From contig DATBHW010000046.1 in assembly GCA_036557285.1 (NCBI GenBank), positions 1 to 64,000 on the forward strand: DNA of 64,000 bases. Direction: 5' to 3'. The position numbers were made by a program, and so were the translations under genes. Source of the stretch: Ktedonobacterales bacterium (GTDB lineage Bacteria; Chloroflexota; Ktedonobacteria; Ktedonobacterales; DATBGS01). Positions 1 to 64,000 of this stretch are shown here, one piece after another (positions within the stretch are counted from its first letter, which is position 1; every line of letters starts with the position of its first letter). A model generated the notes under the pieces. The model made no database searches. It had not been told where the DNA came from and was given only the letters and a program-made list of their open reading frames with translations.

Positions 1-78
1 TGTTCGGGAGCGGGTCAGGTGTTCGAGGTCAGCGCGTTCCTCGGGCGTCAGGTCACGTGTGGGCAGGGGACGGGGCAT
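1..78 (-). CDS. IS630-type transposase, N-terminal fragment cut by window edge
   Basis: The reverse strand reads 26 open codons from an ATG at 78-76 to the window edge. A good ribosome site (GGAGGTG) lies 4 bases upstream. The peptide begins MPRPLPTRDLTPEERADLE. This looks like the helical N-terminus of IS630-family and related helix-turn-helix transposases, in which a TxEER-type motif precedes the DNA-binding helices. Only the first 26 residues are visible, so the catalytic DDE domain cannot be checked. It is divergent from the NurA gene that follows, so the end of the element must lie between 79 and 153. Another helix-turn-helix protein is possible. Confidence 0.45.
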   Translation of the reverse strand, partial: MPRPLPTRDLTPEERADLEHLTRSRT

Positions 79-153
79 CGGGCACCTCCAGCAAGCAGAT
101 GCCCGTATTATAGCAGATACTTACCGGATGGACCACTTAGAAGGAGCCTGGCT

Positions 154-1272
154 ATGATTGATCCAGAGAGCCAAAGGGCTTTAAGGCGAGAGATCGTAGA
201 GCGTATGATGGCTGATCGCGTGGTTCTTGATAAGCTAAGGGAAGAAATTCGCCCCCTGCGTGGCGCGATCCGGCTCATTCAGCCAAGGACAACAACATCC
301 ATATCCCTGGTGGCAACTGATGGGGGAAATAATAGCTTGCAATTTGACCCCTTTTTGATGCAGCTTGTGAGGATTGTTGATTCTAGTAATAATGAGTATT
401 GTCTGGAAGCTATTACCCCCACGACCAGTGTTGCCAGCCTCAGTGCCAGACAATTCAACGAAGATGGGAGTCCAAGCACTCCGCTTGGGGAAGTGATGGC
501 CTATTTAGGCGTGAGCCACCTGCAAGACCTCAGTCCTATGATCCGCAGTGATGCCGATGGTCGGCCAACCAGCCCAAGTTGGATACAGGATTATAGAGAA
601 CTTGTTGAATGGGCAATCCTCTTTCACCTCTTGAGGAAGAAGGACTTTGGAACAGATACATTAATTATCTATGATGGTTTGCTTCGTAGCAAAGTCTTTG
701 CTGGGGATTTGTTTAAGCAATACCTGATGGGTATTGGTGAGGGCATTGAGGCCCAGAAACGGAAAAATCGCAGAAAGTTGTATCTGGCCGGTGTTGCTAA
801 ACAGAGCAAGGTTCTTACACGCTATCGGCTGGCAATGATGCTTGAGAATATCCTCACGACAGATTACCCTGCATACTTGGAGATTCCTAGGGAGATCGAG
901 GAAAAGTCTTACCTCTGGAGAGAATATGCCCACGATGATGGTCAGTTTGTTGGGGGCAAGCTGTTCTTTGTGAAGTTTGGGAGTAACCGTCGTGATCCGA
1001 TCTGGCCGATTGATATTTATCTCTCCCAGGTATCTGAAGCGCAAGATATTCTTGGTTACATGTTGGCAGATGCTATCAACGGGTTCCCTGTCCCGTTTTA
1101 TCCGCTCTGCCTCCAAAAAGCTCATGAGAGCGCAGCTTTAGTAGACTTTGATTTTGCTGTGCTACAAGATTACATCTATGAGGGCATCCGCCGCGCCCTT
1201 GATGATGAGGCTCCAGTGCTGGATACCTTTCGTCTCCAAGTGGATGATCCAGCGCGCAGGCGCTATGAATAG
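154..1272 (+). CDS. nurA: NurA-domain nuclease
   Basis: A 372-residue protein of the NurA family, 5'-3' nucleases with an RNase H-like fold that work with the HerA translocase in DNA end resection or phage defence. The two acidic NurA motifs are visible: a TDGG motif (Asp56) after the N-terminal helix and an IIYDG motif (Asp174). ATG 154 is chosen because AGAAGGAG lies just upstream, whereas the 45 codons available before it have no ribosome site and unlikely composition. The HerA gene starts 12 bp downstream, so the two are co-transcribed. In bacteria this pairing occurs both as repair machinery and as an accessory anti-phage module; the transposase next to it fits an accessory origin. Confidence 0.8.
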   Translation: MIDPESQRALRREIVERMMADRVVLDKLREEIRPLRGAIRLIQPRTTTSISLVATDGGNNSLQFDPFLMQLVRIVDSSNNEYCLEAITPTTSVASLSARQFNEDGSPSTPLGEVMAYLGVSHLQDLSPMIRSDADGRPTSPSWIQDYRELVEWAILFHLLRKKDFGTDTLIIYDGLLRSKVFAGDLFKQYLMGIGEGIEAQKRKNRRKLYLAGVAKQSKVLTRYRLAMMLENILTTDYPAYLEIPREIEEKSYLWREYAHDDGQFVGGKLFFVKFGSNRRDPIWPIDIYLSQVSEAQDILGYMLADAINGFPVPFYPLCLQKAHESAALVDFDFAVLQDYIYEGIRRALDDEAPVLDTFRLQVDDPARRRYE

Positions 1273-1284
1273 GGGAGCTTGCCG

Positions 1285-3414
1285 ATGGGTTCTATCGACC
1301 TCTTCTCCCGCGCTCATATTGTTGGTGTCTTTCGTGGTTTCCGCGAAGGTGGTCTGGAGTTTCATGCAGATTTAACCCTTCCCTACAAGAGCCATTTCCA
1401 AAGCATCCCGATGCACGGACAGTTTCTTCTGGTTCAACTAGAAACACCCGATGCTGCGGTGCTTGGAAGAATCGTTTCTCTTTCTTCAGAAGGCAAACTT
1501 GCTAGCGGTTCCGGTGAGGAGTTTAATATCCGCGCCGTTCAAGATAATCGCCCTATCCCTGAAGATTTACGCAAGCAATATCTGAAATACCGTGTCAATA
1601 TTCGAGTACTTGGCGTGCTGAGAATAAACGCGCATGGGAAGTTGGTCTTTGCTCCATCACATCGTAGGCTCCCTCATGTCGGTAGCCCGGTGGCTTTTCC
1701 TTCTGAAGAAGTGTTACGGGAAATCGCTGGACACAATAGAAATGGGGCCTCCATCGGCTACTTAGCCTTGGGGGAATATATCTACGCTCAGAAAGGGCAG
1801 GATGTTGTTATCGAGGATTGGATGCAGATGATGGAACAACCGGATGTGCTTATCAAATTTCCCATTGAAAATCTTGTCTCCCGACGCTCGTTCATTCTGG
1901 CGCGCGCAGGGTTCGGTAAATCAAATCTCAACAAATTACTCTTTAGCAAGCTTTATGAGCAGACGCCCACTGTTAAAAAGCGTAGTGGCAAACAAGTTCC
2001 TGTTGGGACGATTATTTTTGACCGCGATGGAGAGTATTTCTGGCCTGATGATAAAGGGCGGGCTGGACTATGTGATGTTCCTACTTTGCAAGATAAGTTG
2101 GTGGTCTTTACGTCACGTAAGGCTCCGAGTGCTTTTTATCAGTCGTTTGTTGCCGGGGGGATCAAATTAGACCTTCGTCGGCTCAAGCCAGCCGATGTCA
2201 TTGGCATTGCGCTTTCAGCAGAGCGGCAAGAACAGCAAAATGTGCGTAAGCTCGCAGCGGTGTCCCAGGAAGGTTGGGTGGAACTGGTAAATCTCATCTC
2301 CCCTAATAAAAACCAAACTCCTCTTAAGGAGATTATGCGCCTTCTTCAACTTGACAACAAGCAAGAAATTGAGGCGCTGGCTGCACGTGGAAACATGACT
2401 ACCATTGTGCAAATGCTTCATGACCCCGGAAGCCAACTCATGGATATGCTATTTGGCGCTCTTTCTGAAGGGAAGCTATGTATTGTTGATGTCTCGCAGA
2501 TGCGTAGCGGCCCGGCTCTGGTTCTTTCAGGTTTGATTCTACGACAGATATTTGACAGAAATCAAGCAGAGTTTACTGCCGCAGAACCAAAAACTATTCC
2601 TACCATTGCAGTTGTTGAGGAAGCACAGGCCGTGCTGAATGAGCGAGCCTCGGCTGCGGAACCTTATATCACCTGGGTAAAGGAGGGTCGCAAATACGAC
2701 CTTGGGGCCTTACTCATTACACAGCAGCCGGGGAGTATCCCTACGGAAATACTCAGCCAGGGAGATAACTGGTTCATTTTCCATCTGCTTTCATCCGCCG
2801 ATCTTCTGAACCTCCAGCGTGCCAATGCGCATTTTAGTGAAGACCTCCTCAGCACCCTCTTGAATGAACCCATTGCTGGGCAAGGCGTTTTTTGGAGTTC
2901 GGTCAGCGGTACCCCCTATCCTGTTCCGCTGCGCGTACTCTCGTTTGAGCATATGTACAGTGCGCTTGACCCAACCTATACAAAGGGTTCCGTTGATACT
3001 TTTGCGCGCAGATTGCAAGCTGAGTATCAGCATCTCATCAAGCAGGCTTTACTGCACAAGCAAGGTGACATGGCAAAGCCCGATGTTACGGCACAAGAGG
3101 ACCAGCTTACAGCGGATGAAGTTGATCAGGAAGGCCCAGATGTTTTAGAGATTTGCAAGCGCAAAGCCCTGGAAGCCCTCGAACATGATGCTGGCTTCAT
3201 GCAGAAGATGCAAAATGAGGGAGTATCCTGGGGATTTATTGTAAAGTTCCTTGAAGAGTATTTTCCCTCCACCTTCCAAGATCGCAATCGCATTGCGCTT
3301 AATCTGGTTCGAACGGCTCTCGATACATTTTTTGGACGTGAGGGTGAGGGCTGGCATTCTTATAGGGATCTGGAGAGAAACAACAGGCTCTATGTTCGGG
3401 CAGGAAAAGGCTAA
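1285..3414 (+). CDS. herA: HerA-like hexameric ATPase/DNA translocase
   Basis: A 709-residue HerA/FtsK-superfamily ATPase. The N-terminal 170 residues fit a HAS-barrel domain. The Walker A motif GFGKS has Lys212, and the Walker B strand ends in VVEEAQ (Glu445, Glu446). The C-terminal 150 residues are acidic and helical and are not part of the core. ATG 1285 follows AGGGGAG at a spacing of 7; a TTG at 1279 is too close to that site. HerA is expected to load the NurA dimer on double-stranded DNA and power degradation. It ends just before the convergent redox operon. Confidence 0.85.
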   Translation: MGSIDLFSRAHIVGVFRGFREGGLEFHADLTLPYKSHFQSIPMHGQFLLVQLETPDAAVLGRIVSLSSEGKLASGSGEEFNIRAVQDNRPIPEDLRKQYLKYRVNIRVLGVLRINAHGKLVFAPSHRRLPHVGSPVAFPSEEVLREIAGHNRNGASIGYLALGEYIYAQKGQDVVIEDWMQMMEQPDVLIKFPIENLVSRRSFILARAGFGKSNLNKLLFSKLYEQTPTVKKRSGKQVPVGTIIFDRDGEYFWPDDKGRAGLCDVPTLQDKLVVFTSRKAPSAFYQSFVAGGIKLDLRRLKPADVIGIALSAERQEQQNVRKLAAVSQEGWVELVNLISPNKNQTPLKEIMRLLQLDNKQEIEALAARGNMTTIVQMLHDPGSQLMDMLFGALSEGKLCIVDVSQMRSGPALVLSGLILRQIFDRNQAEFTAAEPKTIPTIAVVEEAQAVLNERASAAEPYITWVKEGRKYDLGALLITQQPGSIPTEILSQGDNWFIFHLLSSADLLNLQRANAHFSEDLLSTLLNEPIAGQGVFWSSVSGTPYPVPLRVLSFEHMYSALDPTYTKGSVDTFARRLQAEYQHLIKQALLHKQGDMAKPDVTAQEDQLTADEVDQEGPDVLEICKRKALEALEHDAGFMQKMQNEGVSWGFIVKFLEEYFPSTFQDRNRIALNLVRTALDTFFGREGEGWHSYRDLERNNRLYVRAGKG

Positions 3415-3450
3415 GCCAATGAAGCTTCCTGGCGATGAAGGAGCTACGCC

Positions 3451-4155
3451 TTATGACCCCCTGTACGGCCATTTATTAGGCCGACGTGGCGATGCTGGAA
3501 TGATGACAAATTCGTCATCATCATCGTCATCCTCTGGCAACTCCTCTGGAGCTGGCTCGCGCCGGGGCCGATTGAGGAAGCGCATCAAGACCAGAAAACC
3601 AATGGCAGCGGAGGCTCCCGCGTAGAGTGCTCGCATCCAGAGTTCGCCAGCATCACTGCCCGCCAGAAGCCCGTGAAGTGTGACCAGGACAAAGGTGGCA
3701 AAGCTGGCATAGTGCAGCATGCGCCAGAAGCGATAGGGAATGGAGCGGCGTATCCACGTGCTGCATAGGACGACTACCAGCGTGTAGAGGGCGACGACCC
3801 CCAGATCGACGGCCAGCGGGCGATAGGGTTCGTCGGCAGGCAGGAGGATATTCCCCAATGAAAAGGGAAGGAAAGGATCATAGATCAATGTGACCAGATG
3901 CAAGACCACCAGGGCAGCGAAGATTGTCGCCAGCACCTGATGAAGTTCATCTACGACCCAGGATAAGTGCTCGCCAGACCCACGCGCCACCCCGCGCACC
4001 ATGCCGAGCATGGCGGCAAAGGTCAGCGTCACATAGGCTGATACGGCGGTGGTGCGTGTCAGATACCAAAGCAGCGGGCTGGGGGCTGCTGCGGCCTCCG
4101 CCAGCGTGCTGGGTCTTTGCCCCCAAAGGCTGCTCGCCAACAGAGTCACATCCAT
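3451..4155 (-). CDS. Ferric-reductase-like transmembrane protein
   Basis: A 234-residue polytopic protein with about five to six membrane segments. It resembles the ferric reductase-like/MsrQ cytochrome-b domain: histidines lie on two helices (the DELHQ and LHLV segment, and the MLHY and LHG segment), suited to binding haem. The C-terminus is a cytoplasmic tail with six consecutive aspartates. The start overlaps the end of apbE by 10 bp, so translation is coupled. With ApbE and the flavin/iron-sulfur oxidoreductase upstream, it probably moves electrons across the membrane. The electron acceptor is not evident from the sequence. Confidence 0.65.
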   Translation of the reverse strand: MDVTLLASSLWGQRPSTLAEAAAAPSPLLWYLTRTTAVSAYVTLTFAAMLGMVRGVARGSGEHLSWVVDELHQVLATIFAALVVLHLVTLIYDPFLPFSLGNILLPADEPYRPLAVDLGVVALYTLVVVLCSTWIRRSIPYRFWRMLHYASFATFVLVTLHGLLAGSDAGELWMRALYAGASAAIGFLVLMRFLNRPRREPAPEELPEDDDDDDEFVIIPASPRRPNKWPYRGS

Positions 4156-5246
4156 ACCATGCCTCCTCCACCGCAGGTATCAAGATATGCCTGCATGTTT
4201 GCGGATAAGACAACCTCGCCCGTGCCAAGGACGAGCAGCAATGCCACGCCTTTATCGGCCTTTACCTGGGCGGCTCCTGCCCAGGCTTGCTCCACCGCAT
4301 GGAGCGCGTCGGGATAGCCGCGCAACAGCGCCACTTTCGTGGCAGCTTCGGCGCGGGCTGTGGTTGGCGCCAGAGCAGTAGCGGTGGCGATCAGGCGGGC
4401 CGATTCGGCTTCTTCCATCTCTTCTTCTCCTGTAAAGGAAATCCAGACATTGGCTGGAAGGCCAGTGCGCGGGTCAAGCAGATGATGCCGCCGCTGGCCT
4501 CCCTGCTGCCAAAAGCGATGGGTACCTCCTGAGGTTGCCAGGCCGCCCTGACCCAGCGTCAGGACAGCGATATTTGGCGTTGGGCCTGGGCGGTGATCGT
4601 AGCGTGGGTCACGAATGCCGACTGCCCAGTGTTCATCCGGCTGACGTTGGCCGCGCAGGCGCAGGTCGCCCCCAACGTTGATAATGACGTTCTCGAAGGA
4701 GCGAAAGCAGCGTTTCAGCGCGGCATCTGCTGCCCAGCCCTTGGCAATCCCACCCAGGTCGAGCCGTGTCCCTTCAGGGAGATGGATGCGCTGGCGCCTG
4801 GCGTCCATCTGAATCCTGTGCCAGCTTCCGTCGGAGGCCGAAGGGCCTGTTTGCGTTTCGGGCAGTGTGGCCGCCTCGCTGGTAATCTGCGCAAAGTCTC
4901 GATCATAGCCTAGCGCCTCCAGTTGTGGCAGCAAAGTCGGATCGAAGAGACCGTCGCTCATTTCTGCGGCGATTAGTGCTTCCTGCACAGCAGTAAAGGT
5001 GAGCCGGGAAACGCCGCGCCAATGACCAGCGGCGTTGTTCAACTGGCACAGTTCACTCTCAGGATTGAAACGAGTCAGCCGCTGCTCGACTTCTCTGAGC
5101 CACGCCATACAGGCGGCTATAGCCGCCTGGGCGCTGGCTTCTTCCGCAGGCGGAACGGCTACGTGTACGCTCACGTCTGTCGCCATCATCCGGGTCGTTT
5201 GCTCTACCAGCCGGTATTCTTGTTGTGCAATGCTGGCCTGCATCAT
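4146..5246 (-). CDS. apbE: FAD:protein FMN transferase (ApbE)
   Basis: A 366-residue ApbE protein, which transfers FMN from FAD to a Thr or Ser of target redox proteins. Visible family motifs are RMMATDV near residue 20, LDLGGIAKGWAAD, NVGGDLR, TSGGTHRFW and HLLDPRTG. The last three line the FAD and Mg sites. Unlike most ApbE proteins it has no signal peptide or lipobox, so it should act in the cytoplasm. It sits 25 bp after the oxidoreductase gene and overlaps the membrane gene. No recognisable FMN_bind target domain is encoded in this operon. Confidence 0.9.
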   Translation of the reverse strand: MMQASIAQQEYRLVEQTTRMMATDVSVHVAVPPAEEASAQAAIAACMAWLREVEQRLTRFNPESELCQLNNAAGHWRGVSRLTFTAVQEALIAAEMSDGLFDPTLLPQLEALGYDRDFAQITSEAATLPETQTGPSASDGSWHRIQMDARRQRIHLPEGTRLDLGGIAKGWAADAALKRCFRSFENVIINVGGDLRLRGQRQPDEHWAVGIRDPRYDHRPGPTPNIAVLTLGQGGLATSGGTHRFWQQGGQRRHHLLDPRTGLPANVWISFTGEEEMEEAESARLIATATALAPTTARAEAATKVALLRGYPDALHAVEQAWAGAAQVKADKGVALLLVLGTGEVVLSANMQAYLDTCGGGGMVWM

Positions 5247-5271
5247 GTGGCGCCTTCTAGCCTGTGTAGGG

Positions 5272-6783
5272 TTACGAGGTTCCTGATGTGGCGGTAGGTG
5301 TTGGCGTTGGTTTCGGAGGTTTCGGTGTTGGCGTCGGCGTCGGCGGCCTGGGCGTCGGCGTTGGCGTTACCCCTGGCTTCGGCGTTGGCGTTGCCTGTGG
5401 CCGGGGTGTAGGTGTTGTTCCTGGCCTGGGTGTGGGCGTTACGCCTGGCCTGGGTGTAGACCCGGAAGGGGCAGCGGTTGGCGTGTTTCCCTGGCTGGCC
5501 TGGGTGGGAGTGACGCCCGTTTTCGGCTGAGAGCTTGCCAGAGTGCTTGCTGGCTTGTGATTGGTGAGCATCCAGGAGCCAAAGACCAGCCCGCCTACTG
5601 CCAGCAGCGCGGTCAAGCGAGTGCGCATAATGGCAGCGTGTCGTGTGTTGATCATCGCCCCGGGAACGGCTCCAACAGTTGCGCCTCCTGCTGGCGCTCG
5701 TCCACCGGAGGCAAGCGTCACATCTCCCTGGGGCATGGCAACACAACTCAGGACATAGCCAGCCCGACGCTCAGCCGCGCTGAGCGCCTCGCCGACGGGG
5801 CTTACCTGCCCCGAAAGCACCCTCAACTTGCAGGCGCCACACGCTCCTGCCCGGCAGCTAAAATCGGGGCGATAGCCATGTCGTTCCAGAGTGGCAAGCA
5901 GTGTCTCGTTGGCCCGCGCGTCCAGAACCGCCCCCGTTTCTTCCACCCGAACCTGCGCCACGCTGGGCAAACCGCCGCTGATAGCGTTCCCTCCGCGCTC
6001 AATGGTCTGAGCCTGGCTGGTTTGCGGCGCAAAGACTTCCGCATGCACCTGCTCGTCGGGAACCTCACACTCTTCTAGCAGCCCGTGCAGATCGCGCTTC
6101 AGTGTTTCAGGGCCACACATGTACCAATGCGCCTGTAATGCCAGGTGTTCAGCCTTTGACAACACGGCTTCTGGTGTCATGCGGTTGCCATCAGAGGAGA
6201 GATAGAACCAGCGGCTCAGCCAGCGCTCTCTAGGGTCCATCTCTTGTAGTTCGCGGCGGTAAATCATATCCGCCAGCGATCTCGCCGCGTAGTGCAGTTG
6301 CACCTGTGGGCAGTATTCCGGCGGGAGGAGCGCCAGCGCGCTGAGCATCCCCATAATGGGAGTGATCCCGCTGCCTACCGCCACAAAAATTAGTGGATCG
6401 CCTGGCTGGAGGTTTTTGGGCAGGGTGAAGGTTCCACGCGGTATACTTGCGAAGAGGATCGACCCCTCTTTGACTTTATCATACAAGTAGGTGGAAACGG
6501 TACCCAGGTGGAGCCGCTTAATGGTGATTTCCCAGGGCAGGTCGGGCCGTCCATCGCCACAAAGCGAATAGGAGCGATAGATAGTCCCGCGAAATGTCGG
6601 CAGGGCCAGCGTGACGAACTGCCCCGGCTGGTACGGCGCAGGAGCCTGCTCGGTATCTGGCAGCACGAGATAGAGCGTGACGGTCTCTGGCGCAATGATC
6701 TCACGCTGGAGTACCTGCACCGGCATCATATTGGCCGGTGACACAATTGGCAGTCCGCCAGTCTCGCCATTCCTGGAACTCAT
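5272..6783 (-). CDS. Flavin/2Fe-2S oxidoreductase with C-terminal membrane anchor and Pro-Thr tail
   Basis: A 503-residue modular protein. Residues 15-110 form an FAD-binding barrel (RSYSLCGDG), residues 115-250 an NAD-binding domain (GSGITPIMGM and a CGPE motif), and residues 270-355 a plant-type 2Fe-2S ferredoxin (CRAGACGAC, then C about 30 residues later). This is the order in HCR/PaaE-type reductases. What follows is unusual: a hydrophobic segment (TALLAVGGLVFG) and about 90 residues of Thr-Pro repeats. The topology would be a cytoplasmic reductase anchored by one helix with a disordered tail outside. First gene of the operon with apbE and the cytochrome-like protein. Confidence 0.8.
   Translation of the reverse strand: MSSRNGETGGLPIVSPANMMPVQVLQREIIAPETVTLYLVLPDTEQAPAPYQPGQFVTLALPTFRGTIYRSYSLCGDGRPDLPWEITIKRLHLGTVSTYLYDKVKEGSILFASIPRGTFTLPKNLQPGDPLIFVAVGSGITPIMGMLSALALLPPEYCPQVQLHYAARSLADMIYRRELQEMDPRERWLSRWFYLSSDGNRMTPEAVLSKAEHLALQAHWYMCGPETLKRDLHGLLEECEVPDEQVHAEVFAPQTSQAQTIERGGNAISGGLPSVAQVRVEETGAVLDARANETLLATLERHGYRPDFSCRAGACGACKLRVLSGQVSPVGEALSAAERRAGYVLSCVAMPQGDVTLASGGRAPAGGATVGAVPGAMINTRHAAIMRTRLTALLAVGGLVFGSWMLTNHKPASTLASSQPKTGVTPTQASQGNTPTAAPSGSTPRPGVTPTPRPGTTPTPRPQATPTPKPGVTPTPTPRPPTPTPTPKPPKPTPTPTATSGTS
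5285..5510. repeat. Low-complexity repeat encoding the Thr-Pro tail
   Basis: Imperfect tandem units of 6 to 12 bases built on GGCGTT and GGTGTT on the plus strand encode the TPTP-rich tail of the oxidoreductase. It is coding on the minus strand; the open plus-strand frame of GV repeats is its shadow. Length variation between strains is likely. Confidence 0.8.
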
Positions 6784-7104
6784 GGGGTTCTTCCCTTTCT
6801 CAACTAAGCGCTTAACGCGTTAATTGTCCCACTCGGCGTTCACATGAAAGGCAACAAAAGCGCCATTTTTTCCATGATTCAGGTGAGAGTCGGCAAGTCA
6901 CTGGGCTGCATAGAATGGCACACTGCTTGCCGGGATTGAAAAGCGTCAACAGCTTGACGCTGATAAAGGAAAACTCAGCAATAGCATATCATGGCGCTCG
7001 GCTGTTTGTATGCCTTTCAGGCGTCGCTGCTATTATAGAGCCAGGAGTCACTTCTTTGTGATGATGCTATGAGCCAGCTAGCCCATTTTTCCTACATCTG
7101 CCTC
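6784..7104. other. Intergenic region upstream of the redox operon
   Basis: 320 bases without a gene, between the redox operon and the methyltransferase, both on the minus strand. It must hold the redox promoter. It contains a perfect inverted repeat GCGTCAA-cagc-TTGACGC at 6943-6960, which could be an operator or the end of the methyltransferase transcript. No convincing -35/-10 pair was identified. Confidence 0.4.
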
Positions 7105-8628
7105 TCATGAGAAGAGCGTTGGCTGCCTATATTGCTTGACTGCTTCTAGCCCTGCTGCTCTTGAGGCTGAGGCAGGAATCGGAAGGCGCTCCAATGCGCG
7201 CGGCTCGACCTTGATGGCTCCAGCCCCGTAGGATTTGCCTACCAGCGGAAGGTTGGCAAGCGTATCGGGATGGGTAAGAGCGCTCCAGAGCTTCTCCAGG
7301 AAGGCCGGGTCACTTTCATGAGGGTAGACACAGAGGAAGCCCGTCAAGGGCATGACACTGGCGATGTTGCGAATGAAGCGGGCGTGCCGACGGCCAAGAT
7401 AGGCAAATAAAAAGGGTGGCACAGCGCGAACCTCCATCTTATACCAGGGGCGTCGTTGCGCGATCAATGGTCGCTGTGGAAGACCAAGTTTTTCACCCTC
7501 CAGGAGATAGTGCTGTACGCTTGGTGGAAATCCAGCGAGGGGTCGACCATCCAGCGACAGCAGCAATGTAGGTCGCCCGGCTGCTTGAAGCTGCTGAAGC
7601 ATTCCTGGGGTAATCGTGTTCCCATCCACGTCGCGCGTGCGCCCGACGGCCAACCGCAGAAACTCATCTGGTATCTCCAGCGATCTGGCCTGCTCTCTGG
7701 TCAGGAAGAAAAAGTCGTTGGCGCCCGTAGCAATTCCACGCCAGACCCGCGCTACATCGGCCAGGACTATTCCAGACTGGCGCTCGGCGGCTGGCGGTCG
7801 TGAGAGGCCAGTGGAGAGACCTTCGCTAAGTGGTCTGTGGTGAATGCGCAGTGGGCCATCTGGCTCCGCGCCAAAGCCTGATCTGATCCACGTCTGGAGT
7901 TGCGTTGTTTCTGCCTGAGCGCACTGCGTCCACCAGAAGTCCGTCGCTGGCTCCGTCTTGCGGATCAGAAAGATCATCGGGTTGGTGTCTACCTGGGGAA
8001 AGGGAGATGCGGCTGGGGTGAAGGTTACGACAGCTTCCAGATGATAGCGCTGTGTGATCCACTCCCACAGCGGGCGGGCAAAAACGCCCTCACAGGTATC
8101 GGCGGGCATAATGAACGCCAGCCGCCCCCCAGGGGCGAGCAGTTGCAGCGCGCGCAGCAGGAAATAGATATGGAGTCCTGCCCGGCCATCAATGGCGGCT
8201 CCTAGCAGATTGGCGCTGTACGTTTTGAGATATGCCTTGACCTCGGCAGGCAGGCGATGGTGTCGGATGTACGGCGGATTAGCGACAATGGCGTTGAAGC
8301 GTCTGGCAGGCGGGTGCAAGACAAAGTTGCTCATCTGCACTGAGGCCAGATCATCTGCCGTTAAGCCATGCTGGGCGGCCTGCTGGAGCGCCGCCTGATC
8401 AATCTCGGCGCCCAGCAGTTCAATGCGGCTGCCCAGGCGTTCACCAATGACTTTCGCCGCCTTGAAGAAGGCGCCTGCCCCGACTGCCGGATCGAAAATA
8501 TGGTCAGTCTCGCTTTGCAGCACATAGCTCACCATTGCCTGGGCAATCCAATCAGGCGTCCAAAACTGCCCCTTTTCCCGAAGCGCCTCGCGGGCCGGTC
8601 CAGCGGCTGGTAGTCTTTGCGGCTGCAT
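7105..8628 (-). CDS. N6-adenine DNA methyltransferase (modification subunit)
   Basis: A 507-residue gamma-type adenine methyltransferase. Motif I is DPAVGAGAFF, the family's QFWTP(D) motif X precedes it, and motif IV is NPPY. After the catalytic half comes a TaqI-like C-terminal target-recognition region with the LVGKSYGAG and RALERLPIP segments typical of Eco57I/TaqI-like methylases. It lies 32 bp downstream of a gene resembling AccI-type endonucleases, on the same strand, so it is read as the protecting methyltransferase of that pair. If the pair is AccI-like the site would be GTMKAC. Confidence 0.85.
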   Translation of the reverse strand: MQPQRLPAAGPAREALREKGQFWTPDWIAQAMVSYVLQSETDHIFDPAVGAGAFFKAAKVIGERLGSRIELLGAEIDQAALQQAAQHGLTADDLASVQMSNFVLHPPARRFNAIVANPPYIRHHRLPAEVKAYLKTYSANLLGAAIDGRAGLHIYFLLRALQLLAPGGRLAFIMPADTCEGVFARPLWEWITQRYHLEAVVTFTPAASPFPQVDTNPMIFLIRKTEPATDFWWTQCAQAETTQLQTWIRSGFGAEPDGPLRIHHRPLSEGLSTGLSRPPAAERQSGIVLADVARVWRGIATGANDFFFLTREQARSLEIPDEFLRLAVGRTRDVDGNTITPGMLQQLQAAGRPTLLLSLDGRPLAGFPPSVQHYLLEGEKLGLPQRPLIAQRRPWYKMEVRAVPPFLFAYLGRRHARFIRNIASVMPLTGFLCVYPHESDPAFLEKLWSALTHPDTLANLPLVGKSYGAGAIKVEPRALERLPIPASASRAAGLEAVKQYRQPTLFS

Positions 8629-8660
8629 GCTTTCAAGTATCCTCTCACCGGAAACTGCTG

Positions 8661-9632
8661 CTATCTGCTGGAAGCCGAGTCAAGTTTGCTCAGCGCCTCT
8701 GAATGTATCTTTAGCGTACCACCAATAAACTTCACATACGGCAGGATGTGTCCATTCTTATCTGTAATGGAAGCTGCCTCCAGTTTTGGCTCTTCTACAG
8801 CCTCGGCAAGCGGGTAGGCATAATGATAGTAAAACTTGTAGATGGTCTTCTTTGTCGTTGCGCCGCCTGGCGCTTGAAATATTTGTGTTGTTGGTTCTAT
8901 TTTACCGCTCTCAATCAATTCCTGCGCCTCATCCAGGGCTAACCCGAATGCCAGGTCATAGAAAGCCTGCCAGACATGGATAGGCACGCCTCGCTCCACT
9001 TGCCACCTGCTTAACGGTGAGAGGTCTTCTTCTTTGATAATCACTGTGGGGAGTACTGCCCTCTTTTTTAAGCCAGGCTTGCCACCCAATCGCTTCTGCG
9101 GAGTCAGCTTTGCGCCATAATCTGCCATTTGTCGGACTTTCCAGAGGCTATTCTCGCATTCAACAGCGATAATTGCTTTTGAGAGCAATGTCACCATAGC
9201 TGGATGCTCTTCAGGTATAAATGGTAACTCCTGCTCCCCTCCCAGCTTCTCAATGATTTTATTTACGCTTGCCTCATCTTCTCTGCGAAATAGAAGGAGA
9301 TCAGGGCGCTTGAGCTGGCCGAGTCCAGCCGCTTCCAGCCTCTCAAAATAGAGTTCATAAGCCCTCACATCATGATCTTGATCTGGCGCTGTTCCGCTGG
9401 GGCCATATGGCAACGCTAAATATTGCCTTGTCGCATTTACAGCCTGAATCAGACAATGCTCACTCCATTGCCCCTGAGACACGCGCATGAGGAAGTCGCT
9501 GCCGCGCAGGCGACGCGGGTTGAGAAGAAAATCCGCCCAGGGTGCAGGGGCTTGCCCCCGAAGTTCCAATTCGATCTCTTCTGGCGTTACGCTCAAGGCA
9601 TCCTCAAAAAGACTCCAGCGTATGGTTCTCAT
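8661..9632 (-). CDS. Type II restriction endonuclease, AccI-like
   Basis: A 323-residue protein whose N-terminus (RWSLFEDAL, FLLNPRRLRGSDFLMR) and centre match what I recall of the AccI endonuclease family. A PD-(D/E)xK-like arrangement is visible in RPDLLLF (Asp), about 70 residues before AVECENSLWK (ExE-type). The ribosome site is GTAGGAG before ATG 9632. It lies just upstream of the methyltransferase in the same direction. No controller (C) protein is present. The AccI assignment comes from memory of the family, and the recognition site is inferred. Confidence 0.7.
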   Translation of the reverse strand: MRTIRWSLFEDALSVTPEEIELELRGQAPAPWADFLLNPRRLRGSDFLMRVSQGQWSEHCLIQAVNATRQYLALPYGPSGTAPDQDHDVRAYELYFERLEAAGLGQLKRPDLLLFRREDEASVNKIIEKLGGEQELPFIPEEHPAMVTLLSKAIIAVECENSLWKVRQMADYGAKLTPQKRLGGKPGLKKRAVLPTVIIKEEDLSPLSRWQVERGVPIHVWQAFYDLAFGLALDEAQELIESGKIEPTTQIFQAPGGATTKKTIYKFYYHYAYPLAEAVEEPKLEAASITDKNGHILPYVKFIGGTLKIHSEALSKLDSASSR

Positions 9633-9641
9633 CAGTGTCTC

Positions 9642-9707
9642 CTACAGTGGAATGTTGCCATGCTTCCTGGGCGGGTTGGTGTCGCGCTTGTTTTTGAGCA
9701 TTTCCAG
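9642..9707 (-). pseudogene. Remnant 3' end of a carboxyltransferase gene (direct repeat, copy A)
   Basis: 66 bases identical, except for one synonymous change at 9647, to the 3' end of the carboxyltransferase gene at 10339-10404. It includes the stop codon and encodes the same C-terminus ([12 protein letters not shown]...). Weaker but still protein-level similarity extends to about 9729 (KLLHTLE versus KLIRALE). It therefore looks like the end of a second, diverged allele rather than a fresh copy. It lies between the endonuclease gene and the toxin gene and has no start of its own. Confidence 0.85.
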
Positions 9708-9752
9708 GGTGTGGAGAAGTTTATGGGCAAATGGATGTTCTATCAGACAAGC

Positions 9753-10022
9753 CTAGAATTGGGCGACAATCTTGTCGTAGTCGGAATGGCTCCCAATCCA
9801 AAACCATACGATGTCTTCGCCATCTTGATAGGCCAGAACGCGAAAATGAATACCTACCCTTGCTGAATAGTAGCCGCTTCTGCCTTTCGTTGGCTTGAAG
9901 CGCAGGCTTGGATGATAGGGGTTCTGCTGAAAGAGGGCATAGGCATCTTCGGCTTGTTTCTGAACAGAGGCTGGTAGGGAAGCAAGCAAGGCTCGAAAGT
10001 CTTTGGTGACTCGTGATCTCAT
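9753..10022 (-). CDS. RelE/ParE-superfamily toxin
   Basis: An 89-residue protein with the RelE-fold pattern: an N-terminal helix (VTKDFRALLASLP), a central LRFKPTKGRSGYYSARVG hairpin, then HFRVLAYQDGEDIVWFWIGSHSDYDKI. The final His/Tyr-containing strand is typical of RelE/HigB mRNA interferases. The ATG overlaps the antitoxin stop by 4 bases (ATGA), so translation is coupled. The module is bracketed by the 66-bp carboxylase repeats. Confidence 0.8.
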   Translation of the reverse strand: MRSRVTKDFRALLASLPASVQKQAEDAYALFQQNPYHPSLRFKPTKGRSGYYSARVGIHFRVLAYQDGEDIVWFWIGSHSDYDKIVAQF

Positions 10023-10240
10023 GAGTCATCGCGCAGCGTGTCGTAGACTTCGCCGCGCGCGACCTGCTCTTTGGCGCGCTTCACCAGCGCATCCAGCGCC
10101 CGATCTGACCTGGGGTCGGCAAAGGTTGCTTCCCACTTCGCTTCTTCGAGCAATTCCTCCCAACGGCTCGCCAATAGCTCCTGTTCCTGTTCTGAGAGCT
10201 TTTCTGCCTCAGCGACCACGGCGCGGAGTCGTTCAATCAT
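10019..10240 (-). CDS. Antitoxin of the RelE-type module
   Basis: A 73-residue acidic, helical protein directly upstream of and overlapping the toxin. The sequence (MIERLRAVVAEAEKLSEQEQ, then WEELLEEAKW) resembles short antitoxins annotated with ParE/RelE toxins in Chloroflexota and cyanobacteria. It has a strong ribosome site, AGGAGAGG. No canonical DNA-binding motif is obvious. The function is inferred from its position. Confidence 0.7.
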   Translation of the reverse strand: MIERLRAVVAEAEKLSEQEQELLASRWEELLEEAKWEATFADPRSDRALDALVKRAKEQVARGEVYDTLRDDS

Positions 10241-10338
10241 CGCTGTGCCTCTCCTTCCTGCTGTGTAGCTCTGCTCTCATAGAGTATAGCACATCTACAG
10301 GCAGCTTGCTGGCATGCAACGAGCAATCTGCTAGCCCG

Positions 10339-10404
10339 CTACAATGGAATGTTGCCATGCTTCCTGGGCGGGTTGGTGTCGCGCTTGTTTTTGAGCATTT
10401 CCAG
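10339..10404 (-). repeat. Direct repeat, copy B (intact 3' end of carboxyltransferase gene)
   Basis: Partner of the copy at 9642-9707, 697 bp away in the same orientation. The repeat covers the last 21 codons and the stop. Whatever entered between the copies left the reading frame of the carboxylase complete. Confidence 0.85.
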
Positions 10405-11889
10405 CGCGCGGATGAGTTTGGGGCGGGTGTCGCGCGGCTCGATGATCTCATCAATGTAGCCGCGCGCGGCGGCTTCGTAGGGGTTGGCAAACTTTTCCTG
10501 ATAGTAGGCGATAAGTTCCTGGCGGCGCGCCGTGGGGTCTGCGGCGCGCTCGATCTCGTCTTTGAACAGGATATTGACCGCGCCTTCCGGCCCCATGACT
10601 GCGATCTCAGCAGTCGGCCAGGCGTAGTTGATGTCGCCGCGCACATGCTTGCTGCTCATCACGTCGTAAGCGCCGCCGTAGGCTTTGCGTGTAATAACGG
10701 TGAGCTTGGGGACAGTGGCCTCGCAGTAGGCAAAGAGCAGCTTCGCGCCGTGTCGGATGATGCCGCCATGCTCCTGGCCGATGCCTGGCAGGAAGCCAGG
10801 CACGTCCTCGAAGGTGATGAGCGGGATATTGAAGCAGTCGCAGAAGCGCACAAAGCGCGCCGCTTTATCTGAAGAGTTGATGTCCAGCACGCCCGCCAGG
10901 ACGCTGGGCTGCTGGGCGATAACGCCGATGGAACGGCCATTGAGCCGCGCAAAGCCCACGATGATGTTGCGGGCGTATTGCTCCTGCACCTCGAAGAAAT
11001 CGCCGTTATCCACGACGCGGCGGATAATCTCTTTCATGTCATAGGGCTTGTTAGGGTTGTCGGGGATGATGTCATCAAGCGCCTCGTCTACGCGGTCAGG
11101 CGAATCGCCCGGTTCCAGGCGTGGCGGGTCTTCGACGTTGTTGGAAGGGATATAGCTCATCAATTGGCGAATCTGACGCAGGCAGGCGGCTTCGTTGGGC
11201 GCGGCGAAATGCGCGACACCGCTGATCGCGTTGTGGACGCTCGCGCCGCCCAGTTCCTCAAAGGTCACATCCTCGTGGGTCACGGTCTTGACGACATTGG
11301 GGCCAGTGACAAACATGTGGCTGATCCCATCAACCATAAAGATAAAGTCGGTAATGGCGGGCGAATAGACCGCGCCGCCCGCGCATGGCCCCAGGACCGC
11401 CGAAAGCTGGGGGACGACGCCAGAGGCCAGCGTGTTGCGCAGGAAGATGTCGGCATACGCGCCCAGGCTGACGACGCCTTCTTGAATGCGCGCGCCGCCG
11501 CTGTCGTTCAGGCCGATGATCGGCGCGCCGTTCTTCATCGCCATATCCATAATCTTGCAGATTTTTTCGGCGTTGGCCTCGGACATGGTGCCGCCAAAGA
11601 CGGTGAAATCCATCGCAAAGACATAGACCAGACGACCATCAATCTCGCCATAGCCGGTGACAACACCATCGCCCGCGATGCGCTGCTTCTCCAGCCCAAA
11701 GGCGCTGGAGCGGTGGGTGACGAACATATCCAGTTCATTAAAGGAGCCGGGGTCCAGCAGCAGATCAAGCCGCTCGCGGGCCGTGAGCTTGCCTTTTTTG
11801 TGCTGGGCTTCAATGCGTTTCTGTCCGCCGCCCAGCAGAGCTTCTTGCTTGAGTCGGCGGAGTTCTTCGCGGCGTTCGCGGGTATTCAT
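10339..11889 (-). CDS. Acyl-CoA carboxylase carboxyltransferase subunit (propionyl-CoA type)
   Basis: A 516-residue biotin-dependent carboxyltransferase of the PccB/MmdA family, of full family length. Typical segments are [15 protein letters not shown] near the N-terminus, the oxyanion-hole glycines in GGARIQEGV and [32 protein letters not shown], and the conserved C-terminus KHGNIPL. It transfers carboxyl from biotin to propionyl-CoA, giving (S)-methylmalonyl-CoA; the epimerase directly upstream supports this substrate. The biotin carboxylase and carrier subunits are not in the window. Methylmalonyl-CoA decarboxylase alpha subunit is the alternative. Confidence 0.85.
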
Positions 11890-11914
11890 AGGCGGCTCCT
11901 GCTGTGGCCTGGGG

Positions 11915-12367
11915 TCAGGCCCGTTGTACGAGTTCTAACAAGACGCCATTGGCGCTTTTGGGGTGCAGAAAGATGGCGCGGCCTTCGGCGGCCTGACGCG
12001 GCGTGGTATCAATGACGCGCGCGCCGCGCGCGCTGAGATAGGCAAGGGCAGCGGCGATGTCGGGTGTCTCCAGGCAGATATGGTGCAGCCCCTCGCCGCG
12101 CTTTTCCAGAAATTGAGCGATGCCAGTTGCGGGGTCAGTCGGTTCGACCAGTTCGATCTCGCTGCCCTGTGGCCCGCCGGAAGGCAGGAAAGCGATGCGC
12201 ACGCCTTCGCCGGGCAGCGTCTTGATGCCGGAAGGCTGCATGCCCAGCACATCACGATAGAGAGCCAATGCTTGATCGATGCTGCGCACGACGATAGCTA
12301 CATGATCGATGCGCGTAATCAGATGGCCGGGCAGATCGGCGCTGCTAAGGTCGGACTGGTTGGTCAT
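11915..12367 (-). CDS. mce: Methylmalonyl-CoA epimerase
   Basis: A 150-residue VOC-superfamily protein. The two repeats carry the metal ligands: IDHVAIVV with its His near residue 21, [16 protein letters not shown], and the final GVLLELVQ. This is the standard methylmalonyl-CoA epimerase pattern, interconverting the (S) and (R) forms. It overlaps the DUF402 gene by 4 bp and lies 25 bp before the carboxyltransferase gene, so the three form one operon. Confidence 0.9.
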
Positions 12368-12933
12368 ACGGGATGCCTCACGATAGCTTCGTCGAAGTCG
12401 TCAAGAATGGCGTGTATCTCTTCGGGGCTGAGCGTCTCCAGGTCCAGGCGTGGCAGCGCCAGCGGAATAGTCATGAAGGGGCCGTTGCGCTGATTCGCCG
12501 AGCGGAGCAGGCCATCGAGGGCCAGCAGCGCGCCGATACGCATGTCTTCGGGGTAGCCCAGCCCTTCCGCCGCCAACTCGAAGGTTTCCATATGCAGCAC
12601 TTCATGCCGGTAGTTAGGATGGACCAGGAGGCCAAGCTCCAGATCAGTATACGTTGCGCCTTCCCCCAGGGCAGGCGGCAGAATGACGGTGCAGTAAATG
12701 GCGTAGAGGTCATGATCACGATAGAGGGCGTTGAGGGTGTACCAACGATCAGGCCAGAAGTGCTGAAGGCTGTGATAGCGCATAGGCCAGTCGCGGGTGG
12801 ACCAGTGCATGACCGTACCCGCCGGGGTCCAGATGCTCGTGCGCGCTGCGCTGGAAGGCAAGAGATACCCCTCCCATGTTCCTGCGAGCCGGTGATCGTA
12901 CTTTTCCTGGCGCATGAAAACGCGCGGTAGCAT
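12364..12933 (-). CDS. DUF402 protein (nucleoside phosphatase-like)
   Basis: A 189-residue DUF402 protein. The family signature is clear: HWSTRDWPMRYHSL, then YAIYCTVILPP and YTDLELGLLVHP, carrying the acidic and aromatic residues of the barrel. Characterised members include nucleoside tri/diphosphatases and FomD-like hydrolases that bind divalent metal. It is the first gene of the propionyl-CoA operon (4-bp overlap with mce) and has ribosome site GGAGAGAC. A role on a nucleotide or CoA-type phosphate is possible but not shown. Confidence 0.75.
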   Translation of the reverse strand: MLPRVFMRQEKYDHRLAGTWEGYLLPSSAARTSIWTPAGTVMHWSTRDWPMRYHSLQHFWPDRWYTLNALYRDHDLYAIYCTVILPPALGEGATYTDLELGLLVHPNYRHEVLHMETFELAAEGLGYPEDMRIGALLALDGLLRSANQRNGPFMTIPLALPRLDLETLSPEEIHAILDDFDEAIVRHPV

Positions 12934-13033
12934 AAGTCTCTCCAGTGCTGCTGGCGCTCACTTCTCCCTGTGCGCCCCAGGCGTAGCAGTGTGATCAGGA
13001 TGCCAGGCGACTCTCCAGTCGCTTGCACTTAGT

Positions 13034-13063
13034 AACATACGCAAAAAGTGTGTGAAGAGTCAA
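13034..13063 (-). promoter_or_regulatory. Promoter of the DUF402-mce-carboxylase operon
   Basis: On the minus strand, TTGACT (13063-13058), an 18-base spacer and TATGTT (13039-13034) form a sigma-70-type promoter about 100 bases before the DUF402 start. Its -35 box overlaps the last codons of the membrane-protein gene upstream. Confidence 0.55.
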
Positions 13064-13635
13064 GGTTTCACTCGCCCAAAAACCGACATCAGCAGATACC
13101 AGAGGCCGAGCGCGCCCAGCACCGCTGTTGGCAGCCAGAAAGAAAGGATGATCTTTGCGGCTGATTCTGATGCGCTGACTGCGAGCAAAAGCAGGCCAAG
13201 AACGACCACGACCAGACCTGGCAAGACCGATCCGGGGCGTACCCACGCCGGAACAATGCGCGTGGCCCAGGTGATCGCTAGCAATCCCAGGGCCAGGGCC
13301 AGCAGATAGGCCGCTTCGAGGTATTCCCCGCCAATGAGGTCGTAATCGAACAGTTGATTGACAACTCCCAGCGGCAGGACCAGCGCGGTGAGGATGAAGA
13401 GGCGGCGGGGGTACAGAAGCCAGCCAAAAAACAGGCCAATGTCCGTCGCAAGGAAGGCGTCCAGGTCGCTGCCCCCATTAATTTCCACGATGGCAGCAGC
13501 CAGCGCGAGCAGGCAGAGGAAAAGCCCTTGCAAGAAATGCGCTGCGGTCAAGAAAGGATGCCTTGATGGTCGGGCGCTGCTGCGGCGCTCTTCTGGATCG
13601 CCTGGCGCGACAGAAGGCCGGGTGGGTGGCTGCAT
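13060..13635 (-). CDS. Membrane protein of unknown function
   Basis: A 191-residue protein with a basic N-terminus and five to six hydrophobic segments, including the ILTALVLPLGVV and VVVVLGLLLLAV stretches. I do not recognise the family. ATG 13635 is preferred because it is preceded by AGGAG and lies 10 bp after the metallo-hydrolase stop; a longer open frame would run into that gene. It is probably translated with the metallo-hydrolase. Confidence 0.65.
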   Translation of the reverse strand: MQPPTRPSVAPGDPEERRSSARPSRHPFLTAAHFLQGLFLCLLALAAAIVEINGGSDLDAFLATDIGLFFGWLLYPRRLFILTALVLPLGVVNQLFDYDLIGGEYLEAAYLLALALGLLAITWATRIVPAWVRPGSVLPGLVVVVLGLLLLAVSASESAAKIILSFWLPTAVLGALGLWYLLMSVFGRVKP

Positions 13636-13645
13636 ACGGACGCTC

Positions 13646-14452
13646 CTAACGCGGCAGATGCTCCCAGATGTCGGCGCTGTCCCATTCCAGCCCAGGGCCA
13701 GGCGGCAGGACATCCGGGTAGATGGAAGATGCGCCCAGCCGCGCCAGCCGCGCGGCTATCTGAGCGCGGGCCAGGTCGGGGGTGTTATTCGTGCGGCTGA
13801 GGTGCGCCAGCCAGACCCAGCGGGGCGCGTTGTCTACGATGGACTCCAGCGCGTCGGCGGCCTGATCGTTGGAGAGATGGCCGGTGGGGCTGAGGATGCG
13901 CTTTTTCAGATGCCAGGGGTACGGGCCTTTGAGCAGGCGCTCGTGGTCGTGGTTGGCCTCCAGCACAAGCAACTGCGCGGCGCGCAGGGCGTCGAGCAGC
14001 GGCCCCTGCGCCATGCCCGTATCAATGGCGACGCAGACACGCCAGCTCTGCGAACTGATGAGATAACCGCAGGGAGCGATGGCGTCGTGGGACACGGGGA
14101 ACGACGAGACATCCAGGCTGCCCACGCGCAAACTCGCGCCCACTGCCAGAGGCTCGATGGCGCAGCGCGGCCCGCCCTCTTCGTCGGTAGGCAAAATCTG
14201 GCGCAGCGTCTCCGGCGCGCTGATAATCGGCGCTTCCCATTCGCGGGCCAGCACAGCGGCTCCCTGGGCATGATCGCTATGCTCGTGGGTGAGCAGGATG
14301 GCGGTCAACTGGCCGCGCTTCAATCCCGCCGCGCGCAACCGCGCAAACAGGATGCGCGGCGGCAGCCCGGCATCAACGAGCAGGCAGGTAGCGCCAGATT
14401 CGATGAGCAAGGCATTGCCGCTGCTGCCGCTGCCCAACGAGCGAACTTTCAT
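13646..14452 (-). CDS. MBL-fold metallo-hydrolase (YycJ/WalJ-like)
   Basis: A 268-residue metallo-beta-lactamase-fold hydrolase. The N-terminus SLGSGSSGNALLIE followed by LLVDAGLP is typical of the YycJ/WalJ group. The metal motif is THEHSDHAQG near residue 59, with further ligands in PVSHDAIAP, AIDTGMA and GHLSN. Related proteins are suggested to be 5'-3' exonucleases linked to DNA replication and cell-wall signalling. No WalK/WalR partner is nearby. ATG 14452 follows AGAGGAAG; an adjacent GTG is also open. Confidence 0.8.
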   Translation of the reverse strand: MKVRSLGSGSSGNALLIESGATCLLVDAGLPPRILFARLRAAGLKRGQLTAILLTHEHSDHAQGAAVLAREWEAPIISAPETLRQILPTDEEGGPRCAIEPLAVGASLRVGSLDVSSFPVSHDAIAPCGYLISSQSWRVCVAIDTGMAQGPLLDALRAAQLLVLEANHDHERLLKGPYPWHLKKRILSPTGHLSNDQAADALESIVDNAPRWVWLAHLSRTNNTPDLARAQIAARLARLGASSIYPDVLPPGPGLEWDSADIWEHLPR

Positions 14453-14603
14453 CACGCTTCCTCTCGTTCTGCTCCAGGTTTTGAGCGTCGTACCGATGTC
14501 CCAAGCTGTAGATAGATGTGCTGGTACGCTGCTGATGATTATAGCGCGGTTTTCTTACAAATGTATATACCGATCTTGTTGGCCCGGCTGCTCGCTCTCT
14601 ACA

Positions 14604-15632
14604 TCACAGGCGGGTCTCGATCTCTGCGAGCAGGGCATGTCCACGAGTGATGTAGCGGTCACTTACCGCCTCTTCGTGATGACGGAGGGACCAATCTACC
14701 TGGCGCAAGATGAGATGGGCCAGGTACACGCTCAAGATCTGTATGGGACGGCGAGTGAGCGCGTATCCCCACAGGAAGTCGCGCACCGGCCCCTCATCAT
14801 AACCATAGAACAAGAGTGTGGTTCCACCAATTATCGGGGGTTGCCACTGGTAGCGCCGCCGTCCCGGCGGCTCACCGCTGCGCCAGGGCGAGCGTTCGCC
14901 CTCCGGGCCACGGCGCCCGCTGGCCAACGGTGGCCGCGGGGACGGCGGCGCTACAGGTGGCCCCCGCTTTTTGGCAGAACCGGCGCTGTCACCAGGACGA
15001 ACGCCCTCCCAATCCACCACGCCGCTGATGGCGCCCTGGCGCGTCAGCAGGTTGGCGGGTTGAAAATCAAAATGGACGATTTCGTTTGTCTCCCTGATAC
15101 GCTCCTGATGGGCAATTACCAAACCTTGAAGCGTTTGCAGCATATGAGCGGTCTCTGGCGAGTGCTGCTGCAATGAGGTATGCAAGCAATATCCATTGCC
15201 GCCCTCCATAACTGTTTGGATGACTTCACGGGGCCAATCGCGCGGGCCAGCAGGAGCCTGGGTTGCGTGCAAGGCGTGCAGCTTCAAGGCATCTGGCAAG
15301 TTTTGGAGGGTTAAGCGGCGCATCGTTGTGCCAGCAAGCCGCTGCTGGACACTGTAGATTCCGCCCGCAGCGACGCCGATATACAGATACACAGGGGCGG
15401 GATAGCCTTGCATGCGCAAGCGTTCCGTCACCGTTTGCGCATACAGCACGCGCTCAAGGTGGTCTGTTCCAGGCTGCCATTTGAGGATAGAGCGACGCCC
15501 CTGCGCGTCGCTCAGGGCATACGCGCCTTGCTCGCCTGTGGTGTATCGATCTCCAGATAGGAACGTAGTTTGGTGTACGGTGTTAATCTGCTGGACCACC
15601 TCTTCCAAAGGCAGCATAGAAACTCTACCCAT
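14604..15632 (-). CDS. Aminoglycoside-phosphotransferase-family kinase with a 54-codon insertion
   Basis: A 342-residue APH/choline-kinase-fold protein. The catalytic loop HFDFQPANLL and the metal-binding VVDWE are intact. Between GDSA and TLLFYGY, where relatives have only about four residues (a FDLA-like segment), there are 54 extra residues rich in Pro, Arg and Gly. They are encoded exactly by the 162-bp inverted-repeat element at 14820-14981. The reading frame continues on both sides. The substrate is unknown; relatives act on small hydroxylated metabolites or antibiotics. ATG 15617 is an alternative start. Whether the enzyme tolerates the insert is open. Confidence 0.75.
   Translation of the reverse strand: MGRVSMLPLEEVVQQINTVHQTTFLSGDRYTTGEQGAYALSDAQGRRSILKWQPGTDHLERVLYAQTVTERLRMQGYPAPVYLYIGVAAGGIYSVQQRLAGTTMRRLTLQNLPDALKLHALHATQAPAGPRDWPREVIQTVMEGGNGYCLHTSLQQHSPETAHMLQTLQGLVIAHQERIRETNEIVHFDFQPANLLTRQGAISGVVDWEGVRPGDSAGSAKKRGPPVAPPSPRPPLASGRRGPEGERSPWRSGEPPGRRRYQWQPPIIGGTTLLFYGYDEGPVRDFLWGYALTRRPIQILSVYLAHLILRQVDWSLRHHEEAVSDRYITRGHALLAEIETRL
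14820..14981. repeat. 162-bp palindromic element inserted in frame in a kinase gene
   Basis: The ends are inverted repeats: GGTTC at 14820 and GAACC at 14981, imperfect complementarity through a GGGGG/CCCCC block, then a perfect 15-base arm TAGCGCCGCCGTCCC (14851-14865) against 14939-14953. The centre is also GC-rich and partly palindromic. The length is 162 bp, a multiple of three, and the element has no stop in the kinase frame. The core TGTAGCGCCG...TCC also occurs in the element at 20623-20713, so a dispersed non-autonomous repeat family is likely. Confidence 0.75.
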
Positions 15633-15685
15633 CTATTTCGTTTTTACTGGTTAGCAAGAACATGATGCGGATTTCAGATAGCGCG

Positions 15686-16540
15686 CTATTGAGATAGGTG
15701 TTCTCTGGTCAGCAGAGCGCGCGCGTTTTCACCCAGCACGAGCGTCAGTTCTTCATCGCTGAGACCGGAGGCGCGGGTATAGGCGAGCATCCGGTCCTGG
15801 GAGATCAGCGGATAGTCGCTGGCAAAGAGCAGTTTGCGCGCGCCGACCAGCCGCGCCGCGATGGGGAAAATGTCGTTCCGATAGAGGTAGGGCGAGGCGG
15901 CGCTGTCGTACCAGAGGTTGGCGGCGGCCTGCTGCACTTCGGGCATCAGTTCATAGAAGGGGAAGCCGCCGCCCCAGTGTGCTGCCACCACGCGAATATC
16001 GGGGAAGGCGCGCAGAAACATCTCCAGGTCGCCGGGCGCGACGTTGCCCTTGCCATGATAGCTGTGGCCGACTGGCTCGCTGGCGTGGGTGAGGATGAAG
16101 AGGCCATAGGCGCGGGCGACTTCCACCAGCGGCGCGAGCAGCGCCAGATCGCTGAGGCGATAGCCCTGGCCGTGTGGCATCAGTTCGCCGCAGCCGGGCA
16201 TTCCGGCGCGGGCGCAGCGATCCAGTTCGGCCAGCGCGCGCGCGCCAGCGGTAGGCTGGATGGCCGCCAGCCCAATGATGCGTCCGGGGTAGCGGCGCAT
16301 CGCTTCCAGCAGATAGGAGTTGCTCTCTTCGATCAGGCCAGGGTCGCTCCAGCCAAACGGGAAGGCGAGAGAAGCGTCAACACCGGAGGCATCCATCGAG
16401 GCCACCAGTTCTTCGGCGGTTGCCATGCGCGCTTTGGGATTGCTGTACAGTTCGGCAAACCAGGGGTCGCGGGCGCAATATTCGGCGCGGCGGGCGCGCA
16501 TCTCTGGCGGGAAGAGATGGGTATGAGCGTCAATAATCAC
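15686..16540 (-). CDS. Amidohydrolase-family (TIM-barrel) protein
   Basis: A 284-residue amidohydrolase-2 family protein. The metal motif IDAHTHLF sits at the very N-terminus. FILTHASEPVGHS, VAAHWGGGFPFYE and LLFASDYPL supply the remaining His and Asp ligands. The family covers ACMSD-like decarboxylases and lactone or amide hydrolases; the substrate cannot be told. GTG 16540 is chosen because the family begins at this point; an upstream ATG (16615) would add 25 unrelated residues. No strong ribosome site is visible for either start. Confidence 0.75.
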   Translation of the reverse strand: MIIDAHTHLFPPEMRARRAEYCARDPWFAELYSNPKARMATAEELVASMDASGVDASLAFPFGWSDPGLIEESNSYLLEAMRRYPGRIIGLAAIQPTAGARALAELDRCARAGMPGCGELMPHGQGYRLSDLALLAPLVEVARAYGLFILTHASEPVGHSYHGKGNVAPGDLEMFLRAFPDIRVVAAHWGGGFPFYELMPEVQQAAANLWYDSAASPYLYRNDIFPIAARLVGARKLLFASDYPLISQDRMLAYTRASGLSDEELTLVLGENARALLTREHLSQ

Positions 16541-16912
16541 GGTGCATGCTGGCGGTTCCCCGGCTGGCGCGCGCCAGGCAGGAAAGGCGCTTCTCCTCTG
16601 GAGGCAGTATAGCATGGGCTGATAGGCCGCTGCAATCTACGCGCAGGATGCTTTTCTTGACATCACCTGCGCCAGACCGCTATACTTTCAGCGAGCCGGG
16701 TAATGGGAGCGTGTCTGGGAAGGCAGTCCGGCTGAAACATACAGGTAAAAAAAGCGCTCAGGTGGGCTGGCACAAAACATGCCCAGACAGGCTTCTCACT
16801 TCGTTTCCCTTTCTTTCTGATGGACCAGCGGAGGGCCAGTTTGTCTTTCGTACAAACGCAGCGCCCGAACCGCCGTTTACGCTCGCCATTTTAGGGATGG
16901 GAAAGGCCGAAT
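16541..16912. other. Intergenic region and long leader of the ParA-like gene
   Basis: It holds the plus-strand promoter at 16657-16686 and a leader of about 220 bases. The first 50 leader bases can pair (AGCCGG at 16693-16698 with CCGGCT about 30 bases later). No known riboswitch consensus was recognised. Confidence 0.4.
16657..16686 (+). promoter_or_regulatory. Strong sigma-70-type promoter
   Basis: TTGACA (16657-16662), an 18-base spacer and TATACT (16681-16686). It faces the ParA-like gene that starts at 16913 and would give a leader of about 220 bases. Confidence 0.7.
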
Positions 16913-17599
16913 ATGAGTGCTGCGACCGCAGCGGATGTTCGTGTGGTTGTGCTGACACAGGAGCATCGGGGGCATGGGGTTGGCACAGCTTTATTTTATC
17001 TCGGACAGGCGTTGGTGCGTCAGGGGGTGCGGGTGCTGATCGCCGATCTTTCGTTGAGACGCTCGCTCCTGGGCGCGTTATTTGAACACTCTCCAATGAA
17101 GAATCTGGGGCTGTGGACGCCGGGCGCGCTGCCGCCTGAGCAGTTGTCGAGCGTGCTGGGGCGCGCTCGCCAGGAAGTGGCTGGCCGCGCCGATTGCATT
17201 CTGGTGGATGTGGATGCGCTGCTGCTGGAGCACGCGGGGGGCATGCGGGTGGGCATTGATTATCTGATCCTGGCGATTGATAACACGACCGAGGCTCGCC
17301 AGGGCGCTACCAAACTGGCCGAGCGCCTGGGCGCGTTGGACCCTGGGGGACGAGCAGCGGTGTTATTTGCGCGCGTGCCTGCCCAGGAAGATCAAAATCT
17401 GGAGACGCGGCTGGAGGGCGGGCTGCCGGTGTTGGGGAGCCTTCCGGCTGATTACTTGCTGGCAACTGCCGATGATTACACGGTGCGTGGCGCGCCGCCG
17501 CCTTCTCCCCACGAAGCGTATGTATCGGCCATTAACCGGATCGCTACGACGCTGATTCGGCTGGCGCCTCTGCGGCGCGGCTCCGGGCGTTCGGCCTGA
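16913..17599 (+). CDS. ParA/MinD-like protein with degenerate P-loop
   Basis: A 228-residue protein laid out like a ParA/MinD/CpsD P-loop NTPase: a first strand VVVLT, a glycine loop, a helix FYLGQALVRQG, then VRVLIADLS, and later DCILVDVDALL in the Walker B position and YLILAIDN as the next strand. The loop reads RGHGVGTA, lacking both the signature and the catalytic lysine of KGGxGKT, so ATP hydrolysis is doubtful. It stands alone behind its own promoter. No ParB, Min or exopolysaccharide gene is next to it. Confidence 0.6.
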   Translation: MSAATAADVRVVVLTQEHRGHGVGTALFYLGQALVRQGVRVLIADLSLRRSLLGALFEHSPMKNLGLWTPGALPPEQLSSVLGRARQEVAGRADCILVDVDALLLEHAGGMRVGIDYLILAIDNTTEARQGATKLAERLGALDPGGRAAVLFARVPAQEDQNLETRLEGGLPVLGSLPADYLLATADDYTVRGAPPPSPHEAYVSAINRIATTLIRLAPLRRGSGRSA

Positions 17600-17607
17600 T
17601 GAGCGAA

Positions 17608-17648
17608 CATCCCCTGGATGCGACGAATACAAGCGCATCCAGGGGATG
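17608..17648. terminator. Bidirectional hairpin between convergent genes
   Basis: A perfect 15-bp stem (17608-17622 with 17634-17648, arm starting CATCCCCTGG) and an 11-base loop lie between the stops of the ParA-like gene and RNase J. Only a weak T-run follows on the plus strand. Confidence 0.8.
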
Positions 17649-17653
17649 GTTTG

Positions 17654-19369
17654 TTAGACTTCCATGACGACCGGCAAGATCATCGGGCGGCGCTTGGTTT
17701 TCTCGTAGAGGAAATCACCGAGCGTATCCTTAATCTTGGCTTTGACGTAGGTCCAGTCGGCGGTATGGCCGTTGCGCGAGTGCATGCCAAAGGATTCAAG
17801 GACATGCGCGCGGGCCAGGCCGATCAGTTCATCGGCGTCGCGCATGTAGATGAAGCCGCGCGAGATGATGTCGGGACCGGATACAGGCTGGCCGGTCTCT
17901 TTGTCCACTGTCAGGACGGCCATCAGAATGCCATCCTGAGCCAGTACCTGGCGGTCGCGCATCACGATGCTGCCAATGTCGCCCACGCCCAGGCCGTCCA
18001 CAAAGATGTTGCCGCAGGGGTAGTGATCGGCTTTGCGGATGCCCTCTGGCGTGACTTCGATAATGTCGCCATCTTCGGCGATGACGATATGGTCCTCCGG
18101 GATGCCCAGCGATTTGCCCAGTTTGGCATGCGCCACAAGCTGGCGCATTTCCCCATGCACCGGGACCAGGAATTGTGGGCGGACCAGATTCAGCATCAGC
18201 TTCAGTTCTTCCTGGCTGCCATGCCCGGAAACATGGACCGGCGCGATCCCAGGGTAGTAGACCTCTGCGCCCTGGCGCAGCAGGTTATTGATCGTGCGCC
18301 CGACGAGTTTTTCGTTGCCCGGCACTGGCGTGGCCGAAAGGATGACCGTATCGCCGGGCTGGACGCGCACAATCTTGTGATCGCCATTTGCCATGCGGGT
18401 CAGGGCCGAGGTCGGCTCGCCCTGGCTGCCGGTGCAGATGATGGCGATCTGCTGTGGCTCGAAGAAGAACATCTCTTCCGGGCGCACGAGCGTGCCTTCA
18501 GGGATGTTCAGATAGCCCAGTTCCATTGCCATCTGAGCGTTGCTAATCATCGTGCGGCCAACCAGCGCGACGCGTCGGTCGTAGCGGACGGCGGTATCCA
18601 CGACCTGCTGCATGCGCGAGATCAGCGAGGCAAAGGTTGCCAGGATGATGCGCCCAGGGGCATTGGCAAAAAGCTTATCAAGCGTATCGTTGATGACGCG
18701 CTCGGAGGGCGTATAGCCGGGTGATTCGGCGCGGGTGCTATCGCCCAGCAGCGCCAGCACCCCTTCCTGGCCGATGCGCGCCAGCACGCCGAAGTCGGCG
18801 GGCAGGCCATCAACCGGGGTATGGTCGAATTTGTAATCGCCGGTATGCACCAGGATGCCCAGCGGCGTGCGAATGACGACTCCCACAGCGTCGGGGATGC
18901 TGTGGTTGACGCGGAAGAACTCGACGCTCAGCGCGCCCAGGTCCAGGTGGTCATCGGCGGTAATTGTGTTCAGCGCGGCCTGGCTCAGCAGACGATGTTC
19001 CTTGAGCTTGACTTCAATCAGCCCGCGCGTGAGTTTGGTGGAGTACACGGGTGGAAAGCCGAGCATAGGCAGAATATAGGGAATGCCGCCGATGTGGTCT
19101 TCGTGTCCATGCGTGATGATGAGGGCGCGAATGCGGTCAAGCTTGTCGTGCAGGTAGCCCGTGTCCGGGATAACCAGATCGACGCCCAGCATCTCTGCTT
19201 CCGGGAACATCAGTCCGGCGTCAACGATGACAATATCCTCGCCATATTCGATGACCATCATGTTTTTCCCTACCTCGCCCAATCCACCCAGCGGAACAAG
19301 CCGTACTACTGCTTTCTTGTCTCCTTGTTTTTTCCCCGACCCTCGTCCATTTACAACTTCAGAACCCAA
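17654..19369 (-). CDS. rnj: Ribonuclease J
   Basis: A 571-residue RNase J of full family length. It combines a metallo-beta-lactamase core (HGHEDHIGG, MFPEAEMLGVD, HTGDYKFDHTP), the beta-CASP segment (GDSTRAESPGYT, CTGSQGEP) and a C-terminal domain (VHVSGHGSQEELK, LVPVHGE). It is a 5'-3' exonuclease and endonuclease for mRNA decay and rRNA maturation. Translation starts at TTG 19369, 10 bases after a perfect AGGAGG; no in-frame ATG fits. The N-terminal 20 residues are basic and disordered. The 5' leader is long and structured. Confidence 0.95.
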   Translation of the reverse strand: MGSEVVNGRGSGKKQGDKKAVVRLVPLGGLGEVGKNMMVIEYGEDIVIVDAGLMFPEAEMLGVDLVIPDTGYLHDKLDRIRALIITHGHEDHIGGIPYILPMLGFPPVYSTKLTRGLIEVKLKEHRLLSQAALNTITADDHLDLGALSVEFFRVNHSIPDAVGVVIRTPLGILVHTGDYKFDHTPVDGLPADFGVLARIGQEGVLALLGDSTRAESPGYTPSERVINDTLDKLFANAPGRIILATFASLISRMQQVVDTAVRYDRRVALVGRTMISNAQMAMELGYLNIPEGTLVRPEEMFFFEPQQIAIICTGSQGEPTSALTRMANGDHKIVRVQPGDTVILSATPVPGNEKLVGRTINNLLRQGAEVYYPGIAPVHVSGHGSQEELKLMLNLVRPQFLVPVHGEMRQLVAHAKLGKSLGIPEDHIVIAEDGDIIEVTPEGIRKADHYPCGNIFVDGLGVGDIGSIVMRDRQVLAQDGILMAVLTVDKETGQPVSGPDIISRGFIYMRDADELIGLARAHVLESFGMHSRNGHTADWTYVKAKIKDTLGDFLYEKTKRRPMILPVVMEV

Positions 19370-19761
19370 GAGATAAAATCCTCCTAGCCGTCGAGCCTTC
19401 TTTCACTCCACGGCTGCTCAATATTTCGGCCCCGCTCACGTTTCGAGCGTTAGAGGCCGAATCTGTTTTCAGATGTGATGTTGAATCGCGCTGTTCTACA
19501 GCGGTTCCTCTCATCAATATCTTCACTCGCGCCCACCGCCGGGCGGGAGTAAAACGCTTATTTTCTCTATTTGACGCCTGACGCACAGGCGTAAGCTTAG
19601 TCTGATGTGATCCCAACCTATTCAATGTCAGAATATGATAGATGAGTTCAGGCCAACTGCCAGGCTATACAAACAGCATGCTTTTTACTTATTGTAGCAC
19701 ACCAGAGGCTCAAGGGCAAGGTGAAGGCGGCGGCCAATTGCCGCCGCCTTACCAGTATCTT
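19370..19761 (-). promoter_or_regulatory. Structured 5' leader region of RNase J
   Basis: About 390 bases with no gene. On the minus strand a two-stage hairpin (TTCGGCC/GGCCGAA outside, CGCTC/GAGCG inside, 19425-19461) lies 56-92 bases before the start codon. A second stem (AGCCG/CGGCT, 19386-19415) abuts the AGGAGG. This arrangement could serve feedback control of RNase J on its own mRNA, as known for other RNase genes; that is inference. No clear promoter was identified. Confidence 0.45.
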
Positions 19762-20382
19762 TTAGAACAAGGAAAGCTGCTGTGGCTGGTCGTCCTGGGG
19801 CTTGGGCTTTTCTGACTCCGGCAGGCGTTCAGCTTCGGCCAGCGCCTGGGTGATCTTCTTGAAGTCTTCGACAATGGTTGAGCGCAGGCTGGCTTGATGC
19901 AGGCCCGCTGCCGGATGATACATGGCAACGCAGATGCGGCCATTGATTTTTCTGGCGCGCCCATGAATGGAACTGATGCGCTCGCCTGGGAAGAACTTTT
20001 GCATGGAAAAGCGCCCCAGGGTGACAATCACTTTGGGATTGATGGCCGCGATCTGGCGGTCAAGATAGGGGGCGCAGGCGGAGATTTCCTCTGGCAAGGG
20101 ATCGCGGTTTTCGGGCGTGCGACATTTGACCACGTTGGTGATGAAGACATCGGCACGCTTGACGCCAATGCTGGCGAGCAGTTCATCCAGAAACTGTCCC
20201 GCTGCGCCGACAAAGGGACGGCCCTGTTTGTCTTCATGGTAGCCGGGGCCTTCGCCAATAAATAGGATGGTGGCGCCGGGATTCCCCTCGCCAGGGACAG
20301 CTTTGGTGCGGGTTTTGCAGAGATTGCACCTGGGACAGATGGAGACTTCAGCGGCGATTTGCTCCAATTCTTCCTTGGACAT
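19762..20382 (-). CDS. udg: Family 4 uracil-DNA glycosylase
   Basis: A 206-residue family 4 UDG, removing uracil from deaminated DNA. Motif A reads GEGPGYHED and motif B HPAAGLHQ. Four cysteines suited to a 4Fe-4S cluster are present (CPRCNLC, VKCRTPEN, CAPYL). The C-terminus is a Pro/Gln tail ending QQLSLF, reminiscent of clamp-binding peptides, which is speculative. ATG 20382 is preferred (GGAGCGAG upstream, and the family starts here). The 44 codons before it contain a 14-base tandem repeat and are probably untranslated. Confidence 0.9.
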   Translation of the reverse strand: MSKEELEQIAAEVSICPRCNLCKTRTKAVPGEGNPGATILFIGEGPGYHEDKQGRPFVGAAGQFLDELLASIGVKRADVFITNVVKCRTPENRDPLPEEISACAPYLDRQIAAINPKVIVTLGRFSMQKFFPGERISSIHGRARKINGRICVAMYHPAAGLHQASLRSTIVEDFKKITQALAEAERLPESEKPKPQDDQPQQLSLF

Positions 20383-20622
20383 AACTCGCTCCGTTTTGTT
20401 TTTGCTCGTTTCAATATCCTCAGTTTCAATATCCTCAAAGCGGATTGTTATGAAGCGTGTATTTCGCCGCTTCAGCCCCGGGATATTGTACTGGAAACAT
20501 GCTGAAAAGGTCAATTGATGGTGCGCCAGGGAAAAGGGCCAGGAGCCAGGCGCCTGCGCGAGCCAGTCGGCTGGCTTCTCTCAGGCTGCTGGCCCTGGGA
20601 TTCTCGTCCGTTCTTTAAGAAT

Positions 20623-20713
20623 GCCTCACACAACCGACGGTTGGCCCCACCCCTGCCGCCTGGAAGGACGGCGCTACAACCCCGCCCCTGCTCGTGCGGA
20701 GGTTGTGTGAGGC
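20623..20713. repeat. 91-bp element with perfect 13-bp terminal inverted repeats
   Basis: GCCTCACACAACC at 20623-20635 and its exact complement at 20701-20713 flank a GC-rich core containing GGACGGCGCTACA. The same core, in longer form, lies in the element inside the kinase gene at 14820-14981. It is too short to encode anything. It may be a MITE-like or REP-like repeat, or in part a strong transcription barrier after pnp. Confidence 0.65.
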
Positions 20714-20738
20714 GCCCTTAGCAGCAATGCTACCATAA

Positions 20739-20763
20739 CTCAAGCGGTGTGACAACGCTTGAG
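20739..20763 (-). terminator. Hairpin downstream of pnp
   Basis: A perfect 8-bp stem CTCAAGCG/CGCTTGAG with a 9-base loop, 38 bases after the pnp stop. The U-run is weak (TTATGG), so it is a probable 3'-end structure rather than a textbook terminator. Confidence 0.5.
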
Positions 20764-20800
20764 GAGGTATTCTGTGGCGCTGCCCCCGATGTGGAAATGG

Positions 20801-23260
20801 CTACCAGCCGCGCCGGTCTTGAGGGCGTCCGAACCCTGGCCGCTGACCGCCTCCACGAGCGCCGCCCTGGCCGCCAGAACCCGGGTTCATGGGACGGCGC
20901 TGGCCGGAGTTATTGGATCGCTGGCCGCCGCCCATCCCGGAGCCAAACCCTGGCGTGGGCGCGCCAAAGCCGCTGCGATTGCCGCCCCGGTCGCCGTAGC
21001 CACCGCGATCCCGGTCGCCGCCGCGACTGTAGCCGCCCCGGTCGCCGTAGCCGCCGCGATCCCGGTCGCCGCCGCGACTGTAGCCGCCCCGGTCGCCGCC
21101 GCGCCCGCCAAAGCCGCCGCGCCCGCTGCTGGGGGGACGGTCTGCCTCCAGTTCGGCAGGCGATGGAATCTCGCCGCTCAGGGCCGCGCGTCGGGAAAGG
21201 TTGATGCGCCCCTGTTGATCGACTTCGATGACCATGACGGTGATCTCATCGCCTACTGAGACGACATCCTCCGGGCGGGCGACGTGATAGTCAGCAAGCT
21301 GGCTGATGCGTACCAGCCCTTCTTTGCCAGGGAGGATTTCGACGAACGCGCCAAAATCCACGATGCGGCGCACGACGCCGTTATAGATTTTGCCAATCTC
21401 GACTTCTTCGGTCAGCGAGCGCACAGCATCCATCGCCCGGTTCATGTCGTCTTCGTTGACGCAGGAGATATGGACGGTGCCGTCTTCGTCAATGTCGATC
21501 TTGGAGCCGGTCTCTTCCTGAATCTTGCGAATGGTCTTGCCGCCTGGACCAATGACCGCGCCGATCTTGTCCGGGTTGATTTTGATCGTCTGGATACGCG
21601 GCGCGTAGGGCGAAAGCTCCTGGCGCGGCTCTGGAATGGCATCGAGCATCTTTTCCATAATGAACATGCGGCCTTCGCGCGCCTGGCTGAGAGCCGTTTC
21701 CATGATCTGTGACGTGATGCCCTTGACTTTGATGTCCATCTGGAGGGCGGTAACGCCATCAGCGGTGCCCGCGACCTTGAAGTCCATATCGCCCAGGGCG
21801 TCTTCCATGCCCTGAATGTCGGTCAGGATGGCAAAGCGTTCAGCGTTTTCGCCGTCTCCGGTGATGAGGCCCATCGCTACGCCAGCGACGGGCGCTTTAA
21901 TCGGGACGCCTGCGTCCATCAGCGCCAGGGTGCTGCCGCAGACCGACCCCATCGAGGAGGAGCCGTTGGAAGAGAGCGTCTCTGAGACGATGCGGATGGT
22001 ATAAGGAAACTCATCCTGACCAGGGATCACCGCAGAAACGGCGCGCTCAGCCAATGCGCCATGCCCGATCTCGCGGCGTCCAGGGCCGCGCAAGGGCTTG
22101 GTTTCGCCGGTGGAGTAGGGCGGGAAGTTATAGTGGTGCATGAAGCGTTTGCTCTCGTCAGCGCCCAGGCCATCCAAGACCTGCTCATCGCCGGGGGAGC
22201 CGAGCGTCACGACGCTGAGAATCTGTGTCTGGCCGCGCGTGAAGAGGCCGGAGCCATGCGGCCTGGGGAGCAGCCCTACTTCGCAGCTAATAGGCCGAAT
22301 GTCGGTGAGGCCGCGACCATCGGGGCGCAAGCCTTTCTCCAGAATGTTGTTGCGCACGTACTGCTTGAGTTCTTTTTCGTAAAAGCCGCTTATTTCTTTG
22401 CCGCGCTCCGGGTATTCTGCGCCCAGCGTGGCGCGCAGTTCGGCTTCCACCGCCGCCAGGGCTTCTTCGCGCGCGTGCTTGTCGGGATTGTTGACGGCGC
22501 TCTCGAAGCGTGGGCGAACGAAGGCGGCAACCTTCTCTTGCAGCCCTTTGTCTGGCTGAGCGGCCTCAAAAGCACGCTTGGGCTTTCCGGCGGCCTGCAC
22601 CAGCTTTTCCTGCATTTTGATGATGTCTTGCAGCGCTTCATGCCCATAGCGCACCGATTGGAGCATCAGTGCTTCGGGCAGTTCCTTCGCGCCAGCTTCT
22701 ACCATCATTACCGCGTCGGAGGTGCCAGCGATGGCAAGGTCCAGACGGCTGTCGTCCATCTGAGACTCCAGCGGGTTAATGACCAGTTCGTCGTTGACAT
22801 AGCCAACGCGCACCGCGCCCACCGGGCCGGCGAAGGGAATATCGGAGACGCTCAGCGCGGCGGATGCGCCGACGATGCCGAGCATGTCGGGATCGTTTTC
22901 CTGGTCGGCGGAAAGGACGGTAACGACGATCTGGACATCGTTGCGATAGCCCTTGGGGAAGAGCGGGCGCAGCGGGCGATCAGCCAGGCGACAGGCCAGA
23001 ATGCTGTGTTCGGTGGGGCGGCCTTCGCGCTTGATGAAGCCGCCGGGAATCTTGCCTGCGGCGTAGAGCCGCTCTTCTACATCAACGGTCAGCGGGAAAA
23101 AATCGATCCCCTCGCGCGGGGCGTCGCTGGCCGTAGCGGTTGCCAGAATAACGGTATCTCCATAGCGCGCCAGGACCGCGCCATTGGCCTGGCCGGCCAC
23201 GCGGCCAGTCTCGATGCTCATAACACGACCGCCAATGACGGCCTCAGAACGATGAATCAT
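20801..23260 (-). CDS. pnp: Polyribonucleotide nucleotidyltransferase (PNPase) with RGG-rich tail
   Basis: An 819-residue PNPase: two RNase PH domains (GDTVILATA, then [10 protein letters not shown] and [11 protein letters not shown]), a KH domain ([12 protein letters not shown]) and an S1 domain ([19 protein letters not shown]). Residues after about 705 are unusual: about 100 residues of RGG, GYG and DRGG motifs in 17-residue repeats, replacing the short tail of typical PNPases. ATG 23260 follows GGAGG and matches the family start; six codons upstream are also open. It degrades RNA 3'-5' by phosphorolysis. It follows rpsO, the usual order, but at a large distance. Confidence 0.95.
20988..21089. 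repeat. Two 51-bp tandem units in the pnp tail
   Basis: Units 20988-21038 and 21039-21089 differ by one base and each encode 17 residues of the [12 protein letters not shown] repeat. Further degenerate units flank them. They have no spacers and are coding, so this is not a CRISPR array. Confidence 0.85.
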
Positions 23261-24026
23261 AGAACCTCCGGGCATCACAGCCCTTTTTCTAACTTACCCC
23301 CTGGTGAGGAGTGATGATACAGATGGTGTTGGTTCCCCTGAAAGGGCGTGGTGGATCAGGAAGGAGGGGCTGTGATCTGGGGACAAAGCAGGAGAGGACG
23401 ATGCCGGTACGTGTTGGTGGGGAGAGGTGGCCCCCCACCCGCCGGGGGTATCGTTCTTTGTATACAGATCATCTCGCTGTTGAAGATGGGCGCCCATTTC
23501 TTCTGGTTGGTCGGCTGCCCTCAAGGTGACGACCGGATGATCCTGGTCGCTTGCCATTCCACCCTATCCTTCCGCCGCTGCTTCTGCTGTTCTGCGCTGC
23601 GTTTGCTGGTTAGTTTTACTCTGCTGTACTGTATGAGGTTGTACGCGCTGGGGGTAGCTGATAATACTCCGTTCGCCTACACGTCACGTTACTGATGCGC
23701 CCGCAGGCGCCTGCGGCGACGGGCGTTTGCCTCGGCATTCTCGCCTGCGGCTCGCGCGCCCGTGCCTGCGCAGGGGATGCTGTTGTACGCTCCGCGCTTC
23801 TTTCTTCTTTCTTCTTCGGTGTCGGCCTCCGTCTGGGCCGCTGGCGCCATCCGAGGGATGCGCCTGTCGTATGGTGGGCCGCCCTCCTCATCGGGCCGGT
23901 TTCTTCTCTGTTCGCTGCTGCCAGCGTATCGTTGTCGCTGGATGTGTTTTCTCCTGTGGACGGGTTGTGCGCCAGGGTCTCTGAGCGCCGGGCGGATGAT
24001 GGAGCCAGAACCTGGCTCCAGTCAGC
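23261..24026. other. 766-base region between rpsO and pnp
   Basis: No convincing gene. It holds the hairpin after rpsO (24000-24020), a purine-rich run of GAAGAA units (minus strand, about 23800-23820), inverted GC blocks near 23700-23760 (GCAGGCGCCTGC), and a GGGGGGCCACC-containing stretch near 23430. A minus-strand frame of 87 codons (23557-23294) has a poor ribosome site and low-complexity ends and is not called. The pnp promoter and leader must lie here. Confidence 0.45.
24000..24020 (-). terminator. Hairpin after rpsO
   Basis: A perfect 8-bp stem TGGAGCCA/TGGCTCCA with a 5-base loop, 6 bases after the rpsO stop. There is no T-run on the minus strand, so it may be a processing or attenuation structure ahead of pnp. 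Confidence 0.55.
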
Positions 24027-24296
24027 TCACCGCCGGAGTCCGAGGCTGGTAATCAGCGTGCGATAGCGTTCCGGGTCTTTCTTATTGAGATAGGTCAGCA
24101 GCCGCCGCCGCTGGCCGATCATCATTGACATGCCACGCCGCGAATGGACATCGTGCTTGTGGGCCTTCAGATGCTCGGTTAAGTCACGAATGCGGCGGGT
24201 CAGGATAGCGATCTGCACTTCCGGCGAGCCGGTATCGCCCTCGTGTGTTTGGTATTGAGCGATAATTTCGCTCTTTTCTTCTACAGGCAAGGCCAT
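24027..24296 (-). CDS. rpsO: 30S ribosomal protein S15
   Basis: 89 residues, the normal S15 length. Visible motifs are [27 protein letters not shown] and RRRLLTYL, which contact 16S rRNA. ATG 24296 is chosen by family length, with AGAGGTG upstream; a longer frame of 15 codons is open. It is the first gene of the rpsO-pnp pair. Confidence 0.95.
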
Positions 24297-24550
24297 CTCT
24301 GGGGATTCACCTCTTTCGTCATGTATTGCCGCTTCTTTCAAGGTTCAGGCATATAGATGCTTGAGGCAGTATAACATATGGAGCGAGGCCATGACAATAG
24401 CAGCAGATGAGCCTGGCAGGCGAGCAAGTGGCACATTCATTGCAGCGTATCCCCCTGTCCTGGCGCAGCCAGGATAGAGTGGCTCAAAGGCGCTCTACAG
24501 ATGTGGCAATCTCAGAGATCAATCCCATAAGAGAAGGAGAACAGAGGGTT

Positions 24551-25171
24551 ATGGCGAATGGTGATAGCCGCAAGCTGCTTGTCAAAAGCCTTGAGGATGT
24601 GTATGCCCTGGAGGCGCATCTGGTGCAGATGTTCAGCGACCACGTGAAAGATGCGCAAGATGAGCCGCAGATTCGGCAGAAGATCGAGCAGCATTTGCGC
24701 GAGACAGAATTGCACCGTGACCGGATTGAGCAGCGCCTGAATGCGCTGGGTGGGAGCAAGCCGGGCCTCAAGACCACTGTGTCCAGCGTCATAGGTCAGG
24801 TGCTTGGTGGAATCGGCGGCTCACGAGCGAGCACGCTGGCGAAGAATGCGCGCGAGGAGTATGCGAGCGAGCATCTGGAGATTGCGGCCTATATCGAACT
24901 CATCACGCTCGCGCAGACGCTGGGCGACCAGGATACGGTACGGACAGCGCAGCTCAATTTGCGCGATGAGGTGTCTATGGAGCAGTGGTTGGTTGAACGC
25001 TTACCAGAAGCGACACTCAAGAGCTTGCAGCGAGAAGGGGTTCAGGTTCCGGCGGACGCGCTGCCAGCAACCCAGAGCCTTATTGCCAATATGGGGCTGG
25101 GAGCCTTTGGCGGCCAACAGCCGCCCTATGAGGCGCCGAGTCCTCAAGCTCCGCCTCCTCCGATCTCGTAG
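24551..25171 (+). CDS. DUF892 ferritin-like protein (YciE/YciF type)
   Basis: A 206-residue helical protein. LEDVYALEAHLVQM followed by HLRETELHRDRIEQRLNALG is the DUF892/YciF signature with carboxylate-bridged metal ligands; EEYASEHLEIAAYIELI is the second helical pair. The C-terminus is a Pro-rich tail. Relatives are stress-induced and of uncertain enzymology. ATG 24551 lies behind AAGGAG; 48 upstream codons are open but lack a ribosome site. Confidence 0.8.
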   Translation: MANGDSRKLLVKSLEDVYALEAHLVQMFSDHVKDAQDEPQIRQKIEQHLRETELHRDRIEQRLNALGGSKPGLKTTVSSVIGQVLGGIGGSRASTLAKNAREEYASEHLEIAAYIELITLAQTLGDQDTVRTAQLNLRDEVSMEQWLVERLPEATLKSLQREGVQVPADALPATQSLIANMGLGAFGGQQPPYEAPSPQAPPPPIS

Positions 25172-25203
25172 GTTCTGGAGCGATGCGCGCCTGGAGGGGA
25201 AAG

Positions 25204-25237
25204 AGGGGAGGGACATGGGTTTTGCCTCTCCTCCCCT
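25204..25237. terminator. Hairpin between convergent genes
   Basis: An 8-bp stem AGGGGAGG/CCTCCCCT with TTTTCTCT following on the plus strand, placed between the DUF892 stop and the convergent YihY stop. Confidence 0.55.
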
Positions 25238-25249
25238 TTTCTCTGCTCC

Positions 25250-26176
25250 TCATTTCGCTAGAGGACGCTGATGGTTCCATTTGTTGGCCTGGGCAAGAAC
25301 GGTGGCGATGTCGCCTGAAGATTCGGTATGGCCGCGACTCCAGGAATTGATCTCGGCGCCCAGCAGCAGAATGACGGCGAAGTAATAGAAAAAGAGCAGC
25401 AAAATCACGATAAGGCCCGCAATCGCTCCGTAGGTGTTGGAGGGGGCGAAGAAATGGGCATAGAGGGGGAAGACAAGTTCATACGCTGAGAGCAGCAGCG
25501 CGGCAACGAGCGCGCCGCCCCAGACATCCTGGGGCCGCACGCGCTGATTCGGGACCACCACGTAGATAAATTCAATTAAAAGAAAGGCGATGATCGTCCC
25601 ACACAGCCACCCGACCACGTGGCCGATGGTGGTAGGCGAGGCTTGCAAGCCGCCGATGGACCCCAGGAAACGCTGCGGGGCAAATGTGACCAGCACCGAG
25701 AGCGGGCCGAGGACGGCAAAGAGGACGGTCATGCCGAGCGCGATGACATTTTGCCGCCAGAAGCTGCGCGAGCGCAGGCGAAAGATGACGCCCAGCGAGT
25801 TTTCCAGTTTGACAAAGAGGCGCGATCCGAACCAGAGGCCGGTGATGACGCCAAACGCGGCCAGCGTGAACGACTCGTGGCTGAGCGTGGCGCAGAGGGT
25901 AGTAATGGAGGTCGCGCCGCCCTGCTCGCGGTGAGCGCCGGTAATCTGGCCGGGTAAGAAGGAGGCCAGGTTACTGATGATCTGCCCCTCAAACTGCGTG
26001 GAGGAGCAGGCCGCTGTAGAATGCTGAAAGATGATGCCCAGCAAGCTGATCGAGAGGATGAGCAGGGGAAAGACCGAAAGCATCAGGTTATAGGAGAGCA
26101 TTCCGGCCAGGTTAAACATCCAGTCGCGGTTAATTTTGATCCAAAAGCGCCCAAGCTGGCGCAGCATTCCGGCCAT
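25250..26176 (-). CDS. YihY/BrkB-family membrane protein
   Basis: A 308-residue protein with six predicted membrane segments and the family pattern: an N-terminal FNLAGMLSYNLMLSVFPLLI segment, a central FGSRLFVKLENSLGVIF, and a C-terminal YGAIAGLIVILLLFFYY followed by LLGAEINS. This family was once labelled RNase BN in error and is now regarded as a membrane protein of unknown function. It is monocistronic, between convergent DUF892 and divergent recX. Confidence 0.85.
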   Translation of the reverse strand: MAGMLRQLGRFWIKINRDWMFNLAGMLSYNLMLSVFPLLILSISLLGIIFQHSTAACSSTQFEGQIISNLASFLPGQITGAHREQGGATSITTLCATLSHESFTLAAFGVITGLWFGSRLFVKLENSLGVIFRLRSRSFWRQNVIALGMTVLFAVLGPLSVLVTFAPQRFLGSIGGLQASPTTIGHVVGWLCGTIIAFLLIEFIYVVVPNQRVRPQDVWGGALVAALLLSAYELVFPLYAHFFAPSNTYGAIAGLIVILLLFFYYFAVILLLGAEINSWSRGHTESSGDIATVLAQANKWNHQRPLAK

Positions 26177-26334
26177 CGTCTCTCTCTCCTGCCTGCCTCG
26201 TGCTGCCTTTCGCGCGCGGGCAGCGCCATGTAGTTTCCTCTGTAAGTAACACGACGCTCCGATTCCGCAAGATTCAGAAAGAATGATAGAGTGTATTGGT
26301 CTACATTGTCGCGTTGCTCCAGGTTGGTGAAGCT

Positions 26335-27015
26335 ATGAAGATTACCGCCATTGAAACACAGACCAGGCGAGCAGACCGGCGCTCGATCTTTATTGACGGC
26401 GCGTTTGCGCTGGCGCTGGATGAGACGCTGGCGCTGGAATATGGGGTGTTTGTGGGGCGCGAGGTGAGCCAGGAAGAACTGGACCAGTGGCGCGCCGCCG
26501 ATCTGTTTCAGCAAACCCTGAACCATGCCTTGAACTTTATCACCTATCGGCCCCGCAGCCGCCAGGAGGTGCGCCGCAATCTTCAGGGGCGGCGCGTGGC
26601 GCCGGAGGTGATCGAGCAGACGCTGGCAAAGCTGGAGGAGATGGGGGTGCTGAGCGATCAGCAGTTTGCGGAGTTCTGGGTGGAGAACCGCGAGCAGTTT
26701 AATCCGCGCGGCGCTCGCGCGCTCAGCGCGGAACTGCGCCAGAAGGGCGTGGACCGCGAAACAATTGAAGCAACGATAGCCCCGGAGCGCGACGAGGAGC
26801 GGGCGCTGGCGGCTGCGCAGAAGAAGCTGCGCAGCCTGATGAACGCTGACTATCAAACCTTCCGCAAGCAGCTGGGCGCGTTTTTGCTGCGGCGCGGCTT
26901 CAGCTATGGCGTCTCCGCTGGGGCGGTGCGCCAGCTTTGGGAGCAGCTTCACCAGGAGCGGCCAGCAGAGGAGGATGGGGAGGTGTTTGTGGAGGATGCG
27001 CGGCTGGATGAGTAA
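26335..27015 (+). CDS. recX: Regulatory protein RecX
   Basis: A 226-residue RecX, which modulates RecA filaments. It is built of helical repeats: NHALNFITYRPRSRQEVRRNL, VIEQTLAKLEEMGVLSDQQFAEFWVENR and RGARALSAELRQKGVD are typical of the first three-helix units. ATG 26335 fits the usual KITAIE beginning; 13 upstream codons are open. recA is not in the window. Confidence 0.85.
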   Translation: MKITAIETQTRRADRRSIFIDGAFALALDETLALEYGVFVGREVSQEELDQWRAADLFQQTLNHALNFITYRPRSRQEVRRNLQGRRVAPEVIEQTLAKLEEMGVLSDQQFAEFWVENREQFNPRGARALSAELRQKGVDRETIEATIAPERDEERALAAAQKKLRSLMNADYQTFRKQLGAFLLRRGFSYGVSAGAVRQLWEQLHQERPAEEDGEVFVEDARLDE

Positions 27016-27036
27016 CTATTTTCCGCTGAGTACCCC

Positions 27037-27065
27037 TTGCGCAAGCACGCTTTTTTGTGTATACT
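27037..27065 (+). promoter_or_regulatory. Promoter of the rsgA leader
   Basis: TTGCGC (27037-27042), a 17-base spacer and TATACT (27060-27065). The predicted start near 27072 would place the 27074 hairpin at the very 5' end of the transcript. Confidence 0.6.
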
Positions 27066-27073
27066 TTGCGCGG

Positions 27074-27144
27074 TGAGGCTCTGTGATGGAGCCTCAGAAG
27101 AATGTGTGTCTCTGATGGCCCAAAGCGCGATGCTTTGCGTGGCC
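27074..27144 (+). ncRNA. Two hairpins in the rsgA leader
   Basis: Hairpin 1 is 27074-27096 (TGAGGCTC/GAGCCTCA, perfect 8 bp). Hairpin 2 is 27117-27144 (GGCC and CAAAGC paired with GCTTTG and GGCC). A strong ribosome site and a small open frame follow. No known riboswitch family was recognised. Confidence 0.45.
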
Positions 27145-27162
27145 TGAAAGGAGGGTGCGACG

Positions 27163-27282
27163 ATGGATGTTTGCGCATGTGTTTTTGCGAACATGCCCGC
27201 ATCTGCGCGTTGTGATCGCGGCCACCGTCTCGACTCTCCACCGCAGCCGACTCCCCAGGGCTGCGCGGTGAACGGCTCCTGA
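27163..27282 (+). CDS. 39-residue Cys-containing small ORF in the rsgA leader
   Basis: ATG 27163 has a good ribosome site (AAAGGAGG, 10 bases upstream) and the frame runs 39 codons. It begins MDVCACVFANMP and has four cysteines. It lies between the promoter/hairpins and an intrinsic terminator ahead of rsgA. It may be a leader peptide for attenuation or an independent small protein; no family is recognised. Codons 5-13 overlap a GCATGT/ACATGC stem. Confidence 0.4.
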   Translation: MDVCACVFANMPASARCDRGHRLDSPPQPTPQGCAVNGS

Positions 27283-27304
27283 CGTTAGTTCACGAAAGAC
27301 ACAA

Positions 27305-27333
27305 CCGGCGGGCATGGCTCCGCCGGATTTTTG
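27305..27333 (+). terminator. Intrinsic terminator between the small ORF and rsgA
   Basis: Stem CCGGCGG/CCGCCGG with an 8-base loop followed by ATTTTTG: a textbook Rho-independent terminator in the direction of rsgA, 79 bases before its start. A competing stem GTGAAC/GTTCAC lies just upstream. Confidence 0.75.
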
Positions 27334-27411
27334 TTTCCCTCTGGTGTCATCGGCCAGCGGGACCGCGTGTGTCTTGAAAAGAACAAACGTTTCGCTAAAG
27401 GAGCTTTTGCG

Positions 27412-28491
27412 TTGAACGCTAAACAGACTTTTTCTTCGAGTACGCCAGCATCTTCTTCTCACAACCATACAAACGACGGCCACGCGGGCGGCGCCGCGCC
27501 GCCTCTGGCGGAGGGTATGATTATCGAGGGCAGTCGCGGCCTCTATCGCGTGGAGACACCAGAAGGCGCGCTGCTCTGCGTCATTCGTGGCCGTCTGCGC
27601 AAGCAACTGGAGTATCCCAGCAGCGCCACCGCCCATAAACGGGTGCAGAAGGCGGTGGTCAAAGAACACGATCCCGTTGCGGTGGGTGATCGCGTGCGCG
27701 TGCTGCCAACGGGCGGCGGCAAGGGAGTGATTGAAGAGGTCGTTGCCCGCGCGGGCGGCTCGTTCGCGCGGGCTGATCCCGATGTCGGCAAGGGCAAGAT
27801 TCGCTCGGTTGCTGGCCTTGACCAGATGATCGCCGTTTTTGCGGCGCGCCATCCCTCGCCCCATGTGCGTATGCTGGACCGCTTTCTGGCGCTGGCGGAG
27901 ATGCAGCGGGTGGCTGCCGTGATCTGCATCAACAAGGTGGACCTGGGCATCGAACCCTGGCTGGCGGAGCGCCTGGACGCTTACCGCGCCGCTGGCTATC
28001 CGGTGATCTTGACCAGTGTGACGACTGGGGAGGGCGTCGAGGCGCTCCGCTGCGCGCTGGATGGGCGTACTTCGGCGTTTCTGGGGCCATCCGGCGTGGG
28101 CAAATCGAGCCTGCTGAATGCTTTGCAGCCGGACCTTGCCAGCCGCGTGAGCGAGGTGAGCGAGGCTACCGGCAAGGGACGCCACACGACAACGGGTACG
28201 CGCTTCTATCCACTGGATGGGCCAGCGGGCGGCTATATCGCCGATACGGCGGGCATCCGCGCGCTGGCCCTGGGAGGCGCGGCAGATGGTCGGCTCGATC
28301 AGTGCTTTCCTGAGTTCCGGCCCTATCTTGGTTCGTGCCATCTCTCCGATTGCAGCCACCTGCACGAACCCCATTGCGCTGTGCGCGCGGCGGTGGCGGC
28401 CCACGCGATTGACAGCGGGCGCTACGAGAGCTATTGCCGCCTCTATGGCGGTGAGCGCGATATAGCGATGGGGGATTGGATAGATGGCTAA
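27412..28491 (+). CDS. rsgA: Ribosome small-subunit-dependent GTPase A
   Basis: A 359-residue RsgA: an OB-fold N-terminus (EGSRGLYRVE, CVIRGRLRK), then a circularly permuted GTPase with G4 (NKVDL) before the P-loop GPSGVGKSSLLNAL and G3 in DTAGIRAL, and a C-terminal zinc site (CHLSDCSHLHEPHCAV). It helps 30S subunit maturation. TTG 27412 is favoured, 8 bases after AAGGAG, because the residues before it are unlike the family. Transcription appears to pass a terminator in the leader. Confidence 0.9.
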   Translation: MNAKQTFSSSTPASSSHNHTNDGHAGGAAPPLAEGMIIEGSRGLYRVETPEGALLCVIRGRLRKQLEYPSSATAHKRVQKAVVKEHDPVAVGDRVRVLPTGGGKGVIEEVVARAGGSFARADPDVGKGKIRSVAGLDQMIAVFAARHPSPHVRMLDRFLALAEMQRVAAVICINKVDLGIEPWLAERLDAYRAAGYPVILTSVTTGEGVEALRCALDGRTSAFLGPSGVGKSSLLNALQPDLASRVSEVSEATGKGRHTTTGTRFYPLDGPAGGYIADTAGIRALALGGAADGRLDQCFPEFRPYLGSCHLSDCSHLHEPHCAVRAAVAAHAIDSGRYESYCRLYGGERDIAMGDWIDG

Positions 28492-29758
28492 AGAACGGCT
28501 GCAAATGAAGCTGTGCCTGACAGAGCAGCGGCTTGAGGGCAAATGGACCTGTCGTCACCTCACCGCAGATGATATACCTGCGCTGGCGAGGCTGATGTTA
28601 GACGCCTATCGGGGTACGATTGATGATGAGGGCGAGTCGCTGGATGATGCGCTGGAAGTGGTGCAAGGCACGTTCGCCGGAACGTCTGGCGCGCTGCTGG
28701 AAGCTTGCTCATTTGTGATTGAGGAATGGGGCGAGCCGCTGGCCTGTACTCTTGTGACGTGGTGGGACGAGCAGCCGCTGCTGGCGTATGTGATGACCCA
28801 TCCAACCGCCAAAAATCGGGGGATGGGCCGCTTCCTGATTGAAAAAAGCGTGAATGCCCTGCTTGCTCAGGGCTACCGGAAGGTATCTCTGTTTGTGACC
28901 AGGGGCAACCTCCCGGCGCAGCATCTCTATGAAAGGCTGGGTTTTCAGATCATGTCAACACGTGGCTCTGCTGAGGTGAATGGGACACACCTGTTTTATG
29001 AAGTGGCTGGCGCGGGGCATCCACTCGTCTTGCTGCACTCTGGCCTGACCAATTGCCAGATGTGGGATGCCCAATGGGAGACCTTCGCGCAAGAGTATCG
29101 TGTCATCCGCTACGACCTGCGCGGCTTTGGCAGGTCAGGGGCGGCTTCCGGGTCGTTCTCCCATCGTGAAGACCTCTCTCAATTACTGCGCTTTTTGAGT
29201 GTCGAGCGGGCCTACCTGATCGGCTCTTCGATGGGCGGGCAGTTGGCGATTGATTTCGCGCTGGAACATCCAGAGATGGTGGCGGCGCTGATTCCGGTTG
29301 GCTCTGGTGTGAACGGCGAAGCGCCATCGGATTTCTTGCTGGAACGCTGGAGGGAGATTGACGCGGCAGCCGAAGGGAAGGATGTTGCGCAGGCTGTCGA
29401 GCTTGAACTGCGGCTGTGGGTTGATGGCCCTGGGCGCACGCCTGAGCAAGTGGACCCTGCGGTGCGGGAGCAGGTGCGTCAGATGAATACTCACAACTTC
29501 GAGCGTTCCGAACAGGAGCAGGGACAGCCGCAGCCCCTGGAGCCGCCCGCTCTTTCGCGGCTTGGCGAGATTCGCGCGCCCACGCTGGTCCTGGTGGGTG
29601 CGTATGATGTGCCAGATAAGCTGGCGTCTGCTGATCTGCTGGCGCGGGGCATCTCAGGAGCAAAGAAGGTTGTGATGTCCGGCGCGGCGCATCTGCCCTC
29701 GATGGAGCAGCCTGGGCCATTTAACCGGCTGGCGCTGGAGTTCCTGGGGAGGCTGTAG
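28484..29758 (+). CDS. GNAT acetyltransferase fused to alpha/beta hydrolase
   Basis: 424 residues in two domains. Residues 20-155 are a GNAT fold with the acetyl-CoA loop KNRGMGRFLI and the AQHLYERLGF signature. Residues 160-424 are an alpha/beta hydrolase: oxyanion HSG, nucleophile in GSSMGG, acid in GAYDVPDK, and His in GAAHLPSMEQPG. Both active sites look complete. The start overlaps the rsgA stop by 8 bp, so it is translated with rsgA. The fusion suggests acyl transfer and hydrolysis on related substrates, but none can be named. Confidence 0.8.
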   Translation: MAKERLQMKLCLTEQRLEGKWTCRHLTADDIPALARLMLDAYRGTIDDEGESLDDALEVVQGTFAGTSGALLEACSFVIEEWGEPLACTLVTWWDEQPLLAYVMTHPTAKNRGMGRFLIEKSVNALLAQGYRKVSLFVTRGNLPAQHLYERLGFQIMSTRGSAEVNGTHLFYEVAGAGHPLVLLHSGLTNCQMWDAQWETFAQEYRVIRYDLRGFGRSGAASGSFSHREDLSQLLRFLSVERAYLIGSSMGGQLAIDFALEHPEMVAALIPVGSGVNGEAPSDFLLERWREIDAAAEGKDVAQAVELELRLWVDGPGRTPEQVDPAVREQVRQMNTHNFERSEQEQGQPQPLEPPALSRLGEIRAPTLVLVGAYDVPDKLASADLLARGISGAKKVVMSGAAHLPSMEQPGPFNRLALEFLGRL

Positions 29759-29801
29759 TTCCTGTAGTTCCTGGGGGAACTGCTGGAGAAGGATAGATAC
29801 C

Positions 29802-30704
29802 GTGTCGAGTAAACAAACCTATACGATTGAGAAATTGCTGCAACCGGGGCCGGACACGCTCACCGCGATCCGGCTCCTGGCGCGGGCATGCGAAGCAGAA
29901 GACCATGCCCCTGTACGCATAAGCTGGGGCATGCTGCAATCTCGCCCTGGACTGTCGCCGGATTTTTGCTGTTACCTGGATGGCCTGCTGGTGGGGTATC
30001 TCTTCATGGATCATTACGATCCCAAAGAGCGTGAAACCGTTATTCTGGCGCATCCGGCCTATCGCCGACGCGGGATCGGCCAGGCGCTGCTCGCGGAGGC
30101 GCGCGAAGCATGCCAGCAGACAGGCGTCGAGCGAATAGTGCTTCTCTGCGAGCGGCGGGCTGCTTCAGGGCAAGCCTTTGTTCAGCGCGTCGGAGCGAGC
30201 TTTGACTTTGCCGAACACGAGATGGTCCTGGGCGACTACCAGCCGCTCAATGCCCGCGCCTCTCAGATCATCTTGCGTCGCGCCGAATCCGCCGATCTCG
30301 ACGCGCTGGCTTCTCTACAGGCCAGCAGCTTTGATGAACCTGAAGATCTGGTGCGTCAGCGTCTCATTCGGCACTGGCAAGATCAGGCCAGCAGGCAGTA
30401 TATCGCCACGCTGGCGGCTGGGCAGGCTGATACAGCAGAGCCTGTGGGTCTGGTCCGTTTGACGGTAGAAGCCGATGAGACGGGCATCTATGGCCTGGGT
30501 GTTGCGCCTGCTTACCAGGGACGTGGCTACGGACGCCAGATCGTCGAGGAAGCTATTCGCGCCGCCCGATCCGCTGATCCGCGCCGCGCGATCATGCTGG
30601 ATGTGGATGTGAGCAACAGCAGAGCTTTCAATCTGTATAGCTCCTGCGGCTTCCAGGTGCGCGCGACATACGACTACTATAGGCTGAACCTAACTGGCGC
30701 GTGA
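29802..30704 (+). CDS. Tandem GNAT acetyltransferase
   Basis: 300 residues with two GNAT domains. The first (about 10-145) has acetyl-CoA loop RRRGIGQALL and the second (about 155-298) QGRGYGRQIV, followed by NSRAFNLYSSCGF. Mycothiol synthase MshD has the same two-GNAT layout, but nothing here proves that substrate. It starts at GTG 29802 behind GAAGGATA, 43 bp after the fusion gene, so it is probably in the same operon. Confidence 0.75.
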   Translation: MSSKQTYTIEKLLQPGPDTLTAIRLLARACEAEDHAPVRISWGMLQSRPGLSPDFCCYLDGLLVGYLFMDHYDPKERETVILAHPAYRRRGIGQALLAEAREACQQTGVERIVLLCERRAASGQAFVQRVGASFDFAEHEMVLGDYQPLNARASQIILRRAESADLDALASLQASSFDEPEDLVRQRLIRHWQDQASRQYIATLAAGQADTAEPVGLVRLTVEADETGIYGLGVAPAYQGRGYGRQIVEEAIRAARSADPRRAIMLDVDVSNSRAFNLYSSCGFQVRATYDYYRLNLTGA

Positions 30705-30712
30705 AAACGCTC

Positions 30713-30741
30713 TTGACGCTGACGATAGCAGGTGCTATGGT
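30713..30741 (+). promoter_or_regulatory. Promoter of mscL
   Basis: TTGACG (30713-30718), a 17-base spacer and TATGGT (30736-30741), close to consensus and about 110 bases before the mscL start. Confidence 0.65.
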
Positions 30742-30749
30742 ACGCGACG

Positions 30750-30785
30750 ATTGAGCGCGCCACAAATCGTAGCAGATCGCTCAAT
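30750..30785 (+). promoter_or_regulatory. Hairpin at the start of the mscL leader
   Basis: A perfect inverted repeat ATTGAGCG/CGCTCAAT with a 20-base loop, right at the predicted transcript start. It could be an RNA stem or an operator. No known osmotic riboswitch consensus was recognised. Confidence 0.4.
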
Positions 30786-30852
30786 GGGGGTGATGCGGGA
30801 AGCCCCGCCAGAAGAGTGTGAACAAATCGTTTGCCAACTAGAAGGATGAGCT

Positions 30853-31302
30853 ATGGGGCTATTTAAGGGGTTCAAGGACTTTATCTTGCGTGGCAACCTG
30901 GTGGACCTGGCGGTTGGTTTTGTGGTTGGCGCGGCCTTCGCTGGTCTTGTTCAGGCGTTTGTCACCGATTTGATTACACCTCTCATCAGCATTCCCGGCA
31001 AGTTTAGCTTTCCTGAATGGGTTTTCACCATCCGAGGCAGTGTTTTTCATATAGGCCATTTCATCAATACCCTGGTTAGCTTCCTCATAATCTCCGCTGT
31101 CGTCTTTCTCTTTGTGGTGCGCCCGGTGGCTGCCATTCTCGATGAAGTCAGGAAACACGAGAAGCAAGCTGAGCCGGGTACTCGCGAGTGTCCATTCTGC
31201 CTGAACCAGATCTCCCTCAAGGCCACGCGCTGCGGCTTCTGCACGTCTGAGGTTCCTGCGGTCCCAGCGCCAACGGCTGCGCCTGAAAACGAAAAGAAAT
31301 GA
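30853..31302 (+). CDS. mscL: Large-conductance mechanosensitive channel with C-terminal zinc ribbon
   Basis: 149 residues. The N-terminal 105 are a normal MscL: GFKDFILRGNLVDLAVGFVVGAAF forms TM1 and the pore, and FINTLVSFLIISAVVFLFVV forms TM2. It opens under membrane tension to release solutes. After the cytoplasmic helix it adds CPFC-x8-CGFC-type cysteine pairs, a small zinc ribbon absent from Escherichia coli MscL. The ribosome site is AGAAGGATG. Confidence 0.93.
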   Translation: MGLFKGFKDFILRGNLVDLAVGFVVGAAFAGLVQAFVTDLITPLISIPGKFSFPEWVFTIRGSVFHIGHFINTLVSFLIISAVVFLFVVRPVAAILDEVRKHEKQAEPGTRECPFCLNQISLKATRCGFCTSEVPAVPAPTAAPENEKK

Positions 31303-31434
31303 TGCGCAAGCGGCGATGAAGGCATAGTGATTGCAGCAGCGCAGATGGGGCAGTTGAAGCGAGGAGAGAAGCGGGCAGACGCGAATACACGGCGGGTCGT
31401 AAGACGCTGCGAAGAGAAACGAGGCAGGGAATCC

Positions 31435-31824
31435 ATGAGTACAACGGCGCCCAAGCACTTTGATGCCGATACACAGAACCGGCTGGCCCAGGCAGAGGAG
31501 ATTCAGATCGAAACGCGGCGGCCTGGGGCTGGAGCTTCGGCCCATCGCACGACCATCTGGGTCGTTAAGGTAGGCGAGGATGTCTCTATACGGTCCATTC
31601 ATGGGAATGCTGGCCGATGGTATCAAGAAATCAGGGCCAACCCGACCGGGGTGGTGTACATTGATGGACAACGGATACCAGTGCGGGCGGTTCCCGTGAC
31701 CGATGACACGACCATTGCGCGAATAAGCGATGAATACCGACGGAAGTATGGCAGCGATCCCTTTCTGCCCTCTATGGTGCGCGATGAGATCTTGCCGATG
31801 ACTCTGCGGTTGGAACCCATCTGA
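31435..31824 (+). CDS. DUF2255 family protein
   Basis: A 129-residue protein with the DUF2255 pattern: an IQIETRRPG segment, TTIWVVKVGEDVSIRSIHG, GRWYQEIRANPTG and YIDGQRIPVRAV. The fold is related to split-barrel flavin/F420-binding proteins, but the activity is unknown. ATG 31435 begins at the family start, with a weak GAGGCAGGG ahead of it; a longer open frame upstream is unlikely to be coding. Confidence 0.65.
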   Translation: MSTTAPKHFDADTQNRLAQAEEIQIETRRPGAGASAHRTTIWVVKVGEDVSIRSIHGNAGRWYQEIRANPTGVVYIDGQRIPVRAVPVTDDTTIARISDEYRRKYGSDPFLPSMVRDEILPMTLRLEPI

Positions 31825-31908
31825 CTCTGAGGCAAGCGGTTTAGCGCGGCCAGCGGCGTGTCCATATGTCTAGGTAGTTGATGACCAGCCCATCGGCAGC
31901 CACCATCG

Positions 31909-33339
31909 CTATTTCTGTTCTTCTTGCTGCTTTCCCTGACCCTGGCGGCGCTTGTCCAGCCAGCTTTTGATCGCGCCTTCTTCGCCAAAGGGCGTTGGCT
32001 CGTAATAGCGTCGTCCTTTGAGGGTATCGGGGAGATACTCCTGAAGCGCCTCTGGCGGCGGGCGTGTGGGGTCATCGGTAGTCATCTGCTGGTAGACATC
32101 GTGGCTGTAGATATAGCCCTTGCTGTAGTCCAGGTCTTTCATTAACTGGGTGGGGGCGTTGCGAATCCAGAGCGGAACTGGATCGCTGCGAGTCTGCTGC
32201 ACGTCCTGCTCGACTCGCGCGTAGGCCATATACAGGGCGTTGCTTTTGGGGGCAGCAGCCAGATGCACGACAAGCTGCGCCAGGGCGAGCTTACCTTCAG
32301 GCATGCCGATGAAATGTACAGCCTGTTGGGCGGCGACGGCAACGACCAGCGCCTGGGGATCGGCCATGCCTACGTCCTCGCTGGCAAAGCGAATGAGCCG
32401 CCGGACGATATAGAGCGGGTCTTCGCCTGCCTCCAGCATGCGCCCCAGCCAGTAGAGGCTGGCGTCGGGGTCAGAGCCGCGCAGGGCTTTATGCAGGGCG
32501 GAGATGAGGTTGTAGTGTTCTTCGCCCGCTTTATCATAGAGCAGGGCGCGATGCTGAAGCGCGCCTTCGATAGCCGCGATAGTGATGATGCGCTGGCCGG
32601 TTTCGTCCGGCAGAGCGGCGTCTGTCGCCAGTTCCAGGGCGTTGAGGGCGACACGCGCGTCACCGTTGGCGGCGATGGCAAGGAAATCCAGGGCGTTGGG
32701 CTGAAGGATGGTCTGAAGACGGCCAAGGCCGCGCTCAGGGTCGCTGAGGGCGCGCTGAATGATAACTGCAACCTGCTCATCAGAGAGGGCGCGCAGGGTG
32801 AAGACGCGGGAGCGCGAGAGCAGCGCGGCGTTGACCTCAAAGCTGGGGTTTTCGGTGGTGGCCCCGATCAGCGTAACGACGCCGCGCTCGACATGGGGCA
32901 GCACAGCGTCTTGCTGCGCTTTATTGAAGCGATGAATCTCGTCAATAAAAAGGATGGTTCGCTGGTTGTAGGCTTTGCGGCGCTCATTCGCCGTTTCAAC
33001 AGCTTTACGCAGTTCGACAACGCCAGCGGTCACGGCGCTCAGACGGATAAAATAGGTGTGGGTGGCTCCGGCGATGACTTCGGCCAGCGTGGTCTTGCCG
33101 GAGCCGGGCGGCCCCCACAGAATCATCGAGGGTACGTGATCGCTCTCGATGGCGCGGCGCAAGACCTTGCCTGGGCCGATGATATGCTCCTGCCCAACGA
33201 TCTCATCAAGGGCGCGCGGGCGCATGCGCGCGGCCAGCGGCATATGGGCATCGCTGGCCGATTTTGAGGCAACTGAGCCTGGCGCTTCGTCGGCGTCAAA
33301 GAGCGAGCGTTGGTTGTCGGAATGCTCGGAATGAGTCAT
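31909..33339 (-). CDS. rarA: Replication-associated recombination protein A (RarA/MgsA)
   Basis: A 476-residue AAA+ ATPase related to clamp loaders. Walker A is GPPGSGKTT, Walker [11 protein letters not shown], sensor 1 [12 protein letters not shown], and an arginine finger lies in LLSRSRVF. The C-terminal half has the RarA tetramerisation domain ([35 protein letters not shown]). It acts at stalled replication forks. The N-terminus contains QRSLFDAD, a clamp-binding-like peptide. It is divergent from the TnpB element. Confidence 0.92.
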
Positions 33340-33544
33340 GGCACTGCTTGCCTTCTGCCTGCAACATCAACAGATACGTTAACAACGATATTCTACCCGC
33401 TTTTTCTTGACATCTTCTGTCAGGTTTTGGAGTATCCGTAAAGAGATTGCTGCCATCAAGCCTGATAGCATTATACGTTACAGAACATGAGCCAGTGAGC
33501 CGTCCGATCTTTAGTCGGGGGATGAATGGCCCAACGGAACGCGA

Positions 33545-33573
33545 TTGACAACGTATCATATGATGTGATACAT
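33545..33573 (+). promoter_or_regulatory. Promoter with overlapping operator for the RHH-tnpB genes
   Basis: TTGACA (33545-33550), a 17-base spacer and ATACAT (33568-33573). The inverted repeat GTATCA-n7-TGATAC (33553-33571) fills the spacer and overlaps the -10, as expected for an autoregulated ribbon-helix-helix repressor. The RHH ATG is only 8 bases after the -10, so the mRNA may be leaderless. Confidence 0.7.
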
Positions 33574-33580
33574 TGTTGCC

Positions 33581-33748
33581 ATGAAACAAGGTACAGGATT
33601 CCGTTTAACATCCCAGGCCAGAGCGCTCTTAGATGCCATGAGCAAAGCAGACGGTATCTCGCGCACGGCCATGCTGGAAATCTTAATCCGTGAAGGAGCC
33701 AAGAAGCGAGGCGTGCGTGCTGATTCTGGAATACAAGCTCAGAGCTAA
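33581..33748 (+). CDS. Small ribbon-helix-helix (CopG-like) protein
   Basis: 55 residues: GFRLTSQARALLDAMSKADG followed by ISRTAMLEILIREGAKK fits a CopG/MetJ-type ribbon-helix-helix fold. The palindromic operator directly in front supports a repressor of its own promoter. The 3' end overlaps the tnpB start by 32 bp in another frame, so the two are co-expressed. No ribosome site is seen, consistent with leaderless translation. Confidence 0.65.
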   Translation: MKQGTGFRLTSQARALLDAMSKADGISRTAMLEILIREGAKKRGVRADSGIQAQS

Positions 33749-34931
33749 CAAAAGCCAGCAAACAGCAATAGATGAGGCTATCCGTACCACGCAGTTTGTG
33801 CGCAATAAGGCACTCCGGCTCTGGATGGATACGCGGGGTACGGGGCCATATCAACTTCAGGCGCTCTGCTCCCAACTGGCGAAAGAGTTCCCCTTTGCCG
33901 CTCGGCTCAATGCGATGGCAAGGCAGGCAGCAGCAGACCGAGCCTGGTTCGCTATCAGCCGGTTCTACGACAACTGCAAAAGCGGCAAACCCGGCAAGAA
34001 GGGCTATCCCCGTTTCCAGAAGGATAATCGCAGCGTCGAGTACAAGACTTCTGGCTGGAAACTGGAAGCGGATGGCAAGCAGCTCACTTTCACCGATGGC
34101 CTGGGCATGGGCACGGTACGGCTCATTGGCACGCGCTCCATTGAAACCTTCCCCATTGCTCAGATCAAGCGGGTGCGTCTGCTGCGTCGTGCCGATGGCT
34201 ATTATGTCCAGTTTGCCGTCCAGGCAGATCGGCAAATCACGCATGAGCCAACGGGCAAGCAGATCGGCATTGATGTGGGCCTGAAAGCCTTCTATACCGA
34301 CTCGGACGGGCAACAGGTAGACAATCCCCGGTATCTGTGCAAGGCAGAAACGAAACTGAAGCGCTTGCATCGGCGTGTTTCGCGCAAGGTGAAGCGCTCC
34401 AAAAACCGCAAGAAAGCTATCAAGCGACTGGCTAAGGGCTATTTGAGAGTCAGCAGGCAGCGTAAAGATTTTGCAGTCAAGGCTGCGAGAGCGCTTATCC
34501 AATCTAGCGATTTGGTCGCCTACGAAGACTTGAAAATAGCGAGCCTGGTCAAGAACCATCACCTTGCCAAAAGGATCAGCGATGCCAGTTGGGGGCTGTT
34601 CCTGGGCTGGCTTAGATACTATGGGCAGATGCACGGCATTTCCGTGATAGCCGTCTCCCCACGCTACACGACGCAGGATTGCAGCGGGTGCGGCGAGCGG
34701 GTGAAAAAGACGCTCAGCATGCGGACCCATATCTGCCCTGCTTGTGGGCTGGTGCTTGATCGGGACTATAACGCGGCCCTCAACATTCTCTTTGCTGCCT
34801 TGGAATACCTGGCAGCCTACCGTACCGCCGGGCAGGCGGAAACGGGTCGCTCGCAAGAGCGGCAAAACGCTTCTGGACAGTGGACCTCTAGCGCTCTCAA
34901 GCGATTGAGAGTGGTCAAGCCCGCTGGCTGA
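33717..34931 (+). CDS. tnpB: TnpB RNA-guided nuclease (IS605 OrfB)
   Basis: A 404-residue TnpB. The RuvC triad is complete: Asp186 in GIDVGL, Glu270 in YEDLKI and Asp350 in DRDYNAA. The zinc finger is CSGCG...CPACG. The N-terminal REC/wedge region is full length. GTG 33717 (VLILEYKL) is the likely start; GTG 33690 is an alternative. Intact TnpB proteins cut DNA guided by an RNA from the element's right end, so a guide RNA overlapping the 3' end of this gene to about 34968 is expected. Ending of the gene 10 bases before the right-end hairpin fits. Confidence 0.88.
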   Translation: MLILEYKLRANKSQQTAIDEAIRTTQFVRNKALRLWMDTRGTGPYQLQALCSQLAKEFPFAARLNAMARQAAADRAWFAISRFYDNCKSGKPGKKGYPRFQKDNRSVEYKTSGWKLEADGKQLTFTDGLGMGTVRLIGTRSIETFPIAQIKRVRLLRRADGYYVQFAVQADRQITHEPTGKQIGIDVGLKAFYTDSDGQQVDNPRYLCKAETKLKRLHRRVSRKVKRSKNRKKAIKRLAKGYLRVSRQRKDFAVKAARALIQSSDLVAYEDLKIASLVKNHHLAKRISDASWGLFLGWLRYYGQMHGISVIAVSPRYTTQDCSGCGERVKKTLSMRTHICPACGLVLDRDYNAALNILFAALEYLAAYRTAGQAETGRSQERQNASGQWTSSALKRLRVVKPAG

Positions 34932-34940
34932 AGGAAGAAT

Positions 34941-34962
34941 CTCCCGGTTGTAACCGGGGGAG
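34941..34962 (+). ncRNA. Right-end hairpin, probable 3' end of the TnpB guide RNA
   Basis: CTCCCGGTT-gt-AACCGGGGGAG pairs almost fully, followed by TGTCAA. In this family the hairpin terminates the RNA scaffold and the bases after the element end serve as guide. The guide would start near 34969 (CTGCGCTCATGATCC...). RNA boundaries are inferred. Confidence 0.55.
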
Positions 34963-35001
34963 TGTCAACTGCGCTCATGATCCATTTCGCGCGAGTTTCA
35001 C

Positions 35002-35577
35002 TCATGAGGCGCTGTGTTCCTGATGAAGCCCGCGAATCACCATTTGGACCAGCCGCCGAAAACTCTCATCCAGGTCCAGGGGGATGCCGAAGCCACCAGA
35101 GGTTTCCAGCGCGACGAAGCCGTGCAGCGCGCTGCGCAGCCCCCGGATAGCATGGATGGCCGCCTCGCCCTGAAGGCCATAGGCGGCCAGTACGGCGGCT
35201 ATAACCTCGACCGCTTCTTGCGCGGCGGTTTGCCATTGCTGGTCGCCTGCATCGGGCGCGCGAACGGTGGTGGCGTACAGCCCTGGATGCTCTTTCGCAA
35301 AGGCACGAAATGCCTGGGCCAGCGCGGCGACGGCCTCGTCCGCCGCCTTGCCCATGACGGCTCGTGTCAGTCGGGCGTTCAGTTCGCGTATGCCAAGCTG
35401 CGCCAGATCGCGGCGCAAGCCTCCCAGGCCCGCTATATGGTTGTAAAGCGAGGGAGCGCGGATGCCCAGGCGTTCGGCCAGCCTGGCGAGCGTCAACTGC
35501 TCCAGTCCTTCGGCGTCGGCCAGGTCGGCTGCCGCCTGGATGACCGCTGCGCGATCCAGTCGTGCTTTAGGCAGCAT
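35002..35577 (-). CDS. TetR/AcrR-family transcriptional regulator
   Basis: A 191-residue TetR-type regulator. The N-terminal helix-turn-helix reads AAADLADAEGLEQLTLARLAERLGI then SLYNHIAG; the C-terminal part resembles the TetR_C_33/WHG ligand domain. ATG 35577 overlaps the metallo-hydrolase stop by 11 bp, so both are translated from one mRNA. It probably represses the palindromic promoter at 36307-36362. The ligand is unknown. Confidence 0.82.
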   Translation of the reverse strand: MLPKARLDRAAVIQAAADLADAEGLEQLTLARLAERLGIRAPSLYNHIAGLGGLRRDLAQLGIRELNARLTRAVMGKAADEAVAALAQAFRAFAKEHPGLYATTVRAPDAGDQQWQTAAQEAVEVIAAVLAAYGLQGEAAIHAIRGLRSALHGFVALETSGGFGIPLDLDESFRRLVQMVIRGLHQEHSAS

Positions 35578-36286
35578 GAGCGCCTGGCTCCAGGAAACGC
35601 CGCCGGGCGACAGCAATCGCGCGGTCCATCGCGGCCAGCGGCGCATTCAGCACCGGCCCATGCCCGACGGCCAGGCGCGCTGGCTCCAGGCCGCGCAGGG
35701 CTTCGGCGCTGCGCAGGGCTGTCTCTTTGTGCCAGGTTGCCATAGCGGGGAACGGGAAGAGAGGCCGCACGACCCCTGAAACGGCGATGCCGCCGCGTGT
35801 CTGGAAGGCGTCGCCAGCGATCAGCGTCCCTTCGCGGCGGTCCAGAAAGGCTACATGGCCGGGCGTATGGCCGGGGGCCGCGATAACTTCCAGCGACCCG
35901 ACGTAATCGCCTGGCGCGAGGGTTCGGGTTGGCCTGGTGGCGCAGATGGGATAGCCGCCGCGCAGCTTGACCTGCGGCTCCTGGGGATCGAGGCTGTGAT
36001 CGCCGCTGAGGAAGCGCGCGTCGCGGGCGCTGATCAAGACTTCCGCATCAGGCAATTGCGTGTGCAGCGCGTCGAGCGAGCCGACATGATCGACATGCGC
36101 GTGCGTCAGAGCGATGCGAACAATGGGCGCGCCCAGCGCCCGCGCAGCGTTGAGGATGGCTTGTGCGCTGCCGGAGAGGCCCGTATCAACGAGGGTAAAG
36201 CCGTCGTCTTCGCGCACGAAATAGCAGTTCACGAACCCCAGGCGCTCAAGTTGGTACAGGTACTTGCCCTGAGAAGTGGTTTTCAT
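35567..36286 (-). CDS. MBL-fold metallo-hydrolase (glyoxalase II-like)
   Basis: A 239-residue hydrolase with the zinc motif THAHVDHVGS, APGHTPGHVAF, AGDAF and a late VGHGP histidine: the full di-metal set. ATG 36286 follows AAAGGAAG at good spacing. It is the first gene behind the palindromic promoter and is coupled to tetR. The pairing suggests detoxification or turnover of the effector sensed by the regulator, which is inference. Confidence 0.85.
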   Translation of the reverse strand: MKTTSQGKYLYQLERLGFVNCYFVREDDGFTLVDTGLSGSAQAILNAARALGAPIVRIALTHAHVDHVGSLDALHTQLPDAEVLISARDARFLSGDHSLDPQEPQVKLRGGYPICATRPTRTLAPGDYVGSLEVIAAPGHTPGHVAFLDRREGTLIAGDAFQTRGGIAVSGVVRPLFPFPAMATWHKETALRSAEALRGLEPARLAVGHGPVLNAPLAAMDRAIAVARRRFLEPGAHAA

Positions 36287-36306
36287 TGTTTTCTTCCTTT
36301 CGTCTG

Positions 36307-36362
36307 CTCTTGACAAACTAATATAATTAGTATATATACTAATTATATTAGTTTGTCAAGAG
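36307..36362. promoter_or_regulatory. Perfect 56-bp palindrome containing symmetric promoters
   Basis: Every base from 36307 to 36334 pairs with its mirror from 36335 to 36362. The outer parts read CTCTTGACAAAC, the centre is A/T only. Each strand carries TTGACA, 17 bases and TATATA (plus: 36310-36315 and 36333-36338). The minus-strand promoter drives the metallo-hydrolase/tetR operon. TetR proteins bind such palindromes, so this is the likely autoregulatory operator. Confidence 0.85.
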
Positions 36363-36397
36363 GAAAATGCTCAAAAAGGCAGATCATGATAAAATGC

Positions 36398-36432
36398 GAG
36401 CGGCGAGTTATCAACCTGATAACTCGCCGCTC
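36398..36432 (-). terminator. Terminator of the CODH-like operon
   Basis: A perfect 16-bp stem (GAGCGGCGAG..., 36398-36413 with 36417-36432) and 3-base loop, 31 bases after the coxM stop. On the minus strand it is followed by GCATTTTATC. It also faces any transcript leaving the palindrome rightward. Confidence 0.85.
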
Positions 36433-36462
36433 TTGCTGGAATATGGGGCTGAGCGTCTGGGG

Positions 36463-37329
36463 TTAGCCTTTGGCGCGCTCCGCTGCGGCGGTCAGCGCCC
36501 GCCGGGTGTAGACGCGCACCAGATGCGCCCGGTATTCTTCCGAGGCATAGGCGTCGCTGAGGAAGTCCATGCCGTCGGCGGCGTGGCTGGCCGCCTCAGC
36601 GATGTTCTCGGCTGTCAGGGTTTTGCCGGTCAGCGCGGCTTCAGTGGCGCTGGCGCGGACGGCCTTGGGGCCAGCGCCGGTGATCGCCACGCGGCAGCCG
36701 GTGCAGGCGCCAGAGGCGTCGCGGGTGACGACTGCCGCCACGCCGACTACCGCGTAGCGGCTGGCAGGGTGCGGGTGCTTGATGTAGGCCGCCCCCTGGC
36801 CTGGCTTCATCGCGGGTACGCGCACCTCGGTCAGCACTTCATGGGCATCCAGGGCTGTGGTGAGCATATCCACAAAGAAGTTGTCGGCGGTGATTGTTCG
36901 TTCGCCCCTTGGCCCGACGGCGCGTACCTCTGCGCCGAGCGCCAGCATGACGGCTGGCAGATCGGACGCCGGGTCAGCGTGCGCCAGGTTGCCGCCAATC
37001 GTGCCACGATTGCGCACCTGGACATCACCGACCTCTTTTTCGGCCTCCGGGATCACCGGGCAGGACCGCTTGAGGACATCCGAGCTTTCGGCCTGATAAT
37101 GCGTGGTCAGCGCGCCAATGCTGATCGACCCGTTATCGGCTTTAATGCCGCTCATCCCTGAGATGTGGGTGATGTCAATGAGCATTTCGGGCTGAGCCAG
37201 ACGCAGCTTCATCATCGGCAGCAGGCTGTGACCGCCCGCGATCAGCTTGGCGTTTTCGTGTCGGCCCAGCGCCTCGATGGCCTCCTGAATGCTGTGCGCC
37301 TGATGATACTCAAATTCACTGGGGAACAT
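36463..37329 (-). CDS. coxM: CODH/xanthine-dehydrogenase-family FAD subunit (CoxM-like)
   Basis: A 288-residue medium subunit with FAD motifs AGGHSLLPMMKLR near residue 32 and TIGGNLAHADPASDLP near 115, and a C-terminal CO_deh_flav_C domain. It passes electrons from the iron-sulfur subunit to the acceptor. Last gene of the S-L-M operon, 19 bp after coxL, followed by a strong terminator. Confidence 0.88.
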   Translation of the reverse strand: MFPSEFEYHQAHSIQEAIEALGRHENAKLIAGGHSLLPMMKLRLAQPEMLIDITHISGMSGIKADNGSISIGALTTHYQAESSDVLKRSCPVIPEAEKEVGDVQVRNRGTIGGNLAHADPASDLPAVMLALGAEVRAVGPRGERTITADNFFVDMLTTALDAHEVLTEVRVPAMKPGQGAAYIKHPHPASRYAVVGVAAVVTRDASGACTGCRVAITGAGPKAVRASATEAALTGKTLTAENIAEAASHAADGMDFLSDAYASEEYRAHLVRVYTRRALTAAAERAKG

Positions 37330-37348
37330 AGCGTGCGTTCCTCACTTT

Positions 37349-39721
37349 CTATGGCTGCCGCGCATGCTGAATGGCGCGCCACACGTTTTCGGGGGTCAGC
37401 GGTATGTCTACATGCGCGATGCCAAACGGCGCGAGCGCATCCACAACCGCGTTGGCGACTGCCGGTGTCGAACCAATCGTGCCGGTTTCGCCGATGCCCT
37501 TCACACCCAGCGGCTGATGCGGCGATGGGGTCACGGTATGGGCGAGATCGAAGCTAATCAGCTCATCTGCCTTGGGGACGACGTAATCCATCATGCTGCC
37601 GCTCAACAACTGGCCGTTGTCGTCATAGACACCATGTTCATAGAGCGCCTGGCCGATGCCTTGCGCCAGGCCGCCATGTACCTGCCCATCGACGATCATC
37701 GGGTTGATGACTGGGCCACAGTCGTCAACGGCAATGTAGCGCAGCAGTTTGGTCACGCCAGTATCGGCGTCTACCTCAACCTCGCAGAGATGTGCGCCAA
37801 ACGGGAAGACGAAGTTGGGCGGATCGTAGTAGTGGTTTTCTTCCAGCATTGGCGTCACATCTGGCGGCAGATTGCCCGCCATGTAAGAGGCGAAGGCGAT
37901 CTCCTGAATGGCCTTCTTCTTGTCTGGACTACCCTGGACAGAGAAGGTACCATTATCGAAGATCACATCGTCCACTGCGGCTTCAAGCAGATGCGCGGCA
38001 ATCTTGCGCGCTTTCTCGCGGATTTTGCGCGCGGCCATCACCAGCGCCGCGCCGCCAACAGCAGTGGTGCGGCTGCCATAGGTACCCATGCCAAAGGGTA
38101 CGCTGTTGGTGTCTCCATGCAAAATCTCGACGGCCTCAATGGGTACGCCCAGTTCGTGGGAAACAATCTGTGCGAACGTCGTTTCCTCGCCCTGGCCGTG
38201 TGGGCTGGAGCCGGTGAAGACCGTGACGGAGCCAGTGGGGTGCATGCGCACGACGGCGCTCTCCCACAGGCCGCCGCCAAAGCCAATGGCGTTGGCTCCT
38301 GCCGAGGGGGCAATCCCGCAGACCTCTACATAGGTAGAAAGGCCAATGCCCAGGTATCTGCCCTGCTTGCGCGCCTCGGCCTGGCGCTGACGGAAGCCCG
38401 CGTAGTCGGCCATTGCCAGCGCCTTGTCCAGCGAAGCCTGATAGTTGCCGCTGTCATAGACAAACGTGCCGATAGAAGTGTAGGGGAACTCATCCGGCTG
38501 GACGAAGTTCTTGCGGCGAATCTCAACCGGGTCCATGCCAAGCTCGTGGGCAACGAGGTCCACGCACCGCTCCACAAGGTACGTCGCCTCCGGGCGACCC
38601 GCGCCGCGATAAGCGTCGGTGGGTACTGTGTTGGTATAGACCCCGTAGGTATCGCTTTGCAGCGCCTCGAATTTGTAACATCCCGCCAGCATGGTGGCAA
38701 AGAGCCAGGTGGGTACGCCCGGCGCGGCAGTGGAGAGATAGGCGCCCATGTTGGCAATCGCCTTGACCCGAATGCCCAGGATGGCGCCGTCCTTCCTGGC
38801 GGCGACTTCGACCTCATCCACATGGTCGCGGCCATGTGTGGTTGCCAGATAGTTTTCGCGGCGCTCCTCGGTCCATTTCACCGGGCGAGCGAGCTTTTTG
38901 GAGGCCCACATGGCGAGGGCGTCGCCAGGATAGAATTGAATTTTGCTGCCAAAGCCGCCGCCCACGTCGCGGGCAATGACGCGCAGCTTATGTTCTGGGA
39001 TGCCAGTCACCAGTGTACCCAGCAGTCGGGTCACGTGGGGGTTCTGGCTGGTGGTCCAGAGGGTCATTTCCTCTGCGCCAGCGTTCCAGCTTGCCACCGT
39101 TGCGTGTGTCTCCATCGCATTGGGGATGAGCCGCTGGTTGATAAAGCGCTGTTTCACGACCACCTCTGCGCTGGCAAAGGCGGCGTCAATATCGCCATTT
39201 TTTAACTGCCAGTGGAAGGCGATATTATTGGGGGCTTCGTCGTGCAGTTGTGGCGCTCCGGCCTGCATCGCTTTTTCCTGGTTGGTGACGGCAGGCAGCG
39301 GCTCGTAGTCAATATCAATCAGGTCCAGCGCGTCTTTGGCAGTGTAGGGGTCTTCGGCGATAACTACTGCCACACCATCGCCGGTGTAGCGTACCCGATC
39401 AGCTGCCAGGGCAGGGAAGGTTGGCTGGGCCATCTTTTGCCCATTGACCATGCCCAATTCCAGCACCCAGGCACAGGGAACGGGATTGAGGCCGCCATCC
39501 GCCAGATCCTTGCCGGTGAAGACGGCGACGACGCCAGGATGCGTCTTCGCCCTTTCGGTGTTGATGCCACGAATGCGCGCGTGTCCGTAGGGGCTGCGCA
39601 GCACGGCCATGTAGGTCTGGCCGGGCAGGTTTATATCGTCGGTGTAATAGCCCTTCCCGGTGATGAGGCGCGGGTCTTCGCGCCGCTTGACGGAGGCGCC
39701 AAAGATTTGAGTGATAGCCAT
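37349..39721 (-). CDS. coxL: Molybdopterin-binding large subunit, form II CODH-like
   Basis: A 790-residue molybdenum hydroxylase large subunit. The active-site loop reads AYRGAGR, the form II sequence; form I CO dehydrogenases have AYRCSFR with the catalytic Cys. Other cofactor segments are [18 protein letters not shown] and [10 protein letters not shown], including the conserved Glu. Form II enzymes have uncertain CO activity and may act on other aldehydes or heterocycles. Operon order S-L-M is also that of form II. No maturation genes (coxDEFG) are in the window. Confidence 0.9.
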
Positions 39722-39734
39722 CTTGCTTTCCTCC

Positions 39735-40241
39735 CTATCTCCCAGTTTGCGCGGGCTGAGGCTGCGCTGCTGCTGTTCGCATTTGCTCGGCGGCGTATTG
39801 CACCGCTGAGACGATGTTCTGATAGCCTGTGCAGCGGCACAGATTGCCCTCCAGGGCGTGACGAATCTCGTCTTCGGTGGGGTTCGCGTTGCGCTCCAGC
39901 AGTTGGACGGCGCTTATCATCATGCCCGGTGTGCAGAAGCCGCATTGCAGGCCATGCTTCTCCCAGAACCCTTCCTGAATGGGGTGGAGCGTTCCATTGG
40001 TCGCCAGACCCTCGACGGTCTTCACCTCTCCGCCGCTGGCCTGGACGGCCAGTACGGTGCAGCTTTTCACTGCCTGACCGTTGAGCATGACGGTGCAGGC
40101 GCCGCACTGGCTCGTATCACAGCCAATGTGGGTGCCGGTCAGATTGAGTACATCGCGCAGGTAATGCACCAGCAGCAGGCGTGGTTCGACTTCGTTCTGA
40201 TGCTCCACGCCATTTACTTTGAGGTGTATCTTGTGTTTCAT
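39735..40241 (-). CDS. coxS: 2Fe-2S subunit (CoxS-like)
   Basis: A 168-residue small subunit with two 2Fe-2S clusters: plant-type [11 protein letters not shown]...C in the N-terminal half, and CGFCTPGM...CRCTGY in the helical C-terminal half. First gene of the operon, 13 bp before coxL. The final 20 residues are an Ala/Gln/Pro tail. Confidence 0.92.
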
Positions 40242-40847
40242 GGTTCAGTCCTCAGTTACGCTCGCTAAAACGTCTGATCTATGCAGCCCGCGACGTTGAT
40301 GGTGGGGATCTGCAAGCGCAGTCGTTGCCGACAGTGGCCGCTTTCCAGGCGCCATATCTCAGGAGATGCGTCTTCACATCTTGTCCCGCGTTCAGGGAAT
40401 GCGGAGCAATGCTGTGGCTGAGGGCCGGAGGGCCGCGCGCCGCCAGTATCCTTGCAGGCGTTGGCGTAGGCACAAGGAGGGGTAGCAGCCGGTTGAGGCA
40501 GCGGCGCCAAACCGGCTGGAGGGAGGATTGTGGGGGCAGGAAACGCTTTCCTGCCAGGGTGTTGAGCCTGCCACTCGACACGCTCGCCACCTTTCTCAGT
40601 TACTGTTACCCAATGGGCCAGACCCAGAGGATATGAGAAATCCCGAAACCACCCTGCTGAGGAAGAGAACGAACCGATGGAGATTGGTTAGGATTGCAGG
40701 ACGGATGCCCCCGATCTTATCGGAGATTTGTTGCTCTGAGCGAGAACGCCTGCACCACACTATTATACGCTTAAAAGTTGCTTATGGGGAATGTACTCAA
40801 TGATTGAATATGCAGAAATGCCTATGCAACGATTGTGCAACGACCAT
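40242..40847. other. 606-base upstream region of the CODH-like operon
   Basis: No gene seen. On the minus strand a TATAAT (40767-40762) could be a -10 box but lacks a good -35. A perfect hairpin GGCAGGAAA-cgc-TTTCCTGCC lies at 40535-40555, about 300 bases before coxS. If the TATAAT is used the leader would exceed 500 bases. No known riboswitch was recognised. Confidence 0.4.
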
Positions 40848-41465
40848 TCAGCGCCGCTGCCCGCTTCCCAGCATTGCCAGCATCAGCAAGAGTTCTTCGC
40901 TATCGTCGTGAAAACGATCAGTCGCCAGCACCTGATGCGCCAGCCCCAGGCGGTACGCTTCGGCGGCGTTGATGCGTTCGCCGGTTAGCATCAGGCGCAG
41001 GGCCGCGCGCGGCGCGAGACGGCGATGAAAGAGCGCCGCCGCCAGCGGCGGGAAGACGCCCAGTTTGATTTCTGGCAGGCCAAACTGGGCGTCTTCCCGC
41101 GCGACGAGTGTATCGCAGAGCGCGGCCAGTTCGCAGCCGCCGCCCAGCGCCAGTCCCTTGACCAGCGCGACAGAGGGGATGGCTGCCGCTGTTAGCTCGG
41201 CGAAGGCGCGATATTGGTCCTGTACGGCGGCGATCATGTCCGCGTCTTTGCCAGGCAGGTGATCGCGCACATCCACGCCCGCGCAAAAGGCGCGCTCACC
41301 CTCGCTGGTCAGGACGATGAGGCGCGTCTGCCCATCGGCGCGCGCGCGCCGCAGGGCGACATTCAGCGCCTGTAATGTTGGTAGATCAAGGATATTGAGC
41401 GGGGGCCGGTTGATCGAAAGACGCAGCAGCCCGGCGCGCTGTTGGCTCAGTAGTGGTTCTGGCAT
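40848..41465 (-). CDS. Enoyl-CoA hydratase/isomerase family protein, short
   Basis: 205 residues, about 50 fewer than a usual crotonase. The oxyanion and CoA-binding parts are present: AFCAGVDVRD, then [11 protein letters not shown] and GLPEIKLGVFPPLAA. The FPP segment instead of PGAGG resembles dienoyl-CoA hydratases of aromatic degradation, a weak hint. The C-terminal helical trimerisation part is missing and the protein ends SGQRR, so it may be truncated. The MazG-like gene lies 14 bp upstream. Confidence 0.75.
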   Translation of the reverse strand: MPEPLLSQQRAGLLRLSINRPPLNILDLPTLQALNVALRRARADGQTRLIVLTSEGERAFCAGVDVRDHLPGKDADMIAAVQDQYRAFAELTAAAIPSVALVKGLALGGGCELAALCDTLVAREDAQFGLPEIKLGVFPPLAAALFHRRLAPRAALRLMLTGERINAAEAYRLGLAHQVLATDRFHDDSEELLLMLAMLGSGQRR

Positions 41466-41479
41466 GGAGCGACCTCACA

Positions 41480-41830
41480 TTAGAAATCGGGTTCTTTCCC
41501 TAGATAGCGCATCTCGTTCCTTCGCGCCTGAAGATGCGCCTGCTCCAGATCGATATGATAATGCTCGGCGATGCGAATCAGACAGTAGAAAATATCGGCC
41601 AACTCGTCAGCAATATCGTCTTTGGTGGTGGCATAGCTGGGATCACCTGCACGGTCAGGGAGGTAATAGCGTTCGGCCATCATAACATGCTTTGAGAGAT
41701 CGCCGGCCTGCTTCATCAATTCTATCATCGTCGCTTCGATAGTCCAGGGGCGCTGCTCAGCAGCAGCGAAGGCCGCGATGACCGTTCGCGTCATGTCGAT
41801 CAACTCTTGGAAGCTGTAGGCGCTTGTCAT
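41480..41830 (-). CDS. MazG-like nucleotide pyrophosphohydrolase
   Basis: A 116-residue all-alpha NTP pyrophosphohydrolase-like protein. IELMKQAGDLSKHVM and DIADELADIFYCLIRIAEHYHIDLEQA supply the acidic residues that bind magnesium. ATG 41830 follows GAGGGGGA at spacing 8. An upstream ATG (41908) overlaps the preceding stop as ATGA but would add 26 disordered residues. Likely role: cleaning of non-canonical or excess NTPs. Confidence 0.75.
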   Translation of the reverse strand: MTSAYSFQELIDMTRTVIAAFAAAEQRPWTIEATMIELMKQAGDLSKHVMMAERYYLPDRAGDPSYATTKDDIADELADIFYCLIRIAEHYHIDLEQAHLQARRNEMRYLGKEPDF

Positions 41831-41904
41831 ACGGTTGTTCCCCCTCGGAGCGTCAGCCGGGCTGGAATCGCTTGTATCTGGCGCTGGACGCGCGCCGCGC
41901 GCCT

Positions 41905-44202
41905 TCATCCAGAAGGTATCTGATATAATTGGAAGTCACGAAAACTCTGCACCAGGGTAAGCGAACCTGCCAGGAATTGCCGAAAGGCGGGCAGAAAGCT
42001 GTCCAGGTAGGTGTTGTCGTGGCTCCTGACAATGTACGTCAGCAGAGTGTCATTATACAGCAGATAGGCAAATCCGTTCTGGCGCAGCAGCGTCAGCATG
42101 CCTGCTGGAGTTTGTCCGGCGGTTTCGAGATAGGGTACCCAGTCCTGGCTGGCGTCGTCAACGTAGTCGCGCCCCTCCAGGTAGTAGCCTGGCCCGATGA
42201 CGAGGAGCTTTGCCGAGCGCGGGATGTTCGCGTTCACGTAGTCCACCATTGCCCAGTAGCCCGGACTCATCAACGAGGTTCTTTCCCAGCGTTGCAGCGA
42301 GACCTGACCGCTCACCAGCGGGAGCGGGTTATGGTAGGGGAGCCAGATCAGGCTGGATAATGGTATCAGATAGATGACCAGGAGCAGTATCGCGGTGGGT
42401 ACGGTGGAGCGCAGCAGTTGCGCGATGACGCGCCCGAAGGGCCACTGCCAGCGTATCCGGCAGAGTCGATCCAGCGCAAACGCCGCTGGCCCGATGAGCA
42501 GCAGGAGCCAGGCCACCGCGTAGCGTTCAAGCTGCGCTCCTGAAAGCAGCCAGGCTATATATGCGCCAGCAGCCACTGCCAGCCAGAGCGCCTGTTCTCT
42601 GGCGGTGGCGTAGGTCTGCGACTGCGCCAGGGCCAGTCGTTTTGGCCCAAAGCGCGACCACCCGACGACCAGTATGATCGGAACGAGCAGCGCCGCCACC
42701 AGCAAGAAATTGGCGGGTGTGTAGAATGGCTCGCCCAGGCGATTAAGATCAAAGAAGAGTCCAAAGAAGGATTCGGGCAGGCGCTGCCAGAATGGCTCTT
42801 GTGGGCCGGTGTGGGCCATCGTCAAGTCCCATGTGATTGTGCGCGCCTCATTCCAGGCTGGCCCTCCCCAGAGGAAGGGGTAGATCGGATTGCCCAGCAG
42901 CGCCCAGTCCCGAACAAGCCAGGGCAGCAGCGGCAGGAGACAGGCTCCCCCGTAGAGAAGTAGAGCGTTTGTGTGCTGTCGCAGCAGCGGCCAGACTGGT
43001 ATTCTTTGCCGCCTGACGTTCAGCAGTCTGGCGATCCCTACACCGATGAGCAGGACCAGGATACCCACCACGATCTGCCCTGCGGTGTATTTCGTACCCA
43101 GCCCAAATCCTGAGTAGAGTCCTGCCAGCAGGATCAGGTGCGCTTGCCCTGAAGCTTCTGGCTGCCTGCTCTGCTTCAGCCAGACGAAGGTCACGGCCAC
43201 AGCCGCCAGGCCGTAGTAGGCCATTGCCAGTTCGTTATAGCCGCTGATGAGCAGCGTGGTGAAGAGTGGGCTGGCGAAGCAGAGCGCCAGGCCGATCCAC
43301 GCCGCTGCGCTGCCGACGCGACGGTAGAGCGGCGCGATGAGCAAGATCACGATCAACACACCAAAGACGCTTTGCATCCAGGTTGCGGCTACCTCGGAGC
43401 CAAAGGCCAGCGCAAGTGTCGCCAGCAGTTCGCTGTTAAAAGGCAAATCGGCGGCGGCCCAGCCCGGCCAGACCAGGACCGCGTGATGGAGCAGATACAG
43501 CCTGGGGGCTGCCCAATGATACAGGTAGAGATCGTAGCCATAGGGGAGATATGGTGGCGCGAGCGTGTGCAGCAGCAGCAGCGCCAGTTGAATCAGGACA
43601 ATAACGCCCAGGATTCTGGTCAGGATGCTGCGCGGTAGCAAGCGCCGCGCCCGGAGAACAAGGCCCGGCTGGGCGCAGAGCGCGAGGAGATGCTGCGCTT
43701 CGCGCCAGCAGAGCGCCAGCGCCAGCCCAAGCGCCGCCAGCAGCGCCCAGGGGTAGAGCAGATGGGCCAGCCCCAGCGCCAGCACGCCCAGGCTAAAGAT
43801 GCCCCAGCCCAGCCCCAGCGCCAGCGCGCCGCGCTCCAGGCGAGAGAAATCAGCTAAGTTGAAGGGGCGCAGCAGGCGCATCCCCACCGCCAGACCAGCC
43901 AGAGCGACCAGCCCAACGACGCCGAGCGCGAACACGTCATCGAGCAGGGTCAGCGCGTGGGGCTTGTCGGGCTGCGGGAGATAGATCAGATAATGATAAA
44001 GGGTCGCCAGCGCCAGAAGCGTCCCCAGGGTCAGCAGCGCGAGCGCCTGCCGCCGGGATACTGGCCTGCGTGGTCCAGTGTAATAGAAGTCTTCTGCTGT
44101 GGGCTTTCTTTCTGTTAGAGGGGGTCTTTGCGCTGCTGCGCCCCCGATACTTCTCCTGGAAGCATCCATACCATCGCTGCGGTCAAAGGTATCAACCTTC
44201 AT
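41905..44202 (-). CDS. Large polytopic membrane protein, GT-C glycosyltransferase-like
   Basis: 765 residues with a soluble N-terminal 55 residues and about 12-14 membrane segments, followed by a C-terminal extramembrane domain of about 120 residues. The YDLYLYHWAAPRLYL loop after the third helix and the AWIGLALCFASPLF and YNELAMAYYGLAAV segments are reminiscent of GT-C (GT39/GT83-like) lipid-linked sugar transferases, whose catalytic acid lies in the first extracellular loop. No exact family match can be claimed. It is followed by the MazG-like gene. Confidence 0.6.
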   Translation of the reverse strand: MKVDTFDRSDGMDASRRSIGGAAAQRPPLTERKPTAEDFYYTGPRRPVSRRQALALLTLGTLLALATLYHYLIYLPQPDKPHALTLLDDVFALGVVGLVALAGLAVGMRLLRPFNLADFSRLERGALALGLGWGIFSLGVLALGLAHLLYPWALLAALGLALALCWREAQHLLALCAQPGLVLRARRLLPRSILTRILGVIVLIQLALLLLHTLAPPYLPYGYDLYLYHWAAPRLYLLHHAVLVWPGWAAADLPFNSELLATLALAFGSEVAATWMQSVFGVLIVILLIAPLYRRVGSAAAWIGLALCFASPLFTTLLISGYNELAMAYYGLAAVAVTFVWLKQSRQPEASGQAHLILLAGLYSGFGLGTKYTAGQIVVGILVLLIGVGIARLLNVRRQRIPVWPLLRQHTNALLLYGGACLLPLLPWLVRDWALLGNPIYPFLWGGPAWNEARTITWDLTMAHTGPQEPFWQRLPESFFGLFFDLNRLGEPFYTPANFLLVAALLVPIILVVGWSRFGPKRLALAQSQTYATAREQALWLAVAAGAYIAWLLSGAQLERYAVAWLLLLIGPAAFALDRLCRIRWQWPFGRVIAQLLRSTVPTAILLLVIYLIPLSSLIWLPYHNPLPLVSGQVSLQRWERTSLMSPGYWAMVDYVNANIPRSAKLLVIGPGYYLEGRDYVDDASQDWVPYLETAGQTPAGMLTLLRQNGFAYLLYNDTLLTYIVRSHDNTYLDSFLPAFRQFLAGSLTLVQSFRDFQLYQIPSG

Positions 44203-44298
44203 CTTTTCCTCCGTACAGTCCCTGTGGGCAGGAGGAGTATAACAAGTGGCAGATTCCTCCGCAAGATGACGAGATTGAGGTATGATGGCAGACGCAAA

Positions 44299-44331
44299 CG
44301 CCCCAGCATAGCTCTGAGCTGTACTGGGGCG
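44299..44331 (-). terminator. Terminator of the thiolase/formamidase operon
   Basis: Outer stem CGCCCCAG/CTGGGGCG with an inner AGCT pairing, 18 bases after the formamidase stop. On the minus strand TTTGCGTC follows. Confidence 0.65.
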
Positions 44332-44348
44332 CTGGGATTGGCGACAAT

Positions 44349-45293
44349 CTAGAACGTTGGCCGCGTGGCAAAAATGCTCAAGGGCAGATAGGCGGAGACA
44401 ATCCAGTTGGGCGCGTCAACGACTTCGCTGATCTTCAGGTCAACGGCGGCTCCGCAGAGGCAATACGCCTGCTCGCGGGTCATGTTATGCTCAGCGGAGA
44501 GGTAGTCAATGATATAGCGGATAGCCTGCTGGGTGTCCTTGAACAGGTCCGGGCCATGCGCTGTTGCCACGTAATACCCGGCTTCATCGGCCACCGTCAG
44601 CTTCTTGCCTGGGGGAGTCAGGAAGCGCAGTTCGGGGATGTTTGCGCCTTTCTTCAGGTTGAAGCGCAGGGTGACGGTCATCAAGGTTTCAACGCCGGTG
44701 CCATTGACTTCGCCGTCGCCCTGGGCGGAATGGCAATCGCCGCAGGAGAAGAGTGCGCCGGGTACCAGCACCGGAAACCAGACTTTGGCGCCAGGGGTCA
44801 GGTGGCGAATATCAATATTGCCCGCGTTCTCGCGCGGCGGGATGGTGATCAAGCGACCTGATTCGCGTGGGCCAACGCCCATTACGCCACAAAACGGCTC
44901 GTAGGGGATGCGAATGTCAGGTCGGAAGATAACGGAGTTCCCCTCAAACGAGTAGTGATGCAGGTAGGGGTTAGAGAAGTCCTCGGCCAGCAAGCCAAAG
45001 CCAGGGATTACTGCATTCCAGCCCCAGCCCTTGTGCTGAATGCTGATGATGTCCACTTCCAGGGCGTCTCCGGGTTCGGCTCCCTCCACGTAGACGGGGC
45101 CGGTCAGCGGATGGATGAACGCGAAGTCCAGGGCGCTGACTACTTCAGCGGGGGATTGCGGGGTCACTTGCCCGGCTGAGGCTTCGAGCGTCTCAAAGAC
45201 TACCGTGTCTCCGGGCTGGATATGCACACGCGGCGGGAGGGTGTTGTCCCAGAAGGCATGGGGTTGGGTGTCGTCGAGATGATGAGTTGCCAT
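44349..45293 (-). CDS. Acetamidase/formamidase family protein
   Basis: 314 residues of the FmdA/AmdA family: an N-terminal PPRVHIQPGDTVVFET, then LTGPVYVEGAEPGDALEVDI, PRESGRLITIPPRENAGNIDIRHL in pieces, and FSCGDCHSAQGDGEV around the active site. Members hydrolyse formamide or short amides to ammonia and acid. It is downstream of the thiolase on the same strand (about 70 bp), possibly in the same operon. Confidence 0.85.
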   Translation of the reverse strand: MATHHLDDTQPHAFWDNTLPPRVHIQPGDTVVFETLEASAGQVTPQSPAEVVSALDFAFIHPLTGPVYVEGAEPGDALEVDIISIQHKGWGWNAVIPGFGLLAEDFSNPYLHHYSFEGNSVIFRPDIRIPYEPFCGVMGVGPRESGRLITIPPRENAGNIDIRHLTPGAKVWFPVLVPGALFSCGDCHSAQGDGEVNGTGVETLMTVTLRFNLKKGANIPELRFLTPPGKKLTVADEAGYYVATAHGPDLFKDTQQAIRYIIDYLSAEHNMTREQAYCLCGAAVDLKISEVVDAPNWIVSAYLPLSIFATRPTF

Positions 45294-45364
45294 GTGAGTT
45301 CCCCTTTCGCTGAGATCGTTCCGTTGAACAGTTTCTACTGAAGAGTTTCTACGCTACGCCATAT

Positions 45365-46567
45365 TCAGTTCAGCCGCTCGATGATCGTGGCGATGCCCTG
45401 GCCGACGCCAATACACATCGTCGCCAGACCCAGCCGAGCGTCGCGCCGCTCCATTTCGTAGAGCAGAGTGGTCAGAATGCGCGCGCCTGAGCAGCCCAGT
45501 GGATGGCCCAGCGCGATAGCGCCGCCGTTGACGTTGGTGTGCTCGTGGTCCAATCCCAGCGCGCGCATGCACTGGAGGGTCTGGACGGCAAACGCCTCGT
45601 TGAGTTCGGCCAGATCAAGGTCGCTGGCGCGCAGCCCGGCGCGCTCCAGGGCTTTCTGCGTAGCCGGAATCGGCCCCAGGCCCATCTGCGCCGGATCGAC
45701 CCCGGCGACGGCGCTGGAAAGGATGCGCGCGCGTGGGCGCACGCCCAGGGCTTCGGCGCGTCGGCGGCTGGTAAGGACCAGGGCCGCTGCGCCGTCGTTG
45801 ATGCCTGCCGAATTGCCAGCGGTGACGCTGCCGCCCTGGCGGAAGACCGGCTTGAGCGCCGCCAGCTTTTCCAGGCTGGTGTCGGCGCGCGGCTGCTCGT
45901 CGGTATCCACCAGCATCGGCTCGCCCTTTTTCTGCGGGATGGGGACCGGGACAATCTCGTCGCGGAAGCGCCCGGCGCTGATGGCCGCGACGGCCCGCTG
46001 GTGGCTCGCCAGGGCGTAGGCGTCCTGATCGGCGCGGCTCACACGATGGGCCTCGGCCACGTTTTCGGCGGTTTCGCCCATGCTGTAGGGGTGGTACATC
46101 TCCGCCAGACGTGGATTGACGAAACGCCAGCCCAGCGTCGTGTCTTGCAGGTTCAGTGCGCCACGCGGAAAGGCCGCGTCGGGCTTGCCCAGCACAAAAG
46201 GCGCGCGCGTCATGCTCTCCACGCCTCCTGCCACAAACAGGTCGCCCGCGCCGGTCTGGATGGCCTGCGCGGCGCTGTTGACGGCCTGCAAGCCTGAGCC
46301 GCAGAGGCGATTGATCGTCTGGCCTGCCACGCTGATGGGCAGCCCGGCCAGCAAGAGCGCCATGCGCGCCACGTTGCGGTTATCTTCCCCCGCCTGGTTG
46401 GCGCAGCCCAGGATCACATCCTCGATAGCGTCTTTGGGTACGCCCGCCCGTTGCACTGCTTCGGCAATGACCAGCGCGGCCAGGTCATCGGGCCGGGCAT
46501 CTTTGAGCGCGCCAGCGTATTTGCCAATAGGTGTGCGTACTGCGGAAATAATGACAGCTTCGTCCAT
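45365..46567 (-). CDS. Thiolase, probably 3-oxoadipyl-CoA type
   Basis: A 400-residue thiolase with all catalytic residues: Cys in NRLCGSGLQ, His in [11 protein letters not shown], and the second Cys in TMCIGVGQG. The segment [16 protein letters not shown] and [13 protein letters not shown] resemble PcaF/PaaJ 3-oxoadipyl-CoA thiolases more than general acetoacetyl-CoA thiolases. With the crotonase 44 bp upstream this fits the last steps of phenylacetate or beta-ketoadipate breakdown. General beta-oxidation is the alternative. Confidence 0.85.
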
Positions 46568-46611
46568 CGGTGGCTCCTCCCTTGCCTTGGGAATGGCGGA
46601 TGCCGTGTTGC

Positions 46612-47385
46612 TTATTTGCCCTTGAAGGTTGGCTGGCGCTTTTCGACGAATGCCTGCATGCCCTCTTTCTGATCTTCGGTAGCGAAGAGCAGGGCGAAAT
46701 TACGGCGCTCGAACACCAGCCCATCTTCCAACGGCGCTTCAAACGCGCGCAGAACAGACTCTTTTGCCAGCCGCAGGGCGATGGGCGCTTTGGACGCCAG
46801 CAAGCGCGCCAGCTTCTTTGCCTCGTCCAGCAACTGATCGGCGGGATACACGTGATTGACTAATCCGGCAGCGGCCATCTCCTGGGCGCTGAGCGGCGCG
46901 CCGGTCAGGACCAGTTCCATCGCTTTATATTTTCCAAGCGAGTGAGCCAGCCGCTGTGTGCCGCCCGCGCCAGGGATGACGCCCAGGTTGATCTCCGGCT
47001 GGCCGAAGCGGGCATTCTCGCTGGCAAGAATCAGATCGCAGTGCATCGCCAGTTCGCATCCGCCGCCCAACGCGAAGCCATTCACGGCGGCAATGAGCGG
47101 CTTGTGGATGCGTCGAATGCGCTCCCAGGCTTGAAAGGAGCCGGTGAGCATGGTGACAGGGGTGGCGTCGGCCATCTCGGCTATATCGGCCCCGGCGGCA
47201 AAGGCGCGATCACCCGCGCCGGTGATGATAGCGCAGCCAATCGCCGGATCGCGGTCAGCGGCCTCCAGGGCGGTGGCTACTTCGCCGATCAGATCCCAGT
47301 TGAGGGCATTTAATTTCGCAGGGCGGTTCAGCGTGATGATCTCTATCCGCTCCTCTTGCTCCACCAGAATATACTGATAGTCCAC
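46612..47385 (-). CDS. Enoyl-CoA hydratase
   Basis: A 257-residue crotonase of full length. The oxyanion hole is in [11 protein letters not shown] and [16 protein letters not shown]; the two catalytic glutamates lie in the stretch from [13 protein letters not shown] to [10 protein letters not shown]-terminal [16 protein letters not shown] is typical. It is similar to PaaF and short-chain enoyl-CoA hydratases. First gene of the operon with thiolase and the formamidase-like protein. Confidence 0.88.
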
Positions 47386-47523
47386 GCAAAAGACTCCTCT
47401 CTCCAGCCCAGGGCGTATCTTGTCGGCGTCGGCAAGATATTGGGCGCTGCTTGATGCTGCTCTTGCGGCCCATTATACCAAATCTGCATGAAGGGGAGCG
47501 TTTTGCTTGCAGTGCTTAACGCG

Positions 47524-48483
47524 CTAGGCTTTTCTGGTGGGGTGTTTTTCCTGCTTGCCCGGCTGGCCCTCCGGCCCTGGCTCTTCCTCTGGCGCAATCT
47601 TGTCGCCCAGCTTTGCCTGGTGTCGCTGTAAGACCTCATCCACCTGCTCCCTGAGCGACGCCGCCCTGGATCGGATGCGCTCGCCAGATGGCAGCGCCGA
47701 CGGAGCGCCGCTGGCCTGGGCAGCAGCAGGTTCTGCGGGAGCGGCAGGCGCCCGCCGGAGCCGCGAGCCTTCGGCAGCGCCTGGAGGAGGAAGCTGGCGG
47801 CGTTGGTTGGGCTTCTGCTGCTGGCTCGCTTTCATCCGCGCGAGCTGCTCCTCTACTGTTTCGCGTTTAGAGAGGTGGGAAAGCTGGGCATCCAGGTTGT
47901 TGCTGGCGCTGCGCCGCGCCTCGTCTTGCACGGCGGCTGCCCGCGCCTCGTGGTCCATGATTTTATCTTCTGCCCGGCGCACGCGCTCCTGGGTTTCCTC
48001 TTGCTTATTTTTAGAGAGCGTTTCGTAGACAGCTTGCTGTATGTTCGCCCGGCGGCGGCGCATCTGCAACAGTTCAATATTGAGTTCAGTCTCTTCGGTT
48101 TTGGCCTGAAGCTGTTTGAGGGCGTTACGCATAGTCACAATCAGGTGCTGCTGCTCTTCGTGCTGCCGACGATAGTTCTCCAGCAGGCGCATGGTGTCCA
48201 GGCGCTGCTGAAGGCTTTTGCGCGCCTGGGCGTCGTCGTTGTGCGCTACGGCGGCCTCTGCTTTGTGCTGCCACTGGGCCGCCTCCTTAGAGAGTGCTTC
48301 GCAGCGGCTCTGGAGTTGATGTTCCTGAGCGATAGCCGTCGCTACCTGAGTCTTGACCTGCATCATCTGGTTACGCAAATCTTGCTGTAACTGGCGCAGC
48401 ATGTGTTCCGGGTCTTCGGATTGTTCGAGGATGTCATTGATGTTGGCCCGGATCAGCATCATTACCCGTTGCAGCAATTTCAT
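47524..48483 (-). CDS. pspA: PspA/IM30-family protein
   Basis: A 319-residue coiled-coil protein. MLIRANINDILEQSEDPEHMLRQLQQDL is the canonical PspA/IM30 start; long helices follow to about residue 225, then a Pro/Ala-rich tail of about 95 residues. PspA proteins form ESCRT-III-like assemblies that protect leaky membranes. The next gene upstream encodes a small membrane protein, and flotillin/NfeD genes follow on the same strand further upstream, a common envelope-stress neighbourhood. Confidence 0.9.
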   Translation of the reverse strand: MKLLQRVMMLIRANINDILEQSEDPEHMLRQLQQDLRNQMMQVKTQVATAIAQEHQLQSRCEALSKEAAQWQHKAEAAVAHNDDAQARKSLQQRLDTMRLLENYRRQHEEQQHLIVTMRNALKQLQAKTEETELNIELLQMRRRRANIQQAVYETLSKNKQEETQERVRRAEDKIMDHEARAAAVQDEARRSASNNLDAQLSHLSKRETVEEQLARMKASQQQKPNQRRQLPPPGAAEGSRLRRAPAAPAEPAAAQASGAPSALPSGERIRSRAASLREQVDEVLQRHQAKLGDKIAPEEEPGPEGQPGKQEKHPTRKA

Positions 48484-48498
48484 CGTGCGCTCCCTTTT

Positions 48499-49026
48499 TC
48501 AGTCGTCGCTACTCGTCTGTTCGCTATCAATCCCCATCCTGCGCAGGCGTTGTAAGAGATCGCGGTGCTGCCAGAGCCGGTCTCGCACCATCGCGCGCTC
48601 TGAGTGGCGGAAGTTGAGGCAAGAATGGGTGCGTTGTACAGCGCCCTGGCCGGACCCCCACTGGCAAACGCCCGCAGCATAGTTGTCTTCCGCAGGTTTA
48701 TAGAATGAGCAGCAGCCACAATAGCGTCTCGAATAGGAGAATCGTGAAGCAGCCCACTCGACCAGCGCGAAAAACAGGCCCAGGCTGCCAAAAAACATCA
48801 GCGCGCAGCCAAAGAGCAAGAACAGCCCGGCATAGCCCACGTTATGATGCAGCACTGCTATGAAAAATCCAAAGATCAAGATCAGGCCCATGCTGACCAT
48901 CACACAGGCTGCTCCCAGGCTTCGGGGGTCTTGCAGGTCCAGGAAATGTTTGAGTGAGAAGCGGCGCAGCCAGTATACGCGCTCACGGCGCTGAACACGA
49001 CGGTTGGGTTGATGAGGGGCAGACAT
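48499..49026 (-). CDS. Small membrane protein with Cys-rich segment
   Basis: 175 residues: a basic N-terminus, two to three hydrophobic helices (CVMVSMGLILIFGFFIAV, then FLLFGCALMFFGSLGLFF), then a cytoplasmic part with a CGCCSFYK...C cysteine cluster that may bind metal. I do not recognise the family. It lies 15 bp upstream of pspA, so it may anchor or regulate PspA at the membrane. Confidence 0.6.
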   Translation of the reverse strand: MSAPHQPNRRVQRRERVYWLRRFSLKHFLDLQDPRSLGAACVMVSMGLILIFGFFIAVLHHNVGYAGLFLLFGCALMFFGSLGLFFALVEWAASRFSYSRRYCGCCSFYKPAEDNYAAGVCQWGSGQGAVQRTHSCLNFRHSERAMVRDRLWQHRDLLQRLRRMGIDSEQTSSDD

Positions 49027-49233
49027 AGCGAACCTCCCGCAGTCTGGAAGGGGGCATCCACTGATCGTTCCTTCGATCTCTATCGCTCTCTCTTCTCTCC
49101 TATCACTCGCTCTTCTCTCCTATTGTACCGCTCAGCGCCCGCCACTTCAACGTAGGCAAAACGTAGAAAGAAAAACGTAGCAAGCGGAAGCGACATCAAA
49201 CAGTGACGCCGCTTCCCGCCCGACAACGATGAA

Positions 49234-50781
49234 CTAGCTGGTTTTGTCCTCATCCTGAGCGTTGGCTTCTACCGTGACGCCATTTGACCCGTTGACGCTG
49301 GCGCTGTCTTGTGTCGCTCCGTTCATGACTGGCACATGGCTCATCAGATCGGAGACTTTCTGGCCGGTCAGCGCCTCGAAGAGCGCGGGCGCCTGGGCCA
49401 CCATGTTGACAATATCGGTGGTCAGACGGCTCGCTCCCAGCCCTGTGCCGTTGGCTGCGCCTGTGGAGACGATGGTCACTTTGTCCACTTTGCTCAGCGG
49501 CTCGGCTATGGCGCGCACGACTTCCGGCAGGCTGGTGAGCAGCTTATCCATCACGGCAGCCTGGTTGTACTCGTGATACGCAGCGGCCTTCACCCGCATG
49601 GCTTCGGCTTCAGCCTCGCCCTTGGCCCTGATGACTTCGGCCTCGGCCAGACCCTGCGCCCGCCGCAGTTCGGCCTCGGCCAGACCCCTGGCTTTGTTCG
49701 CGGCGGCTTCCGCCTCACCGGCCATCCGTGTCGCGTCGGCGCGGCCCGTGGCTTCCAGGGCGATCCGCTGGCGCTCGGCTTCGGCGACGGTCTCAACGCG
49801 CTTGCGCTCGTATTCGGCGGCCTTCAGGACGGTGGCTTGCAGTTCCAGTTCTCGACGCTGGATTTCGGCTTCCTGCACCTTGACCTGTGCCGTCTTTTCC
49901 AACTCCTGCACTTTCACGGCCTCGGTGATCACCTGCTGCTGCATCACGTTGGCCTGCACGTCATAGGACTTGTCGGCTTTGGCCTGCTCTTGCTTGACCT
50001 GAGCGTCGTAAGCGGCTTTCTTCAGCGCCAGGTCGCGCTGATATTCCGCCTGCTTAGTCATCGAGAGGGTTTCAGCCTCGACCCGCTTCTGGTCGGCTTC
50101 AGCCTTGGCAATAGCGGCGGCACGCATGGCGTCGGCCTGCTGGATTTGCGTATCGCGGGCGGCCAGCGCGGCGGCGATGCGCGCCTCTTTCTGGATGCGC
50201 TCGATTTCTGGCCGACCCATGTTGTTGATGAACTCGATCTTGTCGCGCACCTCTTTGATGGTGAAGGAGACGATCTCCAACCCCATCTTTGCCATGTCGC
50301 TGGAACTGGTCTGGCGCATCTTCTCGCTGACCATCTCCGGCTCTTTGACCAACTGCTCGACGGTCAACTGGCCGACGACGCCGCGCAGGTGGCCTTCCAT
50401 GACCAGCCGGATGACTGCCTGGCGCTCATCCCAGGATTTGCTCAAGAACTGCTCGGCGGCAGTGATGATGCTCTCCTGGTCGGATTTGACCTTGAGCTGG
50501 GTCACGGCCTCAACGTTGACGGCGACGCCCTGATTGCTATACAGGTCTTGCGCCGGGGCGACATCAAACGACATCAACTCCAGGGAGAAGGTCGCCGCGC
50601 GCTGGAAAAGGGGCCAGACCCAGGCTGATCCCCCGGTGACGACGCTTACACCACCGCGCCCATACTTAATCAGCGCCTGGTTGGGTGGGACTTTTCTCAG
50701 CAAGCTCCCCCAAATCCAAAAGAACAGCACCAGGAAGACCGCGATTGCCACAGCCAGGATCAAGACTGTTGTCAAACCCAT
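49234..50781 (-). CDS. Flotillin-like SPFH protein
   Basis: 515 residues: one N-terminal membrane hairpin (VLILAVAIAVFLVLFFWIW), an SPFH domain (VPPNQALIKYGRGG, LELMSFDVAP, GHLRGVVGQLTVEQL), then about 200 residues of Ala/Glu/Lys-rich coiled coil with EAEA repeats and a flotillin C-terminus. This matches bacterial FloT/YuaG, a scaffold of membrane microdomains. The NfeD-like gene 83 bp upstream is its usual partner. Confidence 0.9.
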   Translation of the reverse strand: MGLTTVLILAVAIAVFLVLFFWIWGSLLRKVPPNQALIKYGRGGVSVVTGGSAWVWPLFQRAATFSLELMSFDVAPAQDLYSNQGVAVNVEAVTQLKVKSDQESIITAAEQFLSKSWDERQAVIRLVMEGHLRGVVGQLTVEQLVKEPEMVSEKMRQTSSSDMAKMGLEIVSFTIKEVRDKIEFINNMGRPEIERIQKEARIAAALAARDTQIQQADAMRAAAIAKAEADQKRVEAETLSMTKQAEYQRDLALKKAAYDAQVKQEQAKADKSYDVQANVMQQQVITEAVKVQELEKTAQVKVQEAEIQRRELELQATVLKAAEYERKRVETVAEAERQRIALEATGRADATRMAGEAEAAANKARGLAEAELRRAQGLAEAEVIRAKGEAEAEAMRVKAAAYHEYNQAAVMDKLLTSLPEVVRAIAEPLSKVDKVTIVSTGAANGTGLGASRLTTDIVNMVAQAPALFEALTGQKVSDLMSHVPVMNGATQDSASVNGSNGVTVEANAQDEDKTS

Positions 50782-50864
50782 TTTCTGTTCCTACTCTTTC
50801 CACAGCCTCTTTCCACAGCAGAGGCTGCTCTATTCATTCACTTATGCCTGAGAGTAGCTCTGGT

Positions 50865-51680
50865 TTACGGTTGTTCGTTCAGGTTAGACGAGATTGCATC
50901 CGTTGTCTGCGCAGAATCATTCCCCCTTTGCTGCATGCGCAGGGCGTCATCCAATTCATCAGTATCAGCAATAAAGCGGTCCCATGTTTGTACCTGCGCA
51001 ATCCCTTTTTCATAGCCAACAATGACCACCTCAGCGTCGCGGGCAATGGCCTGGGCATCCACGCTGCGTGCGCCCAGGCTTTTGCGTCCGCCGCCCCCCT
51101 TGGTGTAGATAACTTCGCCAATGCCGCCCGCGCGAATGGGCATGCTGACGGTGGCGAGCGTACCAATCAGTTCCGAGCTTTCGGCGGTCAATTCCCCATC
51201 ATCCCGCCCCATGAGCCGGTGCATGACCATCGTAATCAGCACCGCGCCCACCAGGCCCACCAGCAGTGCGATCATCGAGGCGAAGAGCGATCCGACATCT
51301 GCCAGGTTTTTGAGGACATAGCCAATCAGCCCAAACCAGAAGAGAAAGGTCAACAAGGCGTACAGATTGAGGAAGCCTGCCAGCAGCGCCCAGATCGGAG
51401 GGCCGGAGGGCGCTCCCTCTCCGCTGGTGGCGTTTGTCTGGGCGCCTGTGTGCGCAGTATGCCCTGCTGCGTGGCCGTGTGGCAGCGCGTGGTGCATGAC
51501 ACCGCTGGCGTGGCTGGCCCCTGCCGCGTGGCCGACGTGGCCGACATGTCCCAGGTGGCCGAAATGCCCCATATGGAAGTCTTCGTGTCCGGCCCCCAAC
51601 ACTGAAGAGATGATGAGAAACGTGCCGGAAACGACAAAACAGCCGATAAAGACCAGGGAGAGCGGATCGGTGGCAATCAT
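50865..51680 (-). CDS. NfeD-like membrane protein with His-rich loop
   Basis: 271 residues. An N-terminal helix is followed by a loop of about 50 residues with some 15 histidines, many as GH pairs (GHLGHVGHVGHAAG); then three membrane helices (WALLAGFLNLYALLTFLFWFG and on) and a C-terminal OB-like domain (SELIGTLATVSMPIRAGGIGEV) as in NfeD/YuaF. NfeD proteins pair with SPFH proteins. The His loop suggests metal binding or sensing and is not part of the usual family. ATG 51680 follows AGAGGTGA. Confidence 0.8.
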   Translation of the reverse strand: MIATDPLSLVFIGCFVVSGTFLIISSVLGAGHEDFHMGHFGHLGHVGHVGHAAGASHASGVMHHALPHGHAAGHTAHTGAQTNATSGEGAPSGPPIWALLAGFLNLYALLTFLFWFGLIGYVLKNLADVGSLFASMIALLVGLVGAVLITMVMHRLMGRDDGELTAESSELIGTLATVSMPIRAGGIGEVIYTKGGGGRKSLGARSVDAQAIARDAEVVIVGYEKGIAQVQTWDRFIADTDELDDALRMQQRGNDSAQTTDAISSNLNEQP

Positions 51681-51735
51681 GGTAAAGATCACCTCTTTTG
51701 CTCAGACAGAACGTGCCGAAACATGCTTCATAGCA

Positions 51736-52203
51736 CTAGCCTACCGGGTTCCCCAAGAGGCTGCCAGGCTCCTCCGGCGCCCGGTCCAGCAATTCATTCA
51801 GCACCTCAAATATGCGCCGGGGGTCTGGATGCTCCGCCAGCTTCTCAAAAACACGCTGAATCAGATGGTCAGAGCGCCATTCCTCCGCGCTGGCGGCCAG
51901 CCAGGTTGACAGACGCGCCTGGGGGTCTTCGATCTCTGTGAACAGATGCTCCTCATAGCCAGGTGGATCGCTCACCAGATAGCCCGGATGTACCTTAAAG
52001 AAACGCGCCAGCAAGGCGCGGCTTCGGGCCGAAAGATGCGGGCGCTTGCCGCCCTCGATCTGAGAGAGATACGCCTGGCTGAGCGTTTCGCCCAATTCCC
52101 GCAGCATCTCTTGCGAGACTTCAGCCTGGGTCATAGGGCGGCCCAGCCCGCGCATGCTGCCTTCGACGGCGCGCAGATGTTTCAGTTTTTGATGCAGGTC
52201 CAT
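51736..52203 (-). CDS. XRE-family transcriptional regulator
   Basis: 155 residues with an N-terminal helix-turn-helix (MTQAEVSQEMLRELGETLSQAYLSQIEGGKR) and an acidic C-terminal helical domain that may sense a ligand or oligomerise. It is 55 bp upstream of the NfeD-like gene in the same direction, so it probably controls the NfeD/flotillin genes and itself through the palindrome at 52233-52251. Confidence 0.8.
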   Translation of the reverse strand: MDLHQKLKHLRAVEGSMRGLGRPMTQAEVSQEMLRELGETLSQAYLSQIEGGKRPHLSARSRALLARFFKVHPGYLVSDPPGYEEHLFTEIEDPQARLSTWLAASAEEWRSDHLIQRVFEKLAEHPDPRRIFEVLNELLDRAPEEPGSLLGNPVG

Positions 52204-52232
52204 AAGAGTTCTGCCCGGTTCTTTTTACTATT

Positions 52233-52271
52233 TGTTATAATTCCTATAACAGATTGCAATCAAAAAGTCAA
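52233..52271 (-). promoter_or_regulatory. Promoter and operator of the XRE gene
   Basis: On the minus strand TTGACT (52271-52266), 17 bases, TATAGG (52248-52243). The perfect palindrome TGTTATA-attcc-TATAACA (52233-52251) covers the -10 box, a classical autorepression layout. Confidence 0.65.
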
Positions 52272-52313
52272 GAGGATTGGCCCTCCTCCATTACAAGCTA
52301 CAAGCCCTTCCCG

Positions 52314-52343
52314 TTGACGGAATTGGGTACTTGACAGTATAAT
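52314..52343 (+). promoter_or_regulatory. Promoter of the citrate synthase gene
   Basis: TTGACG (52314-52319), an 18-base spacer and a perfect TATAAT (52338-52343), 120 bases before the start codon. A 9-base direct repeat ACTTGACAG, one copy in the spacer and one just after the -10, may be an activator or repressor site. Confidence 0.7.
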
Positions 52344-52462
52344 ACTTGACAGAATCGCATACGACTTGTGGAACTGTCATATTGCGTTTGCTTCACTGCT
52401 GAAGTACCACTGGAGCGGCGCTTTCTGCCTGCGCCGCCGATCTGAACCACGGAGGCTTTGCT

Positions 52463-53641
52463 ATGTCTGGAAGTTCTGGCGCCATTACCCCCTCCAAAAG
52501 CAGTCTTGCGGGAGCAGATCAACCGCTCAAAGGGGGTTTGGAAGAGGTCGTTGCTGCATCTTCCTCCATCTGCGAATTGAATGGGAAGGAAGGCAAACTT
52601 TCCTATTTTGGCATTGATATTCACGACCTGGCAAAGTATTCAACGTTTGAAGAAACCACTTATCTCCTCTGGCATGGAACACTCCCCAATAAGTCCCAAC
52701 TTGACCAATTGACCAGGAGCCTGCATACCAGCCGGGAGCTTCCCGAAGAAGTTCTGGCTTTGATGCGCGCTTTCCCCAGCACCGCGAAACCGATGGATGT
52801 GCTGCGAACGGTGGTATCTACGCTGGGGCTGTATGATCCTGACGCGGGGGATGAATCTCAGGAGGCCAATATCCGTAAGGCTGCCCGCCTGACCGCGCAG
52901 TTGCCAACGATTGTTGCCAGCGCCGAACGCATTCGTAATGGTCAGAATGTCGTCGCGCCGCGCGCTGATTTGAGCCAGGCGGCCAATTTTCTCTATATGC
53001 TGACCGGCCAGGAGCCTGAGGCATACAATGCCCATGTCATGGACCTGGCGCTGATTTTGCACGCCGACCACGAGTTCAACGCCTCGACTTTTGCCGCGCG
53101 GGTCACAGCAGCTACCCTGGCCGATATGTACTCGGCGATTACTTCGGCCCTTGGCGCACTCAGCGGCCCGTTGCATGGCGGCGCCAACGAGCAGGTGATG
53201 CGCATGCTGCTGCGCATGGGCAGCGTTGACAACGTGGAACGTTATCTGGAGCAGGCGCTGGCAAAGAAAGAAAAGATCATGGGCTTCGGGCATCGCGTCT
53301 ACAAGACCGAAGACCCCCGCGCGACCCACCTGCGCCAGATCTCCCATGACCTGGGCGAGCGCGCGGGCGATACGAAATGGTTCGACATGTCGTGCAAGGT
53401 GGAGTTATATATCAAAGAACACAAGGGTCTGAACGCGAACGTTGATTTCTATTCCGCCACCACCTATTACCAGATTGGCATCCCCCTCGACCTCTTTACG
53501 CCGATCTTCGCGTGCAGCCGCATCGCAGGCTGGACCGCTCACGTACTGGAACAGTACGCCAATAACCGATTGATTCGCCCTCTGGCTCACTACAGCGGCC
53601 CGACTAATGTTGCCTATACGCTCGTCGATCAGCGCGCCTGA
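52463..53641 (+). CDS. Citrate (or 2-methylcitrate) synthase
   Basis: A 392-residue citrate synthase with catalytic histidines in GPLHGGANEQV and MGFGHRVYKT and the Asp in VDFYSATTYYQIGIP. The length and N-terminus (ICELNGKEGKLSYFGIDIHDLA) are those of the type I/short citrate synthases that include PrpC. A propionyl-CoA pathway elsewhere in the window makes methylcitrate synthase possible; the sequence alone does not decide. The ribosome site is GGAGG. Monocistronic, with its own promoter and terminator. Confidence 0.9.
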   Translation: MSGSSGAITPSKSSLAGADQPLKGGLEEVVAASSSICELNGKEGKLSYFGIDIHDLAKYSTFEETTYLLWHGTLPNKSQLDQLTRSLHTSRELPEEVLALMRAFPSTAKPMDVLRTVVSTLGLYDPDAGDESQEANIRKAARLTAQLPTIVASAERIRNGQNVVAPRADLSQAANFLYMLTGQEPEAYNAHVMDLALILHADHEFNASTFAARVTAATLADMYSAITSALGALSGPLHGGANEQVMRMLLRMGSVDNVERYLEQALAKKEKIMGFGHRVYKTEDPRATHLRQISHDLGERAGDTKWFDMSCKVELYIKEHKGLNANVDFYSATTYYQIGIPLDLFTPIFACSRIAGWTAHVLEQYANNRLIRPLAHYSGPTNVAYTLVDQRA

Positions 53642-53655
53642 TACGCCATGACAGA

Positions 53656-53684
53656 AGAGGGCAGGCCACGCTGGCCTGCCCTCT
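53656..53684 (+). terminator. Terminator of citrate synthase
   Basis: A perfect 13-bp stem AGAGGGCAGGCCA/TGGCCTGCCCTCT with a 3-base loop, 15 bases after the stop. There is no strong T-run. Confidence 0.7.
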
Positions 53685-53775
53685 CTGATGTGCGCCTTCT
53701 GCGTTTGCCATCCTGTAGATGGATGTCTCTGTGTGGCTCGCTCATCCGTTTAATAGAAAGATGAGGAGGTATAAC

Positions 53776-55722
53776 ATGTACTACAGAGAGGCGCCGGGGG
53801 AACATGAGCCGAAAAAGGCTCTGTGGCAATCTCAGGTACTGCGTCGAATACTGGTTGCTGTCCTCGTCGCGGTCTTCTTATCCGGCTCGCTCTTGTTCAG
53901 CTATTTTTTGATTAGCCAGATGTCGCGCTCCCACCACTCAACGGCGGAAACGCTCACAACGAATGGGGCTTCTCGCTGGGTTGGGGATACGCAAACGACT
54001 GCGCCAGCGTTCGAGGCCCCGGCGCCCGTTGCCCAGTCTGGCGTTGATCCACTGTTTCAGAAATACTATAACGGTAAGACGGCTGCGCATGACCTGGGAG
54101 CGCCTCTGACGCCCGCTTTCCCTATCCACCAGGGCTGGATACAGTTCTTTGCGTCCGGGGCGCTGCTGCTGCCAGCGAAGGGCCAGGCAGACCAAGGCAG
54201 CGCCGATGAAGCGATAAATAGCCTTATCAGCAGTGGGCTGGCCGATTCCGCTACTGGCGTCGTGCGCCTGCCTCTGATCCAGGCGCTGCTGACCGTCGGA
54301 AGCAAAGTGGGGATCGGCGGTGAGAACAGCACGCTCACCTATGTTGGCCTGCGCAGCGCCACCGATCCCGCGCTGATGGTACCAGGGCCAGAGGGGGCCA
54401 CTTCTACCACCGCGCCTCAGAAAAGTGGCAGGCAGGGAGATGTCTTCATTGCGGGCGGAACGCGCAATGGGAAGATTGTGGGGCATATCGTTCCTGCGGC
54501 CATCTGGAGCTATCTCTCCCTCCCCGATGTGTCGCCCAACGGCTGGCAGAAGGACTTCGGCGCTCCTCTCACGGAGGCGCTGAACTTTACCGCGAAGCAG
54601 AACGGCAGCACGCATCATCTGGTGGCGCAGGTCTTCTGGCGCAACGTGATACTGCTGGATCATGGTGTTCAGGGGGCTTCGAGCCAGGGCGCCTTTGCTC
54701 ATCTCGATGCTGGCCTGGCCTATCTGCGAACCCTGGGGCCGCCTGCCGTGGCGCTCAACAAGAATATGCCGATCTGGGCGCTGGGCGATACGACGCTGCT
54801 GAGCGCGGCGGGAACAGGCCAGGCAACGGTCCACATCGGCCAGCAGTTCCCGCTTACGCTCGTTGGCGACGCTTCCTGGGTCAAGGGGGCGCTCTGGTAT
54901 CAGGTGCAGTGGAAAGCGCCCAAGACCTCCGGTAATGGCTGGGCGCCAGCGACGGCGCTGACCTTTACCTCGCCGGGCAATGTACCGGGCTGGGCATCGT
55001 TTGATGTCCTCTCGTCTGATCTCGCCCAGTATCTTGCCAGCCTGGACAAAACGGTGGCTGCGGTGGTGTATGATATAACACGCCTGCGCTATTACACCTA
55101 CAATATGGATGGACGTTTTATCACGGGCAGTTCCATGAAGGTCACTATTATGCTCACCTTCCTGAATATGACCGAGAGTGAAGGCCGCGAACCAAACTCT
55201 CAGGAGATGCAGCTGTTGACCACCATGATTGAGAACTCCGATAACGACTCGGCCTCGACACTCTACTTCAAGAAGATTGGTGGAGCCGCAGGAGTCTCGC
55301 GGTATCTCCAGGAGATTGGCGTTACCGGCCTGGAGCCGAATCCCGAAGCCTGGGGCTACAGCACCATCTCACCGCTGGTGATGACGCACATCCTGACGCT
55401 GCTGCAAGAAGGCAAGATACTGACCCAGCAGGATCGTGATCTGGCATTTAATCTGATGGAGCATATTGAGTCAGATCAGCGATTTGGTGTGGGCGATACC
55501 GCGCCGAAGGGCGCTACGGTTGCCATGAAAAATGGCTGGCTGCGAGGACCAGGGCCAAATGGACCAGAAACGGGCCTCTGGGCGGTGAACTCTTCTGGCA
55601 TTGTGATGCTGAGTGGAGAAACCTATATCGTTTCGGTCTATACCGCAGAAAATAACAGCTTCCAGGATGGTAAGGATATTCTTCATCGTATCTGTAGCGC
55701 GATGACTTCGGCGATGGTCTGA
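53776..55722 (+). CDS. Membrane-anchored serine hydrolase, class A beta-lactamase fold
   Basis: 648 residues: a short cytoplasmic N-terminus, one helix (ILVAVLVAVFLSGSLLFSYFL), an extracellular region of about 380 residues containing an LGAPLTPAF repeat-like segment, and a C-terminal beta-lactamase/transpeptidase-like domain. Active-site motifs are SSMK (Ser452, Lys455) and SDN in ENSDNDSA; the third motif is a degenerate KNGW instead of KTG. It probably acts on peptidoglycan or a related substrate rather than as a resistance enzyme. ATG 53776 follows GAGGAGGT. Confidence 0.8.
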   Translation: MYYREAPGEHEPKKALWQSQVLRRILVAVLVAVFLSGSLLFSYFLISQMSRSHHSTAETLTTNGASRWVGDTQTTAPAFEAPAPVAQSGVDPLFQKYYNGKTAAHDLGAPLTPAFPIHQGWIQFFASGALLLPAKGQADQGSADEAINSLISSGLADSATGVVRLPLIQALLTVGSKVGIGGENSTLTYVGLRSATDPALMVPGPEGATSTTAPQKSGRQGDVFIAGGTRNGKIVGHIVPAAIWSYLSLPDVSPNGWQKDFGAPLTEALNFTAKQNGSTHHLVAQVFWRNVILLDHGVQGASSQGAFAHLDAGLAYLRTLGPPAVALNKNMPIWALGDTTLLSAAGTGQATVHIGQQFPLTLVGDASWVKGALWYQVQWKAPKTSGNGWAPATALTFTSPGNVPGWASFDVLSSDLAQYLASLDKTVAAVVYDITRLRYYTYNMDGRFITGSSMKVTIMLTFLNMTESEGREPNSQEMQLLTTMIENSDNDSASTLYFKKIGGAAGVSRYLQEIGVTGLEPNPEAWGYSTISPLVMTHILTLLQEGKILTQQDRDLAFNLMEHIESDQRFGVGDTAPKGATVAMKNGWLRGPGPNGPETGLWAVNSSGIVMLSGETYIVSVYTAENNSFQDGKDILHRICSAMTSAMV

Positions 55723-55785
55723 TCGAAGCGCCGGAGCGGCAAGGCGTATGGTTTGCACCCCCTATCTGGTAGAAGGATTGAGGTG

Positions 55786-56391
55786 ATGACTCTGATAAAT
55801 CTGTCTCGCTTCTTTTACTGGTTCGCTTACCGACGCGGGCGCACTCCCTGGGATACCGGTGTCAGCCCACCGGAGCTGCTGGCGGTGATTGAAGGCGATA
55901 GGGCGCTGCCTCCAGGGAAGGCGCTTGATCTGGGCTGCGGCACAGGCACGAACAGTATTTATCTGGCGCAGCATGGCTGGGATGTCAGCGCCGTTGATTT
56001 CACAGCCCGCGCGCTGGAGCGCGCCAGCGAAAAGGCAGCGCGCTCCGGGGTGATGGTGAAGTTTTATCGCGGCGATGTGACCCGCCTGGGTGATCTGCCG
56101 CTCGGTGGGCCATTTGATCTGCTCTTTGATCTTGGCTGTTTCCACAGCCTGACGCCCCTGGGGCGCGCGGCCTATGCGCAGGGAGTGGCTGCCCTGAGCA
56201 GGCCGGGCGCGCTCTTTTTGCTCTATGCCTTTGTGCCGCGCAAAGTGGCGGGGCGTGTGGTGGGGGCAACGCCTGATGAAATCAAAGCGGCTTTTAACGG
56301 TCTCTTTGCCTGTGAGCAGGTTGATTGGGGCGACGATGCGCCGGGTACTGGCTCGGCCTGGTATACCTTCCGCCGATCAGGAGCAGACTAA
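55786..56391 (+). CDS. SAM-dependent methyltransferase
   Basis: A 201-residue class I methyltransferase. Motif I is LDLGCGTGTNSIYLA, followed by VSAVDFTARALERA and DLLFDLGCFHSL. The size and the WDTGVSPPELLAV beginning are common in small-molecule methyltransferases, including TehB-like and thiol methyltransferases. ATG 55786 is chosen over a TTG at 55753 because AAGGA precedes it. It lies 63 bp after the hydrolase and 4 bp before the Asp-box gene, so probably one operon. Confidence 0.8.
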   Translation: MTLINLSRFFYWFAYRRGRTPWDTGVSPPELLAVIEGDRALPPGKALDLGCGTGTNSIYLAQHGWDVSAVDFTARALERASEKAARSGVMVKFYRGDVTRLGDLPLGGPFDLLFDLGCFHSLTPLGRAAYAQGVAALSRPGALFLLYAFVPRKVAGRVVGATPDEIKAAFNGLFACEQVDWGDDAPGTGSAWYTFRRSGAD

Positions 56392-56395
56392 TCCC

Positions 56396-58081
56396 ATGAC
56401 CCAACGAACACCTCGCGTCCCCCGGAAGCCGCGCCGCCTGCTCTGGACAGGCGTGATCCTGCTGGCGCTGCTCAATTTACTCGGCGCGCTGGCCCTGGCC
56501 CTTCTGCCCTATCGCCAGTCGCTCTTTCCCGCGCCGGGAAGCGCCCAATCTTCCCCAACAGCGACCAGACCGCAGAGTCCCTGGTACCTTGCCGGTGGCG
56601 GCCCGTGTGTGCGGCTCCCCTCGCCACCGCCAGAGCAGGTGAGCAATATTCGCGTCAGCCAGGATGCTTTCCTGGCGCATAGCGAGCCAGAAATTGCCGA
56701 AAATCCGCTGAACCCGCTGAATCTGGTTGGCGGCTCCAAGTTCTTCACTGACCCCGCCCACTATGAGTTCAAGATCGGCTATTACACCTCGATGGATGGG
56801 GGCTGCACGTGGACGGATGGCGGTGTGTTTCCCGGCTATGATCGCTATATTCTTACGTCTGATATTAGCTTTGCCTTTGGCCGCCACAACGATGTGTATG
56901 GCGCGGTGCTGGTGGATGGCGAGACTGGCAATACGAGGTTCAGCGGCATCACCGTTTCGCGCTCAACTGATGGCGGGCGCACGTTCCTGCCCCCGGTGCT
57001 GGTACATGCTGACCCGACAGGCAGAACCTTCAGCGATAAACCCTGGATTGGCGTTGACAACACGACCGGCCCCTATGCTGGCTCTCTCTACGTCGTCTGG
57101 AATCTGGATGCAACGACCTCAGATAGCGCGCCCATCTACTTTTCGCGCTCGACTGATGGCGGGCGGACCTTCTCGGCGGGAAGAGAGATCACTGGCATCT
57201 CGCCGCGCTGCCGGTTTGGCGAGCCAGCCGGAAACAGCGGCGCGCGCCTCTGCGATTCGGCGCTGGGCGCAACGCCGGTAATTAGCCCCGATGGCACGAT
57301 CTCCGTCGTCTATGCCTATCTGGACCCTATTCTTTCTGAAAATGACCATGACAACGGCCAGGGCCAGGATCAAGGGAGCGTCCAGCAGCCAGGCCCCGCT
57401 AGCCTGAACAGCCAGACCCAACCGGCGCAGTGTTCGGCGCTGCGCCCCGGCCAGGCGGCCCATACCCATATGCTGGTGGTGCAATCGCAGGATGGCGGCC
57501 AGACCTGGCGCAACCCGGTTGATGCCGCCGAGGTCTATGACCTGCCTTTCCACTTCCGCAATAGCTGCTTCCGCAATTTTTCGCTTCCGGCTTTTGCAGC
57601 GGACCAGACAAATGGCACGCTGTACATTGCCTGGTCCGATGAGCGCAATGGCGACGCCGATATTGTGCTGGTGCGCTCAACCGACGGCGGCCAGACGTGG
57701 GGCGCGCCGGTGCGCGTGAATGACGATCCGGTTGGCGACGGCAAAGATCAATTCCAGCCACAGCTAGCGGTTGCGCCCAACGGCGTGGTGAGCGTGATGT
57801 TTTTTGACCGCCGCGACGACCCCAACAATGTGCTGATCAATGTTTATCTGGCGCAATCCACCGACAACGGCCAGACGTTCGGTCCTAATGCGCGTGTGAC
57901 CGACGCCTCCTCGGACCCTTCCCTTGATGCCCCGGTTCCCGACGACGGCTCGCATGTCACCTTCTTTGGCGATTATCAGGGGCTGGCCGTTGATAATCAC
58001 TTTGCCCACGTCTTCTGGAATGACACGCGCACCGGCAGCCAGGAAATCTTCACGGCAGCGATGCCCTCAGTGCAGCCATAG
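56396..58081 (+). CDS. Secreted/anchored Asp-box beta-propeller protein (sialidase-like)
   Basis: 561 residues with an N-terminal signal anchor (LLWTGVILLALLNLLGALALALL) and at least five Asp boxes of the form SxDGGxTW/F (SMDGGCTW, STDGGRTF twice, SQDGGQTW, STDGGQTW, STDNGQTF), marking a six-bladed sialidase-type propeller. Catalytic Arg triad and Tyr of true sialidases cannot be confirmed by eye, so a binding or other glycosidase role is equally possible. A Gln/Asn-rich insert lies near residue 320-345. It starts 4 bp after the methyltransferase stop. Confidence 0.75.
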   Translation: MTQRTPRVPRKPRRLLWTGVILLALLNLLGALALALLPYRQSLFPAPGSAQSSPTATRPQSPWYLAGGGPCVRLPSPPPEQVSNIRVSQDAFLAHSEPEIAENPLNPLNLVGGSKFFTDPAHYEFKIGYYTSMDGGCTWTDGGVFPGYDRYILTSDISFAFGRHNDVYGAVLVDGETGNTRFSGITVSRSTDGGRTFLPPVLVHADPTGRTFSDKPWIGVDNTTGPYAGSLYVVWNLDATTSDSAPIYFSRSTDGGRTFSAGREITGISPRCRFGEPAGNSGARLCDSALGATPVISPDGTISVVYAYLDPILSENDHDNGQGQDQGSVQQPGPASLNSQTQPAQCSALRPGQAAHTHMLVVQSQDGGQTWRNPVDAAEVYDLPFHFRNSCFRNFSLPAFAADQTNGTLYIAWSDERNGDADIVLVRSTDGGQTWGAPVRVNDDPVGDGKDQFQPQLAVAPNGVVSVMFFDRRDDPNNVLINVYLAQSTDNGQTFGPNARVTDASSDPSLDAPVPDDGSHVTFFGDYQGLAVDNHFAHVFWNDTRTGSQEIFTAAMPSVQP

Positions 58082-58156
58082 GAAGAGGAGAATAGCGAAC
58101 AAGCGGAGCTACAGCTCGCCTTGACAAGACCTGGCTGATATACGAAAATACGTATT

Positions 58157-58319
58157 ATGAGGGAAGATGAGTGGACTGTAGAATATTATGTTGAAGCGGA
58201 TTGTCCTCTTGCATGGATTTACCAAGAAGGCAGAAAAACTGCCGCGCCGCGAGTTGGAAATTGCCCAGCAGCGTTTGAAGCACTTTATAGAACGTGAAGG
58301 GGGTGAAAAGAATCGATGA
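58157..58319 (+). pseudogene. Decayed HigB-type (Gp49-like) toxin gene
   Basis: ATG 58157 opens with MREDEWTVEYYVEADCP, the usual N-terminus of Gp49/HigB toxins, and soon leaves the family. In the next frame, RIVLLHGFTKKAEKLPRREL to HFIEREGG is the family's C-terminus, ending at 58319. The roughly 50 residues between, which include the active-site region, are missing and the two parts are out of frame. An internal deletion with frameshift is the simplest explanation. The stop overlaps the intact antitoxin ATG, keeping the ancestral gene coupling. Confidence 0.75.
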
Positions 58320-58663
58320 CCCAGAACTATACACAGGCAGATGGCCGAAGGCTGTATGAAGAGGATAGGGCGCAGATAATGGCTGATCCAGAGCGCCGGG
58401 CGATCTATGAGCAAGAGGCAGCCAGGAAAGAACTCTGGTTGCAGCTTGTAGAAGCGCGTCAAGCATCGGGATTGACGCAGGCAGAGGTTGCGCGGCGGTT
58501 GGGTGTTTCCCAGGCCCAGGTCGCTCGCATTGAGAAGCAAGGCTACGACGCCTATACGCTGACCACGCTTCGACGCTATGTGGAGGCGTTGGGTGAGGGG
58601 TTCTCGCTGGAGGTGGCAATCCACTACCCTCCCTTGGAGGAGGGAGTCCCCGCATCCAGATAG
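58316..58663 (+). CDS. higA: HigA-type antitoxin, XRE family
   Basis: 115 residues with helix-turn-helix ASGLTQAEVARRLGVSQAQVARIEKQG in the middle, preceded by a helix rich in Glu and followed by YTLTTLRRYVEALGEGFSLEVAI, the typical HigA-like C-terminus for partners of Gp49 toxins. It overlaps the broken toxin gene (ATGA). With the toxin disabled it is an orphan antitoxin, perhaps kept as a regulator. An ATACG-n6-CGTAT palindrome (58141-58156) just before the toxin start may be its operator. Confidence 0.85.
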   Translation: MTQNYTQADGRRLYEEDRAQIMADPERRAIYEQEAARKELWLQLVEARQASGLTQAEVARRLGVSQAQVARIEKQGYDAYTLTTLRRYVEALGEGFSLEVAIHYPPLEEGVPASR

Positions 58664-58727
58664 CGATGGGATCAGAAAGGGCATTCAGCCTGGGCGCAAG
58701 ATGCAACCAGGCTTGGGAATAAAACAC

Positions 58728-58770
58728 GAAAGGCAAAGAATGTCGGTTCTCACGACACCCTTTGCCTTTC
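58728..58770. terminator. Bidirectional terminator between higA and copZ
   Basis: An 11-bp stem GAAAGGCAAAG/CTTTGCCTTTC (58728-58738 and 58760-58770) encloses a smaller TGTCG/CGACA stem. It lies between convergent genes. Confidence 0.8.
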
Positions 58771-58782
58771 ACTTTGTTCTCT

Positions 58783-58992
58783 CTACTGCGCGACGGGATA
58801 GCCGATCTCGTCCATCTCGGTCACAATCTGGTCACGGGTAATGGCCTGTGGGTCGTAATGGATCAGTACCGCCTGCTGAGGAATGTCCACCCTGACCAGA
58901 CTTACGCCTGGAAGTTTGCCGATGTCGCCCTCGATGGCGCGCTGGCAATGTTCGCAGGAAATATCGAGGGCTTTCAGATGAAGCTCTGCCAT
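58783..58992 (-). CDS. copZ: CopZ-like copper chaperone (HMA domain)
   Basis: A 69-residue heavy-metal-associated domain with the motif DISCEHCQRAIEG (CxxC) and the normal beta-alpha-beta pattern ending MDEIGYPV. ATG 58992 follows AAGGAGC at good spacing; the frame extends 25 codons upstream without family similarity. It delivers Cu(I) to CopA and CsoR. Last gene of csoR-copA-copZ. Confidence 0.88.
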   Translation of the reverse strand: MAELHLKALDISCEHCQRAIEGDIGKLPGVSLVRVDIPQQAVLIHYDPQAITRDQIVTEMDEIGYPVAQ

Positions 58993-59077
58993 CGTTTTGC
59001 TCCTTATGTTATTGTACCTGATGCTATTGTGCCTGATGATAATCGGACGCGGCTCGCCCGGCGCCATCAGGCAGCAT

Positions 59078-61423
59078 CTATCTGCTAAAGCGCCGCAGCC
59101 GCAGCGCGTTCAAGACAACGGTTATAGAACTGAACGCCATCGCCCCTGCCGCCAGGACGGGCGCATAGATCGTCAGAATTGCCAGCAGAGGCGAAAGGAT
59201 CGCCAGCGGTATCAACACGATGTTGTAACCAAACGCCCAGGCGAGATTCTGCTTGATGATGCGCATCATTCGCTTGCTGAGCAAGATAGCGGTTGCCACC
59301 TGTTCCAGGTTGCCTTTGACCAGCGCGATGTCGGCGGCTTCGATAGCGATGTCGGTCCCCGTGCCCAGGGCGATACCCGCGTCGGCCTGGGTCAGCGCCG
59401 GGGCGTCGTTGATGCCGTCGCCAACCATCGCTACCACCCTGCCGCTCTTTTGCAGCATCTCCACCTGCCGCGCCTTGTCGGCGGGCAGTACCTGCGCCAG
59501 CACCCGCTCTGGCTCGATACCCACCTGGCGCGCCATCGCTTCGGCGGTGCGGCGGTTATCGCCTGTAAGCATCCAGACTTCCAGCCCCAGGCGCTTCAAC
59601 TGCTCAATGGCTCGCGCCGAGGTCGGCTTGATCGTATCGGCAACGGCGATAGCGCCGATGGCTGCGCCTTCGCATGCCACCAGCATTACCGTCTTGCCCT
59701 GCGCCTCCAGTTCGGCGATTTGCGCCTCCAGGGCATTGATAGCAATTCCCTGCTCGCGCAGCAGCGCCGCCGTCCCAATCAAGACACGTTCTCCCGCGAC
59801 GGTGGCCTGCAAGCCCTTGCCTGGGATGGCCCGCGTATCCGTGACGGGCGCGCTCATGTCCAGGTTGCGCTCGCGGGCCGCCTGGACGATGGCCTGGCCC
59901 AGCGGATGCTCGGAACCCTGCTCGGCCAGCGCGGCCAGGCGCAGGATAGCCTGCTCTTTAACCGCCACGATGTCGGTCACTTCGGGCCTGCCTCTGGTGA
60001 TCGTGCCGGTCTTGTCCAGCAGGATCGTATTGATCTGGCTGACCCGTTGCAGGCTTTCGCCATTTTTGATGAGAATGCCCAGTTCCGCGCCGCGCCCGGA
60101 GCCGACCATCAGGGCCACCGGCGTTGCCAGCCCCATAGCGCAAGGACAGGCCACGACCAGCACAGCGACGCCAACGATCAAGGCGATGGTCAGCGCGTTG
60201 GCGGGCGTACCCCACCAGAGCGTTGCCAGATACCAGCCGATGAAGCTGAGCGCGGCGATCACCAGGACCGCCGGAACAAAGATGCTGGAAACCTGATCGG
60301 CCAGGCGCTGAATCGGGGCTTTGCTGCCCTGGGCCTGCTCCACCAACCGGACAATCTGAGCCAGCATGGTATCGCCGCCGATCTTCTCGACGCGCATGCG
60401 CAGCAAGCCGGTGGTATTCACCGTCGCGCCCATCAGCGCGTCGCCAGCCTGCTTATCAACCGGCAGGCTTTCTCCTGTCAGCAGCGACTCATCAATCGCT
60501 GACACGCCTTCCAGGACGCGCCCATCCAACGGCACGCGCTCGCCGGGGCGTACCTCCAACGTATCTCCGACAGCCACGCGCTCGATGGGCAGATCAATGA
60601 TCTGGCCGCCGCGCAGCGCGTGGGCCGTATGCGGCTGAAGCCCCAGCAGCTTCTTGATCGCTTCGCTGGCGCGGCCTTTGGCGCGCGTTTCCAAATACTT
60701 GCCAAGAAAGATCAGCGTGACGATCATGGCTGGTATGTCATAGTACATATTGCCTTGCAGCGAGGGTACAAAGGTCGCGGCAGTGCTGGCGGCGATGGCG
60801 ACGGTTGAACCCATCGAGACCAGCACATCCATGTTCACTGCGCCATGCCGCAGGGCGTTGATGGCGCTGCGGTGGAAGGTCCAGCCGACCACGCTCCAGA
60901 CCACCAGCGACACGAGCAGCAGCACATAGGGTTCCCAGGCATACAGCGGCATCAGCGTGGTCAGGCCGCCCATAGTGACAGGCTGCATGAAAAAGATCAT
61001 CATGACCATCAAGGGCAGCGTCAGCGCGACGCCCAGGATCAAGATGCTCCGCTTGTGGCGCAGGTCTTGGCGACGCTGGAGCGTATCGGCATCGCTCTCC
61101 CTGTTCTCTCCGGGTACTGACTCCGGCGGCAATTCGCGCGCGCCATAGCCCGCTCTCTCCACCGCGCCGATCAGCCCGGCAACATCCACCTGCTGCGGGT
61201 GATAGGTGACGACGCCGCGTTCGGTTGCCAGATTGACGGCTGCCATCTCGACCCCTGGCGCTTTTTTCAGATTGCGCTCGATGCGCGCCGCGCAGGAGGC
61301 GCAGGTCATGCCCTCCAGCAGCAGCGTGACCTCTGCCGTCTGAGCATCTTGCTCGCCTGCTTGTCTGTAGCCAGGCGCGGCTTTGTCAGTGTTCGTTTGT
61401 GTCATATGCTGGGTACTGCTCAT
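59078..61423 (-). CDS. copA: Copper-translocating P1B-type ATPase
   Basis: A 781-residue CopA. It has one N-terminal metal-binding domain ([12 protein letters not shown]), eight membrane helices with the CPC motif ([13 protein letters not shown]), the actuator loop TGES, the phosphorylation site DKTGTITRG, the ATP-domain motif SEHPLGQAI and the hinge [10 protein letters not shown]. It exports Cu(I). ATG 61423, 8 bp after the csoR stop, is chosen; ATG 61405 is an alternative. Expressed from the csoR promoter. Confidence 0.94.
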
Positions 61424-61430
61424 AGCTGCT

Positions 61431-61700
61431 TTACCGATTTCCTGCCAGGTTATAGAGCTGCACCAGTTCCTCAATAACCTGTTCTTCGCGGTCGCCCTTG
61501 ATGCCATCTGGCACACAGGTATGCAGGTGGCCCTCCAGAATCAACGCCTCCAGCTTTTCAATCGCTTTGCGTACCGCATACGTCTGGCGCAAAATATCAA
61601 CGCAATACTTGTCGTCTTCAATCATCTTGCGAATGCCGCCTAGATGCCCCTCAATATAAGAGAGGCGTTTCAGCGCATCCGCGCGCCGCTCATCCATCAT
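61431..61700 (-). CDS. csoR: Copper-sensing repressor CsoR
   Basis: An 89-residue all-helical CsoR/DUF156 protein. The Cys-His-Cys copper site is visible: Cys in [10 protein letters not shown], then His and Cys in GHLHTCV. ATG 61700 follows GGGAGGGAG. It represses its own operon until Cu(I) binds. The two GC-rich inverted repeats in front of it match the G/C-tract operators of this family. Confidence 0.92.
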
Positions 61701-61748
61701 AACTCTGCTCCCTCCCTGCCCTGGCTGCTCTTGTAAACCTGTAAACCC

Positions 61749-61808
61749 ATACCCCCCCGGTGAGGGTATCTGTAGAAGAGTATAGCACCCCCCTATGGGG
61801 GGTGTCAA
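61749..61808 (-). promoter_or_regulatory. csoR-copA-copZ promoter with CsoR-type operators
   Basis: On the minus strand TTGACA (61808-61803), 18 bases, TATACT (61784-61779). The spacer is almost filled by a perfect palindrome CACCCCCC-tat-GGGGGGTG (61786-61804). A second, looser one (ATACCC...GGGTAT, 61749-61769) lies just downstream of the transcript start. Repression by CsoR at both is expected. Confidence 0.8.
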
Positions 61809-61823
61809 GAGCGAGGCGGCTTT

Positions 61824-62582
61824 TCAGTCAGGAGTGGATTCGAGCGTTCCTCCCACGATAACGGTATGGCCGCTGGGCAACGTGGGGTCGGTTGCAGCAG
61901 CGGCAATCGCTTCGCCCATGTCGCTTGCAGTGGGGAGCGCGCCGATCTGCCCGCGTCGCTGGTCGGCAAGCCCTGGCGCTTTGCGCTCCAGCAGTTTAGG
62001 GGTGATCGTGCCTTCGATCAGATCGCCAGTGACGACGATCAGGCGGATGCCGCGCTGTGCGAGCCGTTCCTGCTGCGCGCGCAGCGCCTGCTCGCCCGCA
62101 TATTTCGTTTCAGCGATAGGGGCGTAGTTGGGGAGTTGCTCTATCTGACCGTAGCGGTGCGCCCAGTGGCTGGTCACAAAAACGACGACGCTGGATCGAG
62201 GCATCAGCGGCAGCGCGCCCTCTAAAAGCGCCAGTTGCGCGTCGCGGTTGATGCGCATAGGGTAGTTCGGGTCGGCGGCCAGCAGATCGCGCTCCAGCCC
62301 GCCCGAAGCGTTGAGGACCAGCAGGTCCAGGCGGCCACGCCACGCTTGTATTGCGGCAAAAAGCTGGTCTATGTCCTGCTGTTGGGTGATGTCGCCGCGC
62401 ACCGCGATGGCCTGTGTGCCGCGCTGGATGATCTCAGCCGCCACTTTGCTGGCGCGCGCCGCTTTGTTGCGATACGTGATAACGACATCATACCCGCGCG
62501 CGGCCAGCGCAGCGGCGGTAGCTGCGCCAATGCCGCGCGAGCCGCCGGTGACAAGCGCCACCAGACGCTCTGTTGGTTGCAT
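61824..62582 (-). CDS. SDR-family oxidoreductase with altered active site
   Basis: 252 residues with a Rossmann fold: TGGSRGIGAATA for NAD(P), the NASG motif and a Ser in VTSHW. In the place of the catalytic YxxxK the sequence reads IAETK, so the Tyr appears to be replaced by Ile; a Tyr lies three residues before it (NYAPIAETK). Either the active site is shifted or the protein is not a conventional reductase. It starts 20 bp after the gamma-glutamyltransferase gene. Confidence 0.8.
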   Translation of the reverse strand: MQPTERLVALVTGGSRGIGAATAAALAARGYDVVITYRNKAARASKVAAEIIQRGTQAIAVRGDITQQQDIDQLFAAIQAWRGRLDLLVLNASGGLERDLLAADPNYPMRINRDAQLALLEGALPLMPRSSVVVFVTSHWAHRYGQIEQLPNYAPIAETKYAGEQALRAQQERLAQRGIRLIVVTGDLIEGTITPKLLERKAPGLADQRRGQIGALPTASDMGEAIAAAATDPTLPSGHTVIVGGTLESTPD

Positions 62583-62602
62583 AGTGCTGCTTCCTCGTTC
62601 TA

Positions 62603-64000
62603 CTACCAGCCGAGAGCCAGGCCATCGGCGCGTGGGTCGGCTCCGCCCGCCAGCGTGCCATGCTCCCGATCAATGACAATGGCCTGTGCGTGGCCCATTG
62701 ACGAGGACCAGCTTTCTTCTACCGCGATGCGATGGCCTTTGGCCGCCAGCGCGGCCAGCGTCTCCGGCGCGACGCGATCTTCAACAGCCATCGTTTCAGC
62801 GCCGCCGCCTTCTTCGCCGGTATAGAAGCCGCTGCGCCAGCGCGGCGCGCTGATGGCCGCCTGCGGGTTCATGCCGAAATCGAGCATGTTGGAAAGCATC
62901 TGTACGTGAATCTGCGGCTGCGCGTCGCCGCCCATCGTGCCAAAGACGATGACCGGCTGATCGTTCTTGAAGGCCATCGCGGGCGTCAGCGTGTGCATGG
63001 TGCGTTTGCCTGGCTGGAGATAATTGGCGTGCGTGGGATCGAGCGAGAAATAGGAGCCACGATTCTGCAAAAGAATGCCGGTGTCGCCCGCGACCACGCC
63101 GGAGCCGAAGCCAAAGAAGAGGCTCTGGATGAGCGAGACGGCATTGCCCTCGCCATCAACGGCGCATAGATAAATCGTGTCGCCCTCTAGCCCGGCCCCT
63201 GGCTGCGCCTGAATTGCTGCCTGTGCTGTGTTAATGCGCGCTCGCTGGCGCGCCGCGTAGTCCTGAGAAAGCAGGCGGTCCAGCGGAATATCCACAAAGT
63301 CGGGATCGCTGATGTAGCGGTCACGGTCGGCAAAGGCGAGCTTTTTGGCTTCGACCAGCAGGTGCAGATATTCCGGCGTCTGGTGTCCCAGCGCGGCCAG
63401 GTCGAAGCCATCCAGAATGTTAAGCATCTCCAGCGCGGCAAGCCCCTGGCTGTTCGGCGGAAACTCATAAATACGGTAGCCGCGATAGTCGGCGCTGATC
63501 GGCGCGACCCAGTTGGAGCGATGCGCGGCCAGGTCTGTCTCAGCCAGGAAACCATCGTTGCTCTGGCAGAAAGCGGCGATGGCCCGGCCTACCTCGCCGG
63601 TATAGAAGACATCGCGCCCGCCCTCAGCAATGCCCCGCAGCGAGCGCGCCAGATTGAGCTGGCGAAAGCGTTCGCCCGCCTGGGGGATGCCCCCGCCGGG
63701 CCTGAAGATAGCGTCCGTTGTCGGGAATTGATCGAGCAGGGCGTGGTTTGATTCGATGGCTTGCGTAAATTTGGCGCTGATCGGAAAGCCCTCTTCGGCG
63801 TATTCGATGGCGGGCTGGAAAACTTCGGACCAGTCCAGTTTGCCGTGACGGGAGATCAGTTCGTGCCAGCCATCAACCGCGCCTGGCACAGTGACGGATC
63901 GCAGCCCGTAGCGCGGCACAGCGTTCAGGCCGCGCGCGGCAAAGGCAGCAGGCGTCATGGCCTGGGGGGCGCGCCCGCTGGCGTTGAGCGCCCGCAGTTC
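62603..64000 (-). CDS. ggt: Gamma-glutamyltransferase family protein, 5' part outside window
   Basis: The frame is open to the window edge; residues before the first visible ATG (ELRALNASGRAP) already match the family, so the true start lies beyond 64000. 465 residues are visible. The autoprocessing Thr is in GDTIYLCAVDGEGNAVS, at the junction of large and small subunits; PNSQGLAALEMLN and the late GGDAQPQIHVQ are also typical. It cleaves gamma-glutamyl bonds of glutathione or related compounds. Any signal peptide would be outside the window. Confidence 0.9.
   Translation of the reverse strand, partial: ELRALNASGRAPQAMTPAAFAARGLNAVPRYGLRSVTVPGAVDGWHELISRHGKLDWSEVFQPAIEYAEEGFPISAKFTQAIESNHALLDQFPTTDAIFRPGGGIPQAGERFRQLNLARSLRGIAEGGRDVFYTGEVGRAIAAFCQSNDGFLAETDLAAHRSNWVAPISADYRGYRIYEFPPNSQGLAALEMLNILDGFDLAALGHQTPEYLHLLVEAKKLAFADRDRYISDPDFVDIPLDRLLSQDYAARQRARINTAQAAIQAQPGAGLEGDTIYLCAVDGEGNAVSLIQSLFFGFGSGVVAGDTGILLQNRGSYFSLDPTHANYLQPGKRTMHTLTPAMAFKNDQPVIVFGTMGGDAQPQIHVQMLSNMLDFGMNPQAAISAPRWRSGFYTGEEGGGAETMAVEDRVAPETLAALAAKGHRIAVEESWSSSMGHAQAIVIDREHGTLAGGADPRADGLALGW

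Follow-up and report, generated by a model that had tools for sequence, protein, structure and literature searches.

A likely MITE built around a REP dimer and read in frame by an APH-family kinase gene in Ktedonobacterales

Introduction

Rickettsia palindromic elements (RPEs) are the textbook example of palindromes carried in frame within genes (PMC10969869, PMC3733652). Two further classes of short bacterial repeat are relevant here. GTAG-tagged REP sequences form inverted dimers (BIMEs or REPINs) and flank the genes for RAYTs; intragenic cases have been described, and GTAG repeats have already been listed from Chloroflexi (PMC3733652). Bacterial MITEs such as NEMIS/Correia and RUP are short, non-coding elements with terminal inverted repeats (TIRs) and a target duplication (TSD) of fixed length, present in hundreds of mostly intergenic copies, and other MITEs are known to have fused in frame with host ORFs (PMC10969869).

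Here we analyze a 162-bp element in the window, the whole 64,000-nt stretch of Ktedonobacterales DNA under study, and compare it with these systems. Like an RPE, it is a palindrome lying in frame in a conserved gene, to which it adds a loop of tens of residues. RPEs enter many genes, however, whereas the family of this element avoids them; a second palindrome of the same genome, M2, is the closer analogue, although its sequence is unrelated to that of RPEs. With the GTAG REPs the element shares the tag, the inverted dimers, the RAYT-like genes flanked by repeats, the intragenic occurrence and the presence in Chloroflexi, but here many of the dimers are wrapped in outer TIRs and appear to transpose as a unit with a 9-bp duplication. 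The MITEs named above resemble it in their shortness, lack of coding capacity, TIRs, fixed-length TSD, copy number and mostly intergenic location, but its interior is a GTAG REP dimer, and the full element was found in none of 46 other genomes of the order.

Results

The host, a member of the Ktedonobacterales, is a soil-type bacterium. Its genome is a 5.1 Mb draft in 82 contigs, from which a 2.36 Mb sample (46%) was taken for statistics on the family. The gene that carries the element is an ORF of 342 codons without interruption, matched by Pfam APH (PF01636) at residues 37–215 (E = 3.5e-12) and by APH(4)-Ia in a fold search (E = 1e-10). Its main features are as follows.

14604–15632, minus strand: APH-family (aminoglycoside phosphotransferase-like) kinase gene, insert included, identified from the ORF, Pfam, the fold match and orthologues
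15051–15074, minus strand: catalytic loop HFDFQPAN (H187, D189, N194), intact, in invariant alignment columns
15009–15014, minus strand: metal-binding motif D207-W208 (VVDW), intact in the alignment

The kinase thus has both the Brenner-type HxDxxxxN motif and the metal-binding Asp of APH kinases. Fold and catalytic motifs are shared with the hygromycin B kinase APH(4)-Ia and other APH-fold kinases, but identity to APH(4)-Ia is only about 16% by structure, and the insert stands in place of an F-D-[IL] motif. The insert itself is organized as two nested pairs of repeats.

14820–14981, minus strand: complete copy of the element, 162 bp, encoding kinase residues 218–271, with GGTTC/GAACC ends as in TSD-bearing copies
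14820–14849, plus strand: outer terminal inverted repeat with a GGTTCCACCAATTATCGGGGG-type end, as in TSD-bearing copies
14955–14981, plus strand: outer terminal inverted repeat, other end (reverse complement GGTTCTGCCAAAAAGCGGGGGCCACCT), again as in TSD-bearing copies
14850–14871, plus strand: GTAG-tagged REP-like palindrome GTAGCGCCGCCGTCCCGGCGGC, left inner arm
14933–14954, minus strand: second REP-like palindrome, inverted, right inner arm

The inner arms are 29 nt long, 90% complementary and 61 nt apart, the right arm being the reverse complement of GTAGCGCCGCCGTCCCGGCGGC with one difference. The element has a folding energy of −129.5 kcal/mol as RNA, with a z-score of −9.4 relative to dinucleotide shuffles; searches of Rfam with the element, the whole window and two M2-bearing stretches gave no match. 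The sequence-only reading that started this work had described a palindromic element with GGTTC/GAACC ends inside an APH-family gene, exactly 54 codons long and read through without a stop. The ends, the 29-nt arms, the ORF and the Pfam match bear this out, and residues 218–271 contain no stop in the kinase frame.

Searching the element against its own genome returned 114 matching pieces, so the further copies to be looked for proved plentiful. A 93% identical copy lies at C18:34469–34629. In the 2.36 Mb sample, 236 regions of 90 bp or more are family members or have modules in common with it, and all matches together cover 54.7 kb (2.3%). Both GGTTC/GAACC ends are present in 93 copies, 62 of which (67%) are flanked by a 9-bp target duplication when up to two mismatches are allowed, compared with 0 of 93 in a displaced control. 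Exact direct repeats immediately outside TIR pairs were likewise concentrated at 9 bp (31 cases), with 4 at 8 bp and at most one at 5–7 and 10–13 bp; between about one quarter and one third of the full-length copies show no clear duplication. The unit delimited in the initial reading therefore holds at exactly 162 bp, since other copies share its end bases and carry 9-bp duplications. A low-complexity coding loop, considered in place of an insertion, was ruled out by the intergenic copies and their TSDs.

The TSD-bearing copies range from 124 to 392 bp and encode no transposase. The family thus has the features of a MITE, with TIRs at both ends, a TSD of fixed length (found in the family, and lacking at the window copy), no transposase and many copies. 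No autonomous parent with GGTTC/GAACC ends was found at lengths up to 4 kb in the sampled 2.36 Mb. Loci encoding Transposase_mut (PF00872) and DDE_Tnp_1 (PF01609) were rejected as the parent IS on account of non-matching ends, as was one IS with a 9-bp TSD, whose ends are CAGGG. The end motif had no match in the genome and viral contig collections scanned, of which the genome collection may omit this genome and its near relatives. Within the order, element DNA matched 2 of 47 genomes, its own and G003, the latter through the 24-nt REP core alone.

That core is abundant. The sample contains 513 sequences similar to the GTAG REP, with GTAG at one end of a GC-rich hairpin, and 136 convergent pairs of them, 102 with a 60–69 nt spacer as in the window. 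RAYT-like Y1 transposase ORFs with an MPNHVH motif and GTAG REPs on both sides lie at C55:165651–165833 and C12:72467–72697. On these grounds it could be argued that what moves is the inner REP dimer, a REPIN or BIME moved by a RAYT as single-stranded DNA, with the GGTTC ends as accessories: the same REPs flank the RAYT-like ORFs, and 50 of the 136 convergent pairs have no recognizable GGTTC end within 90 bp. We consider this unlikely, as the 9-bp duplications fall exactly at the GGTTC/GAACC ends and the window insertion spans the outer TIRs from end to end. The most fitting description of the window element is a TIR transposon that encloses a REP dimer; the outer ends were probably acquired around the dimer and not the reverse.

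Two cases of REPs near or within other genes were seen in passing. The RAYT-like ORF at C12:72467–72697 is followed by a gene, C12:72956–76021, that carries a GTAG REP in frame. In G003, which represents another family of the order, GTAGCGCCGCCGTCCCGGCGGC lies beside a second palindrome, GGCGTCCGCCGGACGCC, at about 1470–1525, where both are apparently read in frame, close to where a transporter-like gene begins; from this case, intragenic REPs may be more widespread in the order.

The genomic context of the family was assessed with a codon score made for this analysis, rather than a published gene finder, applied to 180-nt flanks. By this measure, 7 of 276 sampled places looked coding on both sides, compared with 41% of random sites. 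Four of the seven are the M2 module and two proved to lie between genes; the seventh is the window copy, which was the only genic MITE left after inspection of the 276 places. The candidates set aside were C76:162990 and C47:129235, both intergenic on inspection, and C34:55549, where the ORF is an unlikely antisense one. The family avoids genes and is almost always intergenic. For 50 TSD-bearing copies, 70 of 300 combinations of copy, strand and frame contain no stop; in 23 of 300 (about 8%) the length is also a multiple of three.

Because the family is almost always intergenic and one genic copy was found, no special mechanism is needed to explain that one of hundreds of insertions has survived open and in frame. 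These counts bear on the comparison with Rickettsia made at the outset. A Rickettsia-type palindromic element, selfish and adapted to spreading in frame through coding genes, would also be palindromic, about 150 bp long and inserted in frame in a loop, and M2 palindromes of this genome do lie in frame in several conserved genes. We nevertheless give this explanation little credence for the 162-bp element, which has TIRs and 9-bp TSDs, is strongly intergenic with one genic copy among those sampled, and has stop-free frames at the rate expected by chance. Repeated in-frame presence in unrelated genes, the defining feature of RPEs, was found for M2 and not for the MITE: of the further in-frame genic copies sought, none emerged in the sample beside the window copy. 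The likeness to Rickettsia first proposed is thus only partly apt for the 162-bp family, a TIR-ended MITE with a 9-bp TSD, and suits a different, smaller family, M2, better; no copy of M2 lies in the window, where the initial reading could have noticed it.

To define the empty site, orthologues of the kinase were collected from Ktedonobacter racemifer, Ktedonosporobacter rubrisoli, Ktedonospora formicarum, Thermomicrobiales bins and others. The K. racemifer protein is 51% identical to the window kinase before the insert and 64% after it. Nine orthologues aligned across the site are all uninterrupted, as had been expected, and read GD-x-x-F-D-[IL]-x-T; in the window kinase, GDSA is followed by 54 element-coded residues and these by TLLFY. 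The window gene lacks the four codons F-D-[IL]-x, which all nine orthologues have, and the net change is +150 bp. The proposed insertion in frame between the metal-binding Asp and the next helix is thus supported by the alignments and the structure model, while the idea of a pure addition is not. Of the orthologues found in other genomes, none carried the loop. The two flanks of the element are given below.

14982–14990, minus strand: 5' flank in gene direction, GACAGCGCC, encoding D-S-A, without a match in the opposite flank
14811–14819, minus strand: 3' flank in gene direction, ACACTCTTG, encoding T-L-L and beginning at the conserved T272 of the orthologue alignments

These flanks differ at 8 of 9 positions, and the window copy has no target duplication. 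A standard insertion would have added a further 9 bp and cost the gene no codons. Judging by its exact ends and by its relatives, the window copy probably arrived by transposition like them; the target duplication would then have been lost along with 12 bp of coding sequence, the simplest route being one deletion of 21 bp from the element end (the 9-bp duplication plus four codons), which would account for both the missing TSD and the missing codons. Transposases can make deletions that begin at element ends. Alternatively, the insertion itself may have removed the 12 bp. The reading frame was kept because the element length and the loss are both multiples of three and no stop lies in frame.

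An assembly artefact, in which two loci were joined through a repeated element, could also leave a copy without a TSD, and the genome is an 82-contig draft with hundreds of repeats. Both flanks are nevertheless the halves of one kinase family and match a single orthologue gene around a 12-base gap, which makes an artefact very improbable.

The effect of the insertion on the protein was examined with a structure model built from an alignment of 10 sequences. The kinase fold is predicted with high confidence on both sides of the insert, while residues 213–266 fall below pLDDT 50 and the next helix begins at 267, inside the element-coded sequence; the insert is predicted to be disordered. H187, D189, N194 and D207 are intact, and the conserved F-D pair of the next helix, a feature defined here from the orthologues, is replaced, with Gly269 at the position of the Asp. 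Kinases of the APH fold have an Asp at this helix that helps to keep the catalytic loop in place. To judge from the alignment, the window kinase is probably impaired or inactive, because the conserved F-D-[IL] at the start of this helix is lost.

The intact ORF and the 64% identity of the C-terminal part to K. racemifer are also compatible with a kinase still under selection. It could further be supposed that the loop of 54 residues has been domesticated, giving the kinase a new regulatory or binding role, as the ORF has no frameshift and the HFDFQPAN and VVDW motifs are preserved. Such a role seems improbable, however, given the replacement of the near-invariant F-D-[IL], the predicted disorder of the loop and its confinement to one genome among the orthologues found. 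We favor an insertion that would be a tolerated passenger rather than a selected new function, in a gene that would yield a kinase with a disordered Pro/Arg/Gly loop of 54 residues.

The second palindromic family, M2, has the core GCGAGCGACCAACGGGAGCGAG and was found neither in the window nor in 399 other Chloroflexota genomes. The sample holds 100 copies, counting variants, most of them nested in long MITE copies. Solo copies in a coding context number five, all in phase and free of stops, with a sharp drop to the next-best scores. Several solo copies are flanked by stems of 8–9 bp that differ between copies yet are complementary. The genes with M2 in frame are listed here; the five solo copies are those in the genes for AlaRS, the AidB-like dehydrogenase, the two acyltransferase-like paralogues and the DinG-like helicase.

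C3:104261–104335: alanyl-tRNA synthetase (AlaRS)
C12:82597–82680: AidB-like acyl-CoA dehydrogenase
C3:203431–203525 and 204146–204228: two adjacent acyltransferase-like paralogues
C20:98477–98593: DinG-like exonuclease-helicase
C3:121582–121715: RIO kinase

Comparison with solved structures and paralogues indicated additions at these sites. Solved Rio1 structures have 4 residues at the position where the RIO kinase has 41. The AidB-like dehydrogenase has 34 residues against 6 in its closest structure, and AlaRS shows a net gain at the site of its insert. The two acyltransferase paralogues (40% identical) carry inserts of about 24–27 residues at different sites, each absent from the other. Comparing predicted genes with intergenic DNA gave 16 genes with an internal repeat, among them the RIO kinase, an ATPase (DUF499), a 2-oxoacid dehydrogenase E2 and a pyridine nucleotide-disulphide oxidoreductase. 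Since a gene is predicted only if its frame continues through the repeat, this set is biased toward in-frame cases, and a few members, such as C44:122670 and C3:23709, may have arisen by chance.

A third palindromic family, M3, runs from GCGGTT.AAACCGCGCC to GCCCGCCTGCGCGGGC and occurs in predicted genes at the following positions, its sites including the linker of a 2-oxoacid dehydrogenase E2.

C54:63392–63467: M3 in a predicted gene
C12:88018–88112: M3 in a predicted gene
C55:150181–150248: M3 in a predicted gene

We hold it to be an even bet that this genome runs a Rickettsia-like process by which palindromes enter proteins, in which at least three unrelated families (the GGTTC MITE with its REP core, M2 and M3) have come to lie in frame in conserved genes, including those for AlaRS and a RIO-type kinase, with M2 keeping its structure and not its sequence.

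Discussion

Our main reading, to which we assign a probability of roughly 0.8 as a whole, is that the 162-bp element is a non-autonomous transposon (MITE) mobilized in trans, that the window copy lost its target duplication, and that the kinase gene reads through it to give an impaired protein. In the proposed pathway, the interior is an inverted pair of GTAG REPs, probably acquired from the RAYT/REP system also present in this genome. The outer GGTTC...GAACC ends would be cut and joined in trans by a transposase making 9-bp staggered cuts, as indicated by the 9-bp target duplications of the family; this enzyme is presumably of the DDE type.

In-frame palindromes have been published before, in Rickettsia and as intragenic REPs elsewhere; what is new is the lineage and the combination of a MITE with a REP dimer. 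The findings show palindromic mobile DNA becoming part of proteins in bacteria only distantly related to Rickettsia. Through its composite build, in which a REP dimer is enclosed by TIRs and the whole makes 9-bp duplications, the family also connects two classes that are usually treated apart. The empty sites are clean, both in the nine kinase orthologues and in two neighbouring paralogues each without the insert of the other, so that it becomes testable whether such loops are harmless or mark slow gene decay.

Two further repeats were observed in the window. Positions 36307–36362 form a perfect 28-bp inverted repeat without a spacer, beginning with CTCTTGACAAACTAATATAATTAG, with promoter-like TTGACA and TATAAT on both strands. 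Positions 9642–9722 and 10339–10419 are an 81-bp direct repeat, 93% identical and 697 bp apart, the second copy of which covers the 3' end of a carboxyltransferase-like ORF (10339–11889).
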